DNA from: Ogataea parapolymorpha DL-1
Lineage: Eukaryota; Ascomycota; Pichiomycetes; Pichiales; Pichiaceae
Direction of reading: 5' to 3'
Assembly: GCF_000187245.1 (NCBI RefSeq)
Contig: NC_027861.1
Span: 682,001-746,000, forward strand
Length of the DNA: 64,000 bases
Shown here: one piece after another, positions 1 through 64,000 of the stretch
Position numbering within the stretch: the stretch's first letter is position 1
Layout: each line of letters opens with the position of its first letter
Notes under the pieces: generated by a model
Seen by the model: the letters and a program-made list of their open reading frames with translations, nothing else
Databases searched by the model: none
What the model was told of the DNA's origin: nothing
Program-made: the position numbers and the translations under genes

Positions 1-1
1 A

Positions 2-298
2 AAAGCAGCACAAAAAATCGGCGATCGCTACGAGACACTTTTTGAGACGGCCGAGAAGATGTCTGAAGAGTACAGCCGATTTGTGGAGGAGCTGTTTGGA
101 AGGAAGTGCGAGTTCCGGTCGCCGGTAGAGCTAGGGGAGCAGACGGCCGAAATCGACGCAGTTTGTAGTCGTCTGGAGCAGCTGCTTGATATCAAGCCGG
201 TTCCAGAGGTTTCGGCAACTTCCAAACCGGCCAACGACCAGCGGACGCAGCCTACGATGTCGATCGATGCGCTGCTTAACAGCGTGCTACCAGGATGA
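2..298 (+). CDS. C-terminal end of an unidentified coiled-coil protein (partial)
   Basis: The reading frame is already open at base 2 and runs to a TGA at 296-298, so only the last 98 residues of a gene entering from the left are visible. They are charged and helix-prone (a Glu/Lys-rich stretch around 'YETLFETAEKMSEEYSRF', then 'EIDAVCSRLEQLL'), followed by a short polar linker and the ending 'MSIDALLNSVLPG'. I do not recognise the family from this fragment, so no function is offered. It lies 72 bp upstream of AIP1 in the same orientation. The ATG at 59 is an internal Met, not a likely start. Confidence 0.6.
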   Translation, partial: KAAQKIGDRYETLFETAEKMSEEYSRFVEELFGRKCEFRSPVELGEQTAEIDAVCSRLEQLLDIKPVPEVSATSKPANDQRTQPTMSIDALLNSVLPG

Positions 299-370
299 GC
301 GGTGCACGACCGGTAAATAAATATAAATAAAATATTTAATTATACCACCGTAGCACAAGTGCTTAAATTC

Positions 371-2140
371 ATGTCGTTTGAAAAAATCGGTCTATTTGCG
401 GCAAGCCCGGCAACTTCGCGCGCGACAGCAGTGCATTTGTCGTATGACGCGAAGTCTGATAGAATTGTCTACGCAAGCGGCAAATGCGTGTATATTCGAT
501 CGGTGTCTAAGCCAGACGAGAGCATCCAGTTTGGAGGCCACAACTACCCCGCCACGGTGGCGAAGTTCTCTCCATCGGGCTTTTACGTTGCTTCTGGCGA
601 CGAGAGTGGCAACGTGAAGGTTTGGGACTGTGTTTCGGAAGAGCTGATTGTGAAAGGAGACTATTCGATCATCAGCGGCCGGATCAACGACCTTGCATGG
701 GACGCAGACTCCAGCAGGATTATTGCTGTGGGCGATGGACGAGAGCGGTACGGCCATTGTTTCACGGCTGACTCAGGGAACACCGTTGGCGAGATATCTG
801 GCCACAGCGCGCCCATCAACGCCGTGAGTATTCGGCCGTGCAGACCGTACCGGGCAGTGACCGTTTCGGACGACGCTGGAATGGTTTTCTTGCAAGGACC
901 ACCGTTCAAGTTTGCGCAATCCGTCCGCGGCCACCACACCAACTTTGTCAGAGACGTCAAGTTCAGCAAGGACGGCAGCTACGCCGTCAGTGTCGGGTCG
1001 GACCGTCTAATTGTGGTGTATGATGGCAAGACGGGCGATTTTGTGCGCAAGATCGAAGGTGTGCACTCGGCGGGCATTTTTGGCGTCGACTGGGTTGACG
1101 AGCACAGTTTCATCACGTGTTCCGCGGACGGCTCGATCAAATTGACCAATGTCGACGGAGAAACGTCCAGAACGTGGCAGCTGGAGCAAAAGCTCGAAAA
1201 CCAGTTTGTCGGCTGTGTCAACACCAACGAGTACGTTCTCGGACTCGCGTTGAGCGGCGATTTGTACTATTTTGCCGACTCGTCCGAATCCCCCGTTAGG
1301 ATTGTGTACGGCCACCAAAAGTCCATCACGGCGCTGTCTCCTGTGGTGGACGGAATCGTCTATTCGGGCAGCTACGACGGCAGAGTCATGAAATGGGACC
1401 TTGCGACGAAGACGGGCGATCTGGTCACGGGCCAGACGCACTCCAATTTGGTCGTCAACATCGCAAACATAGAAAACGGCGTTGTCACCGTTGGCTGGGA
1501 CGACGCAATAAAACATCTAGACTCTGGAAAACTGGCCACTACCACCACGGTGTCGAAACAACCTATCCAGGCCGATTTTGGAGCCGAGTTCGGCGCAGTG
1601 ATCACCGACGATGAGCTTATTTTGCTCGACCCACAGGGCAGAGAAGTTGCGCGGCACAGACTGGACTACAGCCCAAGTTCTGTGGCTGTGTCTTCAGCGT
1701 ACATTGTCGTGACCAATGCGGCAACTTTCGCCGTCAATGTGTACGACAAACAATTCAAGCTGGTTGGAACGGCGGCTCCGATGCGTGCACGTCCGTCTGT
1801 CTCGAAAATCTCGCCGAACGGGGAATTTTTGGCCTGTGGAGACGTCAACGGTAAAATCCACTGCTACAGGCTGGCTGACCTGTCCTTGGTGACTACCAGA
1901 TGGGCATTCCATACATCCAGAATCAACTCTCTCTCCTGGAACGCAGACAACGACCACGTTGTTTCTGGATCGCTGGACACCAACATCATAGTGTACTCGG
2001 TCAACAAGCCAGCGAAGAACGTCAAGGCGCTGAACGCCCATAAGGAGGGTGTGGCAGGCGTGAGCTGGATCGGCGAAAATGAGCTTGTCAGCGGCGGGGC
2101 AGATTCCTGTTTAAAGTTCTGGAAAGTCCAGTTTGTCTAA
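371..2140 (+). CDS. AIP1: Actin-interacting protein 1 (WD40 repeat), Aip1
   Basis: The 589-residue protein consists almost entirely of WD40 repeats, as expected for Aip1, which folds into two seven-bladed propellers. Aip1 works with cofilin at cortical actin patches to disassemble filaments. Visible blade endings include 'VKVWDCV', 'LIVVYDG', 'VMKWDLA' and the final 'LKFWKV'; the early segment 'VHLSYDAKSDRIVYASGK' matches the Aip1 N-terminus. The frame extends upstream to a GTG at 359, but the first ATG is at 371 and gives the family-like start MSFEKIGLF. Length is close to the usual ~600 residues. Its stop codon overlaps the stop of the convergent MTC2 gene. Confidence 0.93.
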   Translation: MSFEKIGLFAASPATSRATAVHLSYDAKSDRIVYASGKCVYIRSVSKPDESIQFGGHNYPATVAKFSPSGFYVASGDESGNVKVWDCVSEELIVKGDYSIISGRINDLAWDADSSRIIAVGDGRERYGHCFTADSGNTVGEISGHSAPINAVSIRPCRPYRAVTVSDDAGMVFLQGPPFKFAQSVRGHHTNFVRDVKFSKDGSYAVSVGSDRLIVVYDGKTGDFVRKIEGVHSAGIFGVDWVDEHSFITCSADGSIKLTNVDGETSRTWQLEQKLENQFVGCVNTNEYVLGLALSGDLYYFADSSESPVRIVYGHQKSITALSPVVDGIVYSGSYDGRVMKWDLATKTGDLVTGQTHSNLVVNIANIENGVVTVGWDDAIKHLDSGKLATTTTVSKQPIQADFGAEFGAVITDDELILLDPQGREVARHRLDYSPSSVAVSSAYIVVTNAATFAVNVYDKQFKLVGTAAPMRARPSVSKISPNGEFLACGDVNGKIHCYRLADLSLVTTRWAFHTSRINSLSWNADNDHVVSGSLDTNIIVYSVNKPAKNVKALNAHKEGVAGVSWIGENELVSGGADSCLKFWKVQFV

Positions 2141-3000
2141 GTTGGAGGCTGGACATTGTTGAGCACGTCCTCAACGACCAGATCTGCGTCCCATACATTT
2201 ACCAGTTGCTGGACAAGTTTGGGGTCGCTGCCGTAGAGGAGAGTCGGCTCCATTTCCGGCTTGCTGACCATCCGGATGTGCAACGGGATCACCTTGGCCG
2301 CGGCCAGTTTGACCATTGCAGGTGTCACATAGTCCATGTCGTGGATAGCAGCGTAGATCTGAACAAATAATTCCATATCTTTCCATGTCTGGGTTGGCAG
2401 TCCGGCAACCACCATTCGGTGCATGCGCGTGAAGACCACGATGTCGTAAATGTAGGTTCTAATTTCACGAACAATCTTTACCTTCTTGGCTCTGGATCGG
2501 TAATTTTCGAGCTCTTCTGAGGCTGAGCACGAGGGAGCATTATCTGTCTCAGGAACTTCACCGCGGTGCACTTCGCGCAGCCAAATGAGCTTTTCCAGAC
2601 TCTGTCTCAAGCTGACCTCGATGTTGTTTTTATTGGCAATCACAGATACCATGCTGAGTCGACCGCCGTGATGTGTATTAATAAATGACGCTAGCTCCTG
2701 CTGGAACTTGCTATCGGTGAATTCCAGGCTAACAAACACCACCACTGCCAGCTGGCTGTGCAGAAGTGGGGCGAGGTCTTCAAATGATATGCCGGATTCT
2801 AGATTTATTATTCTTGTTTGTTCCTTGAATCCCCAGAGATTGCAGATGTAGCTGATCGTCTCGGCGGTTTTGGACGGCTCAGGGCTCGCCACGGCCAAAT
2901 GTCGTCCCGCGACGAGCGTCATCCAAAGTGATCTGTACAAATCCTGGTCTATGGTGATGCCCAATTGACGGCATTCTTGCAAACAAGAAAAAACGGTCAT
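2137..3000 (-). CDS. MTC2: Mtc2-like protein (maintenance of telomere capping 2)
   Basis: This 287-residue protein resembles fungal Mtc2, a poorly characterised protein with a degenerate ATPase/magnesium-chelatase-like fold, linked in S. cerevisiae to telomere capping by genetic data. The most family-like part is the C-terminal third, around 'VREIRTYIYDIVVFTRMHRM' followed by a segment rich in Ala/Val/Ile ('YVTPAMVKLAAAKVIPLHI'). No intact Walker A motif is visible. ATG at 3000 is the only reasonable start. It is divergent from UTP11 with 237 bp between the starts, and its TAG stop (2137-2139 read on the minus strand) overlaps the TAA stop of AIP1. The assignment rests on recognition of the C-terminal region and is moderately secure. 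Confidence 0.65.
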   Translation of the reverse strand: MTVFSCLQECRQLGITIDQDLYRSLWMTLVAGRHLAVASPEPSKTAETISYICNLWGFKEQTRIINLESGISFEDLAPLLHSQLAVVVFVSLEFTDSKFQQELASFINTHHGGRLSMVSVIANKNNIEVSLRQSLEKLIWLREVHRGEVPETDNAPSCSASEELENYRSRAKKVKIVREIRTYIYDIVVFTRMHRMVVAGLPTQTWKDMELFVQIYAAIHDMDYVTPAMVKLAAAKVIPLHIRMVSKPEMEPTLLYGSDPKLVQQLVNVWDADLVVEDVLNNVQPPT

Positions 3001-3237
3001 ATTTAAATATTAATATTTTTAAGGATGGATTTTAACTCCAAGTAGCTGAGCATTGACAACAAGGAAACACGAAAAATCAAAGTTTTTCGGCTTTCATTGT
3101 AGTCTTACTATAAAGAGGATCCTCCAGTCACCTCCTGCCGCCTGCTGCCCTTTCACTATTACCACAGTCATGTCGTGCTACGTGGTGCAAAGATGCAAAA
3201 AAATTTCAAAAAAAATCCTAATAATTTGTTTTAGATC

Positions 3238-4002
3238 ATGGTGAAGCTAGTGCACAACGTACAGAAGAAACAGCATAGAGAGCGGGCACAGCCGCAGGAC
3301 AGGGCTCGATTTGGGTTTCTGGAGAAGAAGAAGGACTATCGGCTGCGTGCGGCAGACTATCACAAAAAACAAGCCCAGCTGAAAATTCTCAAACAGAAGG
3401 CCAAGCTGCGCAATGACGACGAATACTACCACTCTATGACACGCAGAAAAACAGACAAAGACGGGATCCTGATAGCAGAACGTGAAAACGAGGTTCTCTC
3501 GAACGACGAGGTGTTGCTTCTCAAAACACAGGACGCCAATTACTTGACCATGACCAGACAGAGCGAGGCGCGCAAGATCGAAAAGGAAATGAAGCATCTG
3601 GACAGCTTCAAGGGAGCCGGATCACATACAGTGTTTGTGGACTCCGAAGAGCAGATGGAACAGTTTGATCCGGTGCAGTATTTTGACACAGACGCCAGTC
3701 TTTTGGGCAAAAGAGAAAATCGACTGCGCAAGTCGCAGCTCAGCGGACTTGCCGACGGCGTCTCCGATGGTGCCATCGTGCCGGAACTGTCTCAAGACGG
3801 ATATTTAAAGCACAAGCTCGAGCTCAAGAAGCTCAAGAAGCTGCGGCTGCTGGAGCAGCGCATGGAGCGCGAGGAGAAGCTGAAAAGGCTGCAGGCGACG
3901 GTGGAACTGCAGAAACAGCTGATGAAGAAGGGTGAGAAGAAGAAGGTGCAGACGAAAGACGGCAAAACAGTCTTCAAATGGAAGAACGTGCGCAAGAGAT
4001 GA
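3238..4002 (+). CDS. UTP11: U3 snoRNP protein Utp11 (SSU processome)
   Basis: The 254-residue, very basic protein matches Utp11, a component of the U3-containing small-subunit processome that processes 18S pre-rRNA in the nucleolus. The family N-terminus 'RAQPQDRARFGFLEKKKDY' is clear, followed by 'AQLKILKQKAKLRNDDEYYHSM', 'DANYLTMTRQSEARKIEKEM' and a Lys-rich C-terminus ('GKTVFKWKNVRKR'). Length equals the S. cerevisiae protein (250). ATG at 3238 is the first in frame. The upstream region holds A/T stretches resembling the rRNA-processing element (3197-3208). MDH3 follows in tandem only 86 bp after the stop. Confidence 0.93.
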   Translation: MVKLVHNVQKKQHRERAQPQDRARFGFLEKKKDYRLRAADYHKKQAQLKILKQKAKLRNDDEYYHSMTRRKTDKDGILIAERENEVLSNDEVLLLKTQDANYLTMTRQSEARKIEKEMKHLDSFKGAGSHTVFVDSEEQMEQFDPVQYFDTDASLLGKRENRLRKSQLSGLADGVSDGAIVPELSQDGYLKHKLELKKLKKLRLLEQRMEREEKLKRLQATVELQKQLMKKGEKKKVQTKDGKTVFKWKNVRKR

Positions 4003-4055
4003 GACACCCTTGCACCACGACAGAGCACCCGAGTCACATGCATTTTGCGGAGAAG

Positions 4056-4063
4056 TATATATA
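4056..4063 (+). promoter_or_regulatory. TATA box of MDH3
   Basis: TATATATA lies 26 bp upstream of the MDH3 ATG at 4089, inside the 86-bp gap after UTP11. The whole MDH3 core promoter must fit in this gap or overlap the UTP11 3' region. Position is seen directly; the function is inferred. Confidence 0.5.
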
Positions 4064-4088
4064 GCGTGTGGAATCGCACCGTTCTCTT

Positions 4089-5081
4089 ATGAAGCTCGTA
4101 GTTCTTGGGGCCTGTGGCGGCATTGGCCAGACGCTAAGTCTGCTTTTGCGGACAAACGCACTCATTGATGAGCTTGTGCTCTACGACGTGGTCGACCCGG
4201 TGGGAGTGGCCACCGACCTATCGCATATTCCCACTCGACAGAAAATCAGGCATTTCTGTCCGTTGTCGAAAACAGACGACTCGCAGCTGCGAATGGCGTT
4301 GCAAGATGCAAATGTCGTGGTCATTCCCGCCGGAATTCCCAGAAAGCCTGGAATGAGCAGAGACGACTTATTCAACATCAACGCGTCGATCGTCCAGCAG
4401 CTGGTGAAAGTTTATGGCGAGATTTGTCCGGAGGCGTTCTTGGCAATCATTTCGAACCCGGTGAACTCTACCGTCCCGATTGCAGCCGAGCAGCTGCGGA
4501 GCCAGAATTGTTTCCATCCAGAAAGGTTGTTTGGCATAACTACATTGGACAGTCTGAGACTGGAGCAGTTTTTGGGTGAGCTGACCGGGGAGTGGGATGT
4601 GCAAGGCCAGGTGTACACTGTCGGGGGACACTCCGGAGAGACGATTGTGCCTGTTTTAGGGAATTGGCGCCTGCGGCTGTCTCCCGAGCAAATCAAAGGC
4701 CTAGTAAATCGTGTCCGGTACGCCGGAGACGAGGTCGTGCAGGCCAAACAGGGTAAAGGATCAGCAACATTGTCGATGGCAGCTGCAGCAAACCGTTTCC
4801 TGTGTGGGATTTTACGGGCGATTTGTACGGGGGAAACTGTGGACGAGGTTGCCTTTGTAAACGTTTCGCGGCTAAAAGCCGACGATTGCTTTGTTCGCGA
4901 AATGATGCACAAGGTGGAATTTTTTGGGGTTCCGATAAGCCTTGGACCCGAAGGCGTTGCAAAGGTGAAATCTCTGGGGAGTTTGAGCGCGGACGAGAAG
5001 GAAGCGATTTCGCACAGTCTGCCCACGCTGTGTGCGCAAATAGCAAAGGGTGCCCGTTTTGTGAAGGAGTCTAAGCTGTGA
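4089..5081 (+). CDS. MDH3: Peroxisomal malate dehydrogenase with C-terminal SKL
   Basis: This 330-residue NAD-dependent malate dehydrogenase ends in Ser-Lys-Leu, the canonical type 1 peroxisomal targeting signal, so it should act in the peroxisome matrix. There it re-oxidises NADH from beta-oxidation and the glyoxylate cycle through the malate/oxaloacetate couple. Visible motifs are the Rossmann loop 'GACGGIGQ' (residues 8-15), the substrate-binding loop 'GIPRKPGM', 'ISNPVNSTVPI', 'TTLDSLR' and the catalytic His in 'GGHSGET'. The frame opens at a GTG (4068), but the first ATG is 4089 and gives 'MKLVVLGACGGIGQ', with no mitochondrial presequence. Usual family length. UTP11 lies immediately upstream in the same direction. 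Confidence 0.95.
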   Translation: MKLVVLGACGGIGQTLSLLLRTNALIDELVLYDVVDPVGVATDLSHIPTRQKIRHFCPLSKTDDSQLRMALQDANVVVIPAGIPRKPGMSRDDLFNINASIVQQLVKVYGEICPEAFLAIISNPVNSTVPIAAEQLRSQNCFHPERLFGITTLDSLRLEQFLGELTGEWDVQGQVYTVGGHSGETIVPVLGNWRLRLSPEQIKGLVNRVRYAGDEVVQAKQGKGSATLSMAAAANRFLCGILRAICTGETVDEVAFVNVSRLKADDCFVREMMHKVEFFGVPISLGPEGVAKVKSLGSLSADEKEAISHSLPTLCAQIAKGARFVKESKL

Positions 5082-5635
5082 CGGGATACGGCTGTGTCAG
5101 GTCAAATTGCCTTGCACGGACTTACATCTCCAATGCAGCATGTATGGTGATGTGATCGCAGGGAGGTTGTTTCTTTTTACGCTCAAGAGTCAGATTTATT
5201 TTTTATAGCTGAGTAACGCAAGGATATACACTGTTACCGAGGTGGCGCATGGATGCTTAAGTTGGGACAGAAAAGCAGGCCAGCATGAACGGAAGGCGGC
5301 TTGCTCCGGTTATGAGAGTGGGGCCACAAGCAAGGCTTTTCACGTTAGCCCATTCACTAGCACCAGCCCATGCGTATGTTTCAAAACCAAAGATCGTCCC
5401 CCCTGACACATCGAGTCAAACACACCGGCTGTGCGTCTTTGGCGCCCTTTTTGTCAACTTCGTTCGTCTATGCTGTGCATTGCATAACAAAATATTTTCT
5501 TATTGATGCTCTATTTTAACCCGCATGCATGATACAGCATGGAATTCTGACCTTACCAATTGCACTGGGGGTAGTAAAGCGTGTTGATACGCTCTGTAAA
5601 ATAAATTCTTGCCCATCAATTATTATACTCCCTCC
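5082..5635. other. Gene-free interval between MDH3 and the CYC8-like gene (554 bp)
   Basis: No convincing gene is visible. An ATG-started frame of 73 codons (5285-5506) has no recognisable similarity and an unlikely composition. Part of the region could be the 5' leader and promoter of the CYC8-like gene. If the transcript started upstream of 5285, that frame would act as an upstream ORF. A GTGATGT (5140-5146) and a CTGA (5207-5210) exist but lack flanking complementarity, so I do not call a snoRNA. Confidence 0.4.
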
Positions 5636-7348
5636 ATGGCGTACGTTTGGTCCAACGAACAAGAGCAGCCTGGCAACACTGGCTTTCGCAGCCCACAGCT
5701 TCCAGCGGAGGTGCAAGAGTTTGTCCATACCTGGCTTGCTTGCGGGAACTTGGCCTTGGAAATTCGCCACGCGAACGATATTGCTGCTCGCAGTTATCAC
5801 AACGTTCTCAAATATGACCCTGCCAATATCAACGCTCTACACGGCCTCACTACCGCCACGCTCTCCAGACCGCTCTTCGAACTAGACTTCAATAAAGTGC
5901 ACGAGCTCATCGAAATACTCAACTCAGCCTTCAACCATTTTGTGCCCCTCAGAACCCACCCAGAGCTCAGGCGTGATTTAGCTAATTGCTACTTTGTTCT
6001 CGGAGACCTTGAGAAGGCGCGTTCCATCTTGCTCACGACGCTGGAGATCTCCCAGCCCACTGCCTCCATCTGGTTCACTTTGGGCCAGACGGCCCACCGA
6101 ATGAACATGCTGCCCGAGGCCACCGAGAGCTTCAATCTTTGTCTTAGGGCGGCGTCAACAACGCCCGAGCTTGTAGAAATGGCGCGCAAGGCGCACCTCG
6201 AGCTTGCGGCTATTGCCAACAAACAAAACAAAAGAGATCTTGCGGTATCGGAATTTACCGCAGCCGTCTCGCTCCCGCCGCCTCCTTACGACCAGTTTAG
6301 GGAATATGGGTTTATGTGGGGGCTTTTGGCCTTGTCTCACGAGAAAGCTGGCGACCTGAACGCTGCTGTGGCTACATGCTTGAAAGGTTTGGACACTGTG
6401 GGCGAGGACTCGATGCTCCTCCTGCTGCAGGCGCATTTTCTTTTACAGCAGAATTCCTCGGCAGACAACCTTCAGAACGCCACGAATCTCTTGCAACGGG
6501 TGATACAGATCAGAAATAGAGAGTCTGAGCCCTCCTTCCTCTCCCATTACCTGCTTGGACGCGCATGCATCCTGCAGGACGAACCCACAAAAGCATACAA
6601 ATCGCTACAAGTTTCTCTGAACCTGGCACCACAATCCGCACTCCCATGGCTGACGATTGGCAGCTTGTACCTTAGGCTGAACCAGCTCACTGACTCCCTG
6701 AACGCATACTCACAAGTGATCAAGAACGCACCCAAGAACCACCAAATGGCCAACGCATTAGCGTGGGAAGGTCTTGGACAGGTGTACGAGAAATGTGAGA
6801 ACCAGTCGCAGGACGCTATCGACTCCTACACACGTGCCGCCGAGTGCTACAAACTGTGCAACAGACCAGAAATGGCCGAGAAAATGGCGGCCTTTGTGCG
6901 CAACTTGGAAAACGGTAAGCACAACCAGCAGTCGCTGCCGCAGGACATGCCTCACTGGGTGATCAACGAATCGCTTTGGGAACAAGTGTTTGAGAATTTC
7001 GAAACTCCTACGTTCACTACTGTGCAGCTAGTCCAGGCCTCTTCCGAGACACCCACCGCGATCATGTCAAACTCTCCACATGGTGCAAAGAGCGGCAGTC
7101 CAAGATCCCCGTTGCAGGCCGACATGACCCCTGTGTACGGCCCTCAAGCTCCGCCGGCAGCATCTGCTAGAGTTAATCCGATGATTCCACCTCATCCGCG
7201 CGCTTTTTACATCTCCCAACAGCCAATTCACCCGGTTATTTCACCCCACTACCGGCCATTTTTACGAGGGGGCCCGGTGTACTCCTACCCGCCGCTTTTC
7301 ACAGCTCCGCCGCCTGCAATTGAGGCTGCGGACATGAACTACCACTAA
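5636..7348 (+). CDS. Cyc8/Ssn6-like TPR protein, divergent and short
   Basis: The 570-residue protein contains about eight to ten tetratricopeptide repeats over residues 30-430, then a Pro/Ser/Tyr-rich disordered tail. Repeat hallmarks are 'WFTLGQTAHRMNMLPEATESF', 'YLLGRACILQDEPTKAYKSL', 'WLTIGSLYLRLNQLTDSLNAY' and 'WEGLGQVYEKCENQSQDAIDSYTRA'. The last resembles the Cyc8 repeat containing 'LYETCNNQLSDALDAYKQA'. Cyc8 partners with Tup1 as a general transcriptional corepressor in the nucleus. The repeats are much less conserved than in usual Cyc8 proteins (often 700-1000 residues), and the long Gln tracts are missing. It may be a diverged paralogue, with a canonical copy elsewhere. The frame opens at TTG 5609; ATG 5636 is chosen. 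Confidence 0.6.
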   Translation: MAYVWSNEQEQPGNTGFRSPQLPAEVQEFVHTWLACGNLALEIRHANDIAARSYHNVLKYDPANINALHGLTTATLSRPLFELDFNKVHELIEILNSAFNHFVPLRTHPELRRDLANCYFVLGDLEKARSILLTTLEISQPTASIWFTLGQTAHRMNMLPEATESFNLCLRAASTTPELVEMARKAHLELAAIANKQNKRDLAVSEFTAAVSLPPPPYDQFREYGFMWGLLALSHEKAGDLNAAVATCLKGLDTVGEDSMLLLLQAHFLLQQNSSADNLQNATNLLQRVIQIRNRESEPSFLSHYLLGRACILQDEPTKAYKSLQVSLNLAPQSALPWLTIGSLYLRLNQLTDSLNAYSQVIKNAPKNHQMANALAWEGLGQVYEKCENQSQDAIDSYTRAAECYKLCNRPEMAEKMAAFVRNLENGKHNQQSLPQDMPHWVINESLWEQVFENFETPTFTTVQLVQASSETPTAIMSNSPHGAKSGSPRSPLQADMTPVYGPQAPPAASARVNPMIPPHPRAFYISQQPIHPVISPHYRPFLRGGPVYSYPPLFTAPPPAIEAADMNYH

Positions 7349-8746
7349 TTTATATATGTCATGAATAACGAAGCAGAACACAGTTCGCGATCCCGATCTC
7401 TTTGCGCTCAGTAGGAAAACTAATTATGCGATGAGGCTGAAATGGACTATTACAGAAAATGAATATTATGCGCCTGGCAGACTAAAAAAAAAAAAACACC
7501 TTCCGCCAAAGGTGGCAACTATGTGCAGCTCGGCCTTTAAACAATACTCTTGGCACATGATGTTGGTCGAGCAATGGAATGCTCTTAGTCAGACTTAGTC
7601 AGGGTGAAGATGGTTGCTAGACATTGGGCAAGTAGAAGTGAAAGGTATTTTTTCAGTAGGAGGCAACGCTAGTCCAATGCAATTTCTAATCCGCAAGCGC
7701 AACTCGGCGGTCACCGCCTGGCTTAGATGTGAGTGAAGGCTGCGGATCGAAAGTACGTGTCGTTGCCAAAATCGAGCAATCAGTGAGTGACAGTGCGAGC
7801 TTATGGTATTTCATATGCACTTTTTGCACACAGCACAGAATTTTTTCTTCTTTTCAGCGCCCGGAAACCGAACAGCAATGTACATGATTTGGAGGCGTGA
7901 AGTTGATCGCTCAGTGTTCAGCAGGTGCGCGTGGCCAGAAGGGTATGTTTATTTTTTTTTGATCCCGGTTCAGTAATGTGGAGGATTTCGAGGTTTTGCG
8001 GATGCCCACGATACAGGACGGCGTGCGTATGAGAGATCACGATCACGGGGAAGTTTTGGTGAGTCGTGGCTGTTTACTGTGTGGTTCTCTCGCAAATACC
8101 GCTCGCCAGAAGCACACCCCCAAGGAAAGCACCGGCCCAGACGAGCGTGACTATTGCAGGCTTGGACACGCGTTTATGTGGACAATTCCCCGATGGAGAT
8201 CCGAATTCTAAAACTTCGACGTAGCAACGTCTCGAAGATGCATTGAACAATAGCGCTGAGATACCTGCATATTCCAGAGGATCGGAGCCTGCGGAGAGGC
8301 AAGTAAGGGACGCCACAGAGCCGCGTGCCTCGTGCTTATTGATTGACCCAAAACTGTGCTCTGTAACGCAATACGGCAGGGCATCAGTACACGATAGACA
8401 AGACCTGCATGTACTATACTGAGTGTTTTGAGAACTGCATTAAACTATGCAACCGCTTAGTCGCACATTTTAAAACTGTACATGACACACTAAAAACCAC
8501 GCAGCAGCATTGGACTCAGATCCAGAACCAGTCCCTAACTGCATTCGAACATCGCTGCACCGGTCCCGCAACGTTCGAAGTTCCGGCCCCTATGCCGTTT
8601 CTCCGACCGATGCCCAAATTCACTGCCTTGTTCCTGCATGAGCATATGCGGCTTTCTGCACACGGGGCACATGGGCATGGGAGTGAACATGATACAGTAG
8701 TGGCAGCCGATTTATCCCATTTCAGCCTTTTTAATGAGCTATTTAC
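7349..8746. other. 1.4-kb interval without a confident gene
   Basis: This is the longest gap in the window without an assigned gene and lies between the CYC8-like gene and the 3' end of ERG2. No tRNA, snRNA or protein family was recognised. Contents seen: on the minus strand a perfect 6-bp hairpin (7497-7502 with 7509-7514) followed by 13 T (7484-7496), two TTAGTCA elements ten bases apart (7585-7591, 7595-7601), a GGCGG/CCGCC hairpin near 7706-7718, and a short minus-strand frame with paired CxxC motifs (8535-8711). Plus-strand frames at 7978-8211 (no ATG start) and 8409-8750 look non-coding. A non-coding RNA or a degraded gene are both possible. Confidence 0.4.
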
Positions 8747-9400
8747 CTAAAATTTGCCGTGGGACAGGTTCTTCAGCATGTCCCTACCTGTGAAGTAGAT
8801 GGTTCTGGACAGAGTCACAAAGTCCAAAGTCGAGCTGAACGTATCAAGGAACCCAAATGGAAGCATGGCTGGGATCCAGCCCTGCGCCAGCTCCAGCGCA
8901 AAAGAGCCTGGTGGCATGGCATACTGCTTAAACTCGCCCTTGGCCATATGGTGCTGGTCTCCAGGCAAATACACGGACTTCTCCAGTTGGGCTGGGAAAG
9001 CAGCGTGCTGCTCTCCAGTCAAAATCGTGAAGTAATCATCCGCAAAATGGATACCTGTGTGGCCCTCTGTTCCAATGGCAGTGCCGAAAAAAATCACGTA
9101 CTCCGAGATGGATGCGTGCAGAATAAACATCTGGCCCATGGCTCCGCCGGCGTTGTTGAACACCCAGTCGTCGAAATTGAGCTTGTTGATGACCTGCTCG
9201 CCGTACACCTCGGACATCTTCTCCTGCACCGCGTACATGATGGCTGTCGCGTTGTTTGGGTGCGTTTTGACGGCGTCGGCGCAGATCTGCTGTAGCTCAG
9301 TCTTGTCGAAAATGTAGTTTCTTGGAAGCCACGTGCTGAAGAGCTGGTTGAGGACAATATACGAAACGATTGGAATAAGTGCAAGATGGACGAGCTTCAT
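8747..9400 (-). CDS. ERG2: C-8 sterol isomerase Erg2
   Basis: The 217-residue protein is Erg2, which moves the sterol double bond from C8 to C7 (fecosterol to episterol) in ergosterol synthesis at the ER. It shares its fold with the mammalian sigma-1 receptor. The N-terminus is a single hydrophobic segment (residues about 4-25, '[16 protein letters not shown]'), followed by the family blocks '[35 protein letters not shown]', '[15 protein letters not shown]', '[12 protein letters not shown]' and '[24 protein letters not shown]'. Length is standard (S. cerevisiae 222). ATG at 9400 precedes the membrane anchor. The gene is divergent from the CSN4-like gene with 104 bp between starts. Confidence 0.96.
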
Positions 9401-9504
9401 GGTTTTATTTTTTTTATTTTTTTTGGCGAGTTAAACGATGTAGTACGAGATTCGGGCGGTGAAAAAAGATCGCCAGAATTATTTGATTATTTAATTTCTT
9501 TGCC

Positions 9505-10437
9505 ATGTCTCATCGTCTCCAACACGCAAACGAACAAGAATTGGAACAGGTGGCACGATTTATATTTTGCCACCGGCGAGCTCCTGACGGCCACTTTGAC
9601 TCCCCACTCGTGAACAGTGCCATTCGTCTGCACATCGCAGTCGTCGCAGACCATGATCTGCTGGACTCGCTGCAGCCAGCTCTTTTTGCGGAGAACCGTC
9701 CTCTAGCGCTCGAATACCATTATTTGAGGCTTTTGTGCGGCCAAACCGACGACAGTGTCTATGATGCCGCTTTGGAACTTCTGGAACAGCTCACAGAACA
9801 AGAAATACACCAGTTCCCCGCCGCACTCATCGTTTGCAACTTCAAATACCTCTACGGAGCGTACCTCGCTGGACTGAACAAAAACGCTGCCGCATTGCCA
9901 TATTTATTGGAGACATATTTGAGCTCCCAGCTGGACTTTTTTGCTGGCCCAAAGCCAGACTTTGAGCGCAACTTCCAGCTCGCCGTCCAATCTTTGCTGC
10001 TAATTCCGTACGGCTACACAAAGCTGGACGCCCTGCGACAACTTGTGGGCCAGTTGGACAACCAGCCGTTTGCTGTCGACAAAACCGTTCGCACCCTTCT
10101 CGCCAACATGAAAAACGAACAGGTCTTCCCCATAGACCGCCACATAGTCTCCCAGATCGTGCCGTCGCACCGTCTGGACGAAGCGGTCCTGCTGCTCATC
10201 CAGTACAACATAATAGCGTCCTCGAAAACGTTCAGGACAATCAAATTGGCCACGCTTGTCCGCATTCTGGGCCTGCAAATATCCGACTCCGAAATGCTGG
10301 ACTTGGTGCTCGGACTCGTTTCTGAGCGCAAGCTGGACGCTGCCGTGGACGAGGTCGACATGAGTGTGCACTTTGCTCGTCCAAAGCGGCCCGACCCACT
10401 TTTTTCCACTCTACAACTACTGGACAAACTATCCTGA
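9505..10437 (+). CDS. PCI-domain protein, COP9 signalosome subunit 4-like
   Basis: The 310-residue helical protein ends in a PCI winged-helix: 'FRTIKLATLVRILGLQISDSEMLDLVLGLVSERKLDAAVDEVDMSVHF'-type organisation around residues 240-290. The closing pattern (a basic/acidic helix, then 'aaVDEVDmsVHF') resembles the C-terminus of CSN4 more than that of Rpn5 or eIF3 subunits. CSN4 is part of the COP9 signalosome, which removes Nedd8/Rub1 from cullins. It is shorter than the usual ~400 residues, with the N-terminal helical repeats reduced, as is common for yeast signalosome subunits. ATG at 9505 follows a 104-bp gap from ERG2. The stop is five bases from the PFK2 stop (convergent). Rpn5-like or another PCI subunit remains possible. 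Confidence 0.5.
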   Translation: MSHRLQHANEQELEQVARFIFCHRRAPDGHFDSPLVNSAIRLHIAVVADHDLLDSLQPALFAENRPLALEYHYLRLLCGQTDDSVYDAALELLEQLTEQEIHQFPAALIVCNFKYLYGAYLAGLNKNAAALPYLLETYLSSQLDFFAGPKPDFERNFQLAVQSLLLIPYGYTKLDALRQLVGQLDNQPFAVDKTVRTLLANMKNEQVFPIDRHIVSQIVPSHRLDEAVLLLIQYNIIASSKTFRTIKLATLVRILGLQISDSEMLDLVLGLVSERKLDAAVDEVDMSVHFARPKRPDPLFSTLQLLDKLS

Positions 10438-10442
10438 TCGTA

Positions 10443-13280
10443 TCAATTCACCCGAACACGGCCCACCAGCAAGTCGCTGATGTCGCGGATGTCCTGCCAG
10501 AAAATGTTCTTGCGGACTCTGCGGCCTTCCTCGGTTTCGTAGTCGTATAATTGTCTAATAGAGGTGAATTTGAGGTGCGACCGCTCAACTCCCAGCACAC
10601 AGGCCGTCTGGGCCGCAGCCGGCGAGTTCACAAACTCGCCGAACTCGTTCTCCGCGGCGGCAATCGTGTCGTACATTTTCTCGACAAACTGCACCGCCTG
10701 GATTGCAAACCGTGCGGCCCTCGTTCTGTCGATCGCAGATGGAATGCCGCCCTGCTGCGCGTGGCCCGGAATAGCCGTCTTGGCGTCGAACCGCTGGTTG
10801 GCCTCCGCATTGATGATGTCAGCGATTGTCTGCGTCGTGAGCACGTCCGAGGCCTTTTCGCTCTTCAGCAGCAACCGACCCGACTTGGCCTTTCCTTGGT
10901 CGTTGGCAAACGACACTTTCAGCGTCTCGATATCCTGCGCCAGCTGACTCAGCGTCATGCCTTCTTCCGGCACGTACGACGCGGTAGCCCCGCAACAGAG
11001 CTGTGCAAAGGACGCAATGTAGCCCGAGTTACCTCCCTGGCACTCCACCACAAAACATCTGTTTCTGGTGGCAGCAGCAGATTGCTTGATAGCGTCGCAG
11101 TAGTCCACCAGCGAGTTCAGACACGTGTCGGAACCAAGAGAGTATTCTGTACCAGGAACGTTATTCGAAATGGTGGCTGGAATTAAAACCATCGGAATCC
11201 GGAACGCAGGGAACCACTGCCGAGCTTTCTCGAGCTGGTTCAGCGACACAAACGCCTCGAACCCGCCTACAAGCACCAGCCCGTCAAACTTGTGCTTGTC
11301 AAACTCGTACGCAACCATTCCCAAGTCCGCTTCCTCGGGTGTCTTTCTGTTCGTGCCGATCTCTGACCCGCCAAGCGAGGCCCATCCCTCGATCTGCAGC
11401 CAGTCCAGCGTGTGCACGGCGTCGTGCCGGGCAAGCCCTGTAAATCCGTTGTTGATTGCGTATGGCGTGTGGCCGCGCGACATGCAATACGTCGCAAACG
11501 AGTACACGGCCGAGTTCATGCCTCCAGCAGGCGCGCCCACGTTGATGATTGCAATTTTCTTGCGCTGCTCCACAGGAAGCGACGGCTGCCGGAAATCGGC
11601 AGTGTTCATCGCCATGAAGTTGTTCAGATGCTCCACAAACTCCGAGTCACGCAGTGAGATCGCCTTGGCGAAATCCTTCGCGTTGATCGCCTCGGCCACC
11701 GACTTGGTCAGCTTGACGGCCTCAACCAGCGGCTTCCGCACAATCTTGTTCTCCACCACAGCAATCATCGGCGACGGCGTCTCGGGCGTGCCTTCCAGAA
11801 CGGCGTCCACCGCCGCGACTCCTTGCATCGTCGCCAACAGCCGGTCGTACGCAACAGCGTTGCCGCCGCGCTGCACGTGACCCAGCGTCGTGATCCGCGT
11901 GTCGAGCTTCAGTCTCTCCACCAGCACGTCTCTCACGTCCTCGCACGTGATCGGGGTCAGGTCCGACGCAATCGCGCCCTCGGCAACCACCACAATCGTC
12001 TTCCGCTTGCCACGCGCGCGGTGCGCAGCCACAATCTGACACATGTGGTCGGACCAGTCCTTGCGCGACGACGGCTTCTCCGGAATGAAAATGTAGTCTG
12101 CGCTGGTCGCAATGCCCGCCATCAGAGCCAGCCAGCCGCAGTGGCGACCCATCACCTCGATCACAAACGCTCTCTGGTGCGAATTGGCCGTAGCGTCGAT
12201 GTAGTCGATGGCCTCGCAGATGCGCGCCAGCGACGAGTAGCAGCCGATCGTCGCGTCGGTCGACGACATGTCGTTGTCGATCGACCCGACCGTGCCGCAG
12301 ATGTTGAGATGTTTGTGGTTCTCGTACTGCTGGCTCGTGATCTCGCCCTTTTCGTGCAGCTCCGCGATCAGCGACGGCCACTCGGCACGGAACAGGTCTG
12401 CACCCGTCAAGGATCCGTCACCGCCGCACACCACAAGCGCGTCGATCCCGGCCTCAATCATATTTTTGCACGCTGCCAAGCGGCCCCATCTCTCCTTGAA
12501 CTCCATGCATCTGGCCGTTCCGATGTTGGTGCCGCCCTCAGCGAGCCAACCACGCACATCATTCCAGTGCATTTCGCGAATATACTGCGGTCCGCCTTTC
12601 ACCAGCCCCGAATAGCCCTCGTACACGGCAAACGCCTTGCATCCTTTGTAGATGGCAGCACGGATAATGGCCCTCACGTTGGCGTTCATACCTGGCGCGT
12701 CTCCGCCGGACGTCATCACAGCAATGTTCTTCGTGGTGGAGGCGACCTTGTTGGCCACGCTGGCCGAATCCAGCAGCGTGATGCGGTTCGCAGCTTCTTT
12801 GTACCGCGAGTGGTTGCTGGTTCCAATGGTGTTGCCTATATCGGTGACGCCCACCACAGAGCCCAATGGGTCCACCACGTACACCTCATACGGGTCCAGA
12901 CTGCCTGGCCGGGCCTGATAGGCCACCTTATTTTTCTCTAAAGTCTCAATTAGAGAGTCAATTCTGTGCGTGGTATAGCAAACACAGCTCTGGAGCGTTC
13001 TCCAGTCGACTTTCTGTTCATGGGTCAGCAGGTTACGGATATTCGCCGCAACGGTCTGCTCATCCACGGACTTTGCCGGATCGAGTCGCAGCTCAATTGT
13101 GCCCTTGTCCTCGGAATTGGCAGGCGTGTTGAGGATGCAGCTAGTGCTAGTTTCGTCCGAAACTTCAAACCCTAGCACGTCCTTGTAGAAGGCGGCCGTC
13201 TGGGAAAAGAGCGCCTTCGTGGGGGCGTACAGCACCACCACAGAAACACCGTTAAAAAGAGAGTCGACTTGCATTGGCAT
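10443..13280 (-). CDS. PFK2: 6-phosphofructokinase beta subunit
   Basis: The 945-residue protein is a fungal ATP-dependent phosphofructokinase. It phosphorylates fructose 6-phosphate in the cytosol, the committed step of glycolysis, in a hetero-octamer of alpha and beta chains. A glyoxalase-like N-terminal domain (residues 1-150, ending 'VVDPLGSVVGVTD') precedes two PFK halves. The first half carries 'MTSGGDAPGMNANVRA', 'GGDGSLTGAD' (about 286) and the catalytic loop 'TVGSIDNDM'. The second half has 'NVGAPAGGMNSA' and 'PATISNNVPGTEYSLGSD', where the catalytic Asp is absent, as in the regulatory half. Whole-length similarity is closer to Pfk2 than Pfk1. The frame opens at a TTG; ATG 13280 is used, and a second ATG at 13274 is possible. 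Convergent with the CSN4-like gene. Confidence 0.95.
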   Translation of the reverse strand: MPMQVDSLFNGVSVVVLYAPTKALFSQTAAFYKDVLGFEVSDETSTSCILNTPANSEDKGTIELRLDPAKSVDEQTVAANIRNLLTHEQKVDWRTLQSCVCYTTHRIDSLIETLEKNKVAYQARPGSLDPYEVYVVDPLGSVVGVTDIGNTIGTSNHSRYKEAANRITLLDSASVANKVASTTKNIAVMTSGGDAPGMNANVRAIIRAAIYKGCKAFAVYEGYSGLVKGGPQYIREMHWNDVRGWLAEGGTNIGTARCMEFKERWGRLAACKNMIEAGIDALVVCGGDGSLTGADLFRAEWPSLIAELHEKGEITSQQYENHKHLNICGTVGSIDNDMSSTDATIGCYSSLARICEAIDYIDATANSHQRAFVIEVMGRHCGWLALMAGIATSADYIFIPEKPSSRKDWSDHMCQIVAAHRARGKRKTIVVVAEGAIASDLTPITCEDVRDVLVERLKLDTRITTLGHVQRGGNAVAYDRLLATMQGVAAVDAVLEGTPETPSPMIAVVENKIVRKPLVEAVKLTKSVAEAINAKDFAKAISLRDSEFVEHLNNFMAMNTADFRQPSLPVEQRKKIAIINVGAPAGGMNSAVYSFATYCMSRGHTPYAINNGFTGLARHDAVHTLDWLQIEGWASLGGSEIGTNRKTPEEADLGMVAYEFDKHKFDGLVLVGGFEAFVSLNQLEKARQWFPAFRIPMVLIPATISNNVPGTEYSLGSDTCLNSLVDYCDAIKQSAAATRNRCFVVECQGGNSGYIASFAQLCCGATASYVPEEGMTLSQLAQDIETLKVSFANDQGKAKSGRLLLKSEKASDVLTTQTIADIINAEANQRFDAKTAIPGHAQQGGIPSAIDRTRAARFAIQAVQFVEKMYDTIAAAENEFGEFVNSPAAAQTACVLGVERSHLKFTSIRQLYDYETEEGRRVRKNIFWQDIRDISDLLVGRVRVN

Positions 13281-13379
13281 CAAACGGGAATCTCGTCTCC
13301 TTTTTAAATGCTAACGTCACTCCACTAAAATTGATACTCGGACGACTGTGAAGAGATTTTTTATATATGACATGAATAA

Positions 13380-15989
13380 TTAATATTTATCTCCATAATA
13401 GTGTGCCGCATACTCCTTCAGCCATTTTTCGTGGATCGGCACACAGGTCCTCATGAACTCCTTGCTCGTCAGCACAAGCTCGTGGTAGATCACCAGTTTT
13501 GGCGGCGGCTTCACGCCGAACAGCACCGACGACGGATGGATCCACACCGCCTGGTTCTTTTTCATCGACCGGTACGAGTCGCCGGACCGGCTCAGCTGCG
13601 CAGCGTTGACAAAAAACCCAGCCACAATGCTCTTCAGCACGTTCACTAGCAATCGATCGTGTTCCAAAACCGGCTGGTTTTCGTCCAAAAGCCCCATCCG
13701 CTCACACATACGCTCCAGCTGCTCCCGAATGTTGCGCACCCTCTGTAGAGTCTTGTATTGTACAAAATTGTCCCGACACCACTGCACGGAGTACCCGTTC
13801 TCAACAAACCGGTTCCACACCTCCAGCAGTGTCAGATGATCGCCCCCCAGCGTCTTGGTGAACTGCTGCTTGGCCTTGTCTGCCTGCTCTTTTCTGTCCC
13901 GGGGCCTGTAGAAAACAGAACCTGCCTCCTGCAGCATCGCGACGATCGACAACACTTCGCTGCAGCAGCCCAGCTCGCCACTCGTGAGCAGCGTCTTCGA
14001 CATCATCGGCTCCGTCGGAAACTCTGCCATCCGCCGGCCAATCCTCGTGAGCTCGCCGTTCTCGTTCAGGCCTCCTAGCGCGTAAATTAGTTCCAGCCCT
14101 TTGATCAGAGCGTCCGAGGACGGAGGGTCGAGAAAATCGAAATTCAGCAGGTCTGTGATACCCAAAGAAAGCAGCAGCAGCACAACGCTCGCCAGGTTTG
14201 TTCGGAGAATCTCAGGCGTCGGATTCGCCGCCAGCTCGTTCAGGTACGACCATTTCGTGTATAGACGGTAGCATTTTCCAGGACCCAATCTTCCGGCTCT
14301 TCCTGCCCTCTGGTCGGCAGATGCTCTCGAACACGGGCGTACCTCCAAGCTCTCCATGCCCGTACTTGGATTAAAAACGTTTTCCTTCACAAAACCGGTG
14401 TCCACAACGTAGACGATCCCGTCGATAGTCAGCGATGTTTCTGCAATATTGGTAGCCAGAACCACCTTGCGCGCACCCTCTGGAGTCGGTTCAAAAATGC
14501 GGCGTTGCTGGTCTGAGGGCAGATTTGCGTATATTGGACAGATTAGCATTTCTGGAATCTGATCGCCTAGTTTTAGACACGTCTCGGCCAGATTGTCTGC
14601 CATGCTCTCAATCTCGTCCTGGCCCGTTAAAAATACCAGAATGTCTCCAGGATCCTGTTTGAGATGGATCTGGAAGACGGTGGTAATGGCAGCATGTAAA
14701 CAGTTTGCTTCCGGCTGAGACGTGTAGTATATGTCAACGGGGTATCTTCTTCCCGGGATGTCGAAAATGGGAGCACCGTCAAAAAAATCACTAAATTTAT
14801 GCGCGTTCATGGTGGCCGAGGAAATCAACAGCTTGAAGTCCTTCCGGTAGGAAACGATGTCCTTGAGCAGCCCGAGAAGCACGTCGGTGTGCAGCGTACG
14901 CTCGTGTGCCTCGTCGATCATGATCACAGAATAGGAGAGCAACTCTGGGTCGGTAAGGAACTCTCGCAGCAACATACCGTCGGTCATGTACTTGAGTACA
15001 GTCCGCTCGCTGGTCTTGTCCTCAAAACGGATCGTGTATCCAACCTGCTCGCCCAAAGGCGTGCCGACCTCATCTGCCACCCGCGCAGCAACAGACATGG
15101 CAGCCACCCGCCGGGGCTGTGTGCAGCCAATTTTTTTGCCGTCCTTGGTGAAGCCTGCTTCATGCAAATATTGCGGCAGCTGCGTTGTTTTACCAGAACC
15201 AGTCTCTCCAACCACGATGAGCACCTGGTGGTCCTCAACAGCTTTTATTAGCTCGTCTCTGTACTGGTAAACCGGAAGAGATTTCCGCGTTTCATCAATG
15301 GTTTTGATGCGTTCTTCCTCCTCGGCGATCATTTCACGGAGCCGTTTCTGTTCGGGGTCTTGCTCGTCGCTCACAAAATCGACTGCTTGAGACTCGTCAA
15401 ACACAAACTCATATTCCTGCTCTTTTGGACGGGTATCTCGCACAGCCTTTTTGAGTTGCTCCTGCTCCCAGTCGATCACCTTGTTGTCGTTGTATTTAGA
15501 ATGCAATGCGTCCTGCTTCCGTCTTTTATCTATCTTTCCATCTTCTGTGAAATAATCATCGGGAAGCAGGTAATGGTTTTCCATATTTTGCTCTATTTCC
15601 CATCGCTCCTGAATCATTGTGAAAATCTTCTTTTTGAACTGGTATTCATTCTGCTCCCTCCTAGTCAGACGATCCCAGCCGATCTGCTCTATTTCGCGCT
15701 CAAAGTCCTGCAGCTCGGCCTGAAGAAGCAGGATTTTTTTCTCCTCTCGTTTCGAGAGGTATTCTTGACGTGCCAGCCGCCGCAGCTCGCTGAAATCAGC
15801 CGGTTCCTCATTGAGTTTGATTTTGTTTCCTAGTTTTAGCTCATCAAGATCGTCCAATTCCACCTCCGTTTCTTCCTCCACTTTGTTCTCCACTTTCTCC
15901 ATAATACTCTCTTTTTCGGCAACCGGCTCATCCTCCTCCTCGAATTCTCTCCGTCGCCTTTTGAATCTGCCGGTCCTGACCTCACTCAT
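13380..15989 (-). CDS. PRP2: DEAH-box spliceosomal ATPase Prp2
   Basis: The 869-residue protein is Prp2 (DHX16 in humans), the ATPase that remodels the activated spliceosome before the first transesterification. An acidic/basic N-terminal region (about 1-240) precedes the helicase core: 'GETGSGKTTQLPQYL' (about residue 260), 'CTQPRRVAAMSVAARVADEVG', 'MIDEAHERTLHTD' (about 360), 'SSATMNAHKF', 'VFLTGQDEIE', 'TNIAETSLTIDGI' and 'DQRAGRAGRLGPGKCYRLYT'. The winged-helix/ratchet and OB-fold regions follow. The linker 'LPVYQYRDELIKAVEDHQVLIVVGE' and the overall length (S. cerevisiae 876) favour Prp2 over Prp16, Prp22 or Prp43. It is divergent from URK1 with 104 bp between the ATGs, a gap that holds an ATTTT repeat. 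Confidence 0.93.
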   Translation of the reverse strand: MSEVRTGRFKRRRREFEEEDEPVAEKESIMEKVENKVEEETEVELDDLDELKLGNKIKLNEEPADFSELRRLARQEYLSKREEKKILLLQAELQDFEREIEQIGWDRLTRREQNEYQFKKKIFTMIQERWEIEQNMENHYLLPDDYFTEDGKIDKRRKQDALHSKYNDNKVIDWEQEQLKKAVRDTRPKEQEYEFVFDESQAVDFVSDEQDPEQKRLREMIAEEEERIKTIDETRKSLPVYQYRDELIKAVEDHQVLIVVGETGSGKTTQLPQYLHEAGFTKDGKKIGCTQPRRVAAMSVAARVADEVGTPLGEQVGYTIRFEDKTSERTVLKYMTDGMLLREFLTDPELLSYSVIMIDEAHERTLHTDVLLGLLKDIVSYRKDFKLLISSATMNAHKFSDFFDGAPIFDIPGRRYPVDIYYTSQPEANCLHAAITTVFQIHLKQDPGDILVFLTGQDEIESMADNLAETCLKLGDQIPEMLICPIYANLPSDQQRRIFEPTPEGARKVVLATNIAETSLTIDGIVYVVDTGFVKENVFNPSTGMESLEVRPCSRASADQRAGRAGRLGPGKCYRLYTKWSYLNELAANPTPEILRTNLASVVLLLLSLGITDLLNFDFLDPPSSDALIKGLELIYALGGLNENGELTRIGRRMAEFPTEPMMSKTLLTSGELGCCSEVLSIVAMLQEAGSVFYRPRDRKEQADKAKQQFTKTLGGDHLTLLEVWNRFVENGYSVQWCRDNFVQYKTLQRVRNIREQLERMCERMGLLDENQPVLEHDRLLVNVLKSIVAGFFVNAAQLSRSGDSYRSMKKNQAVWIHPSSVLFGVKPPPKLVIYHELVLTSKEFMRTCVPIHEKWLKEYAAHYYGDKY

Positions 15990-16010
15990 GAAATATATAT
16001 TTTTTGTTTT

Positions 16011-16040
16011 ATTTTATTTTATTTTATTTTATTTTATTTT
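16011..16040. repeat. (ATTTT)6 microsatellite
   Basis: Six perfect copies of ATTTT lie in the 104-bp divergent promoter of PRP2 and URK1 and continue into further T-rich sequence to about 16080. Such a tract is nucleosome-disfavouring and prone to length change between strains. The repeat is seen directly; a promoter role is inferred. Confidence 0.8.
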
Positions 16041-16093
16041 TTTATATTTTATTTAAATGATTTTTTTCAATTTTTTTGTTTTAGCTGCCTCGC

Positions 16094-17517
16094 ATGAGTC
16101 CCTTGTCCTCACAGCCGCCTTCCAAATCTGCAACCCATACAGATCTCCAGGCTAACAAGTACATTCCTCCATGGACATCGCCATACATTATTGGAGTGGC
16201 AGGATTCTCCGGATCAGGCAAAACTACCGTGGCACAGAAGATCATTGAGCAGATCAACGAGCCATGGACTGTTCTTCTCTCAATGGATAATTTCTACAAG
16301 CCGCTCACTCCTGAGCAGCGAGAACTCGCTTATCGAAACGAGTATGATTTTGACACTCCCGAAGCCTACGACCTGGAAGCGTTTTATGATTGCATCATCT
16401 CTCTCAAAGAAGGAAAAAAACACAGGTGCCAGTGTACTCGTTCGCCTTGCACAACAGAACAGAAGAAAAGATATCCATCTACGGAGCTAACGTCATCATA
16501 GTGGAAGGTATCTATTCACTGTACGATCCAAAAGTGCTTGCCCTCATGGATACCAAAATCTACGTGGATACAGATTTGGACATTTGCTACAGTCGCAGGC
16601 TTTTAAGGGACATCGTGGAGAGGAAAAGAGACATCGAGGGTATCATCGAGCAGTGGGAAAAATTTGTCAAGCCCAGCTCTGTTGCCTCTGTGAAGCCAAC
16701 TATGTACAACGCAGATATTGTCATTCCACATGGATCAGACAATACCAAAGCTATCGACATGATCATCAAACATATACGGAAACAGCTGCAAAAAAAATCA
16801 GAAGAGCACCTTGCGCACCTCGCGCGACTGGGGAGAATGGTTGCTCCTATCAATTACAATAATATCAAGGTTCTGCCCAAAACTAACCAGCTGCTTGGAA
16901 TGAAAAGTATAATTCTCAACAGAGAAACGTCGAACGACGATTTTATTTTCTACTTTGACCGGATTGCGAGCACGCTAATTAGCGAGGCGTTGGAGCTCGT
17001 CCATTACTCTCCAGCACCAAATGACATATTTACGCCCAGCGGCTACAGAATCACAGACGGCGTTGTGCAGGCCCAGGAGGTGGTGGCAGTTAATATCATC
17101 AAGTCTGGAGACTGTTTCATGAGATCGCTCAGGAAAATCATTCCTGAGGCGATTGTGGGCAAGGTTTTGATTCAGTCGGACTCCCAGACGGGCGAGCCGC
17201 AGCTGCACACTGAAAGACTTCCTCAATTTTCTCCAGGTTGCAAAGTTCTGCTATTTGACGCCCAGGTGATATCTGGAGCCGCTGCCACGATGGCTGTCAA
17301 AGTGATACTCGACCACGGTGTGGAAGAGTCAGAGATTGTGCTTGTGGTATATCTTGCGTCGGAAACAGGGCTCCGTCGTATACTGAACGCCTTTCCCAAT
17401 GTGAAAGTAGTGGTTGGAAACCTATCTGCCGTCGAACCCAAAGAAGGACAGGACAACGACACAGACTGGTGGATGAGCATGAGATTCATCGATGCCAGGT
17501 ATTTTGGTACAGATTAA
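16094..17517 (+). CDS. URK1: Uridine kinase Urk1, interrupted by a -1 frameshift at an A7 run
   Basis: The sequence encodes Urk1 (uridine/cytidine kinase of pyrimidine salvage, cytosolic) in two overlapping frames. Frame one, from ATG 16094, has the P-loop 'GFSGSGKTT' (about residue 38) and 'SMDNFYKPLTPEQRE' and reads to 16501. The rest of the enzyme ('VPVYSF', 'VIIVEGIYSLYDP', 'KIYVDTDLDICYSRRLLRDI', 'QWEKFVKP', then the UPRT-like C-terminal domain with 'KVLLFDAQVISGAAATMAVK') is in another frame ending at 17517. The switch falls at seven A (16414-16420). An eighth A, or one-base backward slippage on A-AAA-AAA, restores one ~474-residue protein, near the S. cerevisiae 501. A homopolymer sequencing error is the simplest cause; a true strain mutation or slippage are alternatives. 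Convergent with PHO91, 10-bp gap. Confidence 0.85.
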
Positions 17518-17527
17518 ATATATCTAT

Positions 17528-19978
17528 TTAGAAATCCAGTAGCTTCATCACCAGGTACCCGACCGAGACCACCACGACGTAGCAGAAGAGTGATGATGGA
17601 ACACCAATTTTTATAAACGTGGACACAGTCAGGTACGGGTTGCCGACACTGTCTCTGAGGCCAATGGCGGTCACGTTGGGGAAGCCTGACGTGGGCAGCC
17701 CCATGGCGGAGGAGCAGAGCAGGGCGGTGGCCATGATGAGCAAGTTTGGATGTGGATCTGGGAGAGATCTTCCGATTTCGGCTATTAGTGGGACGATAAT
17801 GAGAGCTGCGACCGTATGCGACACAAACGTAGCCATGACAAGCACAATGATGCCAAACAGACACAGAACAGTGAACAGGGCCGAGCCTTCAAGTTTGGCC
17901 TGGATTGCTTCGGCAATGGTCCTCAGCAGTCCAGAAACAGTGACAGCCTTCCCTAGGGCAAGGCCTCCCATTGCAAGCATGACAATTGTCCATGGATAGT
18001 TGTTAAAGTCATCTGGAGACAGAATTCCCGGAGCGTAGAAGGCCACCATGGAGGCCACCGCGATCATTCCCATGTCTCCCACGATTGGTTCGAAAAAGGA
18101 TGCTCCGCACCAAAGAATGATTGTGGCAAGAGACACAGTGAGCACATAGAAGTGCTTATGGGCGAACTTCTCATCTGTCGACCGGATAGGAACGATGGTG
18201 GCATCTCTGAAGTCCATCATGAACATAATGTAGATGAATATCAGAACCAGACCGCAAGTACACACGGGAACGGACACGGCAAACCATTGCAGCCAATTAG
18301 GAGCTGGGTCCATGCTCTGCAACGCCACCACATTTTGCGGACTGGCGATCGGACTGGCCATTCCGGCAACGTTGGACGCCAACGCGATACCGATCACCAG
18401 GGCCTCTGCAAACTGCGAGCCTTCGGGCAATGTGTTGAGCACGGGCTGAATAACAGAGAGCATGAGCACTGGCGCCGCAACGTTGGAAATAAATGCCGAC
18501 ACAACCGTCGACACACACATGATCGACAGCAGCACGTAGGCCGGTTTTTGAGGCACTTTTGACAAAATAAAAGTGCATGCTATTTTATCCAGATTGTACT
18601 TGGAGAGAGCGGCAGCCAGCGTGAAGCCGCCCAGAAGAAGCATGATAATCGGCGACCACATGGCAGAACAGATAAACTTGGATGCGTCTACAGCTCGCAA
18701 AGGCTCACCGGAGTCGGGATCGACCAGAGTTCTCAGCACCACGATCAGAAATGGAAGTAGTAGAGAGGTGGTGAAAAGAGGAATGGCCTCTGTTGCCCAG
18801 AGTAGAGAAGCGCACACAAGCACTGCAAAGCAGTTTTTCTGCTGCTCGTCCTGTAATGGCGAGAAAATCAGTAACGTGATTGTGACCATTGCGATCAACA
18901 ACGCCTTGAGACCGTTACCGGTCAAAATAGGAGTGGGAATGCTAATCTTGCGTCCGGCTCCAAGATAAATATCAATTTTCTCCACCGGAACAATAACTGA
19001 ATCCACCATGTTCGGCTTCTGGACCCTGGCTGCTTGGGCTTTCCGCTCCATGCCAATCATGTTCCGCCAGACTGTGTTTCGTTCCCAGACAATGTACTCT
19101 CTCAGGTTGGACTTGAGCTCGTCCTTGGCCTGCTCCTCGTTGCCGTGCGTGAACACCGAGTACAGCTTGATGATACCCGCGAGACGGACGTTGAGCTCAT
19201 CCATGGCTTCTGGCCTGAAAACGTGGTACTCATGACTATTTTCAAGCTTATCCATGTACTCGTCCCTGATTTTCGTGTGCAACGTTTTATCGAACTTTTT
19301 CAGGGCCTTGCCGAAACCGATCTTGTTGAGCTCAACGTAGCTTTTCAGTTCCGAGAGAAGAACAAACATGTCGGCCAACGGTTTTCTTTTTTCCACCTTG
19401 AGAGCCTCCAAAAAGCTGAGGTTGAAGTCGTCGTCGTCAAAAAGGATTTGCGACCTGCGGTGGGCCATCTCGCTTGAATTTTTGTCTGGCTCGCGCGACG
19501 TGAAGGCAACCTCGTTGCTGGCACTGCCCAGAGCATTCTGCGAAGTTACAGGCTCAATATCTGGAGCAGGCCCCGATGCAGGCGTCTCATCGGTGAACTT
19601 GCCGGGCCTTAAGGAGTCCAGAATTTGTCTGAGTCGGTGTCTCTGCTCTATGTCGGCCAGATTCTGCGGAAACTCGCGTTCAAACTCTTCCACCTCGTCG
19701 ATCAGGTTCTCGTAGCTGGCCAGGGCCTCTTTCTCCTTGATCTGGAAAAAACTGTTGATTTTGGCGGCCTCTTTGTCGAGAGCTTTAATAAAAACATTGA
19801 TCGGACTCGACTCCTCGTCCACAGCGGTGAACGGAAGTGCTTCCGGATCCGTAAAATTCAATGTTTCGGCATATTCACGTTGGAGCGAGTATATTAGCTT
19901 CTTGAGGCCAGAATAGTTGATATACTTCGAAGACCACTCGGGAACAGCGTTGAACTGAAGCGAATGCGAGAACTTCAT
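17528..19978 (-). CDS. PHO91: SPX-domain phosphate transporter, Pho91-like
   Basis: The 816-residue protein has an N-terminal SPX domain ('MKFSHSLQFNAVPEWSSKYI', 'YSGLKKLIYSLQ', basic cluster 'ELNKIGFGKALKKFDK' near residue 230), which senses inositol pyrophosphates. About ten membrane segments of the Na+/sulphate-type (DASS) symporter family follow, from about residue 360. Signature parts are 'ATEAIPLFTTSLLLPF', 'NVAGMASPIASPQNVVALQ' and 'FVSHTVAALIIVPLI'. Among yeast low-affinity phosphate carriers the SPX start and 'WATEAIPLF.TSLL.PFL' are closest to Pho91, the vacuolar phosphate exporter, rather than the plasma-membrane Pho87/Pho90; this choice is from remembered similarity. Divergent from the 58-codon gene, with 399 bp between starts. 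Confidence 0.8.
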   Translation of the reverse strand: MKFSHSLQFNAVPEWSSKYINYSGLKKLIYSLQREYAETLNFTDPEALPFTAVDEESSPINVFIKALDKEAAKINSFFQIKEKEALASYENLIDEVEEFEREFPQNLADIEQRHRLRQILDSLRPGKFTDETPASGPAPDIEPVTSQNALGSASNEVAFTSREPDKNSSEMAHRRSQILFDDDDFNLSFLEALKVEKRKPLADMFVLLSELKSYVELNKIGFGKALKKFDKTLHTKIRDEYMDKLENSHEYHVFRPEAMDELNVRLAGIIKLYSVFTHGNEEQAKDELKSNLREYIVWERNTVWRNMIGMERKAQAARVQKPNMVDSVIVPVEKIDIYLGAGRKISIPTPILTGNGLKALLIAMVTITLLIFSPLQDEQQKNCFAVLVCASLLWATEAIPLFTTSLLLPFLIVVLRTLVDPDSGEPLRAVDASKFICSAMWSPIIMLLLGGFTLAAALSKYNLDKIACTFILSKVPQKPAYVLLSIMCVSTVVSAFISNVAAPVLMLSVIQPVLNTLPEGSQFAEALVIGIALASNVAGMASPIASPQNVVALQSMDPAPNWLQWFAVSVPVCTCGLVLIFIYIMFMMDFRDATIVPIRSTDEKFAHKHFYVLTVSLATIILWCGASFFEPIVGDMGMIAVASMVAFYAPGILSPDDFNNYPWTIVMLAMGGLALGKAVTVSGLLRTIAEAIQAKLEGSALFTVLCLFGIIVLVMATFVSHTVAALIIVPLIAEIGRSLPDPHPNLLIMATALLCSSAMGLPTSGFPNVTAIGLRDSVGNPYLTVSTFIKIGVPSSLFCYVVVVSVGYLVMKLLDF

Positions 19979-20310
19979 AGCTGCGACGCGGCTCTGGGTG
20001 TAGGGATGTGGTGCTGGAACACGATCAAATGCAAGGTCCTGTAGAGGGATTTGCTCAAAGGATTGATGCGGGCCGGAAATGGTGGGAAGTGGCTTTGTGC
20101 AGATAGTGGTCGGATGAAACGATCAATAGAAAGCCATAAAGATAGCAAGCAGAGTGCGTGAAATTCGCAATAGCACACGCACAGGAAGTTATTGTGCTGG
20201 TTAGTGAGTTTATCAATTAAAATGGCGGGCTTTACCCATCGCGACGCACACCCGTACACCGCAAGAAACTGGAGTAGCTGCAAGCAAGCATGCGTGGCGA
20301 CGTTGCTGTC

Positions 20311-20341
20311 AGGGGAGGAGATGGGAGACGAGGGTATATAA
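20311..20341 (+). promoter_or_regulatory. AGGGG stress element and TATA box of the 58-codon gene
   Basis: An AGGGG pentamer (stress response element core, Msn2/4-type) lies at 20311-20315 and a TATATAA box at 20335-20341, 36 bp before the ATG at 20378. The 399-bp interval 19979-20377 is otherwise free of features and is shared with PHO91, which reads away on the other strand. Sites are seen directly; stress regulation is inferred. Confidence 0.5.
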
Positions 20342-20377
20342 GGGCACTACGGTGCTCTTGGTAATTGACTACACAAC

Positions 20378-20554
20378 ATGCAAAAAGGAGAAGAATTTGC
20401 AGACAAAGCGAAGAACTCGGTGAAAAACGAGGGAAAGACTGACAGTGGCCGTCTGGACAATCTCAAACAGGCCGCCTCGGATGCGTACCAGGACCTCCAA
20501 AACAAGGACTACAAGGGTGCTGCCGAGAAGATCCAGAACCAGATCAAAAAGTGA
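20378..20554 (+). CDS. Small hydrophilic (LEA/CsbD-like) protein, 58 residues
   Basis: This short gene starts at ATG 20378, immediately after a strong TATA box, and stops at TGA 20552-20554. Its product begins 'MQKGEEFADKAKNSVKNEGK' and is rich in Lys, Gln, Asp, Asn and Ala, with almost no large hydrophobic residues except scattered Leu, Tyr and Ile. It has an alternating Lys/Asp amphipathic-helix pattern ('KQAASDAYQDLQNKDYKGAAEKIQ'). That composition is typical of hydrophilins, LEA-like and CsbD-like stress proteins, but I cannot assign a named family member. G/C-rich third positions like the neighbours and a promoter with AGGGG support a real, probably stress-induced gene. No signal peptide or membrane segment. 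It is easily missed because of its length. Confidence 0.65.
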   Translation: MQKGEEFADKAKNSVKNEGKTDSGRLDNLKQAASDAYQDLQNKDYKGAAEKIQNQIKK

Positions 20555-20658
20555 TGAACCATATAAGCATTCAGTATGAAATTATTTAAATTATTTTTTT
20601 TGCTCATTTATTGTAGTACTACGGGCCTATATACTGTATTTGGCAATGTACACGTCTC

Positions 20659-21810
20659 TTATGCCAGCTGGGCACCTTCGATTGGGTTTCCATTGGCATC
20701 CATCATTCCGTTTTGCATCATCATCACTTCTTCAGAGCCAGCAAACTCCAGAGACAGACCGCAGCCGATATTGGCTGTGTTCTTGATCTGGTCGATGGTG
20801 GCACTAAACAGCAGTCCGACCGTTGGCAGGACTCTATGTTCGAGCATGAACGAAACCTGGCCCTTGGAGTCCACTTGGCCCCTATAGATAGACTGTCTGA
20901 ACTCGTATTTGGCACCAATGGTGGTGTTTGCGTCGACGACGGTCTGGTAAACCGGCTGCATCAGCTCGTTCAGAGTTGGCTGCATGCCTGCTTGCACAGT
21001 GGTTTCGATACCGGCCTCGACGTTCTTGGCAACCTTTCTCCAGAAAGAGGCCACCAAGGCACCTTGGGCCTGCAACTGAGCAGAAGCAATCCAGTCGCCA
21101 GCGTTGTATCTTCCGACAAACGACAGAGCCGCGTCACCTGGAACACCTGGCTGGAGCGAGGAGTAGACCGATTCCATACCGAGCGACAGCTTTGGAGTGA
21201 TGCTCTGCAAAATGGAGCCAACCATCACACCTTTGTATGAGTCTTCCAAAAAGTTAGGATTCAGGGTCTTGAAGTTCAAAGAGAAGTCGTTGGCCTGGTA
21301 GTCGTGCTCGATCTGGCACATTGGCTGCTGGCCGTGGGCCAGCTGGAAAGTCAGCTTCGAGGTGCTGTGCTTGTCCCAGCTGTGGTTGAATCTTCCTGTC
21401 AGAGAGAACTCGTTGTCAATGGTACCCTGGAAGAAAGTCTTCTCGTTACCGACCATGGCCGTGAAAGAATATGCTGGGAGCTGGCCGCCGATCGAGAGAC
21501 CGTGCGAGACCTGGAAAATGGGGTTCATGGCGAAAGTCTTGCTGATGTCGGCTCTCAGTCCACTGAATTGCATCTGGTTCAAAAACACATCCTTAGCAAC
21601 CTCCTTGTTGATGTTCTCCATCGTTCCAGGGTTGATCAGGTCCAAAGATTGTCTGTGTTGTTGAATAGACCTGGCGACGTTGTTGACAAAGGTGAACATT
21701 GGGTTCGATGACCAAAACCCGTCTCTCTGTTCCTCATGCGCATTGCCGAGATTCGGAACCGGGGCCAGACTCTTGCTGAGCTCGCCCATGCTCATTTGTG
21801 GTGCTGCCAT
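20659..21810 (-). CDS. TOM40: Mitochondrial import pore Tom40
   Basis: The 383-residue protein is Tom40, the 19-stranded beta-barrel of the TOM complex through which nearly all nuclear-encoded mitochondrial proteins cross the outer membrane. Family blocks include 'NPMFTFVNNVARSIQQHRQSLDLINPGT', 'GLRADISKTFAMNPIFQVSHGLSIG', 'ANDFSLNFKTLNPNF' and 'SKGQVSFMLEHRVLPTVGLLFSATIDQ', the last being the beta-signal region near the C-terminus that directs sorting by the SAM complex. Length is close to S. cerevisiae Tom40 (387). ATG at 21810. MED9 lies upstream on the same strand, 130 bp away. Confidence 0.97.
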   Translation of the reverse strand: MAAPQMSMGELSKSLAPVPNLGNAHEEQRDGFWSSNPMFTFVNNVARSIQQHRQSLDLINPGTMENINKEVAKDVFLNQMQFSGLRADISKTFAMNPIFQVSHGLSIGGQLPAYSFTAMVGNEKTFFQGTIDNEFSLTGRFNHSWDKHSTSKLTFQLAHGQQPMCQIEHDYQANDFSLNFKTLNPNFLEDSYKGVMVGSILQSITPKLSLGMESVYSSLQPGVPGDAALSFVGRYNAGDWIASAQLQAQGALVASFWRKVAKNVEAGIETTVQAGMQPTLNELMQPVYQTVVDANTTIGAKYEFRQSIYRGQVDSKGQVSFMLEHRVLPTVGLLFSATIDQIKNTANIGCGLSLEFAGSEEVMMMQNGMMDANGNPIEGAQLA

Positions 21811-21940
21811 TCTGTATACCTATGTATTTACAAGATTCTCAGCAACCTGAATTATTCGTCAAGTGGAAAAAAATTTGACGAAAATTGTTCGTCCCCAACA
21901 TCTGTGCACCTGCAATATTACATAACGCAGGGGCCTGTGG

Positions 21941-22491
21941 CTACTCGTCTATTTCCATTTTATCGCCCGCGATTGGCCTACCCGTGCCGAACTTCGCCTC
22001 AATCTCCTCACTGAACCGCTTCAACAGCTCTTGTTTCGCGCCGATCCGTTTCTTCATCTCCTCCATCTTCTGGATCCGGCTCTCTGTAGACTCGTCCAGG
22101 CCTTCTATTTGGTTCAGCAGCGACCTGAACTTGTTCAGCCTTGTTTTGATTCTTCCTGTCTGAAGGGTTAGATGTCGGGAAAACCGATTCTCTTGATACT
22201 TACCGCGTTGTCGAAGTCTTTCGGAGAAATCTTGCCTGCCTTGAGATTCTCAATCAAGTCCAGCAAAAGCGGGAGCAGATCCATGTTGCGCAATTCCTCC
22301 AGCGCGCGTGCCTCGTTGTTGAGCTGTTCGTATTCATCGATCTCTTTTTTCAACGAGCTGGAATGATCCATGGCAGCAAACACAGGTGTGTTGGTGTCCG
22401 ACTCCGTCTTCAAGGCTGCTTTGAAACCGGGCGTCGATAGGTTCTCCGGAGACCCAGACGCTCTAGACAACCCAGAAAGCCCCGTCGACAT
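21941..22491 (-). CDS. MED9: Mediator subunit 9 (Med9/Cse2), two exons with a 44-nt intron
   Basis: Exon 1 is 22491-22204 and exon 2 is 22159-21941 (minus strand). The intron 22203-22160 starts GTAAGT, has a branch-like TCTAAC and ends CTTCAG. Splicing is in phase and replaces an early stop, giving 168 residues. Without splicing, translation would stop 12 codons into the intron. The C-terminal region 'LLPLLLDLIENLKAGKISPKDFDNA' joined to 'TGRIKTRLNKFRSLLNQIEG' is the Med9 (CSE2) domain: an amphipathic helix then a coiled coil. Med9 sits in the Mediator middle module, linking activators to RNA polymerase II. The frame runs upstream to a GTG at 22521; ATG 22491 ('MSTGLSGLSRASG') is chosen. It lies between INP1 and TOM40, all on the minus strand. 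Confidence 0.78.
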
Positions 22492-22579
22492 CTCGTAAGC
22501 GGCTAATATGCTATCGTTCACTAAGCGTACACTATGCTATAAAGAATAATTATTTTTTGCGACGGCCCCGTCGATCGAC

Positions 22580-23797
22580 TCACCACCCAAACACTCGCGT
22601 GCTCCAGGGTCTGGCAGAAGCGGGCTTCAGAAGCTGCATCGAGCGCGAGCCCTTCAGGATGCTAGCTCCGTTTTTCTCGCCGGTTTCGTCCTCCTCTTTC
22701 AAAAAACCCATGTCGAAGTCCAAGCTTGAAATGCTGACATCGCACTCTTTGAACGTCAACGAGTACCTTTTGTTGAGTGTGCGAGCCCTGCCGTCGCCTT
22801 CAAAAGACATAATGGTGCTGGAATTGACTGTAGACTCGTTCTCGTCTGTCGTTGCCTTCTCCAGTTTGTCGTCTTTGTCCTCCTCGTCAGAGTCCAGCTG
22901 GAACCGATCCAGAACAGAGTCCAAAGACGACGACACGGATTTTAGCTTGATCGGCGTTGGGTGTTTCAAAAAATCGGCCTCGCTTGTTTCGATGTCTTTG
23001 CCCAAATTGAAACACGCTATTGTTGAGTTCAATGAGGACATCGAATGCGACGGACTCAGCGGCTCGGACGGCACATTATCCTCAACAGGCTGTTCGCTTG
23101 GCTGCTCAGCCGCTTCCTCTGCATCCGGTGGATCACACATGGTACAAAAATGGCAAATCCCCCTGAAAACTGAGTCCAGTTGCGCTATGGTTGCTGCATC
23201 CTCGGTGAATAACGTGATCTTCCAATATCGCTCGGGGTTGTACAATGGGATGATGAACGAGCTTGCACTGATTTTCAGCACCTTGAGCCGTGGCATGATC
23301 GGATAAACAACCGAGCCGCATGACAAATAGGTGATGCTCTTGTTTTGAATCTGGTAAATTTCAAACTGTCCATGGCCAAGAATGTTCCCGCTTCGTCCTG
23401 GCTGAAATTGGTCGGTCGCAGACTCGTTTATTCGCGACAACTCGTAAAGCGTAATTTTCGCCGACGGATGCGAAAACAGGGTGCTGCGCTCATCCTCGCC
23501 CAATTCCTCAGATAGTTCCTGGTGGCTCTTCTTGTTTTTCTTGCTGAAAAGAGACTGGAATCGAGCTCTGGAAGAAGGCCGATCGGCGCGTTTTCGCGGC
23601 GACCGTCGCACTATGTCCCGCACGCGCCGCTTGGCAGACTGGCCGGCGTCGTCATGGCCGTGTGCGTCGCTTTTGTTGAGCTCGTGTTGGAATTTCAATA
23701 TAAGCGACTCTGTCAGACTCACTGTCTCTGGGTCAGAGGGAGGCTTTAAGACAGGAGCCATCTGTAGAGAGGCTACTGAGTGTGGTGGAGGGTTCAT
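22580..23797 (-). CDS. INP1: Inheritance of peroxisomes protein 1 (Inp1)
   Basis: The 405-residue protein matches yeast Inp1, which tethers peroxisomes to the mother-cell cortex through Pex3 so that some are retained at division. The conserved PH-like centre spans roughly residues 110-220: 'TLYELSRINE', 'GHGQFEIYQIQNKSITYLSCGSVVYPIMPRLKVLKIS' and 'FIIPLYNPERYWKITL'. The flanks are disordered, Ser/Glu-rich and poorly conserved, as in the family. Length is close to S. cerevisiae Inp1 (420). ATG at 23797; a second Met occurs at residue 13. It is divergent from PYK1 across 304 bp. Peroxisome genes are expected to be important in a methylotroph. Confidence 0.8.
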   Translation of the reverse strand: MNPPPHSVASLQMAPVLKPPSDPETVSLTESLILKFQHELNKSDAHGHDDAGQSAKRRVRDIVRRSPRKRADRPSSRARFQSLFSKKNKKSHQELSEELGEDERSTLFSHPSAKITLYELSRINESATDQFQPGRSGNILGHGQFEIYQIQNKSITYLSCGSVVYPIMPRLKVLKISASSFIIPLYNPERYWKITLFTEDAATIAQLDSVFRGICHFCTMCDPPDAEEAAEQPSEQPVEDNVPSEPLSPSHSMSSLNSTIACFNLGKDIETSEADFLKHPTPIKLKSVSSSLDSVLDRFQLDSDEEDKDDKLEKATTDENESTVNSSTIMSFEGDGRARTLNKRYSLTFKECDVSISSLDFDMGFLKEEDETGEKNGASILKGSRSMQLLKPASARPWSTRVFGW

Positions 23798-24053
23798 GGG
23801 TGGCTCAACCGGTCAAAAAGCAAAGGTGCACGGCCGTTCGTTATTGTTTATGTGGGTACGCGATAAATAAAAAATAAAACTATCGGCTAAGGGGGTGACA
23901 TAAGCGATTAACAAACTGCTTAGGCTCGGCAACCTGGGCGTGCACGGATGTCGTCGGAGTGCAATTTTCCAGCGGACCAAAGATCACCAGGAAAAAAATG
24001 ACCCAATATGGGCGGTGCCAGGGTGTTGGCAACCGGCTGCAAAATAGTCCGAC

Positions 24054-24060
24054 TATATAA
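24054..24060 (+). promoter_or_regulatory. TATA box of PYK1
   Basis: TATATAA lies 41 bp before the PYK1 ATG (24102), within the 304-bp INP1-PYK1 divergent interval (23798-24101). Pyrimidine/G-rich sequence surrounds it, as expected for a strong glycolytic promoter. I could not identify definite Rap1 or Gcr1 sites. Confidence 0.55.
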
Positions 24061-24101
24061 AGGGGGGGATACATCCTGTCTAAAATTTGCATATTTCCAA
24101 A

Positions 24102-25625
24102 ATGAGCTCCCAGACACAATCCAAACTCGGATGGCTTACCAGCCTCGACGTCTCTTCCACCCCAGACAAGAGCTTTAGACGCTCGTCTATCATCGGTACA
24201 ATTGGTCCTAAAACCAACAGTGCTGAGATGCTGGTGAAGCTCAGAAAGGCAGGCTTGAACATCGTGAGGATGAACTTTTCCCACGGTTCGTACGAATATC
24301 ACCAGTCTGTCATTGACAATGCCAGAGAGTCCGAGAGAATATATCCGGGCAGACCGCTGGCTATTGCGCTGGATACCAAGGGCCCTGAAATCAGAACCGG
24401 AACAACGAGGGACGGCAAAGATTATCCAATTGACCCTAACCACGAGATGATTTTCACCACGGACGACAAGTACAAGGAGGCCTCTGATGACAAGTTGATG
24501 TACATCGACTACAAGAACATCACCAAGGTGATTGAGGCCGGCAAAATCATCTACGTCGACGACGGAGTCCTGTCGTTCGAAGTGCTCGAAGTTGTTGATG
24601 ACAAGACTCTGAGGGTCAAGTCGATCAACGCCGGTAAGATCTGTTCCCACAAGGGTGTGAACCTGCCAAACACCGACGTCGACCTGCCAGCGCTGTCCGA
24701 GAAGGACAAGGCGGACCTCAGATTTGGTGTCAAGAACAAGGTCCACATGGTGTTTGCCTCATTCATCAGATCCGCCAACGACGTGAGAGAAATCAGAAAG
24801 GTTCTTGGAGAGGACGGTAAGGACATCCAGATCATCTCCAAGATCGAGAATCAGCAGGGTGTGAACAACTTCGATGACATTCTCGCCGAGACCGACGGTG
24901 TCATGGTCGCCAGAGGAGACCTGGGTATCGAGATTCCTGCTCCACAGGTGTTTGTTGTTCAAAAACAGCTGATCGCCAAGTGCAACCTGGCCGGAAAGCC
25001 AGTCATCTGTGCTACACAAATGCTTGAGTCGATGACATACAACCCAAGACCAACCAGAGCCGAGGTTTCTGACGTTGGTAACGCCATCTTGGACGGTGCC
25101 GACTGTGTCATGTTGTCAGGAGAAACCGCCAAGGGTAATTATCCACTGGAAGCCGTGTCCATGATGCATCACACCTGTTTGATTGCTGAAAAGGCTCTTC
25201 CATACTACACGAGCTTCTCCGAACTTAGAGACCTTACTCCTAAGCCATGCTCGACCCCAGAGACCATCGCCATTGCCGCCGCCTCATCTGCGTTTGATCA
25301 GGGCGCCAAGGTCGTGATTGTCCTGTCCACCTCCGGAACCACCGCCAGACTCGTTTCCAAGTACAGACCTAACTGTCCGATCATCATGGTCACCAGAAAC
25401 CCAACTTCTGCCAGATACTGCCACCTGTATAGAGGCGTGTATCCATTTGTCTATGAAGATCCACGCAACGAGAACTGGATCCAGGACATCGAGAACAGAC
25501 TCCAGTTCGGTATCAAGCATGCTATCGATCTTGGTCTTCTGGCCAGAGGCGAGACTGTCGTTTGTATCCAGGGCCACACCAGAGGTATTGGCCACTCCAA
25601 TACCATGAGGGTCCTGATTGCCTAA
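24102..25625 (+). CDS. PYK1: Pyruvate kinase
   Basis: The 507-residue protein is pyruvate kinase (CDC19 in S. cerevisiae), which makes pyruvate and ATP from phosphoenolpyruvate in the cytosol. Motifs in order: '[16 protein letters not shown]', '[17 protein letters not shown]', '[12 protein letters not shown]', '[17 protein letters not shown]' with the catalytic Lys, '[17 protein letters not shown]' and '[34 protein letters not shown]'. The C-terminal allosteric domain has '[24 protein letters not shown]'. The frame opens upstream at a TTG; ATG 24102 gives '[15 protein letters not shown]', as in yeast enzymes. Codon choice is strongly biased (AGA for Arg, GGT, AAG), fitting high expression. 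The CTG at 24921-24923 encodes the invariant Leu of 'GDLGIEIP'. Confidence 0.97.
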
Positions 25626-25749
25626 GGGTACAAGACATTAATATATAAATTAAGGAACCTTAAAACGCTTTCAGAGTAAAGGATTAAAATAGCTTGAGCT
25701 GCTCGGCTGTGTCTATTTATTTGGTCACCCGTAAAAAAATTAAATTACC

Positions 25750-27864
25750 ATGTCTACCCCGGGAGAGACAGAACTTGACTCTTTGGCAGATGTGCCGACT
25801 GCTAAAGACGATGCAATGCTCGAGAAATCAGAAGGCTCGGAAGACCACGCCTCTGTCGGGGCTTTGCACGAGGTCGATCTGTCCAAGGACGATGAAAAGA
25901 CAAAGCTTATCGAAACGTATATGGGGGCCGCTCAGCGTGGCGATCTTGACGTTCTGACTGACATGTTGGATAATCACAAGGTGGACGTGAATGACATGCT
26001 GGACGACAACGTCAGTGCTCTGCATTGGTGTGCTATCAATAACAAACTAACTGCTCTCAAGTACCTTGTGTCCAAAGGTGCCAAGGTGAATCACAAGGGA
26101 GGAGATCTGGACGCTACGCCGCTCCAATGGGCTTGTAGATACGGTCTGGTGTATATTTCGGATTATCTGATCACCCAATGTGGGGCAGATTACTCCGTTC
26201 TCGACAACCAGGGCTTTAATTGTCTGCATTTGGCTGTGCACTCTTCCAACGTCATGATGGTTATTTACATTCTTTACTTCACTGATTTGCATATCGACGC
26301 GGCTGATCCAAAGGGCCGTACAGCATTACATTGGGCCGCCTATCAGGGGGATCCTTTCACCGTGGAGGTTCTCGTCCGCCTAGGAGCCAATTTATCTTTG
26401 GTGGACGAGACAGGCTTTACTGCCCTCAACTGGGCTCTCGTTCACCCTGTCAAGCAGATTCTTGTCAAGTTGCTTGATCACGGAAGCGATCTTAACCATC
26501 GGACCAACGACAACAAGTCTTCGTGGGATATCGCCGCAGACATGAACTGTACGAGTATGCTGAAAACTGCTCTCAGAGAGTGCGACATCAACCCAGACGG
26601 CTCAAAAGTGAACAGACGCATTTCTCCGAAGGTTGCCGACCGCATCATTTTTGTGTTCCCGTACCTCGTGGTTCCTCTGTGTTTGTACTCGATGACCAGC
26701 GGAGTTATTTTATTTGACATTTTCGTACTGGTGGTCATATTGGGGTTGCAAAATCTCATTCTCCAGTGGATTATCGTCCCCAATTTCAGCAGATCGCCCA
26801 ACTCGCTTCAAAAGTCGTCGCTCTTTGCAGGCGTGTTCTCAGGAAGTGCTTTCTGGTGCGTGTTGACATGGCTATTCAAAATCCTGCCCAATACTTTTTT
26901 CGATAGACCGCTGCTCAACCTGGTGTTTCTAATATCCGCCTGCTGCACAATGGCAACTTTTGTCAAGGCGATGATTATTGATCCAGGCCTCATCCCTGCT
27001 GAACAAGATAAACAGAAAATAAAAGCCACCATCAGAGACCTGATCGATCTGCGGAAATTCGACTCCAGGAACTTCTGTCTCTACACCTCGATCAGGAAGC
27101 CTCTCCGATCCAAGTTCAACAGGTTCAAAAATAGAAATGTGGCCAGATTTGACCACTATTGTCCCTGGATCAACAACGACGTCGGAGTCAGAAACCACAA
27201 ATTGTTCTTCGGATTTTGTGCAGCGCTGGAAATCTCAATAATCGTTTACTATAAGCTTGCCAAAAAATATTTTGATGAACTGGACGTTCCGGACGATCTG
27301 GAACATTCATGCTACATTTTTGACGAGGATATGTGTGCTGGGTCATATGCATCTCCTTTCGTCTTCAATCTGACAATATGGGCCCTATTCCAGCTTTCGT
27401 GGTTGTCCCTACTCCTGATAGTTCAAGCGTTGCAGATTTCCAAAGGACTCACCAGCTACGAGCTCAGTAACATGCACACCTCTGCCGGCAACAATTTCTC
27501 TTCAGTGCCTACTGATGAGAATAATGATTTGAATAACGAAGATGTGGAATTGCCCGGATTGCGCAGGTTTGTTTGTCTTCCAAACTTCGTGGCCAACTCC
27601 AAGTGTGCGAGACTAATCGGATTGAACCAATTCTTGATGGTCAGTGACGACCTTATCCAGCACAAATCTAGTCCTGCCACTTTCGACTACGGAATCTGGC
27701 AGAACTGGTTAGACTTCCTTTTCATCAAAACAGAAGTCGAACCATATAGCTGGCGCAATCTCTTCAAGCTTCCAATAATGGGAGAAGCAAATTTGGATGG
27801 CCGGCTTGTGGACTACTACCAGCTTTTCGAGATTCCCTCGAAACCGTCGACCACCACCGTGTAA
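25750..27864 (+). CDS. AKR1: Palmitoyltransferase Akr1 (ankyrin repeats + DHYC)
   Basis: The 704-residue protein has five to six ankyrin repeats (residues about 55-290, for example 'DNVSALHWCAINNKLTALKYLVSKGAKVN', 'KGRTALHWAAYQGDPFTVEVLVRLGANL'). Four to six membrane segments follow (from about 300), with a DHHC-type cysteine-rich domain between them carrying 'NRNVARFDHYCPWINNDVGVRNHKLF'. The active site reads DHYC, as usual in the Akr1 branch. Akr1 S-palmitoylates proteins such as the casein kinases Yck1/2 at the Golgi and regulates endocytosis and pheromone signalling. Length compares with 764 in S. cerevisiae. ATG at 25750. It is convergent with the following coiled-coil gene, with 11 bp between the stops. 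Confidence 0.93.
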   Translation: MSTPGETELDSLADVPTAKDDAMLEKSEGSEDHASVGALHEVDLSKDDEKTKLIETYMGAAQRGDLDVLTDMLDNHKVDVNDMLDDNVSALHWCAINNKLTALKYLVSKGAKVNHKGGDLDATPLQWACRYGLVYISDYLITQCGADYSVLDNQGFNCLHLAVHSSNVMMVIYILYFTDLHIDAADPKGRTALHWAAYQGDPFTVEVLVRLGANLSLVDETGFTALNWALVHPVKQILVKLLDHGSDLNHRTNDNKSSWDIAADMNCTSMLKTALRECDINPDGSKVNRRISPKVADRIIFVFPYLVVPLCLYSMTSGVILFDIFVLVVILGLQNLILQWIIVPNFSRSPNSLQKSSLFAGVFSGSAFWCVLTWLFKILPNTFFDRPLLNLVFLISACCTMATFVKAMIIDPGLIPAEQDKQKIKATIRDLIDLRKFDSRNFCLYTSIRKPLRSKFNRFKNRNVARFDHYCPWINNDVGVRNHKLFFGFCAALEISIIVYYKLAKKYFDELDVPDDLEHSCYIFDEDMCAGSYASPFVFNLTIWALFQLSWLSLLLIVQALQISKGLTSYELSNMHTSAGNNFSSVPTDENNDLNNEDVELPGLRRFVCLPNFVANSKCARLIGLNQFLMVSDDLIQHKSSPATFDYGIWQNWLDFLFIKTEVEPYSWRNLFKLPIMGEANLDGRLVDYYQLFEIPSKPSTTTV

Positions 27865-27875
27865 CATAAAAATTA

Positions 27876-28958
27876 TCATTTCTGCTTGCGATATGTTTTC
27901 CACTGTTCCATCGTTGCCAGCACGCGCTCGTAGTTCTGCTCCATTTCTGAGAGCCGATTTCGCAAACTAGCAATTTCCTGGTCCTTGTCTGTCTGGTTAT
28001 TCTTTTTGAACTTGAACGTGTCGTCAATGCTGTCGCCATTCAGAGGCTTGAGAAGATCAAATAGTATCAAATCGTATTTTTGTAGGTCGAAATTATGGTG
28101 ATCTATGGCCAGAAGCTCACTGTCGGTCGGAATAAAGGTGGATGGCACCTTACTGTTGGAGTTCAGCTGGCCAAACGATTTTAGGAATTTCTGTAGCCTC
28201 AATAGCACACCGACCAGTTTGTTTAGATCGTGTTGCAAATGCGAATTTTCTTCGACCAACGACAAAAAACGGTCGTTGTCGAATTTCTGTCTTTTCGGCT
28301 CAGCTCCCGCGTCGTCTCTTGGACTGGCTCTGCGCTTGTTCATGTTGGATAGCTTGCTTTCGAGTCTGTCCACTTCCATTTCGTTTCTGCGTAACTCTCG
28401 TTTCACCTCTTCTGAATATAATTTAAATGTGCGCTCCTGCTCTTTATTTTTGGCGTTGACATTATTGAGCATGGTTTGGTAATGCTTAGCTTGCAGATCG
28501 GACTTGATCTTATCCAATTGTAAAGACTGGATGTTTCTTTCCTTCTCATCGACCTTGTTGTTGAGTCTTTCCACTTCGCTTTTGAGCAGTTCTATCTCGG
28601 CGTCCTTATCAGCCATTTTTTTTAGTGCGGTTTCTTTAAACTGTTTAGAGATCTCTGCCGAGTTCAGCAGCGAGTAGATGATGTTCATTATGTTCCTGTC
28701 ATTTTCGTACACCTTTTCGCTGATCTCGAAGTTTTCTGCATTCTCCGGAATCAATTGAGAGCTATCCAGACTCAAAAGGAGCAGCTGTCTCAGTTTATTT
28801 GGTTTGTTTGAGAAATAACCTTTGGCGGAAAGCTTCTGGTTGACATACTGCGCAGCATTTTTAATGGACATCACATCCACAGGCTTCAAAGCGGGCTCGG
28901 CCTCTTTGGATGTTGGCTGCTGGTTCTCCAGCTGCGATTTTTCAAATATTTCTTCCAT
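27876..28958 (-). CDS. Coiled-coil protein with an ADIP-like domain (possible Msd1/SSX2IP relative)
   Basis: The 360-residue protein has an N-terminal helical segment 'SIKNAAQYVNQKLSAKGYFSNKPNKLRQLLLLSLD' and 'NDRNIMNIIYSLLNS'. A long coiled coil follows (residues about 110-215, heptads rich in Glu/Lys/Leu/Asn), then a basic patch ('KRRASPRDDAGAEPKRQK') and a second coiled coil to the C-terminus. The order (YLN-type helix, 'II..LL' segment, long coil) resembles the ADIP family, whose members SSX2IP and fission-yeast Msd1 anchor microtubule minus ends at spindle poles. The match is by pattern only. An ACGCGT (MCB, G1/S) element lies at 29007-29012, 49 bp before the ATG at 28958, which would fit a cell-cycle gene. 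The telomerase RNA gene diverges from it. Confidence 0.5.
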   Translation of the reverse strand: MEEIFEKSQLENQQPTSKEAEPALKPVDVMSIKNAAQYVNQKLSAKGYFSNKPNKLRQLLLLSLDSSQLIPENAENFEISEKVYENDRNIMNIIYSLLNSAEISKQFKETALKKMADKDAEIELLKSEVERLNNKVDEKERNIQSLQLDKIKSDLQAKHYQTMLNNVNAKNKEQERTFKLYSEEVKRELRRNEMEVDRLESKLSNMNKRRASPRDDAGAEPKRQKFDNDRFLSLVEENSHLQHDLNKLVGVLLRLQKFLKSFGQLNSNSKVPSTFIPTDSELLAIDHHNFDLQKYDLILFDLLKPLNGDSIDDTFKFKKNNQTDKDQEIASLRNRLSEMEQNYERVLATMEQWKTYRKQK

Positions 28959-29039
28959 GTAGATAAAGTAAATAAATAAACAAAAACTTTATCTCTGGCC
29001 GCGTCGACGCGTCGCCAAAAAAAACATTTGACATTTTAT

Positions 29040-29733
29040 GTTTGTTGGGATACTGATGACTGCCAGCGGTCTACACGAATTTGATAGGTGATTTGCGAGG
29101 ATTGGCAGTCTGCGAGCATGACGATGTGGATAATCAGCTGCCGTCGTGTGTCTCAGACCATCGCACCATATCGCATAGCTGGGACACTCAGGGTTCTTCA
29201 CTATGCGGTGTTCACGCCACCCCGCCACCCCTCGTCAACAAATGGAGACGTCCAGAAGAACTACAGGGTGCTGTTGGAGTAGCAGCGTCCTTCCGTTGCC
29301 AGCTAGAATGCGAAGTGAGCTTCAGACGGAGCAAGTGCTCATACATTGCTTCTTCGCCAATTCCAGCCCGTTGGCAAACCGGACGTCTCCAGCCATGTGT
29401 TCTGACCACTATGGCCGATCTACAGGTTGTCGTTTCTTCATGAGCTTGTTTTCCGTTCCTGGGACTGGCTGGTCAGAATACGAATACCGGAAAAAAAGCT
29501 TTTTCTTTGGTCTGCGACGTCAGCATGCTGTCGGTCCCACTAACCACCACGGTCTTTCACTGCACCATCGCTTCAAGGACCGTCTCTGCACGGATCAATA
29601 CCCGCGGGTATGTCGAGAAGTCACGGTACATTGAGAAGTACGGCTGTGGTGGCTATGTGCGGGCCTCCCCGCGAATTGCCCTTCTTTTCCGTCGGTAGGC
29701 GTTGGCAAAGATCGTCGTATCCTGCTATTTCCT
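29040..29733 (+). ncRNA. TER: Telomerase RNA (TER); 5' end approximate
   Basis: A 920-bp interval without a credible protein gene holds the hallmarks of a yeast telomerase RNA. The template CGCCACCCCGCCACCCC (29215-29231) is two exact copies plus one base of the complement of GGGTGGCG, the known telomere repeat of Ogataea polymorpha. Three bases upstream, an 11-bp helix (29168-29178 with 29201-29211) forms a template boundary element. Downstream, TGGAGACGTCC (29243-29253) pairs perfectly with 29381-29391, a core-closing helix. Near the 3' end, CCACCAC (29544-29550) can pair with GTGGTGG (29646-29652), and ACGGTC (29549-29554) with GACCGT (29578-29583), possible alternative arms. A 5' splice site at 29734 and TACTAAC at 29764 mark spliceosomal 3' processing, so the mature end is probably 29733. 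The 5' end is only bounded by the neighbouring gene. Confidence 0.88.
29215..29231 (+). other. Telomerase RNA template
   Basis: This 17-nt C-rich stretch equals (CGCCACCC)x2 + C, long enough to specify one octamer and realign on the next. It sits immediately 3' of the boundary helix ending at 29211. The sequence is seen directly; the telomere repeat of O. polymorpha (GGGTGGCG) is established knowledge. Confidence 0.88.
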
Positions 29734-29770
29734 GTGAGTACCGCTTCTTGCCGAGATTTCGATTACTAAC
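29734..29770 (+). promoter_or_regulatory. Spliceosomal 3'-end processing signal of telomerase RNA
   Basis: GTGAGTA (29734-29740), a usable 5' splice site, is followed by a perfect TACTAAC branch point (29764-29770) only 35 nt away, then a T10 tract. No coding exon follows: the next AG is about 29813-29815, in ARO8 leader sequence. In fission yeast, Candida and filamentous fungi the first splicing step alone releases mature telomerase RNA. The arrangement here fits that mechanism. Confidence 0.7.
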
Positions 29771-29878
29771 ATTTTTTTTTTCATGCATTTTAATATGTTG
29801 GGGTGTATATGTAGATTAAAATAATCTCGAGGAAAATAGATATTTAGTCATTTTTTCTTCTGTCTCCAGTGCTTTATT

Positions 29879-31300
29879 ATGACCGTGAAAGATTTGAGCC
29901 ACCATCTGTCCAACGAAGCCAAGCGCAGAAACGCCTCTGCCCTGAAAACCGCGTTCAAGTATTTCGGCAAGGACAACATTGTTTTCCTCGGCGGAGGACT
30001 CCCGCTCTCTGACTACTTCCCTTGGGACAAGATCACTGCCACTTCTCCCGCACCTCCTTTTGCAAATGGAATTGGTGCCAAGCCTACCAACGAGGCCGAC
30101 ACCGTGATCACCGAGGTCGGAAAGACTACAGACTTGGAGTTTGATATTCCTCTTGCCAGATCTTTGCAATACGGACACACCGAGGGCCAGCCAGAGCTGC
30201 TTGATTTCATCAGAGAACACACCGAAATAATCCACAAAATTCCTAACAGTGAATGGGACGTTATCGTCACCGTGGGGAACACTCAATCGTGGGAGGCTTC
30301 TTTGAGAACTTTCTGTAATCCCGGAGATTTCATCGTCGTCGAAGAATACACCTTCCCTTCCGCTATTGAAACCGCTAGAGCCCTGAGCGTCAACTTTGCT
30401 CCTGTGGAAATGGACGACAAGGGAATCATTCCAGAGAAATTGGATCAGCTATTCACAGAATGGGACCCTGCCAAGCCAAAGCCTAAGCTGCTGTACACTA
30501 TCGGTACCGGTCAAAACCCTACCGGATCGTCTCTTTCCAACGAGAGAAGAAAAGCCATCTACGATATTGCTTGCAAGCATGACTTTATCATCATCGAGGA
30601 CGAGCCATACTACTTCTTACAAATGGACGATTACAAGAAAAACTCTGACGAGCCTGCGGCCGTCACTCACGAGGAGTTCCTTGCTGCGCTTGTGAAATCC
30701 TTCTCTTCTATGGACGTCGAGGGAAGAGTTGTCAGACTGGACTCGTTCTCCAAAGTCCTCGCTCCAGGAGCCAGACTGGGCTGGATTGTTGCTCAGAAGC
30801 CACTGCTCGAGAGATTTGTCAGATTGCACGAGGTCAGCATTCAGACAGCTTCTGGTTTCACGCAAACTTTGGTGTCCGGTCTGCTTGGAAGATGGGGCCA
30901 GAAGGGCTACATTGATTGGCTGATTGGCCTGCGGAAGGAGTACACCATCAAGAGAAACTTCACCATCGACAGTCTGTCCAAGCATATGCCATCTGTCGTG
31001 AAGTACGAGCCTCCTTTTGCTGGTATGTTCTTTACTGTGAAGATCGACGCTGCCAAACACCCCAAATTTGCTTCTGAGTTCGGTAAGGACCCATTGAAGG
31101 TGGAGGCTGCCATCTACGAAAAATCGCTGGAACAGGGATGTCTGATGATTCCAGGGTCGTGGTTCAAGTCGCCAAACTTCAAGGACCACAACTCGTCGGA
31201 AATCTTCTTCAGAGGCACCTATGCCGCCGTTGCTCTTGATAAGCTGGACATCGGATTGGAGAGATTTGGTAAGGCTGTGGAGCTCGAGTTCAGCTCCTAA
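29879..31300 (+). CDS. ARO8: Aromatic amino acid aminotransferase I (Aro8-like)
   Basis: The 473-residue protein is a PLP-dependent class I aminotransferase of the Aro8/kynurenine aminotransferase II group. These interconvert Phe/Tyr/Trp and their 2-oxo acids and also act on 2-aminoadipate in lysine synthesis; cytosolic. Visible motifs: 'IVFLGGGLPLSDYFP', 'LQYGHTEGQPELLDFIREH', 'TVGNTQSWEASLRTFCNPGD', 'YTIGTGQNPTGSSLS', 'IIIEDEPYYFLQ' and the PLP-lysine loop 'RLDSFSKVLAPGARLGWIV'. ATG at 29879 and normal length (S. cerevisiae Aro8 500). It follows the telomerase RNA gene on the same strand, with the RNA's splice-type 3' signal in its upstream region. Codon use is that of a well expressed gene. 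Confidence 0.92.
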   Translation: MTVKDLSHHLSNEAKRRNASALKTAFKYFGKDNIVFLGGGLPLSDYFPWDKITATSPAPPFANGIGAKPTNEADTVITEVGKTTDLEFDIPLARSLQYGHTEGQPELLDFIREHTEIIHKIPNSEWDVIVTVGNTQSWEASLRTFCNPGDFIVVEEYTFPSAIETARALSVNFAPVEMDDKGIIPEKLDQLFTEWDPAKPKPKLLYTIGTGQNPTGSSLSNERRKAIYDIACKHDFIIIEDEPYYFLQMDDYKKNSDEPAAVTHEEFLAALVKSFSSMDVEGRVVRLDSFSKVLAPGARLGWIVAQKPLLERFVRLHEVSIQTASGFTQTLVSGLLGRWGQKGYIDWLIGLRKEYTIKRNFTIDSLSKHMPSVVKYEPPFAGMFFTVKIDAAKHPKFASEFGKDPLKVEAAIYEKSLEQGCLMIPGSWFKSPNFKDHNSSEIFFRGTYAAVALDKLDIGLERFGKAVELEFSS

Positions 31301-31386
31301 GTTTGACAACAGCGGTGTAAGGATGTAGGATTTTCTAAGCGTATAGACCGTTGTTAGAATATTCAGACGAAAAATAACATTATTAT

Positions 31387-34170
31387 ATGCACATTTTGAA
31401 GTTTCCGTGGCTCACCCATACGGAGGAGAAGCGGAAGTACGAGGTGTTCTCCGTATCCGTATCGGCGGATGGTCAGCGGCTCGCTTCTGGAGGTCTTGAT
31501 GGCAAGGTCAGAATCTGGTCCGTGGAGACATTGAAGAAGTACAAGCAGGAGGTGTCTCAGAAGGAACCGGAGAATGATCTTTTGGAGGACGGGTCCAGCT
31601 TGGACGGCGGCTTGGAGGAGCCGTTAGCGAATAACGTTGATTTTGACCCGACAATCTGCCGTCCGCTTTGCTCAATGGGTCGTCACACGGGAGCAGTGAC
31701 GTGTGTGAGATTTTCTCCCACGGGACGCTTTCTTGCGAGCGGGTCTGACGACAAGGTGATTCTGATTTGGGAGAAAGACGAGGAAAAAACGCGGATTATG
31801 GCCCAAAATATGGAGCATCGTCTACAGTTTGGTACAGACTTGGAAACGGCAGATCTAGAGCATTGGACGGTGCGAAAACGTCTCGTTGCTCACGACAATG
31901 ATATCCAGGACATGGCGTGGGCTCCCGATGCGTCTATCTTGGTTACAGTCGGGCTGGATCGTTCAATCATTGTGTGGTCCGGGGTCACTTTTGAGAAAAT
32001 TAAAAGATTTGATATTCATCAGTCTCATGTTAAGGGTGTGGTTTTTGATCCGGCGAACAAGTATTTCGCCACCTGTTCGGACGACAGAACATTGAGGATC
32101 TTTAGGTACCACAGGACTTCTCCGACGGAAATGTCCTTTACCGTGGAATCCATCATAAGAGAGCCGTTTCGCAAGACTCCACTGACGACGTATTACCGAC
32201 GCTGTTCGTGGTCTCCAGACGGCCAGAACATAGCGTCTCCAAATGCAATTAATGGCGGTCTGTGTTCGGTTGCCATTATAGAGCGAGGCAGCTGGGCCAG
32301 CGATATCAGTTTAATTGGTCATGACGCGCCTTGCGAGGTGTGTTCGTTCTCTCCACGGTTATATGAAATTCAAGGGATTTCCCAGAAAGATAAAGAGCCG
32401 GAAATTTCGACTGTTCTGGCGACAGCAGGCCAGGACCGGACATTGGCTATATGGAACACGGGAGCTGCGACGCCGCTCGTTGTTGCGGCAGATATTTCCA
32501 TGAACACTATCACAGATTTGGCCTGGGACCCGAACGGAGAGGTCCTATTTTTGTCTTCCCTTGACGGTTCCATAATGACGGTTTTCTTTGATGAATACGA
32601 ACTGGGTTCTGCTATCCCGATCGATCAGCATGACAGCGTCCTGAACAAGTACGGTGCCGACAGGGACAGCATGGTTTTCCCAGAGAGTGTTGAACAGTTG
32701 GAACTCGAAGAGAAAGCTGAGGCCATATTAAAGACGAAAACACCCTCGACGAAGTTAGACAGACTCATGGAAAAAATGGAATCGATGGAGCCGTTGGGCC
32801 AGACAGGCATGTTTGCGCAGCCGGAGCTGAACACCCAGGCAGCACCGCAGGTGAACATGTTGGTGCCAAGATCGAAAAAACATCCTGATAAAGTTATGCC
32901 TACGATCAAGACCAAGCCTGTGAGCTCGCCGGCGAAGTCCACCCCCAACGTATTGACACCTAGTGCACAGAAAGTGACTGTGACGAAGTCTGGCAAAAAA
33001 CGTGTTGCTCCCATGCTAATTTCTGGGTCCCAGCCTGCACAAAACCTGCCAAAGCCTGCTTTGGTGGTTAAACGTGAGCCCAAACACCAATCGCAACTCT
33101 CAAAACCGGCAGTTAAAATCCCAAGACTAGGGTTGCAAACCATGGTTTCCTCTCTGCGGGATAACGTTGTCAGTGAAACGCCGATTGGAGACCACGACAC
33201 CGAAAACGATATTGACCACATTTCTGAGATCACACACGCTCCTAAAAGGCCAATATCAACACGCTCATCCACAGCCAAGAGAAAAAGAGAGGTGGAAACT
33301 CCTCAATACCTTGCCACGTCGATGGTCACGCCGGCTACCATATTCACCGACATGAGAGTACAGCCACGAGTACTGCTAGAATTCAAAGGACCCGATCTTG
33401 CTAATGGGGTGGTCATGGAGATACGCAACAGCGGAGAGGACGATGGCGAGGAAGAAGTTGATTACGACGACCTTGAGGAGTTTAATTCTATCAACAAATT
33501 ATCAGTGTTCCATGCAAAGGAAAAACTGGACCAATTCCAATTTTTCTACAACCACAAGTTCACCGCTGCCTGCAGTTCCTCGTTTGTGGATGCTACCGAG
33601 CGCCAGGTAGAGTTCTGGGCCGTGGCCACCGAGACGGGAGTGGTGTTTATCCTGTCTGATTTTGGCCGTCAGCTGTTGCCTCCATTTCAATTGGGAAATA
33701 ATTTGACACATTTACTTAGCAACAAGCAGTATGTTCTGGCCGTCACGTCTTCCGGCTTGTTCTACAGCTGGGATGTTGAGAAACGCGCAAGTATTTTGTC
33801 CGCAGTGTCGATATCTCCCATTATCAACCAATTTGCCGAAATCGACTCCAAGAGATTTGAGAATTCAGTCAAGGTGGCTTCCATCCTCCTCAACTCCAAC
33901 GGCTGGCCAATCGTGACCTTGAGCAACGACCATGTTTTCATGTTCAACCCAGACCTCGAGTCCTGGATAAATGTACTGGATCCCTGGTATCTCCAAAACG
34001 TTCCCCAGACAGATATTGATCCTGCCGGCTTCAAATCTAGAACATACCGCATACTCTACAAACGGCTTGCACGCAATTACAAGCCCAACGGCAGTCTTGA
34101 TAAGCCTACGGCTGACGTGATCAACGGCACTTTCAAGTCTCTCACCAAGCTTATCTCGGAATCCGTTTGA
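31387..34170 (+). CDS. HIR1: Histone chaperone subunit Hir1
   Basis: The 927-residue protein is Hir1, a WD40 subunit of the HIR complex that deposits H3-H4 independently of replication and represses histone genes outside S phase. The seven-bladed N-terminal propeller (residues about 1-400) starts 'MHILKFPWLTHTEEKRKYEV' and includes 'LASGGLDGKVRIWSVE', 'GRFLASGSDDKVILIWE', 'HWTVRKRLVAHDNDIQDMAWAPD' and 'VVFDPANKYFATCSDDRTLRIF'. A disordered basic middle contains the B-domain-like 'VTVTKSGKKRVAPMLIS', which binds Asf1. The C-terminal Hira domain follows from about 700. Length compares with 840 in S. cerevisiae. Convergent with the CWC24-like gene, 36 bp between stops. Confidence 0.93.
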   Translation: MHILKFPWLTHTEEKRKYEVFSVSVSADGQRLASGGLDGKVRIWSVETLKKYKQEVSQKEPENDLLEDGSSLDGGLEEPLANNVDFDPTICRPLCSMGRHTGAVTCVRFSPTGRFLASGSDDKVILIWEKDEEKTRIMAQNMEHRLQFGTDLETADLEHWTVRKRLVAHDNDIQDMAWAPDASILVTVGLDRSIIVWSGVTFEKIKRFDIHQSHVKGVVFDPANKYFATCSDDRTLRIFRYHRTSPTEMSFTVESIIREPFRKTPLTTYYRRCSWSPDGQNIASPNAINGGLCSVAIIERGSWASDISLIGHDAPCEVCSFSPRLYEIQGISQKDKEPEISTVLATAGQDRTLAIWNTGAATPLVVAADISMNTITDLAWDPNGEVLFLSSLDGSIMTVFFDEYELGSAIPIDQHDSVLNKYGADRDSMVFPESVEQLELEEKAEAILKTKTPSTKLDRLMEKMESMEPLGQTGMFAQPELNTQAAPQVNMLVPRSKKHPDKVMPTIKTKPVSSPAKSTPNVLTPSAQKVTVTKSGKKRVAPMLISGSQPAQNLPKPALVVKREPKHQSQLSKPAVKIPRLGLQTMVSSLRDNVVSETPIGDHDTENDIDHISEITHAPKRPISTRSSTAKRKREVETPQYLATSMVTPATIFTDMRVQPRVLLEFKGPDLANGVVMEIRNSGEDDGEEEVDYDDLEEFNSINKLSVFHAKEKLDQFQFFYNHKFTAACSSSFVDATERQVEFWAVATETGVVFILSDFGRQLLPPFQLGNNLTHLLSNKQYVLAVTSSGLFYSWDVEKRASILSAVSISPIINQFAEIDSKRFENSVKVASILLNSNGWPIVTLSNDHVFMFNPDLESWINVLDPWYLQNVPQTDIDPAGFKSRTYRILYKRLARNYKPNGSLDKPTADVINGTFKSLTKLISESV

Positions 34171-34206
34171 ATCATTAATCGTGTATCATAGCATAATATA
34201 CAAACA

Positions 34207-34674
<468 letters not shown>

Positions 34675-34804
34675 CTATCCATCTAAATCAATATTATTCA
34701 TCTATTTTATGTTTCACGTGACTGAATATAGGGCTTCTCACCCTCAACCTTAAAGGAAAAAAACTTTGAAAAATATCGATCTTCATATATTCACATTAAT
34801 TACC

Positions 34805-35182
34805 ATGGCTGTATGTATAGCAGAACGACAGAAAGGGCACGTTTGTGAAGGCGAGTGACAGGTTTAGTCTGGAAGCAAACTCAAGACTCCACCAACTCTC
34901 ACTTTTGCAGACGGCCGATTTCTATGGCAAACTCGAATACTAACGTTTCAGAGAGAAATTACCGACATCAAGCAGTTCGTTGAATTGGCTAGAAGAGCCG
35001 ACGTCAAGGTTGCTACCATCAAGACCAACACGAAACTGAACGCCAACGGTAAGAAATTCAAGCAGACCAAGTTCAAGGTCAGAGGCTCCAAGTACCTGTA
35101 CACCTTGATTGTGAATGACGCTACCAAGGCCAAGAAGCTGATCCAATCCCTCCCACCAACCTTGAAGGTGACTGACATTTAA
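34805..35182 (+). CDS. RPL38: 60S ribosomal protein L38 (two exons, 141-nt intron)
   Basis: Exon 1 is only ATG GCT (34805-34810). The intron 34811-34951 begins GTATGT, has a perfect TACTAAC branch site at 34938-34944 and ends CAG. Exon 2 (34952-35182) starts '[19 protein letters not shown]'. The spliced protein has 78 residues, the universal size for eL38, with '[15 protein letters not shown]' and '[14 protein letters not shown]'. The early intron after two codons is typical of yeast ribosomal protein genes and allows splicing control. Codon bias is strong. Divergent from the CWC24-like gene; convergent with HAC1 across about 410 bp. Confidence 0.96.
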
Positions 35183-35593
35183 GCAGTTGATTATATATAA
35201 TTGAATGTACACCAAATGAATTAAGAAAGCTTAATAAGTATTGTATTTGGCGATATACACCTATGCATATCCTGGAAATGTCATAACATGACAATGCTAT
35301 ATTTACTAATAAAACTCCTATTGATTGAAACACAACACAATATTCCAAAGACTAGGATAGCTCTTCTATAATCAGAAGATCGCCCTACCTGTCTCCTAGT
35401 CAGCATCCATAGCGCAGAAACCAGTCGCAGCTTCATACATGAGCGCGCCACATTGAATCGCGTCTAGTGGAGACTCGTAGGTGACATGTAGTGCAAACGT
35501 CCCGAGAATAAAAGCCCCGTCATAGTCCTGAAATTAATCCGTAAAAAGCAACCCAACTCCCATAATCCCTAAAAATACACTTCGATTCATTGT
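35183..35593. other. Convergent 3' interval between RPL38 and HAC1
   Basis: The 411 bp between the RPL38 stop and the spliced HAC1 stop hold no gene that I can support. The left third is A/T-rich (terminator of RPL38). The right part probably contains the long 3'UTR of HAC1; in other yeasts the HAC1 3'UTR carries an element that brings the mRNA to Ire1 foci. A small palindrome GTCAtaacaTGAC occurs near 35279-35291. Confidence 0.4.
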
Positions 35594-36745
35594 TCAAGAC
35601 AAATAGTCGTCAAATTCAAAGTGGTTGTCAATACTCTCTGCTGTTAATGGTGCTGCTGACCAACTTAACAATTGAAGCAAGTAGAAGCAGAGCACAAGAT
35701 AACTGAATAACTCATACCCACACCTAAGATGATACCGTCAAACAAATACCCAAAAAACCAGTCTCATCTCAGGTTGCTTCCACTCAATCGCTTCAAACAT
35801 TTGAGTCTTTCATAACTTTACAATCATCACTGCTGGATGATGCACGCTATTAAAAGAGCAGAGGTCTTCCACTTGAATCAGATGACAATCGTCAGCGTTG
35901 AAACCCGAATCAGGAAACTTCAACTCGTCTTCCTGTTTCACAAATGGCACCATTTCTTCCTCTTCTTGTTTCACAAATGATGCCATGGTCAGATCATCCT
36001 GTTTATACAGCTCGAGACTTGATGACTTTTCCGATGGAAAGATGTCCTCCGTGTCATCAAACAAGTTGCTGTATTCCTGTTTGGAGATCCTTTCGTCTTC
36101 TTCAAGTTTCAACTTGGATGGGGAGGTGGAGCCCGGAGGCGAGATGTAAGCATCTTGCGCCTTTCTTTTGCGGTTGTGAGACAAAGATGGAGCCTCGGTT
36201 GGTTCTTGTTCTGGTTTCCCGTATTCCTCGATACCATCGTCGTTTTCGTTTTCTTCCTCAGAAAACATATCCTCATCAAAACTTGGTGATGGGATTTCCG
36301 ACTTCGATTTTTTCGATAACGATTTTGGCGATTTCGCCGAGGCGATTTTCTGTTTTTTCACTGGAATTGAACCAGTCAACTCCAAACCTTCCGGTCTTTC
36401 AACTTTTGGACATGGTTCAACAGTTAGATCCACAGACGAGTAATCGATTCCATGTTCAGACAACAAAGATATCAGGCCAGATTGAATTTTAGCCATCTTC
36501 CGATAATTGCCCTCATGTGTCGCAAGCGCAGATTCCAGATCAGTCACATAGTTTTCCAGGTACTCAACATGTCTTCTCTTCTTTTCTCTAGACGCGTGAG
36601 CGGCCCTTCTGTTTCTCAAGATTCTTTCAACTCTTCTTTGCTCTTTCTCCTCTTCGGTCTTGGCACGCTTTCTTGGAGGTAGAGTTCCAAAAGGCAAGTC
36701 CGAAGAGACTTCTTGGTGTTGGATAGAGCTGTTGAGAGCAGTCAT
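35594..36745 (-). CDS. HAC1: bZIP factor Hac1 of the unfolded protein response, with Ire1-type intron
   Basis: The basic-leucine zipper near residues 25-75 ('LPPRKRAKTEEEKEQRRVERILRNRRAAHASREKKRRHVEYLE'-type) is the Hac1 signature; Hac1 activates ER chaperone genes. Exon 1 is 36745-35833 and exon 2 is 35655-35594; the 177-nt intron 35832-35656 is removed by Ire1 and tRNA ligase, not the spliceosome. Unspliced mRNA ends at 35810 (311 residues, tail 'VMIVKL'). Spliced mRNA gives 324 residues with the acidic tail ending 'NHFEFDDYLS'. Both splice sites are CAG|CAG within hairpin loops. A 15-nt 5'UTR segment is complementary to the intron, suggesting translational arrest of unspliced mRNA. ATG at 36745. 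Confidence 0.92.
35656..35832 (-). other. Non-conventional HAC1 intron (177 nt)
   Basis: The 5' site is a 7-nt loop CAG|CAGT closed by ATCATC/GATGAT. The 3' site is a 7-nt loop CAG|CAGC closed by TGGT/ACCA and, across a 2-nt bulge, GTTAA/TTAAC. Both fit the Ire1 consensus CNG|CNGN in a seven-base loop. Joining restores an open frame into a 62-nt second exon. No GT-AG or TACTAAC is used. Confidence 0.88.
35738..35752 (-). promoter_or_regulatory. HAC1 intron attenuator, complementary to the HAC1 5'UTR
   Basis: The intron RNA here reads TGGGTATTTGTTTGA and is the exact reverse complement of the HAC1 leader (genomic 36753-36767, leader RNA 8-22 nt before the ATG). Such 5'UTR-intron pairing blocks translation of unspliced HAC1 mRNA in S. 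cerevisiae. Confidence 0.75.
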
Positions 36746-37521
36746 TTTATAATGGGTATTTGTTTGATTTGGTGATCTTAGAGATTGATGGGAAATTTGG
36801 CGAAGAGGGAAATGCGTCTATTTATATTTACCACCGCAAAGGGCGTGGCATGAGTGGATTTGAACGGAAACTGCGGACGGTGGCTCTGAGCAAATTAATA
36901 TCGGAAATAACCATGTCCGTAAATTTCCGGGCATGCCCTGACTTTTTTTATTCGCTAACACCGGATCAGCCTCCTTTTTGATGTGCTCGTCTAACTTTAA
37001 GCTTAGTTTGGAGACTGTCTAAATCCGAAATACCCAAGGCGAGAAAATAAATTAAACAAGGTATTCCACGTAATGCCTCCACTGAGATAATACTACATGA
37101 TGTGTCTAGGCTTAGACTAAGCATTCTGACTTTCAAGTCAATGCCCGTTTCACGTTCAAGGCACGGACGCGGCTTAGAGGATTTCTAAATTTGACTAAAT
37201 TCTTCATAGGGGTAAAAATTCAAGGCATCTATGACATAAGCAAAATAACCATAATCCGGTCTAGAATCTATTGACTACCAAATTAGGCAGTATATTTTTG
37301 GAGATCGCTAGCAGGGTAGATTCATGGGCGGTGAAGGCGTCGACAATCCCGCATACAATTAGGTGCATTCTGCCTGTATAAAATTGCCTTACATACTTTG
37401 TTAAAGCCTTGCGCTTGTTCTGCCAAATAGTGCATGCTAGTTTATTAGGACCGTTATCGAACTCAAGTGCAAAATTCCGTATACAGAAGGATGCACAGGG
37501 GTTTCCGTTACTTTGTGGATC
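36746..37521. other. HAC1 upstream region (776 bp)
   Basis: This is the HAC1 promoter and leader up to the convergent-side end of PRP18, which is transcribed towards it. No gene is visible. Notable sequence: CGGAAAT...ATTTCCG inverted pair around 36902-36933, and a GCTTAGaCTAAGC palindrome at 37110-37122. I could not find an exact UPR element (CAGCGTG), so autoregulation by Hac1 is not supported by sequence alone. Confidence 0.4.
36753..36767 (-). promoter_or_regulatory. HAC1 5'UTR element pairing with the intron
   Basis: Leader RNA TCAAACAAATACCCA, ending seven bases before the HAC1 start codon, pairs perfectly over 15 bp with the intron at 35738-35752. Its position next to the ATG suits a block to scanning or initiation that is released when Ire1 excises the intron. 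Confidence 0.75.
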
Positions 37522-38289
37522 CTAATCGTTTGAAACGACATTGTGCAGCTCACAGAATGTAAGCAGCCTCTTAACGGCTAGAATCCATTGCCGAGTACGT
37601 TCGTCCTTCATGATATTGCTAGTGTTTGAGCCTTCACCAATCTTCATGTTGTTTGTTCGAACACGAATTCCTATGTCGATAAGTCCTATAGGCCATGCCA
37701 CATTTCCTATGCTGAGCTGTAGATATGCTTCATTTGCGTCTGTGTATTTTTGGCGTTGAATATTGTACAGTATTGTGGCTAGGCTCACCAGCTGATCGTG
37801 AGGCAGACTTTTTTTCTTCAGCTGCACAAGCAAGGGAAGCAGCCACTTCTTGGTTTCGAGCAGATCCACGTTCGTGTGCTGATCCTTTTTCGACTCCCAG
37901 ATGTTGAGGAGATGCTTAATGTAGTCGCGGCATTGTTGGGACACTATGGCATGATTGTCTCTAATATCGGTTTTCTCTATGATATACGAGCCTGGCTCGG
38001 GTTGAGGTCCACTCAGTGGCTTGTCGGACGTTTTTCCGAGATTCTTTTTATCGGCCAGTCCCTCTTCTTGCGCGTCGATCCTCTGCGCTTCAGAGCCAGA
38101 AATTTCACATTGTGTGGTGTCTGGGTCTGTCTCCTCCACTGTCTGGCTGGCAATCTCGTCAGCAGCTTTGGGTAGGCCTCGTATTTCTTCTGGGCTGGAG
38201 ACTGTCTTGGCCTTTTTTGATGTCTGCTCTTCCTGAAGAGCGCGTTTCTTGCGAGCGATCTCAGAGTTAAGCACCCGTGCAAAGTCCAT
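37522..38289 (-). CDS. PRP18: Splicing factor Prp18
   Basis: The 255-residue protein is Prp18, which acts with Slu7 in the second step of splicing (3' splice-site docking). The C-terminal five-helix domain (residues about 115-250) contains 'SQQCRDYIKHLLNIWE', 'QLVSLATILYNIQRQKYTDANEAYLQLSIGNVAWPIGLIDIGI' and 'KDERTRQWILAVKRLLTFCE'. The segment 'YLQLSIGNVAWPIG' is the family's hallmark conserved loop. The N-terminus is disordered and charged, with 'MDFARVLNSEIARKKR', as in Prp18/Prp4-type N-termini. Length equals S. cerevisiae (251). Divergent from TFG2 with only 65 bp between the ATGs. Confidence 0.9.
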   Translation of the reverse strand: MDFARVLNSEIARKKRALQEEQTSKKAKTVSSPEEIRGLPKAADEIASQTVEETDPDTTQCEISGSEAQRIDAQEEGLADKKNLGKTSDKPLSGPQPEPGSYIIEKTDIRDNHAIVSQQCRDYIKHLLNIWESKKDQHTNVDLLETKKWLLPLLVQLKKKSLPHDQLVSLATILYNIQRQKYTDANEAYLQLSIGNVAWPIGLIDIGIRVRTNNMKIGEGSNTSNIMKDERTRQWILAVKRLLTFCELHNVVSND

Positions 38290-38354
38290 GGTATTCTGTC
38301 AGGACATATGCGTGCACTCTTTAAGCAGGAAAAAATTGAAAATATTTATTTATT

Positions 38355-39575
38355 ATGAGCGCAATTTCTCCGCCAAAGGCTGCCGGTCGACCTGCCGAGC
38401 CAGATCAGTCATTCCAAGATGTGGCGTATGATGAGGACGACATGCCCATTCCTGATGGAATTGCAGAGGTGAACGATAAGCAGCTGGAAGAAAGCGGTGA
38501 GTCTCTTAATTTGGACATGTCCAAGGCGAATAATCAGGTCTGGCTTGTCAAGCTTCCCCCAGCTCTCTCTGAGGTGTGGAAAAACGAGAGAATGTTGGAT
38601 GGACGGCAGCTGGGCAATATAAAGATTCAACAGGGAGTCTCACCAGCCAAAATCATGCTTGAGCTAAATGAGAAACTTCAAGAACACAAAAATATTGATA
38701 AAGAATATGAACTCAAGATGATCAAGCATGTGGTGGAGAATGAGTATGTGTTCAGCGAGGCCGAGCTAAGTCAGTTCAAAAGCCAAGCGGAGACTAGAAC
38801 TGAGATGGTCCAGATGCCAGATCAGCCTACATTAAATCCCCTAGACGGTGAAGAGCCGGAGGAATCGAATCCATGGTCCACTGCTAAGGTTCCCCAACGT
38901 GCATCATACATTCCTGAGGCACGTGGACGTGGTTACGAGGAAGAAAACTTCGAAGAGCCAAAGAAGGTGGTTCCATTTGCCAAAACAATTCCCAAGAAGA
39001 CTGCTCTTGTTGGAAAAATCGTTCACGAGTGTCAGGTCATCCCTACAAAATTATCCACAAACAACAAGCTAAAGCTATTGGAGCAGAAACGGAGACTAGC
39101 ACAGATGACAAAGAGAAAGACCATTACGTACATGAAGGATGCCAACGCCGGTGTTTTGCAAGGAAGAACGGGACCAAATCTGCAAACAGGCTCGACCATC
39201 CAGCTATCAAGGGAGCTTGCTGCTAGGAAGGAGCAACAGCGGTTGGAAGGCCGTGCTTCTCGTATGGACAGAGAGCACTTGATGAAGGTCCTGTTCAATC
39301 TCTTCAACGAGTACGATTACTGGACGTTGAAAGGTATCCGAGAAAAAACAAATCAGCCAGAAGCTTACTTGAAGGACTGTTTGGAGAACATTGCGGTGAT
39401 GGAGCGCAAAGGAACCTATGCTTTGAAATACAGATTAAAAGACGAGTACAAGAAGAGCAGAGAGGTGGAAAGAAAGGAGAAGCAAGGATTTGGAGATTTA
39501 GAGGCAGACAACAGAAACGAAAACGATGACGATGGTGACGAAGACGATGATATTGAAATGGAGGACGTTGCTTGA
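38355..39575 (+). CDS. TFG2: TFIIF small subunit Tfg2
   Basis: The 406-residue protein is Tfg2 (RAP30 in humans), the TFIIF subunit that stabilises RNA polymerase II and TFIIB at promoters. The N-terminal dimerisation region with Tfg1 has 'NNQVWLVKLPPALSEVWKN' (residues about 53-73) and 'LGNIKIQQG'. A linker contains 'VVPFAKTIPKKTALVGKIVHECQVIPT'. The C-terminal winged helix (about 300-375) has 'RMDREHLMKVLFNLFNEYDYWTLKGIREKTNQPEAYLKDCLENIAVMERKG'-type organisation. An acidic tail rich in Asp/Glu ends the protein. S. cerevisiae Tfg2 is 400 residues. ATG at 38355. Confidence 0.95.
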   Translation: MSAISPPKAAGRPAEPDQSFQDVAYDEDDMPIPDGIAEVNDKQLEESGESLNLDMSKANNQVWLVKLPPALSEVWKNERMLDGRQLGNIKIQQGVSPAKIMLELNEKLQEHKNIDKEYELKMIKHVVENEYVFSEAELSQFKSQAETRTEMVQMPDQPTLNPLDGEEPEESNPWSTAKVPQRASYIPEARGRGYEEENFEEPKKVVPFAKTIPKKTALVGKIVHECQVIPTKLSTNNKLKLLEQKRRLAQMTKRKTITYMKDANAGVLQGRTGPNLQTGSTIQLSRELAARKEQQRLEGRASRMDREHLMKVLFNLFNEYDYWTLKGIREKTNQPEAYLKDCLENIAVMERKGTYALKYRLKDEYKKSREVERKEKQGFGDLEADNRNENDDDGDEDDDIEMEDVA

Positions 39576-39753
39576 ATTATAAAAAAAGGATGTCAAATGT
39601 ACATTAACATAAGATAATATATCACAAGATTTATTTTAATTAAAAAAATCGGAAGGGATTTCTAGTAGTTACTAGCAGTGGCCAATCGTGTTTCCTATTT
39701 TACGGGCCTCAGAATATATCTCCGGCTGGGACTAATTGTGTTTCCCATCGATC

Positions 39754-41319
39754 ATGCCTACGGATCCGAACTCAAACCCTGTTTCAAAAGCAGGTCTGAC
39801 ACCTTCTAGCATTAACAGCAACATTTCAGAAGTACAACCAACAACAGGCCTGAATACAATCAATGCTGCCGCAGGCGTCAAAGTGAAGGAGACTGAGAAC
39901 TTGAGAGCAAACTTCACTGCCAAGTCCAGCTTACCAGCAGGCTCCGAGATCACCTGCACCCCCCAGTCTTCCCCGTTATTGTCATCCACGCCTCCCACAG
40001 TTAGCAAGAGCCTGATCAAGGCCTATCCATATTTGATTGCTCTCAACAAGATCTTGGGGGTCCTCACATGGACCGATGATACTTCCTACATATCCGTTCT
40101 CTTAGTGACGACTGCGACGCTATTTATTTTATACTTCGAGAACTTCGTGATTTATCTTGGACATCTATCAATTGTTGGTCTCATATTCCTTTATTCGATT
40201 TTCCGTTCTTATGTCGAGAAGGAGCAAAAGAAGAGTCCTACGTTGGACGATGTGGTGCATTGTTTAACGACCGTCAGCGTTCGTGCGGACATGCTACTTT
40301 TCCCCGTGAGTTCCCTAAATCTCACTTCGGCAGACCTGCGCAGGCTCCTGTTCACATCCATTTTTCTTTCCCCGGGCTACATCTTGGTCTGCTACCTCCT
40401 CTTTCCACCGAAGACGCTTTTGCTCATACTTGTGATTTTTTTCCTAACATATCACTCCTCGTGGTCAAGGGTTACACGAAAATTGCTTTGGCGTTCGTCC
40501 ATAGTGAGAGCGTTTTGTTTCTATAACACAGGCTTGATTTTCGAGTCCGGAAACAACGAAAAAAGCTCGCTTTTCAAGACGGCCATGAACAAAACCAACA
40601 AGAAGCTAAAAGAGGTCACTAGGAAGGCTGGAGGTAAACACAGCGGTCCGGTGAGGTTTACATATGTCCTATATGAGAACCAGAGACGGTGGCTAGGAGT
40701 TGGATGGACTCCAAATCTGCTCAGCTACGAAAGAACTCCGTGGACTGACGAGTTCCTCAACGAAGCTGAGTCACCAGACAACTTTGAGCTTCCACAACTA
40801 AACGACGACTCGGGCATGTACTGGAGATGGATCGACAAGACTTGGAGACTGGACCTCACCAACGATGGAGCTTTGCAGTTGCCGTCTTCCAAATACAAAA
40901 CTACAGCTGATCCTAAGCCGGACGAGGGGTTCATCTATTACGACAACACATGGAAGAATCCGTCCACCGAAGATTCGTTCAGCAAGTATACGCGACGCAG
41001 AAGATGGATTCGCACAGCAGAGCTGGTTTCTCCAGGCGACGACAGCTCTACGGACAGTGCCTCTTTGCCGCATTCGGCTTCCGAAACTGTGGGGCTGACT
41101 CTTCCAAAATCGACCTCGATTTCTGACGTGCAGAGTGTCAATGCAAGTGGCAATATCACCACGAGCGCAGAGACTGCTCCGGATTCCGCAGGAACAGCAA
41201 AGAAACGTAAGAGTCTACGATTCGATGCTACTTCGACGGTGTACGAGGAAGGGGTGTCTGATTTGAAAAACGTTAAGGAAACTCTTGAAGGCGGTGCCAC
41301 AGACAAGAAGGAAGAATGA
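39754..41319 (+). CDS. Peroxisomal/ER membrane protein of the Pex23/Pex30 family (dysferlin domain)
   Basis: The 521-residue protein has hydrophobic segments at residues about 105-150 and 195-240 ('LLVTTATLFILYFENFVIYLGHLSIVGLIFLYSIF'-type, then 'ILVCYLLFPPKTLLLILVIFFLTY'), a reticulon-like arrangement. A dysferlin domain follows at about 300-430, with 'YVLYENQRRWLGVGWTPNLLSYERTPWTDE', 'MYWRWIDKTWRLDL', 'GFIYYDNTWKNP' and 'YTRRRRWIRTAELV'. The family (Pex23, Pex24, Pex29, Pex30-32) shapes ER at sites of peroxisome and lipid-droplet formation and ER-peroxisome contacts. I cannot tell Pex23 from Pex32. The frame opens at TTG 39736; ATG 39754 is used. The C-terminal ~100 residues are Ser/Thr-rich and disordered. 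Confidence 0.85.
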   Translation: MPTDPNSNPVSKAGLTPSSINSNISEVQPTTGLNTINAAAGVKVKETENLRANFTAKSSLPAGSEITCTPQSSPLLSSTPPTVSKSLIKAYPYLIALNKILGVLTWTDDTSYISVLLVTTATLFILYFENFVIYLGHLSIVGLIFLYSIFRSYVEKEQKKSPTLDDVVHCLTTVSVRADMLLFPVSSLNLTSADLRRLLFTSIFLSPGYILVCYLLFPPKTLLLILVIFFLTYHSSWSRVTRKLLWRSSIVRAFCFYNTGLIFESGNNEKSSLFKTAMNKTNKKLKEVTRKAGGKHSGPVRFTYVLYENQRRWLGVGWTPNLLSYERTPWTDEFLNEAESPDNFELPQLNDDSGMYWRWIDKTWRLDLTNDGALQLPSSKYKTTADPKPDEGFIYYDNTWKNPSTEDSFSKYTRRRRWIRTAELVSPGDDSSTDSASLPHSASETVGLTLPKSTSISDVQSVNASGNITTSAETAPDSAGTAKKRKSLRFDATSTVYEEGVSDLKNVKETLEGGATDKKEE

Positions 41320-41514
41320 TATATAAGCACACAGGAACTCGCTTTATTAATGAACGAAATGCAAATGCTCTTTTACTATCTCTAGATGTTCTGTATCAGG
41401 AAAAGACTTGTGACTGTGAAAAAAATACAATCTTCTCGACTTTCACACCCTTGCACGGAGCCTCAAAATTTTTCACTTCGGACCAATTCTTTTTACTCCC
41501 AAAGGTATACAAGC

Positions 41515-42090
41515 ATGAAGTACGTCCAATCTTCCGAGCTGTTGGAGCTCCCAGAGGGAGTCTCCGTCCAAATCAAGTCCAGAATCATTACTGTCACCGG
41601 TCCAAGAGGTCAGTTGAGTAAGAACTTGAGACACATCGACGTCACTTTCACCAAGATCTCCGACAAACAAATTAAGATTACTGTCCACAATGGTGACAGA
41701 AAACACGTCGCCACTTTGAGAACCGTCAAGTCCTTGATTGCCAACCTCGTCAAGGGTGTTACCGTCGGATTCAAGTACAAGATGAGATTCGTGTACGCGC
41801 ACTTCCCTATCAACGTTAACGTTGTTAACGAGGACGGCCAGGAATACGTCGAGATCAGAAACTTCTTGGGTGAGAAGAGACTTAGAAAGGTCAAGGTCTG
41901 GGAAGGATGCAAGGCCACTATCTCCACTGCCCAGAAGGACGAGCTGATTGTTGAGGGTAACTCTTTGGAGAACGTTTCGCAGACATGCGCAGACATTCAG
42001 CAGATCTGCAGAGTCAGAAACAAGGATATCAGAAAGTTCTTGGACGGTATTTACGTTTCCGAGAAGGGCCACATCGTTGAGGAGGCCTAA
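41515..42090 (+). CDS. RPL9: 60S ribosomal protein L9 (uL6)
   Basis: The 191-residue product, exactly the size of S. cerevisiae Rpl9, is uL6 of the large ribosomal subunit. It contains '[24 protein letters not shown]', '[30 protein letters not shown]', '[21 protein letters not shown]' and '[28 protein letters not shown]'. The frame extends upstream to an ATG at 41386, but the 43 extra residues have no ribosomal similarity. The ATG at 41515 ('MKYVQSSE') matches the family start. No intron. Codon bias is strong. The upstream ATG at 41386 would lie in the promoter or leader. Confidence 0.96.
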
Positions 42091-42156
42091 ACTAGATGAT
42101 TATGTAATACACCAAAATGATAATCTGACACTGAGCTAAAATTATTTTATACTCCT

Positions 42157-42735
42157 ATGTCTTCCACCGACTCCTATGGTCGTCGGACCTGGGACGAGGC
42201 CGAGTATGCGGAGCGGGCGCGACAAAAGCAGCAGCAGAACAGCCAGACTGCTGACCCTTCGGCGAAGAAGAACGTGCGCAAGTTTTTTGAGTCGCGCAGG
42301 GAGCAGTTAGAGAAGGTTGAGAAGTTCAACAGTGTCACGTTTGTGGGTTCTATGAATGCCAAGGAAGCCAGTTTCTTTTGCGATGTTTGCAATAGACGAT
42401 TTAAGGACGACCTCAAGTTTGTGGAACACCTCAATTCCAAGGAGCATTTGGTGAATTCTGGATTTTCGCACGAGTCAGAGCTTCAGCGCGAAGTGACGCT
42501 CGACCAGGTGAAGGAAAGACTCAAGCAATTGAAGGCAAAGATGGAAAGGACCCAGGAGAATGCTTCTGAGGTTGATTTTGCTACAGGAGTGCAACAAATG
42601 AGAGAGAAGTACGAGAAGGAGAAGCAGAAGAAGAAAGCCAAGAAACGGAAACGACAGGAGCGACAGGACCCTGACGTAGACGAGGAGGACCTTGAAATCA
42701 AGAAATTGATGGGGTTTGGCAGCTTCAAAAAGTAG
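42157..42735 (+). CDS. SNU23: U4/U6.U5 tri-snRNP protein Snu23
   Basis: The 192-residue protein is Snu23 (ZMAT2), a tri-snRNP component that leaves as the spliceosome is activated. It has the family N-terminus 'GRRTWDEAEYAERAR', a matrin-type C2H2 zinc finger 'FFCDVCNRRFKDDLKFVEHLNSKEHL' (residues about 73-98), then 'VKERLKQLKAK' and a Lys-rich helix. The C-terminus is 'EDLEIKKLMGFGSFKK', where 'MGFGSFKK' is highly conserved. Length equals S. cerevisiae Snu23 (194). ATG at 42157. The GH18-like gene starts 66 bp after the stop in the same direction. Confidence 0.93.
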   Translation: MSSTDSYGRRTWDEAEYAERARQKQQQNSQTADPSAKKNVRKFFESRREQLEKVEKFNSVTFVGSMNAKEASFFCDVCNRRFKDDLKFVEHLNSKEHLVNSGFSHESELQREVTLDQVKERLKQLKAKMERTQENASEVDFATGVQQMREKYEKEKQKKKAKKRKRQERQDPDVDEEDLEIKKLMGFGSFKK

Positions 42736-42801
42736 GTGCTGGTTTCCGGGAGAAATTATGCTACTTTTTTTTGCATTGAGGAGTTTGAGCGCTATTTCAT
42801 T

Positions 42802-43686
42802 ATGACTATCTTTGCGCCCTATATATATGCCTGGAGCAAGGATGAAAACAAAGCGTTTAGGGTCTCCAACCTAAAAGATGCCTCTCGGATAGGCTTAAAC
42901 AGCGTGACACTTGCTTTTCTGACCAATGATCGCTATGAAGAAATTGAGCAGTGGATAGAGGATGTTCGTCAGTTCCCAGGACAGGTCATCCTCTCAATAG
43001 GTGGAGCAACTGGCGAGTATCCTTCAGATTGTCGGTCTGTTGAAGAAGAGGCCTCTCGGCTGATTGACTTGGTAGCCAGGGCAGGATTCAAAGGGATCGA
43101 TCTGGATATTGAAGGCAGTGTTTTAGAGAGGCACAGTAAGGTTGCAAAAATTGCCAGAATAATAAATCTCGTCCAAAGCCATTTCGGCACACAGTTCCAC
43201 GTTTCGCTCACGCTTCCTATCGAGTTCGAGGGTGGACTGAACAATGACGCTCTCTCGGCTTTGGATGCGATGATCAGCAATAAGGTCCATATCAAGATTG
43301 TCAATGCTATGATCATGGATTATTATACTAAGCTACCTTCCGGATCTAACTGGGGAGCGGAAAACATTCGCATTCTGAACGACATGAACCGCCAATTGCG
43401 ATCAAGGTTGCATCTGACTGAGGATCAAGCTTGGAGAATGATTGGAGTATGCCCAATGATAGGTTACAACGACGACAATACGGTTTTCTCGCTCAATGAC
43501 TTTGATAGAGTTTTGACTTTTGCCAAGTCCAAAAATATCGCTCTGATCACATATTGGGCGATAAATAGGGACCAAGTGGCTCCGAGACGCGAGACGTTGA
43601 AATTGAAGAAGAACGTATATGCGTTTTCAAACGCACAGAGTCGCGACTTCGAGTACTGTCGCAAGGTACAAGAGTACTTTAATTAA
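42802..43686 (+). CDS. Bacterial-type GH18 chitinase-like protein, no signal peptide
   Basis: The 294-residue protein looks like a TIM-barrel of glycoside hydrolase family 18. It has 'APYIYAW' (beta-1), 'VTLAFLTND' (beta-2), 'GQVILSIGGATGEYP' (beta-3), the catalytic D-x-D-x-E in 'GFKGIDLDIEGS' (Glu104 as putative acid), 'FHVSLTLPIEFEGGL' and 'IKIVNAMIMDYYT'. These segments resemble bacterial (actinobacterial-type) chitinases more than the secreted yeast Cts1. There is no signal peptide from ATG 42802, so it would be cytosolic. The upstream in-frame codons to GTG 42736 add no credible leader. Substrate is unknown. An intronless bacterial-type gene suggests horizontal transfer, possibly old, as codon use looks native. 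Convergent with AIM36. Confidence 0.75.
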   Translation: MTIFAPYIYAWSKDENKAFRVSNLKDASRIGLNSVTLAFLTNDRYEEIEQWIEDVRQFPGQVILSIGGATGEYPSDCRSVEEEASRLIDLVARAGFKGIDLDIEGSVLERHSKVAKIARIINLVQSHFGTQFHVSLTLPIEFEGGLNNDALSALDAMISNKVHIKIVNAMIMDYYTKLPSGSNWGAENIRILNDMNRQLRSRLHLTEDQAWRMIGVCPMIGYNDDNTVFSLNDFDRVLTFAKSKNIALITYWAINRDQVAPRRETLKLKKNVYAFSNAQSRDFEYCRKVQEYFN

Positions 43687-43708
43687 ATATATACAGAGAT
43701 TATTTACA

Positions 43709-44473
43709 CTATTCTTCTAGCTTCTGTAAGTCTACAACCTTATCCACGGTCCGGAAGTAATCCACAATGTTCTCATTTGATTCTTTGTCGTCCAAAAGAA
43801 CAAGGTTCTTGACAATAGCCACATCCTGCTCAAATTTAACAGCCTCGGGCATCGAGTTCGGATAGTTCAATATAACAAAATTCTTAATTTGGGGATCTTT
43901 AGCTTTGAGTCGTTGCATCTCAGTTCTCACAAGTTTGGTGAATACACCAGTAGCCAATTTATAAGTAAAGGTATAGAAACATGTGTTTCTTTGAGGATCG
44001 TAGGTATCCAGAGTCTTTCCTAACAGTGCGCCGTATTGCGAGTTTGGATCATCTATTTGCTGCTTGATGAGTTCGTTCAAGTCCACCGTGGCAGTGTTAG
44101 GGCCAAGGATCTCTACAAGCTGTTTCACTTTCTGTTCTCTGTGCGCTCCGTAGGGAACTAAATAGAAGTTGTTGGAATCGTCAAAGGCCAGCTGTTTGCG
44201 CTTGATTTGATTCATCTGCTGCTCCCACTCCTCTTCGGTAAAAGTAGTTTTCCGCTTTGCCAGCGATTTGGACGCATCCTGGTCATTGACTTTGTTGGCA
44301 ACGTACACAAAAACGAGCGTACCAAACACACCGACCAGCAGAAAATATGCTAATTTTGGGGGATCGTTGGTTTCTTTCAGAGCGTATGTACGCTTCTGGT
44401 ACGTATTGACCGGCAGCGGGCGGCAGAAGCGCGCTCTACGGGTCGCAGTTCTGAGAACTCTGAAAGAAATCAT
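43709..44473 (-). CDS. AIM36: Mitochondrial inner-membrane protein Aim36/Fmp39
   Basis: The 254-residue protein starts with a basic, Ser/Arg-rich presequence ('MISFRVLRTATRRARFCR') and one membrane segment (about residues 41-60, 'LAYFLLVGVFGTLVFVYVANK'). A soluble domain follows, with 'TFTEEEWEQQMNQIKRK' and 'FVILNYPNSMPEAVKFEQDVAIVKNLVLLD', the last matching Aim36 'VVVNFPHSIADATRFENEVSIV'. Aim36 function is unknown; deletion in S. cerevisiae affects mitochondrial inheritance. Length equals 255 in S. cerevisiae. ATG at 44473. It shares an 87-bp divergent promoter with MRPS8, another mitochondrial protein gene. Confidence 0.85.
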   Translation of the reverse strand: MISFRVLRTATRRARFCRPLPVNTYQKRTYALKETNDPPKLAYFLLVGVFGTLVFVYVANKVNDQDASKSLAKRKTTFTEEEWEQQMNQIKRKQLAFDDSNNFYLVPYGAHREQKVKQLVEILGPNTATVDLNELIKQQIDDPNSQYGALLGKTLDTYDPQRNTCFYTFTYKLATGVFTKLVRTEMQRLKAKDPQIKNFVILNYPNSMPEAVKFEQDVAIVKNLVLLDDKESNENIVDYFRTVDKVVDLQKLEE

Positions 44474-44560
44474 GCTATTCGAAGTACAAATTTTCTAATC
44501 TTTGCACCAACTAATCTAGTCAATTTTTTTCCACCTTGAATTTTCGTCAATCCAATCAAC

Positions 44561-45031
44561 ATGTCACTTGTGAATCTTGCCAACGTCGGGGCGCATCTGC
44601 AGAACTGCTCCATGGCCAGATTGCCGCTGGCAAAAATACCATATACAAAGTTGCATTTGAAAGTGGCACTAGGGCTTTACAAGGAAGGTTTCATTGATTC
44701 TGTTACTAGAGGCTCCACTGCCGGCCCAGACCTGAAACCAGTGGAGGTTACCTACGACAATATCGCTACGCGGAGACTTTGGCTGGGCCTGAAGTACCGT
44801 AACGGTCAGCCCGTGCTGAGCAAATTCACATTAATCTCCAAACCTAATAGAAGAGTTTTTGTGTCTGTGCCAGAATTGGAGCAGCTGGCCTCGGGAAAGA
44901 ATCTGAGATACATTCCGCAGCTAAAACCAGGTGAGATTGTTTTTGTGAAGACAAAAGACAACGAGGTGATGACCATGATCGAGGCTTTGAAAAGAAACCT
45001 CGAGTGCGAATTATTGTGCAGAGTTCGTTAA
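44561..45031 (+). CDS. MRPS8: Mitochondrial small-subunit ribosomal protein uS8m
   Basis: The 156-residue protein is mitochondrial S8 (155 in S. cerevisiae), which binds 15S rRNA in the mitoribosome small subunit. The N-terminal domain has 'LANVGAHLQNCSMARLPLAKIPYTKLHLKVALGLYKEGFIDSV'; the C-terminal domain has 'ATRRLWLGLKYRNGQPVLSKFTLISKPNRRVFVSVPELEQL' and 'LLCRVR'. The N-terminus is weakly amphipathic and no separate cleavable presequence is needed in this family. ATG at 44561, 87 bp from the divergent AIM36 start. TPP1 starts 45 bp after its stop. Confidence 0.93.
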   Translation: MSLVNLANVGAHLQNCSMARLPLAKIPYTKLHLKVALGLYKEGFIDSVTRGSTAGPDLKPVEVTYDNIATRRLWLGLKYRNGQPVLSKFTLISKPNRRVFVSVPELEQLASGKNLRYIPQLKPGEIVFVKTKDNEVMTMIEALKRNLECELLCRVR

Positions 45032-45076
45032 TGTATATAGCCAGAAAAATAGAACGCGAATTAAATATATTAGGCC

Positions 45077-45811
45077 ATGACGGAAAATAGCATCGCTTCG
45101 ATTTTGACCGGGAAACCTAACACCGAGTCTAAGGTCAGCAAATCTTTCAGCCGGAAGAGCCAGGTTTCATCTACAGCAAGCTTAAAACGTGAGCCCAAAC
45201 AGGGCTGGAGATCGCATGGATCGCACTGCTTGACCTATGCTCTTGATACCAAATTGACAGCACCAGTGAAGGTTGCAGCCTTTGATCTCGATGATACATT
45301 AATCACAACCAAGTCGGGATACAAGTTCGGATGCGGCTCTTTCGACTGGAAATTCAAGTTTGACGTGCCCGGAATATTCACCAAGTTGCAAGCCGAAGAC
45401 TACACAATAGTGATTTTTTCGAACCAAGCGTCGGTGGTCAACGCACCTGACTCCAAAAGCTTGAAGATCCTGACCACGAAAATAGACGATATCATCAAGC
45501 ATTTGGAAAAACCAGTCATCTACTACGCAAGCACAAGAAAATCAAGGAAAGACAAGTCCAAACACGACTTGGACTTATACACCCTCTTCCGAAAACCGAA
45601 CACTGGTATGTTCAGCCAGTTTCTAGAAGACTACCAGCTCACAGAAGAAATGCTAGACCGAGACAACAGCTTTTTCGTGGGCGACGCCGCTGGACGACCA
45701 GGGGATTTCAGTGACTCTGACCTCAAATTTGCCGAGAATTTGAAGCTCCAGTTCTACAGTCCAGAAGAATATTTCCCAAGCATGAAGCACGTAACCAACG
45801 AGGATGGTTGA
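45077..45811 (+). CDS. TPP1: DNA 3'-phosphatase Tpp1
   Basis: The 244-residue protein is the polynucleotide 3'-phosphatase that removes 3'-phosphates at DNA strand breaks. It is the phosphatase half of mammalian PNKP, without the kinase. The HAD active site is 'KVAAFDLDDTLITTKSG' (nucleophile Asp in DLDDT, about residues 72-77), with 'TIVIFSNQASVV' and 'RKPNTGMFSQFLEDY' as motifs II/III, and 'NSFFVGDAAGRPGDFSDSDLKFAENLKLQFYSPEEYF'-type motif IV. S. cerevisiae Tpp1 is 238 residues. ATG at 45077, 45 bp from MRPS8. After its TGA the same frame stays open for 62 more codons, to 46000. Confidence 0.93.
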   Translation: MTENSIASILTGKPNTESKVSKSFSRKSQVSSTASLKREPKQGWRSHGSHCLTYALDTKLTAPVKVAAFDLDDTLITTKSGYKFGCGSFDWKFKFDVPGIFTKLQAEDYTIVIFSNQASVVNAPDSKSLKILTTKIDDIIKHLEKPVIYYASTRKSRKDKSKHDLDLYTLFRKPNTGMFSQFLEDYQLTEEMLDRDNSFFVGDAAGRPGDFSDSDLKFAENLKLQFYSPEEYFPSMKHVTNEDG

Positions 45812-46145
45812 TGCGATAATTTGGGGGTCGATCTAGGATCTGCGCTCAGCAGTAAGAATATCGAAGATTCTACTATCACAGCCAAGAAAACAGAGATCAA
45901 ACTAAACAAGGGACTTGGAAATCCTCAACTCCATCGATCGAATACCGAACGACTGGTATCAGACTCCAACTTGCATAGTCGTCAACACTGTTCTCTCTAG
46001 GCCAGCACAGATCCGATTAGGTAATCAAATAATTGTAAGAAAAAAAAATTCTCGTTACTTTATTCAAGCTTTATACTCGAATTCTGGAGATTACCCGGCA
46101 CCTAAATAATCACGAAAAACTATCGTTTTGTTTAGTGTGCGCAAG
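45812..46145. other. Interval between TPP1 and NPL6 (334 bp)
   Basis: No independent gene is supported. The TPP1 frame remains open past its TGA to a TAG at 45998-46000, with a Ser/Lys/Asn-rich sequence of no recognised family. The rest is A/T-rich promoter of NPL6. Confidence 0.4.
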
Positions 46146-47360
46146 ATGGCATCCATAAAGAACGAGTCTGACTACGAGGACGACGAAGTGTTTCAGGAGA
46201 CTGAGGACAAAAGCGACGTCGATTATGAGGAGGATGAAGAAAAAGAAGAAGAAGAAAAGGAACACAATTCACAGACGGAGAAGAAGCCAAAAGAGAAGCC
46301 CGTGAAGAAAGAGAAACAAACACCAGACGCCCCAGAGCTAAGACTGGCCGATGACGAGGACGGAGAGGTGTATTATGTTGAAGCTCAGCGGACTCGAGGA
46401 CGTGGTCGTCCTCGTTTGGGTAAGAGACGGAAAATGGATGATGAAGGAGACCCTAATAACAAATACCGGAACATACTTACGGATGAGGATGGGAATCCGA
46501 TCAAAATCAAGGACGACGAAGTTATAACTCCAGAAGACCCAAAGGGAGAAACAAAAGTGAATAAGATGGGCCAACTACTGGGAGGTCGCCAATACAAGTG
46601 TCGTATTTTTAAGGTTCCTCAGAGAGGACAAAAGTACTACATGATTGCTACCGAAGCTGCGCGTTTGGTGGGATACAGAGATTCATACTTTTTATTCCAG
46701 AAACACAAACGGTTATTCAAGATCACTCTTGGCGATACAGAAAAGCTCGATCTGATAGCCAATGGCGTGCTTCCTAACTCTTACAAGACAAGAACCATAT
46801 TCTTAGTGACTGCTAGATCTATCTTCAAGGAATTCGGTGCCAAAATAGTTGTGAATGGAAAGCAGGTGGATGACGATTACTACGAACAGAAAGCTATTGA
46901 ATCTGGTGCTCAACGAGGTGCTCCAGCCGTGATAACATTTGATTACTATAACGAGAACAATGATCAAAAACGCGTCGCTATGCTTACTCCAGGTATCACG
47001 GGTTTTGAGCGCGCATTTGTGCAGGCCAGTAATCCTCACATGACCTGGATATATGACCAGGCTTTGAGTGTGCGGAAGTTCGATGCTGAGTTGCTCAACG
47101 ACAGACTAGAGATCCTGAAGTCAAAGTTTATGAGGGATCCATACACCGGAGTCAACCATGTTCCAGATATCATGCAGCCTACGACATGTTCCATACAGAA
47201 GCTCCACGATAGTCGTAAACTGAAATTTGACATAGTGATCCAAGACAAGGGCGTCATCAAGACCGGCTTAGAAGACGTGCCGCTGGAAATTTTCGATGGT
47301 GTTGTTGATGAGGAGACGAAGCAAGCGATACTCAAACAGCAAGAGCTCGAGCGTGCCTAG
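46146..47360 (+). CDS. NPL6: RSC complex subunit Rsc7/Npl6 (or Swp82 paralogue)
   Basis: The 404-residue protein has an acidic, disordered N-terminus, an AT-hook-like 'TRGRGRPRLGKRRK' (about residues 83-96) and the Rsc7/Swp82 domain (about 140-370). The domain has 'GQLLGGRQYKCRIFKVPQRGQKYYMIATEAARLVGYRDSYFLFQKHKRLFKI'-type organisation, 'DLIANGVLPNSYKTRTIFLVTARSIFKEFGAKIVVNGKQVDDDYYE' and 'MLTPGITGF'. Rsc7 is in the RSC chromatin remodeller; Swp82, a relative, is in SWI/SNF. The AT-hook and length (Npl6 435) favour Rsc7. The frame opens at TTG 46128; ATG 46146 ('MASIKNESDYEDDEVF') is chosen. Confidence 0.82.
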   Translation: MASIKNESDYEDDEVFQETEDKSDVDYEEDEEKEEEEKEHNSQTEKKPKEKPVKKEKQTPDAPELRLADDEDGEVYYVEAQRTRGRGRPRLGKRRKMDDEGDPNNKYRNILTDEDGNPIKIKDDEVITPEDPKGETKVNKMGQLLGGRQYKCRIFKVPQRGQKYYMIATEAARLVGYRDSYFLFQKHKRLFKITLGDTEKLDLIANGVLPNSYKTRTIFLVTARSIFKEFGAKIVVNGKQVDDDYYEQKAIESGAQRGAPAVITFDYYNENNDQKRVAMLTPGITGFERAFVQASNPHMTWIYDQALSVRKFDAELLNDRLEILKSKFMRDPYTGVNHVPDIMQPTTCSIQKLHDSRKLKFDIVIQDKGVIKTGLEDVPLEIFDGVVDEETKQAILKQQELERA

Positions 47361-47472
47361 AAATTTGTATGTGGTCTTCGAAATCTGTAATTATCAATGT
47401 ACGATAGATTATCTGATATATTTTTCGAACTCCGATCCGAAATTTTTTTGATTGTTATTTTATCTCGATGGA

Positions 47473-48342
47473 ATGTCAAACAGCAAATTGCGGCAGGGAG
47501 TTGAGGTGCCACCTTACATATCTGCCATGGGTGGTGCCGTATCTGGGCTAGTTGCCAGAATGGTGATTGCCCCAATAGATATTATAAAGATTCGATTACA
47601 GCTTAACGGTGGTCAGGATAGATATAGAGGAATAATTCAGACAGTGCGAACAATCCTGCACAATGAGGGAATACGAGCGTTCTGGAAAGGAAATTTACCA
47701 GCAGAAATCATGTATTTGATATACGGGGCCACGCAGTTTGCTACGTATTCGACTTTGAACCAGCTGGTGTCAGACACAGAGAAAACGTTGGAGCTCAAGG
47801 TTCCGGGATCGGTTCATGCTGTCACCATTGGAGCGCTTTCCGGCTGTGTTTCAACAGTGATGTCCTATCCGTTCGATGTGCTTCGTACTCGTTTGGCGGC
47901 TAAAGAGAACCCCTATTTCACCTCTTTTCTGGCAGAAGCGAAAGAAATGTACGCCAAGGACGGAATTAGGGCCTTTTTCAGGGGAATACAGCTGTCCATG
48001 GGATACGTTTCTTTATCCATGGGTGTATCGTTTGGCGTGTATTCGTTTTACAAAGACCATATGGCCAACACTCCGCTGGAACCGGCTGCTGGCCTTGTTG
48101 CAGGTACGATTTCGAAAACTTTTGTGTATCCTTTGGATCTAGTTAAAAGAAGGAAGCACATGGCCCATGAAGGAAGGTTTGTGGCAACAATGCGCAATAT
48201 CCTGGCTACAGAGGGTATTCGAGGAGCATACCATGGGCTAACGCCAGCTCTTATTAAAGCGGCTCCTACCGCTGCGGTCAGTTTTTGGTGCTATGAATGG
48301 ACAGTGGATTGGTTAATGCGCGCAAAAGATAAATTCACTTGA
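47473..48342 (+). CDS. TPC1: Mitochondrial thiamine pyrophosphate carrier Tpc1
   Basis: The 289-residue protein is a mitochondrial carrier of three ~100-residue repeats, each with two membrane helices and a Px[DE]xx[KR] motif: 'APIDIIKIRLQ', 'YPFDVLRTRLAAK' and 'YPLDLVKRRKHM'. Overall similarity, including 'AMGGAVSGLVARMVIAPIDIIKIRLQL', 'NEGIRAFWKGNLPAEIMYLIYGATQFATYS' and 'SYPFDVLRTRL', is closest to Tpc1, which imports thiamine pyrophosphate into the matrix. The frame opens at a TTG; ATG 47473 ('MSNSKLRQGVEV') is used. Length is near 314 in S. cerevisiae. Convergent with NOC4, 19 bp between stops. Confidence 0.87.
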   Translation: MSNSKLRQGVEVPPYISAMGGAVSGLVARMVIAPIDIIKIRLQLNGGQDRYRGIIQTVRTILHNEGIRAFWKGNLPAEIMYLIYGATQFATYSTLNQLVSDTEKTLELKVPGSVHAVTIGALSGCVSTVMSYPFDVLRTRLAAKENPYFTSFLAEAKEMYAKDGIRAFFRGIQLSMGYVSLSMGVSFGVYSFYKDHMANTPLEPAAGLVAGTISKTFVYPLDLVKRRKHMAHEGRFVATMRNILATEGIRGAYHGLTPALIKAAPTAAVSFWCYEWTVDWLMRAKDKFT

Positions 48343-48361
48343 ATAATTAATTCAGATCGGT

Positions 48362-49972
48362 TTAATATACATACTCTTTCAGGTATCCTTCTTCTCCAAG
48401 CAAGGAATCCCAACTTTCCAATTCCACCGCCAGTTCTCCCTTGAATCTTTTATTAAGCTCGTTATCCACCAGCTTCGAATAACTCCAATCGAGAAAATCT
48501 TCCATATTGTAGCTGTATTTATTGAACGGCTGTGTGAAAATTTTAGCCAGGGAACCGACATTGGGGTGATAGTGATGAATGACGGCCTCGAGCTCCCATG
48601 CAGATGATTCTAGTGCGTTTGTCTTGGCTGGATCCCGCTCTTTGTCGTCAAACTGGTCCGCTGTCTCGCGTTCTGTGCAGTGGATCAAGAGCATACATGT
48701 TGGGTGTCTTTTGAGCAAATTGTACACAAACGGGATCACACAGACGATTCCGGATGGCGGAGCGGTCAAACATAGTCGTCCGAGCCGTTTGATAAATGAT
48801 GCCACGATAGCCGACGAAATGTGCGTTGAACTCATGAAAATGTCCAATAGTCGGAAGAAACGTGACCTGTAGCTGAGATGCAGGAGTTCGGGAGTCAGAA
48901 TTGCATACAGTTTGGTGTAGAAGTCGGGATATTCCAAGTTGTATTGCCTCATTAGTTCCCATAGACCATTGAGCGACAGGATGGATAAACTGATATCCTT
49001 GACATTGAATCCAAGGTTGTATGAGTCGGTCAAAAAGTCCATCAACTTGGTAGGATTGTTGAAAAATGGAATGATTCGCTTATGTAGGATTAACAAAAAT
49101 GCCTTGTATTGTTCTGGTAGCAATTTCAAGTTGATTAGTTTGAGAATGCATTTCTCGAATGTAGATCTAAATTGGCGCATGTTGGAAACTGTCTTGGGTG
49201 GGTTATCAACGTACATTGTTAGCTCTGGGTTCTTCAAATCGTATAGTGGTTGTGGTTTGATGACCGTAATCACGTTGGATACTATCAGCTGCTGCGTATC
49301 TGGGTCTAGCTCTGTTTCTAAGATTGATCTCAGTTCACTGAAAAAGAAATATCGAAGGTCCCAGTATTTGTTGAAATAGGACTCTCTAAATTCCAAGATC
49401 AAGAAATTGTCAATAGTTGCATCGTGGGCTAGCATTTGAGACAAGTTTCCCGTAATTAGCAGATGCTGAAGGACAAGTTTATAAGTACGATTTGAGAAAA
49501 ATGGTTCGTCTTTGTTGGAGCTGAAGTGCTTACTTTCGATCTTGACGAACTTCATGAGCGAATCCAAATTGTCCATTTTCAAAGCATACACACCCTCGTT
49601 GTCGATGTCAATTTTCCATGTCTCAACCAAACAGAGCTTAAAATCATCGTATTTGCTCTTTAGCCACTTTCTCACGGTTTCTTTTTGTTCGTTCTCAAAA
49701 CTGGTTAGCTTCAGCTGCTTTGTGGTAATTATATGATCAAACACTTTCAGTAAGGTCAAGGAAACGAACCTTGTCAATATGTTGAGGTCTTCGTTTGTAT
49801 CAGTTCCAAACTCTTTGAGAAGAGCTTTGTACTCATCTATCAATATTGCAATATTGTTGAAATATTTCGGAGACTCCCTGATCTGATTATGGAGTTCCTT
49901 TACTCTCTCTATGGTGAGTTTCTCGGGCTCACTGGCCGTCTCGGTAGCCTTTTTCCTCCTTACTGGTGCCAT
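48362..49972 (-). CDS. NOC4: Nucleolar complex protein Noc4
   Basis: The 536-residue protein is Noc4, which pairs with Nop14 in small-subunit assembly and export. The CBF/Noc domain lies at about 300-470: 'FEKCILKLINLKLLPEQYKAFLLILHKRIIPFFNNPTKLMDFLTDSYNLG', 'SILSLNGLWELMRQYNLEYPDFYTKLYAILTPELLHLSYRSRFFRLLDIFMSSTHI'-type helices and 'FIKRLGRLCLTAPPSGIVCVIPFVYNLLKRHPTCMLLIH'. The C-terminus 'WELEAVIHHYHPNVGSLAKIF' is highly conserved in Noc4/CEBPZ relatives. Length equals 552 in S. cerevisiae. ATG at 49972. The promoter has TGAAAAATT (49980-49988), like the ribosome-biogenesis RRPE element. Confidence 0.93.
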   Translation of the reverse strand: MAPVRRKKATETASEPEKLTIERVKELHNQIRESPKYFNNIAILIDEYKALLKEFGTDTNEDLNILTRFVSLTLLKVFDHIITTKQLKLTSFENEQKETVRKWLKSKYDDFKLCLVETWKIDIDNEGVYALKMDNLDSLMKFVKIESKHFSSNKDEPFFSNRTYKLVLQHLLITGNLSQMLAHDATIDNFLILEFRESYFNKYWDLRYFFFSELRSILETELDPDTQQLIVSNVITVIKPQPLYDLKNPELTMYVDNPPKTVSNMRQFRSTFEKCILKLINLKLLPEQYKAFLLILHKRIIPFFNNPTKLMDFLTDSYNLGFNVKDISLSILSLNGLWELMRQYNLEYPDFYTKLYAILTPELLHLSYRSRFFRLLDIFMSSTHISSAIVASFIKRLGRLCLTAPPSGIVCVIPFVYNLLKRHPTCMLLIHCTERETADQFDDKERDPAKTNALESSAWELEAVIHHYHPNVGSLAKIFTQPFNKYSYNMEDFLDWSYSKLVDNELNKRFKGELAVELESWDSLLGEEGYLKEYVY

Positions 49973-50070
49973 ACTGATCTGAAAAATTATCTGAAAATTA
50001 TTTTCTTAATCTCGGGCTGCATAACCCTCTCCAGGTATTTAGTGGATTTTTTTCCAGAATGAAAATTATC

Positions 50071-50269
50071 CTTCCTAGTTTTTACTAAGAAATGATGAAA
50101 ACTAGGCGCTGTTTTTTAACACACCCGGTTTCCCTCCTTCGGGAATAAGCTGTTCTTCGGGATGGCTTTGGGAAAGCATGGGTGAAAGCGTTTGGCGCAA
50201 ATTTATCTTGTTACAACATTTGTTGCAAGACGCTTTTGTACCTTCTGAATTAAAGTAGAAATTAGGAAG
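50071..50269 (+). ncRNA. Structured RNA candidate with C/D-box-like ends
   Basis: The 492-bp gap between NOC4 and RIX1 contains a 16-bp uninterrupted stem (50071-50086 with 50254-50269; 14 Watson-Crick pairs and two G-U pairs that work only on the plus strand). Just inside it are ATGATGA (50092-50098, perfect C box) and CTGA (50245-50248, perfect D box). The interior folds further: TTCCC/GGGAA (50130-50134, 50141-50145), GCTTT/AAAGC (50165-50169, 50173-50177) and a long helix AAAGCGT...ACGCTTT (50185-50191, 50230-50236) extended by GCGCAAAT/ATTTGTTGC. This suggests a ~200-nt box C/D snoRNA with internal hairpins. I found no U3, U14 or snRNA signature, and no target is assigned. The boxes are separated from the stem by 5 nt on each side, which is atypical. 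Confidence 0.55.
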
Positions 50270-50464
50270 AGATATATAAACTCTAATATATTACATTGAA
50301 TATAGTCCCACGTAGCAGGCCAAAAGGTGGGTTTTTCGAGCAACTCAGTCGATCTGAGAAAATGCGAGGAGTTCAATCTGTATATGGCATGCGAGAACAA
50401 CAGCTATGCACAATTGTGGTTTGACTCATCTCTCCACGTCAACGCCATACGAACCATAGCTACA

Positions 50465-52585
50465 TTAGTCATCGTCGATGTCGATTTCCGGAATCTCGAA
50501 GTCTGATTCATCAGCTGAAGGAGAGCCTGATGGAGATTGTGCTGACGATGCTTGTTCGACTGCAACCGGCTTCACATCTTCGACTGAAGCCTGTGCAACG
50601 TCCATATTCTCCACAAGCGATCCAACAGGCTTGAAGATCATTTTCTCGTAGTCTGAGACGTCATCTTTCGAAGTGGTCTCCAACGATTCCTTAGTCTCTT
50701 CTATGGTATCCTCTTTTAGATTATCCTTTGCCGGTGCCTCAACAGTCACCGTTTTTTCGATCTTGATTTTCTTGACTGGTCTCTCTTCGTCTTCGTCTTC
50801 TCCTTCTCTTTCCTGCTCCCTTTCTTCTATTAATGCTTGATCGCCAACTCTTTTGGTAGGAAGCACTGGAAGTCGCGGATTCAAGAACACGCTAACCAGT
50901 TCATCGTCATCTAGCAGCTGCTTCACCATTGGTAGCACACTAGCATTGGCCTCTTTATGAGGGTAAAGCAATGCAGCATGAAGCAGCTCCTTCATCTCAG
51001 CGCCTTTGACAGCATCTAAGATGATCACACGCAGAATCTCAGACTGCTTCGAGTAGTTCACGACGCATCTGGTGAGCAAAACTTTGAAATATTGTCTCAG
51101 CACATTTTTCTGATCCTGAGTAGCCTCTGTGATGAAGGTCTTTTGATCAGAAAGAAGGTCCGACATGGACACATTTTTCAGCCTCTGTTCGCTGCTCTTA
51201 ACCAGCCCCTGTGGAACGCGTGGTTTCGAGAGTATCAATGCTGCGTCGATGGATTTGTGCAAAAGACTCATATTTGTGAACCCTTCCACAAGCTCCAAGA
51301 AGTTGATGCGGGTTTTCAAACCGGCGAAAATCAGCTCTGGGTTATCTAAAACACCTGCCTCATCAACTATAATTCTGCCGTTAACTCTGCTCACAGGAAT
51401 CAGTGTGTCAATCGAGGAAAGAACAGAATTTAAATGTGGGAGCAGGTCTCCGCCAAATATATCCGGCAACACATTTAGAAGCTTCAGTCCAACGTGGTTC
51501 ATGAGTGTCGCAGACTGTGCTATGATTTGGCGCAGCGTCACGTCTCGAATATCTCTTTTTATAGGAGTGAATCTGTGGTCGATGCCTACAAGAATCTGGC
51601 CTATCATCAATAAATAGCCGATTGGCGCTTTAACCTGGGGAGTGGGCACTTGCAGAAACTCGACCAGTAAGTTCACCAGCAAGTCAACTCTGGAAACTAT
51701 TTTCATGATCTGTAAAGGACTCTCGTTGAGGTCAATGTCCAATGGAGGAAAGCTTGGCTCGAATTTTTCTGGCACGCTAGGAAGAGCGTTGAGCTGTTGC
51801 ATCAGGTCCTCATCTTCATCGAGGCTCATGAACTCGGAGTATATCTGAATGACTGATTTTGTCTCTTGAACGTAATGGTTGAACTTTGTTCTCCACAGCT
51901 CACTAGTGCTATTCTTGGTCAGACTAAATGAAAGGAGTGCCAAAGATTTGAAGATTTTATGCTGTAGCTGGTACTCAAATTTGTTAAACCCATCGGATCC
52001 CAAAAGCCCCAAAAGTGCTCTTTCAAACTTTGAACCAAAGGGACGGAAGGTGGTGGAGTTGTTTTTCAACAGATCATAGAGAAGATCAATAGCTTTTTGC
52101 GGAACCAGATTGATGATCTCAAGCAGAGATCCGATGACTGAGGGCAGTTTGGGAGTTAGAACTTCCCGAGTCAGTGCATGCTTGCCTCTGATATTGCCTA
52201 TGATAAATGATAGGGCGTCACAGCAGCTTTCTAGTGTCACAATTGCATAGACGGGGGCCGAGGCCTCGTCTTTGATGAAACATTTGGACTCGAGAGCTTT
52301 GATCAAAGCCCCCAAATACTTGGATGTGTACTCAGAAGCTGTGATCTCAATATGCGTGTTGAGTACAATCGCCAATTTCGAGCCTAGCCAGCGATACCTG
52401 ACATTGTTAGAGCTTAGATAGTTGTTCACCCTGGCACATAAATGGTTGAGATCTGTTTTGGATGCATTTGAAATGGTGGACGGGCGCGCTAGTGTGCTGA
52501 GAAGGTAAACAAAATCTATTTCTTCTATTTTAGCTCCCTCCATGTACGGCAAAACGCTCACGAGCGGGAAGCACTCTTCGGACAT
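50465..52585 (-). CDS. RIX1: Rix1, 60S pre-ribosome and replication factor
   Basis: The 706-residue alpha-helical protein is Rix1 (PELP1 family), the scaffold of the Rix1-Ipi1-Ipi3 complex that works with Rea1/Mdn1 to remodel late nucleoplasmic pre-60S particles. The N-terminal family block includes 'HLCARVNNYLSSNNVRYRWLGSKLAIVLNTHIE', 'LIKALESKCF' and 'ALLGLLGSDGFNKFEYQLQHKIFKSLALLSFSLTK'. The C-terminal ~130 residues are acidic and disordered, with a basic 'RPVKKIKIEK' nuclear-localisation-like stretch and a terminal 'DFEIPEIDIDDD'. Length compares with 763 in S. cerevisiae. ATG at 52585, only 67 bp from the divergent RRP46 start; both serve rRNA maturation. Confidence 0.85.
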   Translation of the reverse strand: MSEECFPLVSVLPYMEGAKIEEIDFVYLLSTLARPSTISNASKTDLNHLCARVNNYLSSNNVRYRWLGSKLAIVLNTHIEITASEYTSKYLGALIKALESKCFIKDEASAPVYAIVTLESCCDALSFIIGNIRGKHALTREVLTPKLPSVIGSLLEIINLVPQKAIDLLYDLLKNNSTTFRPFGSKFERALLGLLGSDGFNKFEYQLQHKIFKSLALLSFSLTKNSTSELWRTKFNHYVQETKSVIQIYSEFMSLDEDEDLMQQLNALPSVPEKFEPSFPPLDIDLNESPLQIMKIVSRVDLLVNLLVEFLQVPTPQVKAPIGYLLMIGQILVGIDHRFTPIKRDIRDVTLRQIIAQSATLMNHVGLKLLNVLPDIFGGDLLPHLNSVLSSIDTLIPVSRVNGRIIVDEAGVLDNPELIFAGLKTRINFLELVEGFTNMSLLHKSIDAALILSKPRVPQGLVKSSEQRLKNVSMSDLLSDQKTFITEATQDQKNVLRQYFKVLLTRCVVNYSKQSEILRVIILDAVKGAEMKELLHAALLYPHKEANASVLPMVKQLLDDDELVSVFLNPRLPVLPTKRVGDQALIEEREQEREGEDEDEERPVKKIKIEKTVTVEAPAKDNLKEDTIEETKESLETTSKDDVSDYEKMIFKPVGSLVENMDVAQASVEDVKPVAVEQASSAQSPSGSPSADESDFEIPEIDIDDD

Positions 52586-52652
52586 GGTAATGAGGATTAT
52601 GCTAAAAGAATATTTTTCTAAAATTTTTTTGACATCTCAACACCGCTTTACC

Positions 52653-53321
52653 ATGTCTATTATAGTCGAGAACGACCCGCTCGATCAGGTGGATGGATCA
52701 GCATCGTATGAGTTTGGGGCCACAAAAGTGATCAGTTCCGTCACAGGACCTATAGAGTCTGCAAGACCCAGAAATGAGCTGCCAACAAAAGCATATCTGG
52801 ACATCAACATCAGACCATCCTCTGGCGTACCATCTACAAGGGAAACACTATTAGAACACAAATTGGGCCAGCTTCTTCCGACAGTGATAAACCTGGACCA
52901 ATATCCGCGCCAAACAATACAGATTGCCGTTCAAATTCTGAAAAATGGTGAACCCAAAGAATACACAGCAAGACAGCTAGTTGCAATCATAAACTCCGTT
53001 TTCGTCGCTCTCATCAACAGTGGAATCTCGCTCAAATCATCATTTATGGCTACATGTTGTAGTATCAGCACAGAAGGAGAGATCAAGACGTCTCCCACGT
53101 CATCAGACTTGTCCGGCTCTGTTTCTCACTTCGTCGTCGTTTATTCCATCAAAAATCACCAAATTGACAATCTTTTGTTTTGCGACGGACTGGGTACCTT
53201 CAAGCAGAAACAGCTGTTCGACGTACTAGACCGTGCCGCATCAGAGATACACTTGAATTTCCAGCAGATCAGACAGGTGATCTCAAGTCACGTGTCGCAG
53301 AATTATATATGGAAAGCCTAA
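52653..53321 (+). CDS. RRP46: Exosome core subunit Rrp46
   Basis: The 222-residue RNase PH-fold protein matches Rrp46 (223 in S. cerevisiae), a non-catalytic subunit of the nuclear and cytoplasmic exosome ring. Segments include 'DGSASYEFGATKVISSVTGPIE', 'KAYLDINIRPSSGVPSTRETLLEHKLGQLLPTVINLDQYPRQTIQIAVQIL' in two conserved blocks, and 'NSVFVALINSGISLKSSFMATCC'. Phosphorolytic active-site residues are not conserved, as usual. The frame runs upstream to 52542, overlapping RIX1. ATG 52653 ('MSIIVENDPLDQVDG') fits the family. Convergent with VAS1, 25 bp between stops. Confidence 0.88.
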   Translation: MSIIVENDPLDQVDGSASYEFGATKVISSVTGPIESARPRNELPTKAYLDINIRPSSGVPSTRETLLEHKLGQLLPTVINLDQYPRQTIQIAVQILKNGEPKEYTARQLVAIINSVFVALINSGISLKSSFMATCCSISTEGEIKTSPTSSDLSGSVSHFVVVYSIKNHQIDNLLFCDGLGTFKQKQLFDVLDRAASEIHLNFQQIRQVISSHVSQNYIWKA

Positions 53322-53346
53322 TTTATCATTATGATTTACTATATAT

Positions 53347-56300
53347 TTAGAGCTTCAATCTCTCGAGGTTCTTGATGGTGGCCTCGAAACCCTCAATCTC
53401 GGCCAACTGGTTAGAGCGAGTCGTCTTGTTTTTCTCCTGGACTTCCTTAGAAACCTTCTTCTCGTAGTCAGGAGCATTAATCATTTTTTCTAGGTTATTC
53501 AAAGCACCCTTGGCTTTATTCAACTTCTTGACGACTTTCTCGATTTCCTTGTCCAAGTCGACCATTCCCTTCACAAGCAAGTGAACGTTACATCCCGGAA
53601 CAACAGCTGCAAGAGCACATCCGTCTGGAATGTCCTTGACATCCGTCACGACAGTGATGCCGTCAACAGCTTTGATCAAAGACACAATAGAGTCGGTCTG
53701 ATCTCTGGCGATGGCAGCATATTCCGGCTTAGAAGCCTCAACAAAGACCTGTGCGTTCTTTGTGATGTTAAATTGAGAAAGTAACGATCTGGCGTTCTTC
53801 GTGATTTCCAAGACCAACTCGTAAGCTTCGTAGGCCTCCTGGTTATCATACTCCTCGACGTATTCTGGGTAAGCGGCCTTCACAATTGTTTCGCTCTTCT
53901 CAGTTGATCTCTTAGGAAGTCTTTGCCACATTTCTTCCGTCACAAATGGCATGAATGGGTGGATAAGTCTGAGAGCAGAGTCGATACAAGTGTATAAGGT
54001 GTCTCTAGCAGATTTCTTCTGAGAGTCTGTTCCTTCCAAAATTAAGAACTTGGAGTTCTCGATGTAAACGTCACAAAGATCGTACAACCAGAAGTTGTAA
54101 ATAGCCTGTGTGGCATCGTAGAACTCTCTCTCGTCAAGAGCCTTGTTCACCTTCTCAGAACACTTGGACAGCTTGTGCAAAATCCATTTTTCGACAAGAG
54201 CCTCGCCTCCATTAAGAGCACCAGTAGGTGGAGGAGTGTAGTCGTCGCCCAGTCGCATCAACACGAACTTGGTAGCTTGGAAAATCTTGTTGCAGAATTT
54301 ACGGTATCCTGCAACTCTCAAAATATCCAGGTTGATGTCTCGTCCACCAGTGGTGTAGGCACAAAGAGCAAATCTCAAAGCATCAGTACCACACTCTGGA
54401 ATACCGTTCGGATACGACTCCTTCTGGCCGGCCTTGGCTTTCTCGATTTCTCTGGAATCAAGGTTACCAGCTAGCAACTGTTTGTGCAAGTCTTCTAGGC
54501 TGATACCGTGGATCACGTCAGTCGGGTCAATCACATTACCCAGAGATTTACTCATTTTTCTTCCCTGTGCATCACGAACCAGCGAGTGGCAGAACACCTC
54601 TTTGAAAGGAACGGTGCCGGTCATCTTGATGCCAAGCATGATCATTCTCGAAACCCAGAAGAAAAGAATATCCCAACCAGTCTCTAGCATGGACATCGGA
54701 TAGAACTTCTCCATGTCCTTGGTCTTGTGAGGCCAGCCCAATGTGGAGAACGGCCACAGTCCGGACGAGAACCACGTATCTAGAACGTCCTCATCCTGTT
54801 CTAGAGTGAAGTTCTTGCCAGGGAACGCTTTTTCTGCCTTTTCGCGGGCCTCTGTTTCGTTTCTGCCAGAGAACCAATATTTTCCATCATTTCTATCATT
54901 GTTTTCTCCTTCGATGTTTGCAAAGTAGACTGGACATCTGTGGCCCCACCAGAGCTGTCTCGAAATACACCAATCTTGAATGTTTTCTAGCCATCTGAAG
55001 AATTCTGCCTCGGAGCTCTTCGGAGCAATCTTGATTTCTCCACTCTTGACAGCGTCAATGGCCGCTTGGGCCATCTTCTTTTGGGCAACCCACCATTGTG
55101 GCTTCAGGTAAGGTTCAATAATATCGCCGGATCTTGAGCAGATTGGCAACGTCATCTCGTTGTCCTCTTGGCCGACGTAAAGACCCTTTTCCTTCAACTT
55201 CTCAATGACCAGTGGTCTAGCATCAAATCTTTTGATACCTTCCCACTCACCACAGTTGGAGTTCAGCTTGCCGTCATCAGTGTAGATGTTGATGAATTCA
55301 AGGTTGTTTCTTTTACCTGTGTTGTAATCGTTCAGATCGTGGCCAGGAGTGATTTTCACAGCACCAGTACCAAACTCCATGTCCACAGCCTCTGCATCGG
55401 TAATTATCGGCAGCTTTCTGTCGAGGAATGGATGTTGGACGTACTTCCCGTGTAAATGGGTGTATCTAGGGTCATTTGGATGGACAGCAACAGCCGTGTC
55501 ACCAAAGATGGTCTCTGGACGCGTGGTAGCAACGACAACTTTCTCGTCGGAATCAACGACAGGGTAAGCAAAAGACGTCAGAACACCAAACTCGACTTTG
55601 TTCTCGTAACCTGGCACAGAGAGCAGGCTTCTAGGAGGAACAACCTTGTTGTCAACTTCCAAATTAGACAAAGCAGTGCTGAGCTGAACAGACCAGTTGA
55701 CCAGTCTCAAGTCACGGTAAATGGTTCCCTCTTCGTGCAGTCTGACAAAAGTCTCGGTAACTGCCTCCGAAAGCTCTGGACTGAGAGTGAAGGCTTCTCT
55801 AGTCCAGTCGTACGAAGCACCCATCATTTGGAATTGAGACTTGATTTTCTTATGGTAGATTTCCTTCCAGTCCCACACTTTCTCCACAAAGGCTTCACGG
55901 CCCAAATCGTGTCTAGTTATCTTTTCTTTGGCCCACAAGTTCTTCTCCACAACGGATTGAGTAGCAATACCGGCATGGTCGAAACCTGGCAAAAATAGCA
56001 CGGTCTTGCCCTTCATTCTATTGTATCTAATCAGCGAGTCCTGGATGGCAACAGTCAAGGCATGGCCGATGTGCAGAGCACCCGTGACGTTTGGTGGAGG
56101 AGCAGGAATACAGAATAAGCCTTCTGGCTTGATATCGCCGTCCTCGGTGAATTCTGGCTCAAAATATCCTTGCTTAATCCACCATTGGTACCAAGACGAC
56201 TCGACAGCCTTTGGGTTATAAGCAGAAAACGACTTGTCTTCCAAACTGACCAATATCTTCTTTTCTCCAGGAAGAGTCTTGTCTACAAACTCAGGAGTTG

Positions 56301-56568
56301 GCTCTGCCTCCTTCTTTGTTTCCTTCTTCTTTTTCTCCTGGTTTTTGGCGGCATTCTTTGCGAGTTCCTGTTGCTTGGCCTGCTTAGCAAGGAACTTGGC
56401 CATTTTCTCGGCCTTCTTTCTTTCCTTCTCTAGCTCCTTGGCCGATTTAGGTGGATCCTGTGGTGCTGCTTGTCCTTCACTCATTCTGGATATGGAAAAG
56501 GTTCTTGATATGTTCAAATTTCCTCGTATACAAGCACTAATTCTGGCTGTATACCTGCTCAATAGCAT
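53347..56568 (-). CDS. VAS1: Valyl-tRNA synthetase, cytosolic and mitochondrial forms from one gene
   Basis: The 1073-residue class I synthetase charges tRNA-Val. It has the HIGH motif 'PNVTGALHIGHALTVA' (about residue 168), an editing CP1 domain ('VVATTRPETIFGDTAVAVHPND'), the KMSKS loop 'GRKMSKSLGNVIDPTD' (about 671), the anticodon-binding domain and a C-terminal coiled-coil tRNA arm ('LDKEIEKVVKKLNKAKGALNNLEKMI'). The first ATG (56568) starts a basic, acid-free presequence ('MLLSRYTARISACIRGNLNISRTFSI'). The next ATG (56484, 'MSEGQAAPQDPP') starts the cytosolic form. S. cerevisiae VAS1 makes both forms by the same two-start arrangement. Divergent from PRP31 by 107 bp. Confidence 0.96.
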   Translation of the reverse strand: MLLSRYTARISACIRGNLNISRTFSISRMSEGQAAPQDPPKSAKELEKERKKAEKMAKFLAKQAKQQELAKNAAKNQEKKKKETKKEAEPTPEFVDKTLPGEKKILVSLEDKSFSAYNPKAVESSWYQWWIKQGYFEPEFTEDGDIKPEGLFCIPAPPPNVTGALHIGHALTVAIQDSLIRYNRMKGKTVLFLPGFDHAGIATQSVVEKNLWAKEKITRHDLGREAFVEKVWDWKEIYHKKIKSQFQMMGASYDWTREAFTLSPELSEAVTETFVRLHEEGTIYRDLRLVNWSVQLSTALSNLEVDNKVVPPRSLLSVPGYENKVEFGVLTSFAYPVVDSDEKVVVATTRPETIFGDTAVAVHPNDPRYTHLHGKYVQHPFLDRKLPIITDAEAVDMEFGTGAVKITPGHDLNDYNTGKRNNLEFINIYTDDGKLNSNCGEWEGIKRFDARPLVIEKLKEKGLYVGQEDNEMTLPICSRSGDIIEPYLKPQWWVAQKKMAQAAIDAVKSGEIKIAPKSSEAEFFRWLENIQDWCISRQLWWGHRCPVYFANIEGENNDRNDGKYWFSGRNETEAREKAEKAFPGKNFTLEQDEDVLDTWFSSGLWPFSTLGWPHKTKDMEKFYPMSMLETGWDILFFWVSRMIMLGIKMTGTVPFKEVFCHSLVRDAQGRKMSKSLGNVIDPTDVIHGISLEDLHKQLLAGNLDSREIEKAKAGQKESYPNGIPECGTDALRFALCAYTTGGRDINLDILRVAGYRKFCNKIFQATKFVLMRLGDDYTPPPTGALNGGEALVEKWILHKLSKCSEKVNKALDEREFYDATQAIYNFWLYDLCDVYIENSKFLILEGTDSQKKSARDTLYTCIDSALRLIHPFMPFVTEEMWQRLPKRSTEKSETIVKAAYPEYVEEYDNQEAYEAYELVLEITKNARSLLSQFNITKNAQVFVEASKPEYAAIARDQTDSIVSLIKAVDGITVVTDVKDIPDGCALAAVVPGCNVHLLVKGMVDLDKEIEKVVKKLNKAKGALNNLEKMINAPDYEKKVSKEVQEKNKTTRSNQLAEIEGFEATIKNLERLKL

Positions 56569-56675
56569 AAACTATTGACAATCAAGAAGAGTCAAAAGAT
56601 TTTAGATTCAATTATCAACGAAGAAGGAAAAAAAAAAGTTACTTACCCGGTCCTTTGTATAAGATTATCTTCTAG

Positions 56676-58079
56676 ATGGGTCTTGCTGATAGTCTCCTGG
56701 CGGGCTATTCAAGTGAGGAAGAGGGCCAAGAGTCTGATATTGAGCTCCAGGATGCTGACGATCAGCAGCCTTCTTTTCAGCAGCTGATATCGGTTCCAGA
56801 TCTGAGTCTTATCACAGATATAAGGAAATACTCTCATATATTACCAAGAGTTAACGAGTTTGTGGAAAAGTTGCGATACTACGAGAAACAAGACTCAAAA
56901 ACGGAGGACAGCCTCCTACAGAATGCCAACGATCTATTGGACGATCTGAACGAAGAGATCGGCAAAATATATTCCTTCATCACCGTCCATTACAAGCCAG
57001 TTTGGCCAGAACTCGATGATTTACTACGAAATCCGTACAATTATGCTCGCACAGTGAGGATTATTTTAGGAAACCCGTCGAAACTTATTGATGCTCCAGA
57101 ACTCTTTGAGCAATATCTCCGTAAAGATGAGATTCTCGGACTCACGGTCTCTGCATCTGTTCTAAGACAATCTAGCCATAGCCATCATCTCGACCAGCAC
57201 CATTTGAAACTCATATCAGACGCCTGCGACCTTCTTCTCGAACTGGAGGCTGCCAGAACAGAAATCAAAAACCACGTTTCTCGCAGAGCCAAAAGTATAG
57301 CTCCAAATGTGACTGCTCTGGTGGGCCCCACAGTGGCCGCGCAATTTCTATCAGTGTACGGACTGGAGGGCCTTTGCAAAGTTCCATCATGTAATATACC
57401 GTCTATGGGAGCCAACAGATCCTCATTCATGAAGGGTACAGCAGGTACGCGAAATAAGGGATACCTGTATTACTGCGACCTTGTACAGTCGGTCTCGGAG
57501 GATCTCCGAGTGAAGGCTGTGCGCATGGTTGCGGGAAAGCTAATTCTAGCCGCTAGGGTTGACTACTCAAATGCGCGAAAATCCGTTTCCGACGACTCGT
57601 TTGGACTGCAGACGAGACAACAACTCAGTGAGCATCTGGACAAGCTGGCTAGTCCACCAGATGCGCAGCCAATTAAACCACTACCCAAGCCAGTGGATCA
57701 AAAGTCTAAGAAGCGGGCTGGTCGTAGGTTCCGCAAACAGAAAGAAAAGATGGAAATGTCTGAGCTGGAAAAAGCACAGAATAGGATGGCATTTGGTGAA
57801 CAGGAAGAAACGAAATACGACGCTTTTGGTGAGGAGGTCGGAATGGGTATGATTGGAAAGCTTTCGGCGCGGGCTATTGCCAGTAGAAGCCGGCCTCAGC
57901 TGTCCAAAGCAGCTGCTTCCAAACTCGAGAAGTTTTCGGGGAACAAGTCGGTAGCTACGAGCAAAGTTGCACAGCTACTTGACGACGAAAAAATAGCCCG
58001 CAAGCGACAATTGGAGTTGCCAGAAGATACTGGCCACGGTAGGACCAAGCTACAGAAAACGCTTCCCGGAGCCACCTGA
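56676..58079 (+). CDS. PRP31: U4/U6 snRNP protein Prp31
   Basis: The 467-residue protein is Prp31, which binds the Snu13-U4 5' stem-loop and bridges U4/U6 to U5 in the tri-snRNP. It has the coiled-coil segment and Nop domain: 'IHKFYSFITVHY'-like 'IGKIYSFITVHYKPVWPELDDL', 'EILGLTVSASVLRQSS' and 'LDQHHLKLISDACDLLLELEAARTEIKNHVSRRAKSIAPNVTALVGPTVAAQFLSVYGLEGLCKVPSCNI'-type Nop organisation (about residues 170-250). The Prp31 C-terminal domain has 'KKRAGRRFRKQKEKMEMSELEKAQNRMAFGEQEE'. Length compares with 494 in S. cerevisiae. ATG at 56676. Confidence 0.93.
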   Translation: MGLADSLLAGYSSEEEGQESDIELQDADDQQPSFQQLISVPDLSLITDIRKYSHILPRVNEFVEKLRYYEKQDSKTEDSLLQNANDLLDDLNEEIGKIYSFITVHYKPVWPELDDLLRNPYNYARTVRIILGNPSKLIDAPELFEQYLRKDEILGLTVSASVLRQSSHSHHLDQHHLKLISDACDLLLELEAARTEIKNHVSRRAKSIAPNVTALVGPTVAAQFLSVYGLEGLCKVPSCNIPSMGANRSSFMKGTAGTRNKGYLYYCDLVQSVSEDLRVKAVRMVAGKLILAARVDYSNARKSVSDDSFGLQTRQQLSEHLDKLASPPDAQPIKPLPKPVDQKSKKRAGRRFRKQKEKMEMSELEKAQNRMAFGEQEETKYDAFGEEVGMGMIGKLSARAIASRSRPQLSKAAASKLEKFSGNKSVATSKVAQLLDDEKIARKRQLELPEDTGHGRTKLQKTLPGAT

Positions 58080-58226
58080 GCACGTGCTGTGCCACCGCGT
58101 GCGCCACGAATTTTAGATCGCTCGACAAAATCCTAATTGGGATAACTGTAAACATTTAATATTTAAAAATGCGTAAATAGGTCCTGTTTGAGGTTTTGAT
58201 CGTTCCAAGTATTTGCTTTTCCGTCA

Positions 58227-60038
58227 ATGACACTGATTGGCGGCATTTTTAACAGAACTCCCAAGGCTGACAACAGCTATGTGGAGGACCTTTCGCGGGA
58301 CGTGGAGAGCCTGAATTTTGGGTCTCCTACCACTATAAACCAGCACGGCGCAGCGGATACTTCCTACGTTTCTTACATGTCGACTTCCAGCTCTCCAAAC
58401 AGAAGCTTTGATCCTCAAGGGGTACAGCGGGTGCAGTACAATAAGGAGAACACCCCGCCTGCCACTCCTAGTAGAAACAATGTTCATCCACCGTTGCCAA
58501 TGTACGGAACACCACGTTCTGCGGTTACTCAAATGCAAGTCACCCAGACTCCAAGACTGAACAGAGACTTCTATATCAAGGCGAACAGTGCACAGACAAA
58601 GAGACTGGTGACTGTCTCACAGATGTATTTTTTGGACTACTATTGCGACATGTTTGACTATGTCATCAATAGAAGACACCGATTGAGCCAGGTCGAAGAG
58701 GCATTGCAAATGCTTCCACCCTCGGAAAGAGCGCAACAGTGGAAGAATTATGTTGGCAAAGAGCGAGCATATCTGAGAAAAAGAAGAATCAAGCCTAAAC
58801 ACAAAGATTTCAACATCATCACGCAAGTTGGACAGGGAGGATATGGACAGGTTTTCCTCGCAAGGAAGAAGGATACTAAGGAGATTTGTGCTCTAAAGGT
58901 TTTGAGTAAAAAGCTTCTCACTAAAACCGATGAAACCAGACATGTTCTGACCGAGAGAGACATCTTGACCAACACCCGCTCGGAATGGCTCGTGAAGCTC
59001 TATTATGCATTCCAGGATGCTGAGAGTGTGTACTTGGCCATGGAGTTTGTTCCAGGAGGAGATTTCCGTACTTTACTGAACAACGCTGGATATTTGATTC
59101 CACAGCACGCAAGATTTTACATCAGCGAGATGTTTGCTGCGGTCAATTCTCTTCATGAGCTTGGATACACGCATAGAGACCTCAAGCCAGAAAACTTTCT
59201 AATTGACTCCAAGGGCCATGTCAAGCTGACCGATTTTGGTTTGGCTGCTGGATCTGTCTCAACGGATAGAATTGAGAGTATGAAACTCCGGCTCAGTCAA
59301 GTGAAGAATCTTGAGTACAAGCCAAAGGAGCACACGGTCAAAGAAAGACAGCAGATGTACAAGTCCTTGAGGAATAACGAGATCCACTTTGCACACTCGA
59401 TTGTTGGCTCCCCTGATTACATGGCCCTCGAGGTGCTCGAAGGTAAGTCGTACGATTACACCATTGATTATTGGTCCCTGGGATGTATGTTGTTCGAGGC
59501 TATTGTTGGATATACCCCATTCTCAGGAAGCTCTTCAGATGAGACGTATAGCAATTTGAAGAGATGGAAAGACTGTCTCAAAAGACCGAGATACGAAGAC
59601 GGCAGATACGTTTTCAGTGACCGCACCTGGCAATTGATCACTCGTCTTATTGCATCTCCCAATGAGAGATTGCGCTCTTTCAAACAAATCATGTCTATGC
59701 CGTATTTCGCTGAAGTCAAATGGGAATCATTGAGGGATCGTGTGCCACCATTCACACCTCAGTTGGACGATGAAGAGGACGCTGGATACTTTGATGATTT
59801 CACTAATGAAAACGATATGGCAAAATATAAAGAGGTTATGGCCAAGCGTGCTAACGATGAGAAATTGAGTCATAACAGCGTGAAGACCGATCAAAAGAGC
59901 TTTGTGGGCTTCACTTTCAAGCACAAGGGAAATCCAAATCTGAACCCTAATAACATTTTGTCACCGCTATTACTTAATGCTCAGAATAGCTTTAGGGATT
60001 ATCACGGATACAGTGAGCCATTTGGAACACTGTACTGA
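58227..60038 (+). CDS. DBF2: Mitotic-exit network kinase Dbf2/Dbf20 (NDR/LATS family)
   Basis: The 603-residue Ser/Thr kinase belongs to the Dbf2 branch of NDR kinases, which binds Mob1 and drives mitotic exit and cytokinesis. A disordered Ser/Pro-rich N-terminus is followed by the Mob1-binding helical region (about 125-190, 'FLDYYCDMFDYVINRRHRLSQVEEALQML'). The kinase domain (about 195-510) has 'VGQGGYGQVFLARKKD', 'ICALKVLSKK', 'HRDLKPENFLID' (His about residue 316) and 'LTDFGLAAGS'. It carries the long NDR activation insert, then 'SIVGSPDYMALEVLEGKSYDYTIDYWSLGCMLFE'. The C-terminal hydrophobic motif region includes 'KSFVGFTFKH' with a phosphorylatable Ser/Thr. S. cerevisiae Dbf2 is 572 residues; other yeasts often have one gene for Dbf2/Dbf20. 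Confidence 0.9.
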   Translation: MTLIGGIFNRTPKADNSYVEDLSRDVESLNFGSPTTINQHGAADTSYVSYMSTSSSPNRSFDPQGVQRVQYNKENTPPATPSRNNVHPPLPMYGTPRSAVTQMQVTQTPRLNRDFYIKANSAQTKRLVTVSQMYFLDYYCDMFDYVINRRHRLSQVEEALQMLPPSERAQQWKNYVGKERAYLRKRRIKPKHKDFNIITQVGQGGYGQVFLARKKDTKEICALKVLSKKLLTKTDETRHVLTERDILTNTRSEWLVKLYYAFQDAESVYLAMEFVPGGDFRTLLNNAGYLIPQHARFYISEMFAAVNSLHELGYTHRDLKPENFLIDSKGHVKLTDFGLAAGSVSTDRIESMKLRLSQVKNLEYKPKEHTVKERQQMYKSLRNNEIHFAHSIVGSPDYMALEVLEGKSYDYTIDYWSLGCMLFEAIVGYTPFSGSSSDETYSNLKRWKDCLKRPRYEDGRYVFSDRTWQLITRLIASPNERLRSFKQIMSMPYFAEVKWESLRDRVPPFTPQLDDEEDAGYFDDFTNENDMAKYKEVMAKRANDEKLSHNSVKTDQKSFVGFTFKHKGNPNLNPNNILSPLLLNAQNSFRDYHGYSEPFGTLY

Positions 60039-60183
60039 TCGCAAGAAAATAAATAGGAAAAATATTATTTGGAGTTTCTGTTACAATCAGTTGTTGTAGG
60101 CCCCACAAATCTAAGATACCGTTTTTTTATTATTTTTTTTTTCAGTCTAAATTAATATCAAGGGACTAATTCTGTAATATTTG

Positions 60184-61698
60184 ATGAATTCAGTCAAAAT
60201 GTAAGTACCCAAACGATAGGTTCTGACCTCTAGACTCGCTATAAATCCATCTCCAACGGAAATTTCAAAAGCAGTGAGGATATCGAACAATCTGCATAAA
60301 AAACACGGACCGTTTGATGGAATTTTTTTTCTTGGAGATGTGATAACCGAAGATGGTTCTCTCCCTGAAGAGCTAGATGAGCCTGTTGCGTCGATTTTCC
60401 ATTTCGAAGGAGTCAGAAAATATGAAGGCAGCGAAAAGTCCAAACTCAAATTCATGAAACAATGCGGAATTCTTCGATTAGCTAGCGGTATTCGTGTTGG
60501 CTATGTTTCTGGTAAATTGGATGATATCGAATCTGATATGGAGAAGGTATTTGCAAACCAGTTCCTGGACATCCTTGTAACCTACCAATGGCCAACCACT
60601 ATTGCCAAAGAAGAGAAATTGTCTTTGGTGGGAGATTCGAGATTGAATGATCTGCTCGAATGGACTCGCCCTCGATACTGGTTCTGCGTCGGCTCTAACA
60701 ATGGCAGATTTTTCGAGCGATTACCGTTCAAATGGGATGATGACCGTGTTACAAGATTCATTAGTCTAGGACAACAAGGGACTCAAGATAAGTGGTACTA
60801 TGCTTTTAACTTGAACCTCGATCCTTTAATGGATAAAGAAGGTGTCTCGAAATTTGGCGAGAAGCCTCAAATACAGCAAAAAGAAGCTCCTGTTGAAATT
60901 GAGAGTCGTAAGAGGAAGCTTGAAGGCCCTGAGGTGAGGGTGAAGCGAGAGAAGAAAAACGTTGCGCCCGAGAATTGCTTTTTCTGTGTCTCCAATGCTA
61001 AAGCTGAACTACATATGATCATTTCTATCGCGGACTATTCATACATGACTGTTGCTAAGGGACCCTTAACTACAAGAGACAAATTAGGATTCTCAGGCCA
61101 TGGCTTAATCATCCCAATTGGTCACTATCCCACATTCAGTAAATATAGAGATGCCGAAGAGCCTGATAAGAAAGTTGAGGAAACTAAATTATTCAAGGAG
61201 ATTGAACAGTACCAAAAGTCCGTCGTCTCTATGTTCACATCTCTTGGCGACTACAAAGTGGTATTTTGGGAAATTTCTAGAGCAAATGCCATTCATCATC
61301 ACATTCAATTCGTTCCCTTGGAAGCAAAACTTGAGGAACATTTTGAGACACAAATGAAAAAACAGATCGCATATAATCAGAAAAAGTATGGCTCCAACCT
61401 GGTTTACACCAAGGACATGGAAAGTGAGAAGCTTTCCCAACTAATCAACAACGGGGATTATATGCAAATTCGCATAGTTGGTCCAGATTCTGAGACCAAG
61501 TACGTCTTTGAGCTGATAGAAGATAACGTTGATCTTCAGTTCCCGCGTAGAGTTCTGGCGTTTCTAATGAAATTAGGACGCAGAGTTATTTGGGATAAAT
61601 GCAGAGAGACTCTGCTGGAGGAAGCGTCTCAAAAGGATGTTTTTCGGGAAAAGTTCCAGCCGTTTGATTTCTCCAAGGAAAAAAATAATAATAAATAA
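60184..61698 (+). CDS. DRN1: CwfJ-family debranching cofactor Drn1, two exons with a 33-nt intron
   Basis: Exon 1 (60184-60200, 'MNSVK' plus two bases) joins exon 2 (60234-61698) across a 33-nt intron with GTAAGT at 60201, a CTGAC branch-like site and CTCTAG at 60233. Splicing gives 493 residues. The new N-terminus 'MNSVKILAINPSPTEISKAV' supplies the beta-strand that CwfJ proteins have before 'LHKKHGPFDGIFFLGDV'; without it the protein would lack a plausible start, since the only alternative is a GTG at 60274. The N-terminal metallophosphatase-like domain is followed by CwfJ C-terminal HIT-like domains: 'CFFCVSNAKAELHMIISIADYSYMTVAKGPLT', 'GLIIPIGHYPT' and 'EISRANAIHHHIQFVP'. Drn1 assists lariat debranching by Dbr1. 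S. cerevisiae: 507 residues. Confidence 0.85.
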
Positions 61699-61733
61699 TT
61701 GAACGCGCTTTGTTCATGATCATTTAATAATAT

Positions 61734-64000
61734 ATGATAGAACGCATGGCACATGAGCCGAATGTGCACGATCTAAACGATCTGCTGGATCTTGTTCGTG
61801 CTTTGAATGAGCTTGGTTCTAGCTCCGATGTGGATGCAAGGAAATTAAGAGAAATTCGTATTCTCTGGCAGGTAATCTTGGGAATCGATGAACACCTGTT
61901 TGATCAGCTACAATACACCAATTTGAGTTTGGAGATACGATCGCATCTTGGACGAGCGAGCTTCCATTGTTTGAGCGGCAATGACCATCACACCGAATTT
62001 TCAGTGCAAAATGCTGTCGGCGATGTGCTTTTAACCAAATCACTGATACGCTCCATCGAAGAAGAGACAGGACCTCATTTGCAACCCAACATCACACAGG
62101 AATTGAGCATGATAAACAAGATAAGGCTGGTTTTATTTGATTTGGAAAGCGTCGTGTCAAATCTCTCCACAAAGTCACGTCTGATGGACTATGTGTCGCA
62201 AGCTTACGAGTATGAACTATATTACCATAGAAAAGCTGGACAGCTATTGGAGGACACTAATAGTGACCTGATGAAGGAAGAAGAATCGCTGGTCCCACTC
62301 ATGTTCGAAACAAACAATGAGTCGTTTAACACATGCTATAAGCAGAGCTTGTTGATGCTGACGGCATCCCTCCCCTCTGGAGCGCTAGCACCTTCAAAAA
62401 TTCAAAAAGCAGCAAAACTGACGGTGGACACCTTTATGAGCATCAATCGTATTAAGGTGATATATGATCTGCAGCTGGTCAGTGAATTTCATTTGCGCAT
62501 CTTCAATATCATCAAATATCCTCTTCGCAACGCACAGAAACGAGATATTCTCGAACAGAAAATTGACGACTATCTCTCGCTTTACCCAATCATTCCCATT
62601 TTGAAACCTATAATACGACAATTGATGCATGATGATCAACGTGGTACGGATGATAAAGATATTACACAGATTTTGAGCTTGCTAGATCGACTGCTAGCAA
62701 GATATTTGGAACACGAACAAGCGCCTTTGTCTGTGAGGTGGTTTCCGCGTATATTTGAGAAATACATTGATTTGTTGAAGGAAGACGGAAAGAGTTTAAG
62801 CGAGGATATGTACTACCAAGATGTCAAACGGGCCACTCTCAAATGGAGCAACAAAGAAATCACACCCGACTCTTTCGTAGAAGATCTGTTGGCTTTGTCT
62901 CTCATTCCGAGTTCAAGGACGTTCTCATTTCGTGGACAGCTGTTACCGACTCCGGCTATGCGATATGCTCTGGTGTGTGTGAAAGACGAAGTTGAGCTCA
63001 AAAGCAAATATCTAAGACTCTGGTTTGATTCAATGACGTACGTGCGAACAGACCGCGAGCTCTTAAACATTTGGAAAAAATCGGTCACCTCAACATTTCT
63101 GAAAAGATGGTACGACAAGAGCCAACTCTATCTGGTCAAGAATCAAGATGCAGTTAAGTTCCGAAACACAAGGCTCCTCAAGAACCAAGTTCAAAAATGG
63201 GTCCAGAAAGTGGAAAGAAGAACAGAAACCCAACATAAAGCGGATTTACTCGCTGTTTCCAAGACGTTTTTCAAATGGAAGCAGAAAACCGAGCGTTTCA
63301 AAGAGTGCGCACGTCCCGACGGCAAGGAGTCTTACTTGCTCAAGAGAAAATTCTTCAGGCTTTGGAGGACGGCTTCACTGGCTCGTACATCAAAGCTCTC
63401 GGAAATTAATGACAAAATGACGCTTCAACTGATGCTAGCCAGATGGCATCAAAAGCTCAGAAACCATCGTCAGCTCATATGGAGAGCTGACCAAGCTAGA
63501 GATATGCTTCTCAAGTCGCATTATTTCAATGTCTGGCACAGTGAATCAGCTCCAGGAATAGATAAAGCAAAAAGGTTGCAATATTATGAAGACCGATTTA
63601 TCCAGGCTAATTATTTCCATGGATGGGTAATGGCATACAATCTTCATGTCCTGGAAGAGGAGGTATACAGGAATAACAATCGACACCTGGTGCATTGGAT
63701 TTTCGAGAATTGGAAGCAATTTCATCGTCACCAGAAAGTTTACAAACAGTATGCTCAAAAACGAAATGCCGATCTCTTGGAGAAGTTCTTCAATAAGTGG
63801 AATAGAGCACAGCGACTGCTTTCTGTTGCAGACGATTTTAGAAGACAGGCCTTACTACAAAGAGTCTTGAGTCATTGGAAGCTGGTCCTTCAGGAATCTA
63901 AGGTGTATCGCCAACAAGAGGCGATAATCTTGAAAAAGTACATGCAAACATGGCGATTGCGCACGCGGGAAGATGTATTTTTGCAAGGTGTAGCTGACAC
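61734..64000 (+). CDS. SFI1: Spindle-pole-body half-bridge protein Sfi1 (3' end outside window)
   Basis: The frame opens at ATG 61734 (a second in-frame ATG is at 61746) and stays open to the last base, giving 755 codons without a stop. After an N-terminal helical domain (about 1-400), a series of roughly 33-residue helical repeats with an invariant Trp is visible: 'KYLRLWFDSM', 'FLKRWYDKS', 'NQVQKWVQKV', 'KTFFKWKQKT', 'KFFRLWRTAS', 'LARWHQKLRN', 'SHYFNVWHSE', 'NYFHGWVMAYN', 'IFENWKQFHR', 'KFFNKWNRAQ', 'RVLSHWKLV' and 'KYMQTWRLRT'. These are Sfi1 centrin-binding repeats. Sfi1 and Cdc31 form the half-bridge needed for spindle pole body duplication. DRN1 ends 35 bp upstream. Confidence 0.9.
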   Translation, partial: MIERMAHEPNVHDLNDLLDLVRALNELGSSSDVDARKLREIRILWQVILGIDEHLFDQLQYTNLSLEIRSHLGRASFHCLSGNDHHTEFSVQNAVGDVLLTKSLIRSIEEETGPHLQPNITQELSMINKIRLVLFDLESVVSNLSTKSRLMDYVSQAYEYELYYHRKAGQLLEDTNSDLMKEEESLVPLMFETNNESFNTCYKQSLLMLTASLPSGALAPSKIQKAAKLTVDTFMSINRIKVIYDLQLVSEFHLRIFNIIKYPLRNAQKRDILEQKIDDYLSLYPIIPILKPIIRQLMHDDQRGTDDKDITQILSLLDRLLARYLEHEQAPLSVRWFPRIFEKYIDLLKEDGKSLSEDMYYQDVKRATLKWSNKEITPDSFVEDLLALSLIPSSRTFSFRGQLLPTPAMRYALVCVKDEVELKSKYLRLWFDSMTYVRTDRELLNIWKKSVTSTFLKRWYDKSQLYLVKNQDAVKFRNTRLLKNQVQKWVQKVERRTETQHKADLLAVSKTFFKWKQKTERFKECARPDGKESYLLKRKFFRLWRTASLARTSKLSEINDKMTLQLMLARWHQKLRNHRQLIWRADQARDMLLKSHYFNVWHSESAPGIDKAKRLQYYEDRFIQANYFHGWVMAYNLHVLEEEVYRNNNRHLVHWIFENWKQFHRHQKVYKQYAQKRNADLLEKFFNKWNRAQRLLSVADDFRRQALLQRVLSHWKLVLQESKVYRQQEAIILKKYMQTWRLRTREDVFLQGVAD

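Follow-up and report, generated by a model that had tools for sequence, protein, structure and literature searches.

Location and gene content of the locus

The window, the whole stretch of DNA that was analysed, comprises 64 kb of chromosome 6 (positions 682001-746000) of Ogataea parapolymorpha (Hansenula polymorpha) DL-1 (taxid 871575). In its middle part two protein-coding open reading frames (ORFs) are separated by 920 nt. The upstream, divergent gene (27876-28958, minus strand) encodes a protein of 360 aa with a PF11559 match, which is 98% identical to an O. polymorpha protein with the UniRef name autophagy-related protein 25. The downstream gene (29879-31300) encodes an aminotransferase (PF00155). 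Between these two genes, running rightwards from about 29045 on the plus strand, lies what is almost certainly HpTER, the gene for the telomerase RNA of DL-1. The predicted mature RNA is about 689 nt long (29045-29733); its 5' end follows from published numbering and its 3' end from a splice signal, both described below.

An earlier note on this DNA had placed a telomerase RNA gene on this strand, a reading that is borne out by the template, its match to the telomeres, the helices and the published numbering. The note had also called the locus hidden, a description that could apply to protein annotation at best. The gene has been published and studied in DL-1, where several studies deleted it. 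It is thus an already known gene and not a new one.

The 86 bp between the upstream gene and the RNA (28959-29044) form a divergent promoter region common to HpTER and the ATG25-like gene. This region contains ACGCGT (29007-29012), which we take to be an MluI cell-cycle box. With 7 copies of this hexamer in the 64-kb window, 0.009 copies are expected in 86 bp. In Saccharomyces cerevisiae, transcription of Tlc1 is reported to peak at the G1-S transition (PMC8801399).

The template matches the telomeres

The template sequence CGCCACCCCGCCACCCC is present exactly as the earlier note had it, at 29215-29231 on the plus strand, and comprises two repeats plus one base. It is preceded by A29214 and followed by TCG. 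No second copy of CGCCACCCCGCCACCCC was found on either strand of the 64-kb window, and the number of copies expected on both strands of the 8.87-Mb genome was 0.00023, 0.00008 and 0.00018 (Markov models of order 1, 2 and 3 of the window, respectively). A 16-mer of the template had 9 exact matches in the genome: besides the one at the present locus, there were 8 at the right termini of C4 and C7. Likewise, the 12-mer CGCCACCCCGCC, the first 12 template bases, had 11 exact matches, 10 at the same two chromosome ends and one here.

The telomeres at these two ends consist of GGGTGGCG repeats with some 7-base GGTGGCG units. Telomere repeats that disagree with the template had been named beforehand as a finding that would refute a telomerase RNA gene; at both assembled telomeres the repeats agree with it. 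The positions of these telomeres are in line with the statement that chromosomes VII and IV are the only ones with telomere sequence in this assembly, each at its right end (PMC6510891, as excerpted). A 23-base oligonucleotide for the VIIr subtelomere of DL-1 from the same paper had a single exact match in the genome, at C7:1515425-1515447. The earlier note had named O. polymorpha; the strain is O. parapolymorpha DL-1 and not O. polymorpha as now defined.

A scrap of telomere repeats, inserted without function at a repaired break, would look similar: 29215-29231 equals telomere DNA in the C-rich orientation, and two repeats could be captured by chance. We nevertheless consider such an interstitial tract extremely improbable. 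The sequence is the sole exact non-telomeric copy in the genome, and within the 920-nt gap between ORFs it is flanked by a boundary helix on one side and a core-type helix on the other. If the locus is HpTER, the loss of telomerase activity in the published HpTER deletions also speaks against an inert tract. Moreover, the published template numbering and the T-specifying base 5' of the repeats, as known from the excerpts cited below, fit a template.

As far as both extend, the two right telomeres (L001 1494-1572 and L006 1494-1563) have the same order of 8-base and 7-base (GGTGGCG) units, which suggests either exchange between the ends or an assembly effect. Only 8-base repeats occur in the template.

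Correspondence with the published telomerase RNA

Papers that cite it credit the description of HpTER to Smekalova et al. (2013, RNA 19:1563), in agreement with the earlier note, which mentioned a description of the H. polymorpha telomerase RNA. The citing papers, as excerpted, differ in its attribution. PMC12098377 and PMC5490237 tie the 2013 RNA to DL-1, whereas PMC6115765 assigns it to O. polymorpha and gives the O. parapolymorpha RNA as its own BLAST find from a close relative. Under either attribution, a telomerase RNA gene of O. parapolymorpha is in print.

In an excerpt of PMC7338525, the HpTER template is given as nucleotides 170-187, and a primer ending in GGGTGGCG was extended by up to 9 nt. 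The 9-nt extension of such a primer corresponds to 8 nt plus T. If nucleotides 170-187 are placed on the template region ACGCCACCCCGCCACCCC (29214-29231, plus strand), nucleotide 1 falls near 29045, which differs by 5 bases from the start at 29040 that the earlier note had proposed. In this register the template specifies one 8-base repeat and one T, in agreement with the published assay. In a register one base later nucleotide 1 would be 29046, but the ninth step would then be without T. An extra T has also been reported at chromosome 3' ends (PMC12098377, as excerpted), and A29214 would specify this dT.

No difference from published HpTER was seen in the features compared, as these are known via citing papers: the strain is the same, the template fits nucleotides 170-187 and no Sm site was detected in either. 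Judged by strain and template coordinates, the locus is very probably HpTER. For the published RNA, work by others in DL-1, as excerpted, has shown that it binds TERT, Est1 and Est3 but that Ku80 is not bound efficiently, and that replacement of nucleotides 190-480 leads to telomere shortening with loss of viability (PMC8820739). Deletion results in shorter telomeres, a deletion strain has been analysed by RNA-seq (PMC5490237) and intronic elements matter.

The earlier note had proposed a covariance search as a check, and this gave no match to the telomerase models of Rfam. At the gathering score the telomerase families were without a match in the window, and a relaxed search of 28960-29878 (up to E 5) returned only a chance match to sR12. 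TERT is present in the same genome, with the RNA-binding domain PF12009 at C6:316994-317377 (E 1.8e-36) in an open frame of 786 aa. Of two TERT primers published in 2012 (PMC3372993), the forward primer matches the TERT locus exactly and the reverse primer has 4 mismatches in 21 bases at the expected place; we take it that the latter was derived from another H. polymorpha strain.

HpTER has been studied before, so the locus adds little as a discovery. For the reading of raw sequence it counts as a clean success, because homology searches are described as having great difficulty in detecting yeast telomerase RNAs (PMC6115765, as excerpted). The by-products are a predicted 3' end, an explanation by spacing for cleavage without ligation and a protein record from O. 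angusta that is probably misannotated.

Predicted RNA structure

Both helices of the earlier note were recovered. The template boundary helix (29168-29178/29201-29211) is paired at all 11 positions, with two G-U pairs, and ends 3 nt 5' of the template; its pair probabilities are 0.56-1.0 in a single-sequence prediction. The downstream helix (29243-29253/29381-29391) has 11 of 11 Watson-Crick pairs, with 127 nt between its arms and a pair probability of 0.81-0.99. A third helix, of 13 bp (29396-29408/29470-29482), is predicted with pair probabilities of 0.23-0.95. Most of the template is unpaired in the predicted fold.

By criteria that were chosen after the helices had been seen, 5 of 5000 shuffles of 29155-29214 gave a helix of 11 or more pairs with its end no further than 5 nt from 29214, and 41 of 100 shuffles had one of 11 or more pairs (G-U allowed, span up to 60) anywhere in 29040-29815. 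Since helices of this kind arise so often, what is notable about the boundary helix is its position alone. By the same kind of criterion, 1 of 100 shuffles of 29040-29815 contained a perfect Watson-Crick helix of 11 bp or more (span up to 160).

The predicted RNA as a whole (29045-29733) had a minimum free energy (MFE) of -262.8 (z -4.2), which was reached in none of 60 shuffles; the antisense strand gave -238.6. For the core (29162-29395) the MFE was -82.4 (z -2.8, 2 of 200 shuffles as low), and the antisense strand was as good (-83.2). The 3' side (29540-29733), where a three-way junction region was tested, showed no excess of structure (z -0.18, 88 of 200 shuffles as low). All of these values come from folding programs that do not predict pseudoknots. 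A consensus Sm site, A-T(4 to 6)-G/A, was not found in 29045-29733, and an excerpt of PMC5490237 likewise states that no Sm site was detected in HpTER.

A related protein record in O. angusta

The RNA overlaps an ORF of 143 aa (29203-29634), for which a search of 5.8 billion proteins returned one homologue at E <=0.001. This is KL921_001082 of O. angusta, a 'hypothetical protein' of 191 aa, which as a query returned only itself. Aligned to 29072-29692 by a script that allows switching of frames, it falls into five blocks and one single residue, with 155 of 182 residues identical. The similarity extends beyond 29608 up to 29692, with 37 of 41 residues in 29570-29692.

This extent of identity is what a protein gene would account for, be it ORF 29203-29634 itself or a spliced gene like KL921_001082. 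The alignment, however, requires two frame changes and a skip of 69 nt (29177-29245); the skipped stretch takes in the entire template, a portion of the boundary helix and three bases at the start of the enclosing helix. In addition, there is a single relative, no Pfam family exceeded its cut-off for the ORF (a weak hit of 17.7, with a cut-off of 25 bits), and NCBIfam, at E 0.01, gave none for the O. angusta protein. A protein gene at this position is therefore scarcely credible in our view. The protein reading of ORF 29203-29634 was rejected, its Pfam match being below the cut-off and its only relative aligning in switching frames. Judged from the alignment, KL921_001082 is probably a telomerase RNA misannotated as a protein: a gene predictor would have made a protein out of a conserved non-coding RNA.

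The 3' end of the RNA

An excerpt of PMC5199203, and likewise one of PMC6115765, states that the 3' end of the H. polymorpha telomerase RNA is made by the first step of splicing. Mutation analysis is stated to confirm that downstream intronic elements are important for HpTER accumulation (PMC10003056, as excerpted). The earlier note had mentioned a splicing-type processing signal on the 3' side without coordinates. Candidates for such a signal are indeed present on the plus strand: the 5' splice sites GTATGT (29608-29613) and GTGAGT (29734-29739) and a perfect branch-point sequence, TACTAAC (29764-29770). The pair of GTGAGT and TACTAAC is no commoner in the genome than its reversed-pattern control (6 against 6). 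We searched the whole genome for GTATGT, GTGAGT or GTAAGT followed by TACTAAC after 18-48 nt. Including the HpTER locus, this gave 4 + 6 + 15 = 25 matches, against 4 + 6 + 10 for the reversed patterns. As these counts are similar, the splice pair is not significant by itself.

It is the spacing downstream of the branch point that sets the locus apart from most matches. At the HpTER locus the branch point is followed by ten consecutive T, and the first YAG has its G at a distance of 45 nt from the branch-point A. In the other 24 pattern matches this distance ranges from 5 to 114 nt; it is at most 16 nt in 20 of them and longer than 45 nt in two (48 and 114 nt). For 10 of the 24, candidate intron-like loci by a criterion set after the table had been seen (removal opens the frame, with at least 60 aa after removal and at most 15 aa without it), it is 5-13 nt. 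The 45-nt distance suits the published cleavage by the first step only.

Between the two candidate 5' splice sites we favour GTGAGT, so that the RNA would likely end at 29733. Its distance to the branch point, 35 nt, is near that of the other matches (29-59 nt, limits that are set by the search pattern). GTATGT is a good yeast 5' splice site and TACTAAC lies downstream of it as well, with the branch point 161 nt away; cleavage there, at 29608, would give an RNA of 563 nt. We rank this end second to 29733 and consider it unlikely, since the similarity to the O. angusta record runs on to 29692 and the site at 29734 has the more usual spacing.

Candidates for U1 and U2 are present in the genome. 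The U1 candidate scores 58.8 bits (Rfam cut-off 69.5) and begins with ATACTTACCT. Compared by eye, ATACTTACCT pairs with GTGAGTA with one G-U, and none of the exon bases CCT is paired.

Proposed mode of action and comparison with other telomerase RNAs

In the mechanism that we propose, the 3' end of the chromosome would pair with the 3' half of the template. Telomerase would copy towards 29215 and halt at the boundary helix, having synthesised one 8-base repeat and in some cases a final T from A29214. The RNA itself would come from a precursor in which the first step of splicing makes the cut, with 29733/29734 as the most likely site. Ligation would be slow because the next YAG is 45 nt beyond a strong branch point, and the 5' exon would be set free as the mature RNA. 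The exact 3' end and the reason why splicing stops are what we infer from the positions and spacing of the signals.

According to excerpts of the literature, TER1 of Schizosaccharomyces pombe resembles HpTER in that its 3' end is formed by the first splicing step only, with a strong branch point and a long distance from branch point to 3' splice site. In TER1 this distance is 22 nt; its length and the weakness of the 5' site contribute, among other features, to the arrest of splicing after step one (PMC5199203). The HpTER locus differs in its 45 nt, the ten T after the branch point and the lack of a consensus Sm site before the cleavage site. By analogy, splicing of HpTER may be halted by features like those of TER1. 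It is conceivable, if somewhat doubtful, that distance is the main cause of the arrest after step one in Ogataea (TACTAAC, ten T, no AG for 45 nt and a U1 that does not pair with CCT), and that HpTER is tied to the cell cycle through the ACGCGT box in the shared promoter.

Like the RNA predicted here, the telomerase RNAs of the Yarrowia clade (PMC6746865) combine a template and a boundary element with an enclosing helix, CEH2, on the downstream side of the template. By its position, the helix 29243-29253/29381-29391 resembles this core-enclosing helix 2. The Yarrowia RNAs differ in having another repeat and an Sm site.

The branch-point region also occurs in an oligonucleotide of a laboratory studying HpTER. 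In Table 1 of PMC8820739, as excerpted, dsrnd2antisense is listed as a 'random' control, and its first 33 bases are identical to 29753-29785, including the branch point. The remainder contains TCTAGA, so the oligonucleotide may be a cloning primer. TCTAGA would here presumably serve as an XbaI site.
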